A DNA stretch of 6,115 nt, from NCBI GenBank assembly GCA_029820875.1, contig JALGUK010000188.1:1-6115 (forward strand), written 5' to 3'. Of the stretch, positions 1-6,115 are shown in pieces. The notes under the pieces are model-generated. The model was not told the origin of the DNA. It saw nothing but the letters and a program-made list of their open reading frames with translations, and did no database searches. Position numbers and translations under genes: made by a program. The stretch comes from Candidatus Zipacnadia bacterium (GTDB lineage: Bacteria > Armatimonadota > UBA5377 > JALGUK01). How positions within the stretch are numbered: position 1 is the first letter of the stretch; every line of letters begins with the position of its first letter.

Positions 1-1396
1 TTGAAAACACCGCTGCGTGCTCGATGGCGTTTTCCATCTCCCGCACATTTCCAGGCCAGGGATAGTTGAGGAGGTAGTCCAGACAGGTGGCGTCGAGCCG
101 CAACGTGGGCATCTTGAGCCTTCGCGAAAACTTCCTCGTGAAGTAACGCGCAAGCAGAAGAATGTCCTCGCGCCTTTCCCGCAGCGGCGGCACTCTGATT
201 TCTATGACACGCAGACGGTATAGGAGGTCCTCGCGGAACCGCCCTTCAGCTACGGCTTGGTCCAGGTCGCGGTTCGTCGCTGCAAGAACTCGCACGTCTA
301 TTTTCCTCGGAAGGTTCTCCCCGAGGCGAGTAATTTCCCTTTCCTGAAGTACCCGAAGCAACTTGGTCTGGGTTGCTGGCGATATATCGCCGATCTCATC
401 GAGCAGAATCGTGCCGCCTCGCGCCTCCTCGAAAAGACCGACCCGGTCCGCTATGGCGCCCGTGAACGCGCCTGCCTTGTGGCCGAACAGCTCGCTTTCG
501 AGGAGCGTCTCCGGCAGTGCTCCGCAGTTCACCGCCAGGAACGTCCCGCGCGCCCGGTGCGACCGCTCGTGGATATAGCGCGCAAGGAGATCCTTCCCCG
601 TTCCGGTTTCGCCTGTGATCAGCACCGATGTGTCGAAAGGTGCAGCGCGCAATGCCAGATCAAGCGTGCGGCGGAACGACTCGCTTCGGACCTCGATGAA
701 TGGCGCGTGGTTCCCTTCCAGCTTCGCTATGCGTCGTCGCTGGCGCGCCAGTTCGCGCGTCTTCCGCTTCAGTTCCTCTGTCAGAGCGAGAACCTTGCCC
801 TGGATATCGTCCGTCTTGAAGTAAAGCATGTGGGGCTTCAGATCAGGTCCCCACGAGGCTTCATCTTTGCCTACCGCCGTGCACACACGATGCCCCATTC
901 CCCGGCACTTCTCCTCGACGAAGAAAACGTTCCGATCGAGGACGAAGCTGGCGTAGCCGCTGGCATAGCCGACGAGCATCCAACAGATAGGGGCACTCGA
1001 CCGGCCAAACGCCTTCAGGTGTTCCTCGACTTCGCCAGATTCGTGCCAGACGACCTCCATATGGAAGCGAGTGCCGTTTTCATCCATATCGAGCCTCTTG
1101 ACAACTGTTCGGCAAACGCCCTGAAGGGTGTGCATCCGTGGTCCGGCCATTAGCCATTCGCGCCGGTTGTCCCATGAAAAAATGCGCTTCATCGCCGCCG
1201 CGTCGGCACGGCCCCAAAAATATCCGAAACGCGTGAGAATGCGTCGCGCTTGCTCCATACCGACCATTTCGACCAGGTCGTTTCGGAACTGAGCGAAGGC
1301 ATCGATTGAATGAAGGACAAGGCGACGACCGTGCAGGTTGATGGTCCCCTCCCCGAACACGACCAGCTCCTGGAGGCGAAGATCCTGTGCTTTCAT
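1..1396 (-). CDS. Sigma-54-dependent transcriptional activator, XylR/DmpR/MopR type (partial, C-terminus outside window)
   Basis: This cytoplasmic activator opens RpoN promoters in response to a small effector. About 465 residues are present. Residues 10-125 match the XylR_N sensor (AGPRMH at 84-89, W117). Residues 130-190 are a V4R segment with GYASGYASF at 143-151 and C138, E161, C164 and C172. Residues 200-230 form a charged, coiled-coil-like B linker. The AAA+ domain starts near 235, with Walker A GETGTGKD (262-269), the sigma-54 contact loop GAFTGA (309-314) and Walker B LLDE ending at D333-E334; NYPWPGNVREMENAIEHA lies close to the edge. The Fis-type HTH must lie beyond position 1. The ATG at 1396 is preceded by AAAGG and sits where DmpR-like proteins begin; no other in-frame start fits. 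It is divergent from the M20-kinase operon and is its obvious candidate regulator. The sensor spacing equals that of MopR, suggesting an aromatic effector, but the ligand is not proven. Confidence 0.95.
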   Translation of the reverse strand, partial: MKAQDLRLQELVVFGEGTINLHGRRLVLHSIDAFAQFRNDLVEMVGMEQARRILTRFGYFWGRADAAAMKRIFSWDNRREWLMAGPRMHTLQGVCRTVVKRLDMDENGTRFHMEVVWHESGEVEEHLKAFGRSSAPICWMLVGYASGYASFVLDRNVFFVEEKCRGMGHRVCTAVGKDEASWGPDLKPHMLYFKTDDIQGKVLALTEELKRKTRELARQRRRIAKLEGNHAPFIEVRSESFRRTLDLALRAAPFDTSVLITGETGTGKDLLARYIHERSHRARGTFLAVNCGALPETLLESELFGHKAGAFTGAIADRVGLFEEARGGTILLDEIGDISPATQTKLLRVLQEREITRLGENLPRKIDVRVLAATNRDLDQAVAEGRFREDLLYRLRVIEIRVPPLRERREDILLLARYFTRKFSRRLKMPTLRLDATCLDYLLNYPWPGNVREMENAIEHAAVFS

Positions 1397-1404
1397 GGAT
1401 AGCC

Positions 1405-1419
1405 TTTCATAATGGAAAT
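1405..1419. promoter_or_regulatory. Second, imperfect TTTCAT-type operator (site 2)
   Basis: TTTCATAATGGAAAT repeats the half-site of the neighbouring palindrome. The TTTCAT elements begin at 1405 and 1425, exactly 20 bp apart (about two helical turns), so both sites face the same side of the DNA. The right arm carries one extra base compared with site 1. Paired enhancer sites are usual for oligomeric sigma-54 activators. This site also covers the ribosome binding region of the activator gene. Confidence 0.5.
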
Positions 1420-1421
1420 CT

Positions 1422-1440
1422 ATATTTCATTATGAAATAT
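1422..1440. promoter_or_regulatory. Perfect 19-bp palindrome, probable upstream activating sequence/operator (site 1)
   Basis: ATATTTCATTATGAAATAT is a perfect inverted repeat with 9-bp arms around a central T. Its centre (1431) is about 113 bp upstream of the start site predicted for the -24/-12 promoter, a typical distance for a sigma-54 enhancer site. It is AT-rich in an otherwise GC-rich region. The likely binder is the divergent activator, but its DNA-binding domain is outside the window. The sequence also resembles operators of some IclR-family regulators, so another protein is possible. Confidence 0.7.
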
Positions 1441-1457
1441 CTGCCTGCGCCCGTCAA
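1429..1457 (-). promoter_or_regulatory. Sigma-70-like promoter of the sigma-54 activator gene
   Basis: On the minus strand a -35 box TTGACG (1457-1452) is followed, after exactly 17 bp, by a -10 box CATAAT (1434-1429). Each matches the consensus at five of six bases. Transcription would start near 1422, giving a leader of about 25 nt before the ATG at 1396. The -10 box lies at the centre of the palindrome at 1422-1440, so whatever binds there should block this promoter. Negative autoregulation of this kind is known for XylR-type regulators. Confidence 0.6.
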
Positions 1458-1500
1458 GCCGGCCTGAAATCACGGAACCTCTTGCAAAAGGGCTTGTTGC

Positions 1501-1517
1501 GTCGCGGCTCGCGCGAC
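1501..1517. repeat. Inverted repeat GTCGCG-N5-CGCGAC next to the -24 element
   Basis: GTCGCG (1501-1506) and CGCGAC (1512-1517) are perfect reverse complements separated by five bases. The repeat ends at the first base of the sigma-54 promoter, so it is not in the predicted transcript and would act, if at all, as a protein-binding site. In GC-rich DNA a 6-bp match can be chance. Confidence 0.3.
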
Positions 1518-1533
1518 CGGTACGGTGATTGCT
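1517..1533 (+). promoter_or_regulatory. Sigma-54 (-24/-12) promoter of the M20-kinase operon
   Basis: CCGGTACGGTGATTGCT matches the RpoN consensus YTGGCACGRNNNTTGCW at all defined positions but two (C for T just before GG, and T for C just after it). It keeps the invariant GG (1519-1520) and GC (1531-1532) with ten bases between them. Transcription should start near 1543-1545, leaving about 45 nt of leader before the ATG at 1590. It faces away from a sigma-54 activator gene and lies about 100 bp downstream of paired operator-like sites. Confidence 0.75.
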
Positions 1534-1574
1534 CTTGTCCCTATGAAGAAACGCTTAGCTTTGGGCTTTTCATG

Positions 1575-1580
1575 AGAGGA
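1575..1580 (+). promoter_or_regulatory. Ribosome binding site that sets the M20 start
   Basis: AGAGGA lies 9 nt before the ATG at 1590 and supports that start over the in-frame ATG at 1572 and the TTG at 1482. The TTG lies upstream of the predicted transcription start and so could not be used from the sigma-54 promoter. Confidence 0.7.
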
Positions 1581-1589
1581 AATCAGGCC

Positions 1590-2810
1590 ATGTACCGGAT
1601 ATTGCGTTCTAAGACGGACGGACTAGCAGAAGACGTCGTCTCGCTGGCACAGGATCTTGTCCGGATAAAGGGACTCAGCTCGGAGGAAGAGCTGGTGGCT
1701 GACTGTGTGGAGCGAGCCTTCCGCGATTTGGGGTACGACCGGGTCGTCCGCGATTCATACGGAAACGTCCTCGGGATCATTCATGGCCGCACGGGTGAAT
1801 CGACCCTGTTGTTGTGCTCCCATCTCGATACGGCATCCCCCGGGAACCTCCACGACTGGGCCGGTTCACCATGGCGAGCCGAGATCACCAACGGCCAGTT
1901 GCACGGTCTCGGTGCGGCCGACTGTAAGAGCGGCCTCGCGGCGCAGATTTATACAGGCGCGTTGCTCAAGCGCAGTCTTCTTCCCCTGGACGGAAGCCTC
2001 ATCGTTGCGGCAACGGTTATGCAGGAAGAGGGGCACAGCACAGGCGTGCGCGAATTGATGAAGGAAACCCTGCCGTCGCTCGAAATGAGGCCCAATTGGG
2101 CGATCCTGGGAGAGCCCACGAACCTTGGATTATACTATGGCCATGAGGGGTGGGTCGAACTATTCGTCTGCGTCGAATCCCCCAATCCGTTCCAGGTAGA
2201 CGATGCAGCCGAGGCTATTTTCGAAACGCTCAACGCGAGACGCAACCATGAAAATGAATACGAGTATTTGTTGGTCCGGCCGCCGCGAATCGAACGGACT
2301 GAGCCCGAAAGGCGCGCCATCATTCCGATCGACCGCCGCCTGCGCCCGGGCGAAGCGGTCGAAGCGGTGATACATGAAATCGGCCTTACCGCAGTGGCTA
2401 CGGCCAGGTCTGCCGGGGGGGTTGCTGTAGACACCGCTGTCCGTCAGACCACGCGCCGCGCGTACACCGGCCGAGGCACCCTTGTGCGCCACGTAACGAA
2501 CGCATGGTCCACCGATCCCTTCAGCCCGCTCATGGAACGAGCACGGCACGCACTGGCGGCTGCTGAGCTGCCAGTGCGGCCCGGTAAGTGGGAACTCGGA
2601 CGTCTCGGGATGGGGACGGCCGGCGGCGTACTACTTCAGGAGTTCGGTATCCCCACACTCGGCTACGGTCCCGGCGACGAGGCTGTCGCACATAGGCCAA
2701 ACGAATACGTCGAGGTGGAAAACATCGTCAAAGCGCTCTACGGGACGGCCGTGATCGCTCACAGCTTGATCGGCGTCCCGGTGTACGGCTGGACGTCGGA
2801 GGATATTTAG
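1590..2810 (+). CDS. M20/ArgE-DapE-type metallohydrolase, YgeY-like, with shortened lid domain
   Basis: The 406-residue product belongs to the M20 metallopeptidase/amidohydrolase superfamily, cytoplasmic di-zinc enzymes that cleave amide bonds of N-acyl amino acids, dipeptides and similar substrates. Visible metal and catalytic residues are H78 and D80 in SHLDT, D111 in AADCKSG, E146 and E147 in QEEG, E175 in GEPTN and H368 in AHRPNEYV, so the active site looks intact. The arrangement, including GEPTN followed by GHEGWVE, recalls the YgeY/DapE branch. The dimerisation/lid domain (about 188-305) is odd: the usual G-x-x-x-H-x-S-x-P-x-x-G-x-N-A-I motif is replaced by SPNPFQVDDAAEAI, losing its His, and the stretch before DRRLRPGE is also short. 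It is the first gene of the sigma-54 operon, 13 bp before the kinase gene. The substrate cannot be named. Family assignment is secure; the YgeY-like subgroup is only likely. Confidence 0.88.
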   Translation: MYRILRSKTDGLAEDVVSLAQDLVRIKGLSSEEELVADCVERAFRDLGYDRVVRDSYGNVLGIIHGRTGESTLLLCSHLDTASPGNLHDWAGSPWRAEITNGQLHGLGAADCKSGLAAQIYTGALLKRSLLPLDGSLIVAATVMQEEGHSTGVRELMKETLPSLEMRPNWAILGEPTNLGLYYGHEGWVELFVCVESPNPFQVDDAAEAIFETLNARRNHENEYEYLLVRPPRIERTEPERRAIIPIDRRLRPGEAVEAVIHEIGLTAVATARSAGGVAVDTAVRQTTRRAYTGRGTLVRHVTNAWSTDPFSPLMERARHALAAAELPVRPGKWELGRLGMGTAGGVLLQEFGIPTLGYGPGDEAVAHRPNEYVEVENIVKALYGTAVIAHSLIGVPVYGWTSEDI

Positions 2811-2823
2811 GATTGATAAAGAC

Positions 2824-4056
2824 ATGGACGTGCTCGTTTTCAACTGTGGCAGTTCGTCGCTCAAGTACCGCCTCGTTCGCATGCCAGAGGAGCGTGAACT
2901 TATCGGCGGCGAGGCGCAGAGAGTGGGACCCAGGACAACCGAACCTCCGGCTATTTTACATAGTGTGAACGGACGGGTAGAGAAACATGCAGCGATCATG
3001 CCGGACCACGCCTCCGCATTCGAGCAGATCATGAAACTTCTGATGCGGGAGCGCGACATGCTGCCCGATGTCATCGCCCACCGTGTGGTCCACGGCGGTG
3101 GGATATTCTCCCGCAGCGTGCTCATTAACGAAAACACCCTCGCTGCCTTGGAATCTATCAAGAGCATGGCTCCGATTCACAACCCGCCGGCCACGAACCT
3201 CATCCGCGCGTGCCGCGAGCGCTACCCCGATCTCCCCCAGGTTGCCGCGTTCGATACGGCCTTTCATGCAACGATCCCCGACTATGCGCGGACCTATGCG
3301 CTGCCCCGGGAGATTAGGGAGCGCTTTGGCGTCCGCAAGTACGGGTTCCACGGCATCAGCCACCAGTACGTAACCGCCGAGGCGGCTCGGTTCCTCGGCA
3401 AAGCGATCGAAAAGTTCAGCGGCGTCAGTTGCCACCTGGGCAGCGGCGGCGCGAGCCTGTGTGCTGTGGTAAACGGACAGTCCGTGGATAATACGATGGG
3501 TTACTCCCCGCTACAGGGACTGCTCATGAGTACACGCTGCGGGGATATCGATCCGGCCGTGGTGCTCCGCATGCTCGGCAGCGCCGCATATGACCGCGTG
3601 ACGGTCGAGCAAATACTGAACAAGAACAGCGGTGTGTTGGGACTCTCGGGCTTGTCGGCCGACATCCGCGACGTACTCGCAGCGGTCGAGAACGCGACGG
3701 ATAGGGATGAACGACTGGCGCGCGTCTGCCAAACCTACCTCTGGCGAATACGCAAATATCTGGGGGCATATCTGACAGTCGTAGGTGACGCTGACGCGGT
3801 CATTTTCACCGACACGGTCGGGGAACTTGTCCATGAGGTGCGCTGGGCCGTGTGCGCGGACATGGACGCGTTTGGGCTTCGGATCGACCCCGAACGGAAT
3901 CGCACCCAGACGAAGTATCCCGCGGATATCGCGGCTGCCGACAGTCGTGTTCGCATCCTCGTGATCCCAACGAACGAGGAACTGGCAATCGCTCGGGAAG
4001 CCTATCGCTTGCTCGAAGGCGTTGCGTCCCGCAAGGAAGGAAAAACTGCGAAGTGA
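2824..4056 (+). CDS. Acetate kinase family carboxylate kinase (AckA-like, variant active-site loops)
   Basis: The 410-residue protein has full acetate-kinase length. Enzymes of this ASKHA-fold family interconvert a carboxylate plus ATP and the acyl phosphate plus ADP in the cytoplasm. Conserved landmarks are N7 in FNCGSSSLK, R87 in HRVVHGG, H119 in APIHNPP, D144 in FDTAFH, H176 and H180 in YGFHGISH, R238 in STRCGDIDP and E385/E386 in NEELAIARE. These correspond to the substrate-binding and catalytic Asn, Arg, His, Asp, His, Arg and Glu of known acetate kinases, so activity is expected. Two loops deviate: the usual HLGNGAS is HLGSGGAS (204-211), and the adenosine-loop motif GIGEN is TVGEL (331-335). 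These suggest an altered substrate or nucleotide preference. The start has AGGA 11 nt upstream. Its stop overlaps the start of a degenerate paralogue. A propionate- or butyrate-type kinase is possible, so I give no gene symbol. Confidence 0.88.
   Translation: MDVLVFNCGSSSLKYRLVRMPEERELIGGEAQRVGPRTTEPPAILHSVNGRVEKHAAIMPDHASAFEQIMKLLMRERDMLPDVIAHRVVHGGGIFSRSVLINENTLAALESIKSMAPIHNPPATNLIRACRERYPDLPQVAAFDTAFHATIPDYARTYALPREIRERFGVRKYGFHGISHQYVTAEAARFLGKAIEKFSGVSCHLGSGGASLCAVVNGQSVDNTMGYSPLQGLLMSTRCGDIDPAVVLRMLGSAAYDRVTVEQILNKNSGVLGLSGLSADIRDVLAAVENATDRDERLARVCQTYLWRIRKYLGAYLTVVGDADAVIFTDTVGELVHEVRWAVCADMDAFGLRIDPERNRTQTKYPADIAAADSRVRILVIPTNEELAIAREAYRLLEGVASRKEGKTAK
4033..4041 (+). promoter_or_regulatory. 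Ribosome binding site inside the kinase gene, sets the GTG start at 4053
   Basis: AAGGAAGGA lies at the end of the kinase gene, 11 nt before a GTG at 4053. That GTG overlaps the kinase stop codon (GTGA at 4053-4056). This is a classic translational-coupling arrangement. It shows why the long upstream extension of this reading frame to 3852 is not coding. Confidence 0.6.
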
Positions 4057-5150
4057 ACACGCTCGTCATCACATGCAAACCGTATCGGCTCCAAGGTACG
4101 TTCCTGTCGGGGGGCCAGGTACTCGCGCGGACTGAGATGGGGGGCTCCGCGGCGACGTCGGATACGCAAGCCAACCTTGCCGCGGCGAGAGAGCAACTCT
4201 CCAGTCAGGCCTCCGCCGGAAGCACGCCGGACTTCATCGCTATCCGTTCCCCGGTGGGTGTGCCCCGCATGAAAGGTGCAGCGCCGATCACGGACGCCAT
4301 CGTGGCGGAAATCGACAGATTGATCCCATCAGCCCCTCTGCATCTGCCGCAGGTGCTCGCTGCCATCGCCGAAGCGGCAGCAACCTGGCCAAAGGTCCCG
4401 CTCTTCCTCGTCTCTGATACGGCATTCTTCGCAGACCTTCCCGCGCGTGAGCGTACGTATGGTCTCGATCCCACCCTTGCAGCCCGATTCGGAGAGCGTC
4501 GCACGGGGTATCACGGTCTCTTTCATGAGGCGGCGTGCCGCTTCGTGAGAAAAGCCCTTCGGAATCCGGAACCTCACAGAATCATCTCCATTTGCCTTGA
4601 ACCCAAACCCGAAACGGCCGCCGTTCTTAATAGTCGGCCCGTGATGGTAACCGGCGGCACCACTCCTATCGAGGGACTTCCCGGCGAGACGGTGTGTGGC
4701 GATATTGATCCTTCCCTCGTGCTCATGCTGGCTGAGAAACTGGACTGTGGACCAGAACGCATCAACGATATCCTGATGCGAGAAAGCGGGCTGCGCGGCC
4801 TCATCGGCCGAAAGGTGAAACTCGGCGACATCCTCAGCCATAATAATCCTACGTATCGTCAGGCGCGTGAAGTCTTTACCTATCGGGTTCTGCTGGCGTG
4901 CGGTGCCGCGGTTGCGGCGATGTCGGGCGTGGACGCCCTCGTCTTCTCCGGACGATATGCGGAAACGGCGCGCGACATCGCGCCGTGGCTGGTCTCGCGC
5001 TTACGACGTGCCGCCGCTGGCGGCAAACGCCAACCGGAATGGCACCTCTTGACGGATCCTGTCGAGAAGATCGCCGCCGAGATGGCCGCCGTAGCATACT
5101 TGGCCTGGTCGATGAGCAGAAATAGACGCGAACCGTGTGTCCAAACTTAA
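4053..5150 (+). CDS. Degenerate acetate kinase paralogue (predicted pseudokinase, possible partner subunit)
   Basis: This 365-residue protein aligns along its whole length with the kinase encoded just upstream: SAPLHLPQ (93-100) with MAPIHNPP, SDTAFFADLP (121-130) with FDTAFHATIP, GYHGLFH (152-158) with GFHGISH, TPIEGL plus CGDIDP (204-220) with SPLQGL plus CGDIDP, and GVDALVFSG (292-300) with DADAVIFTD. Key positions are lost. The NCGSSSLK phosphate loop is replaced by TCKP, with about four residues missing. HLGSGGAS is replaced by LEPKPET. The Arg before CGDIDP is V214, the VGEL loop is YAET, and the Glu pair near the C-terminus is Pro-Val. R65, H97, D122 and H154 remain. The fold therefore looks kept while ATP and phosphate handling looks destroyed. 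The open frame and 4-bp overlap with the active gene argue for a functional product made in step with it, perhaps a heterodimer subunit or ligand sensor. It is about 45 residues shorter than its neighbour. Confidence 0.8.
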   Translation: MNTLVITCKPYRLQGTFLSGGQVLARTEMGGSAATSDTQANLAAAREQLSSQASAGSTPDFIAIRSPVGVPRMKGAAPITDAIVAEIDRLIPSAPLHLPQVLAAIAEAAATWPKVPLFLVSDTAFFADLPARERTYGLDPTLAARFGERRTGYHGLFHEAACRFVRKALRNPEPHRIISICLEPKPETAAVLNSRPVMVTGGTTPIEGLPGETVCGDIDPSLVLMLAEKLDCGPERINDILMRESGLRGLIGRKVKLGDILSHNNPTYRQAREVFTYRVLLACGAAVAAMSGVDALVFSGRYAETARDIAPWLVSRLRRAAAGGKRQPEWHLLTDPVEKIAAEMAAVAYLAWSMSRNRREPCVQT

Positions 5151-5178
5151 GCAGGCAGAAGGAGTGTCCGGGCCAATC

Positions 5179-5207
5179 TGGACGGTAGCCGTCGGTAGTC
5201 AAGTCCA
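5179..5207 (+). terminator. Weak hairpin region after the operon, doubtful terminator
   Basis: A small perfect stem GACGG-TAG-CCGTC (5181-5193) lies 30 bp after the operon stop, inside a possible outer pairing TGGAC/GTCCA (5179-5183 with 5203-5207). The two pairings share bases 5181-5183 and cannot both form fully. Only AAAA and a loose T-rich stretch follow, with no U-tract, so this is not a convincing intrinsic terminator. No better candidate is visible before the next promoter. Confidence 0.2.
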
Positions 5208-5270
5208 AAATGTTGTGTAATTTTGCATCCCCAGGGTTAAGCGCACAGCGACTCCGTCCGCACTATTGCG

Positions 5271-5299
5271 GTGTCATCAATGTGAGAGCCGGGTATAAT
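5271..5299 (+). promoter_or_regulatory. Sigma-70-like promoter for the CPBP gene
   Basis: A perfect -10 box TATAAT (5294-5299) follows a weaker -35 element GTGTCA (5271-5276, four of six matches) at 17 bp spacing. Transcription would begin near 5306, giving a leader of about 97 nt before the GTG at 5403. This suggests that the membrane-protein gene is not simply the fourth gene of the sigma-54 operon. Confidence 0.5.
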
Positions 5300-5324
5300 A
5301 CGTTGCCGGTTGCGGATGGCGTTT

Positions 5325-5349
5325 GAGGGCGTCGGGTGGTGGAGCCCTC
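5325..5349 (+). other. Possible 5' leader hairpin
   Basis: GAGGGC (5325-5330) pairs perfectly with GCCCTC (5344-5349) across a 13-nt loop in the predicted leader of the CPBP gene. No U-tract follows and no known riboswitch is recognised. It may be a leader structure or chance in GC-rich sequence. Confidence 0.25.
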
Positions 5350-5402
5350 CGCCGGGATTCCGTGATAGAATACGGGCCGCGCGGCCAAACGGAGCAGTGG
5401 AA

Positions 5403-6115
5403 GTGCATCTTCCAGACATGAGCGAAATGTTGAAGTCGCTGGTCGTAATAGCAGTCCAGGGCGGTGTCTTCGTCTTCGTGGTTGTGCTGGCGGTGTTGGA
5501 CCGACGTCGGTTCAAACAGTACTACCGCACTGGTCTGCTCATCGGGCTTACGTGTTTTGGGATGGTATCGCTCTCGACTGGTCTTGCGCTGGCGCATATT
5601 GATTTGTCCGCCTTCATGGACCGCTTCGTGCCGTCTGAGGGGCTGTTGGGGGCCTTCTTTTACGTAGGGCTTTTCATTGGTTTCTGCATCCTGGTGCTCA
5701 GGATAGGGTGGCACATGGTGCTCTATTACGTGGCCGCTGCGGAATGGTCTTCGTCGGGGCGGGCTGGTTTCCCGTTGCTGGAGGGCGGGGGCGATATCCG
5801 CTGGAGGGGCATGGCTGGCGCGGCGGCGTTCGGGGTGGGGGCAGCCGTGGTGAGCACGGTGATATTCCTGATGCTGGGCGTTGAGGAATCGGAGCCGCTT
5901 CAGAGGATGGGGGAAATGCTGCGCGGTGTCAGCGAAGTCTCCCCTGCCATCAGGATACCCATTGTCTTGCTTGCGATATCAGTTCCGGCGATTGTGGAGG
6001 AACTGGCGTATCGCGGCGTGCTGCTGGGTTTTCTGGTGCGGCACAGCGGGGGCCGGCGCGGTGCCATCGTGGCTTCGGTCGTGGGCCTCTCACTGCTATG
6101 GGCGCTCATTCACCT
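5403..6115 (+). CDS. CPBP family intramembrane metalloprotease-like protein (partial, C-terminus outside window)
   Basis: A multi-spanning membrane protein, 237 residues of which are visible. Hydrophobic segments lie near residues 12-32, 44-65, 81-111, 136-160, 182-198 and 219-237. The CPBP (Abi/CAAX-protease-like) signature EELAYR (E199, E200, R204) sits at the end of the fifth segment. The second motif, usually FxxxH, appears as WALIH ending at H237 at the window edge, with Trp instead of Phe. Members are intramembrane glutamic/metal-type peptidases used in prenyl-protein processing, bacteriocin immunity or unknown roles; the role here is unknown. The GTG at 5403 is chosen because GGAG lies 8 nt upstream; the ATG at 5418 is the alternative and would shorten the protein by five residues. 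A sigma-70-like promoter precedes it, so a functional link to the kinase operon is not implied. The final motifs beyond the edge cannot be checked. Confidence 0.85.
   Translation, partial: MHLPDMSEMLKSLVVIAVQGGVFVFVVVLAVLDRRRFKQYYRTGLLIGLTCFGMVSLSTGLALAHIDLSAFMDRFVPSEGLLGAFFYVGLFIGFCILVLRIGWHMVLYYVAAAEWSSSGRAGFPLLEGGGDIRWRGMAGAAAFGVGAAVVSTVIFLMLGVEESEPLQRMGEMLRGVSEVSPAIRIPIVLLAISVPAIVEELAYRGVLLGFLVRHSGGRRGAIVASVVGLSLLWALIH

What the first reader, a model, noticed from the sequence alone, without database searches (positions are those of the whole stretch)
2824..5150. Tandem active acetate kinase and pseudokinase paralogue
Two full-length acetate-kinase-family genes lie head to tail with a 4-bp overlap. 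The first keeps the catalytic Asn, Arg, His, Asp and Glu positions. The second keeps the fold landmarks but has lost the NCGSSS loop, the HLGxGAS loop, the Arg before CGDIDP and the C-terminal Glu pair. Acetate kinases are homodimers, so a duplicated and degenerated copy co-translated with the active one suggests an obligate heterodimer with one catalytic and one regulatory or structural subunit. I do not know of a described bacterial acetate kinase built this way.
Basis: partly seen in the sequence, partly recalled or inferred. Interest (0 to 1): 0.85.

Follow-up and report, generated by a model that had tools for sequence, protein, structure and literature searches.

The report
Acetate kinase with pseudokinase partner
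Some bacteria carry a second, unusual acetate kinase gene followed by a degenerate copy of itself that has kept the fold but lost key catalytic residues; the two look like parts of one enzyme that may use pyrophosphate instead of ATP, and I found no description of such a pair.

Summary
ORFs 2824-4056 (ACK, 410 aa) and 4053-5150 (PK, 365 aa) overlap by 4 bp. PK belongs to a conserved family: dN/dS 0.06-0.29 in 16 close pairs, confident AckA fold, catalytic Arg241, His208 and Glu384 kept by 0 of 34, Asn7 by 2 of 34. A pattern scan of a species-genome collection gave 35 PK loci: 33 full ACK-PK pairs, one pair cut by a contig end, one lone 97-residue remnant. In 288 Verrucomicrobiota genomes the 9 found with PK are the 9 found with this ACK type.

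ACK is not ordinary: 34 of 34 carry an extra Gly in the PHOSPHATE2 loop and an Asp in the ADENOSINE loop (0 of 68 ordinary AckAs), published marks of the pyrophosphate-dependent Entamoeba enzyme. And the pair sits in a conserved cassette: divergent DmpR-like activator, sigma-54-like promoter, M20 hydrolase, ACK, PK.

Best reading: an inducible heteromeric acyl kinase with a catalytic and a pseudokinase subunit, probably not ATP-dependent. Heteromer and phosphoryl donor are inferred, not shown.

The parts
2..1396 (-). DmpR/XylR-type sigma-54 activator (XylR_N, V4R, AAA+ domains); runs off the window, so the DNA-binding end is missing
   Evidence: Pfam PF06505 90 bits, PF00158 226 bits; nearest solved chain 6iy8 (CapR/DmpR) 362 bits; divergent from the M20 gene in 28 of 34 loci incl. 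window; 5 of the 6 others end too soon
1518..1532 (+). sigma-54-like -24/-12 element CGGTACGGTGATTGC
   Evidence: only match of YGGYAYGNNNNTTGC in the window, 0.03 expected; GG in 14 of 14 and GC in 13 of 14 aligned upstream regions that I had picked around such a site (so illustrative)
1590..2810 (+). M20-family metallohydrolase (406 aa from ATG 1590, preferred because relatives share the ATG-TAC start; 1572 and 1482 also possible)
   Evidence: PF01546 69 bits; YgeY model NF009555 190 bits, under its cut-off 321; metal-site His and Asp in 31 of 32 copies (one gap), Glu and His in 32 of 32
2824..4056 (+). ACK: acetate-kinase-family protein with catalytic residues but changed nucleotide loops
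   Evidence: PF00871 377 bits; residues
3433..3456 (+). ACK PHOSPHATE2 loop HLGSGGAS with the extra Gly (G208)
   Evidence: 34 of 34 ACK, 0 of 68 ordinary AckA
3805..3825 (+). ACK ADENOSINE loop FTDTVGE (Asp330, Thr331)
   Evidence: Asp330 34 of 34 ACK, 0 of 68 ordinary
4053..5150 (+). PK: pseudokinase paralogue; its GTG start overlaps the ACK stop
4593..4613 (+). PK motif CLEPKPE replacing the PHOSPHATE2 loop
   Evidence: Cys at the His208 position in 33 of 34 PK

Best explanation
ACK and PK are the catalytic and the non-catalytic subunit of one heteromeric acyl (probably acetate or propionate) kinase, translated together from overlapping genes. ACK carries the catalytic site; its longer PHOSPHATE2 loop and Asp-Thr in the ADENOSINE loop suggest a phosphoryl donor other than ATP, with pyrophosphate/phosphate the favoured guess (about even odds). 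PK takes the place of the second AckA protomer; it has lost most of the phosphate, metal and nucleotide side of its site but kept much of the acyl side, so it may also sense the carboxylate or acyl ligand. The operon M20-ACK-PK is switched on by a divergent DmpR-like sensor at a sigma-54 promoter; the M20 enzyme would release the carboxylate that ACK/PK converts. Shown: gene pair, conservation, losses, co-occurrence, cassette, predicted fold. Inferred: heteromer, donor, ligand, inducer, pathway. The confidence given is for the heteromer.
For: ACK lies directly upstream of PK, same strand, in 33 of 35 loci; L033 begins in an ACK tail followed by PK, at a contig end. Gap -20 to +33 bp in 32 of 34 pairs incl. 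window, exactly -4 in 14. In 288 Verrucomicrobiota genomes PK and this ACK type are found in the same 9. PK dN/dS 0.06-0.29. Best-kept stretches of PK are the former PHOSPHATE2/LOOP3 stretch (mean majority share 0.77; ordinary AckA 0.73) and the stretch 301-325 that holds three dimer-interface-pocket residues (0.69; ordinary 0.60); PK is less conserved than ordinary AckA in five of the six other stretches. Published interface-pocket positions (PMC3475010 passages; mapped by motif) carry fixed changes on both sides: ACK Asn223 34/34; PK Val 34/34 there, Ser 23 or Gly 11 at Met230, Leu 22/34 and Ala 25/34 at Lys312 and Tyr313; ACK also has Trp307 34/34 close by. ACK-PK distances correlate (rho 0.66) more than ACK with the ordinary AckA of the same 18 genomes (0.24). 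32 of 33 host genomes have a further, higher-scoring AckA (motifs checked as ordinary for 20 of them), so the pair is unlikely to be the housekeeping enzyme. Donor: extra Gly and Asp as in EhACK.
Against: Linkage and co-occurrence also fit two enzymes of one pathway. The interface changes are not shared by the second pair type: PK2 keeps Thr, Lys and Tyr/Phe at three of those positions, and PK2 has lost the acyl-side residues that PK keeps (His123, Arg91, His180 in 0 of 4), so ligand sensing cannot be general. Even in PK, Val93 is kept by 6 of 34 only. PK evolves faster than ACK in 15 of 16 comparisons by dN/dS. EhACK Met324 and Glu327 are not matched in the window, and in the family Ile/Val and mostly Thr/Leu/Lys, with Glu in 5 of 34, stand there; introducing EhACK residues did not make ATP enzymes use PPi (PMC5517563 and PMC5931981 passages). 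I recall no partner subunit for EhACK.
Confidence: 0.68

Rival explanations
1. PK is not a subunit but a separate enzyme or binding protein with a new activity, made as its own homodimer, acting in the same pathway as ACK and the M20 hydrolase.
For: PK has its own strictly kept residues: Cys at the His208 position 33 of 34, Glu187 nearly invariant and Arg149-Arg150; several acyl-pocket positions are kept (His123 31/34, Leu122 26/34, Arg91 25/34, His180 26/34, Pro232 34/34). The operon also holds a hydrolase, so one pathway explains the linkage.
Against: Fixed changes at the published dimer-interface pocket on both ACK and PK and frequent gene overlap point to physical pairing. A second, distant pair type shows the same tandem habit beside different neighbours.
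Confidence: 0.2
2. Heteromer as proposed (so this overlaps with the best explanation), but ACK still uses ATP/ADP; the loop changes only adapt the site to PK or to purine choice.
For: Gly331 changes in M. thermophila ACK left a slower, ATP-using enzyme with stronger purine preference (PMC4390882 passages). The Ile332-type residue (Ile 31, Val 3) and Asp283 (33/34) and Arg285 (31/34) are kept in ACK.
Against: The extra Gly and Asp330 are absent from 68 of 68 ordinary AckAs and present in EhACK and in ACK2, which groups with EhACK at 100/100.
Confidence: 0.35
3. PK is a decaying duplicate or an assembly artefact.
For: One 97-residue PK remnant stands alone in L035/L113; two loci of the second pair type are frame-broken (L092, L099).
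Against: dN/dS 0.06-0.29 in 16 pairs, whole open frames in 33 loci and the window, several phyla, model pLDDT 87.6.
Confidence: 0.02

Closest known systems
Entamoeba histolytica pyrophosphate-dependent acetate kinase (EhACK, 4h0o)
   Same: Extra Gly in PHOSPHATE2, Asp in the ADENOSINE loop, MSTR in LOOP3; nearest solved chain to ACK2 of L089 (365 against 308 bits) and grouped with ACK2
   Different: Window ACK has Thr/Val/Leu where EhACK has Gln323/Met324/Glu327, forms its own clade, and is encoded with a pseudokinase, a hydrolase and a sensor
Putative PPi-type ACKs of Anaerolineaceae (PMC5517563, section 12)
   Same: The same two loop marks, noted there in four genomes; donor left open
   Different: That section mentions no pseudokinase partner; their neighbourhood was not testable here (no Chloroflexota genome handle)
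Ordinary AckA homodimer (T. maritima 2iir, M. thermophila 1g99)
   Same: Fold; ACK keeps the catalytic residues
   Different: One gene, GxIGEN and HxGNG loops, no paralogous partner
[not shown]
   Same: An ASKHA-fold enzyme paired with an inactive paralogue
   Different: Different chemistry and family; no membership claimed

Membership tests
Acetokinase family PF00871 / TIGR00016 ackA (ACK) | Curated score cut-offs reached and catalytic residues present | tested here: met
   377 bits (cut-off 22) and 374 bits (cut-off 293); residues
TIGR00016 ackA (PK) | Curated score cut-off 293 bits | tested here: not met
   117 bits; Pfam PF00871 is met at 131 bits
Pseudokinase of the AckA fold (PK) | Whole AckA fold kept | tested here: met
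   [not shown]
Pseudokinase of the AckA fold (PK) | Catalytic residues lost across the family | tested here: met
   kept: Arg241 0/34, His208 0/34, Lys14 0/34, Glu384 0/34, Asn7 2/34, Ser10 2/34, Ser12 6/34
Pseudokinase of the AckA fold (PK) | No kinase activity | not testable with these tools
   needs assay
PPi-dependent acetate kinase (EhACK type) | Extra Gly in PHOSPHATE2 | tested here: met
   34/34 ACK, 4/4 ACK2, 0/68 ordinary
PPi-dependent acetate kinase (EhACK type) | Asp322 equivalent and non-Gly at 323 | tested here: met
   Asp 34/34; Thr 33/34, Ser 1/34
PPi-dependent acetate kinase (EhACK type) | Met324 and Glu327 equivalents | tested here: not met
   window Val332 and Leu335; family Ile 31/Val 3, and Thr 16, Leu 6, Lys 6, Glu 5, Asn 1 among 34
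PPi-dependent acetate kinase (EhACK type) | Activity with PPi/Pi and not ATP/ADP | not testable with these tools
   needs assay; so ACK is not filed as a member
DmpR/XylR-type activator | XylR_N, V4R and AAA+ domains; sensor residues of DmpR | tested here: met
   domains; zinc-ligand-type Cys, Glu, Cys, Cys 28/28, phenol-side Trp 27/28 and His 19/28, mapped by motif (residues named in PMC7264223 passages; its printed numbers do not all fit one offset to the chain)
YgeY hydrolase (NF009555) | Curated cut-off 321 bits | tested here: not met
   190 bits; filed only as M20

The most novel reading that the evidence does not exclude
Bacteria have an ATP-independent, two-subunit acyl kinase: a pyrophosphate-type catalytic subunit and a dedicated pseudokinase subunit, which in the type I pair still binds the carboxylate. 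The pairing exists in two forms (type I with M20 and a DmpR-like sensor, type II beside a FolE2-like gene), and the lone Entamoeba PPi acetate kinase descends from a type II catalytic subunit that lost its partner.
Probability: 0.3. Interest if true: 0.9.

Novelty: new variant of a known kind. Interest (0 to 1): 0.74.

Why it matters
Acetate kinase is known as a homodimer that works with ATP; a 2018 paper names E. histolytica as the only source of a PPi-dependent one (PMC5931981 passages). A conserved catalytic/pseudokinase pair with the same loop marks would give bacterial enzymes in which donor choice and pseudokinase function in the ASKHA fold can be tested directly, and would hint at where the Entamoeba enzyme came from. 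It also warns that annotation by family name alone calls these genes plain acetate kinase.

Tried and rejected
Decay or artefact: rejected on dN/dS and distribution. Fused ACK-PK protein as proof of contact: a search with the two window proteins joined, region 470-740, gave none at E <= 1e-10 among the 7993 candidates scored (word-limited, so not proof of absence). Plasmids: 372 records matched PK, all under 60% identity, the ten rows shown at 30-35%: no sign of a plasmid-borne cassette. Rfam and tRNA: none in the window. PADLOC: only the AAA+ part of the regulator matched. Intrinsic terminator after PK: none found. H+-PPase as a sign of PPi economy: 31 of 33 host genomes against 135 of 194 Verrucomicrobiota, at different E-value limits: too weak to use. 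Type II ACK in Spirochaetota: 0 of 149 (no positive control in that draw). G841 was an ordinary AckA in a long open frame; G856 and G859 were ordinary AckAs. The tree of all five groups has long PK branches, so I do not rely on PK and PK2 sharing one origin.

Literature: searches (open-licence PubMed Central papers only) listed no acetate-kinase heteromer, acetate-kinase pseudokinase or M20/V4R/acetate-kinase cassette; subscription papers are not in that library. Seen as passages: PMC4390882, PMC5517563 (its section 12 whole), PMC12507026, PMC3475010, PMC7264223, PMC4207490, PMC5931981, PMC3072085; the other papers as search listings only.

The probability of the novel case was lowered from 0.33 to 0.30 because PK2 does not keep the acyl-side residues.

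Full report
What is there. The window holds, in order, a sigma-54 activator on the minus strand (2-1396, cut by the window edge), a sigma-54-like promoter element (1518-1532), an M20 hydrolase (1590-2810), ACK (2824-4056) and PK (4053-5150), then a CAAX-protease-like gene. ACK and PK are both PF00871 proteins and overlap by GTGA.

PK is a family. A protein search gave 106 hits: 64 at 215 bits or more (the window's own included) and the rest at 131 bits or less; the upper group shares the altered motif RxLSICLEPxPExAAVxGxRPVMVTGGATPLEGLPGET. Alignment A2 holds 56 of the 64; eight short ones were left out. A scan of genome contigs with A2, which used one peptide pattern, matched 50 stretches and gave 35 loci, titled Verrucomicrobia, Lentisphaerae, Omnitrophota, Planctomycetota/Phycisphaerae, Glassbacteria, Myxococcales/Polyangiaceae, BRC1/Sumerlaeota, Spirochaetes and unnamed bacteria (nearly all MAGs, so single titles may be wrong). 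ACK lies directly upstream in 33 of 35. L033 begins in an ACK tail and goes on into PK, which is interrupted by a run of unread bases, while another contig of the same genome (L111) ends inside an ACK behind the regulator and M20; L035 holds only a 97-residue PK fragment. For 34 pairs including the window the gap is -20 to +33 bp in 32, 184 and 249 bp in two, and exactly -4 in 14 (starts chosen by my script).

ACK is special too. All 34 ACK have HLGSGGAS, an insertion of one Gly, and Asp at the position before Gly331; 68 of 68 ordinary AckAs lack both (26 from genomes fetched here and 42). Of the 120 best hits listed for window ACK (7999 passed the limit), 117 match [HQ][LI]GxGG[AS]S strictly, 118 FTDxxGE and 119 MSTR; the six that miss one pattern differ by one letter. 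In E. histolytica the same extra Gly (Gly203) and Asp (Asp322) mark the PPi-dependent enzyme; Dang and Ingram-Smith found both in four Anaerolineaceae and left the donor open (PMC5517563). PMC5931981 states that PPi-ACK had been found only in E. histolytica (passages). Two of the five EhACK occluding residues are not matched in window ACK, so the donor is a guess with support, not a result.

A second pair type. Host genomes also showed a distant tandem, ACK2 (HLGTGGSS, MSTR, FTDDIG in the intact ones) with its own degenerate PK2, in L086, L087, L088, L089, L092, L099 and L132: 7 of 7 loci in which I recognised ACK2 have PK2 beside it; L092 and L099 are frame-broken. They come from seven genomes, two of them in one phylum draw (G012, G902). 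Neighbours differ from type I: a FolE2-like gene after PK2 in L086 and L089, PRC-barrel genes before ACK2 in L086 and L088. The nearest solved chain to ACK2 of L089 is EhACK (365 bits, next 308), and EhACK falls with ACK2 at 100/100 (bootstrap not fully settled, EhACK branch long). In that tree type I ACK, ACK2 with EhACK, and ordinary AckA each lie on one side of a supported branch; the root is unknown.

Cassette and control. M20 lies upstream of ACK in 32 of 34 loci including the window; the two others end first (L007, L029). It is 1.4 kb away in L004 and doubled in L011. The regulator is divergent in 28 of 34; five others end first and in L023 I found none. Three further Verrucomicrobiota genomes (L116-L118) show the same four genes. 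The regulator's zinc-ligand-type residues are kept in 28 of 28, the phenol-side Trp in 27 and His in 19, so an aromatic or similar small ligand is likely. A -24/-12-like site near the M20 start scored above shuffles at p <= 0.05 in 22 of 28 loci (a permissive test with crude shuffles; the window's own p is 0.045, six loci fail), and GG-N10-GC lines up in 13 of 14 chosen regions; in the window the element ends 57 bases before ATG 1590.

One unit. In 288 Verrucomicrobiota genomes I identified PK in 9 (one cut by a contig end) and this ACK in the same 9, adjacent; four of the nine were not in the list. PK was found in 1 of 343 Planctomycetota, 1 of 235 Myxococcota (a second hit was an ordinary AckA) and 6 of 14 Omnitrophota genomes, all of them already known. 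ACK-PK distances correlate at rho 0.63 over 34 loci, and at 0.66 against 0.24 for ACK with ordinary AckA in the same 18 genomes; ACK with M20 gives 0.56 there: the cassette seems to travel as a unit. 32 of 33 host genomes have another, higher-scoring AckA; G001 shows none.

Why a heteromer. AckA is a homodimer. At residues lining its interface pocket (PMC3475010 passages) ACK and PK carry fixed and different changes, and the PHOSPHATE2/LOOP3 stretch and the stretch with the pocket's Arg-Lys-Tyr are the best-kept parts of PK. I mapped the published numbers by motif, so single positions may be off. PK2 does not share these changes. This is indirect evidence. A linked-chain model meant to test contact could not be run.

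Verdict. The heterodimer is likely but unproven; the ATP assumption is doubtful; the substrate is unknown.

Noticed in passing
L086, L087, L088, L089, L092, L099, L132: Second tandem pair type: PPi-marked ACK2 with degenerate PK2, beside a FolE2-like gene in L086 and L089; ACK2 groups with the Entamoeba PPi acetate kinase.
   Followed up: partly
window 2-1396 and 1518-1532: DmpR-like one-component activator divergent from a sigma-54-like promoter; sensor Trp and zinc-ligand residues conserved, His in 19 of 28; inducer unknown.
   Followed up: partly
window 1590-2810: M20 hydrolase nearest YgeY models but under their cut-off; window reads QEEG where most relatives read EENG at the catalytic Glu pair.
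   Followed up: partly
L035 7363-7656 (same place as L113): Lone 97-residue PK remnant with no ACK found nearby, in a genome that also has a cassette.
   Followed up: yes
L011 4066-6668; L004 5251-6658: Two M20 genes in tandem in L011; about 1.4 kb of extra sequence between M20 and ACK in L004.
   Followed up: no
L010 and L027 (both in G010): Two separate type I pairs in one genome.
   Followed up: no
window 5310-6113: CAAX-protease-like gene (Rce1-like, PF02517, weak) downstream of PK.
   Followed up: no
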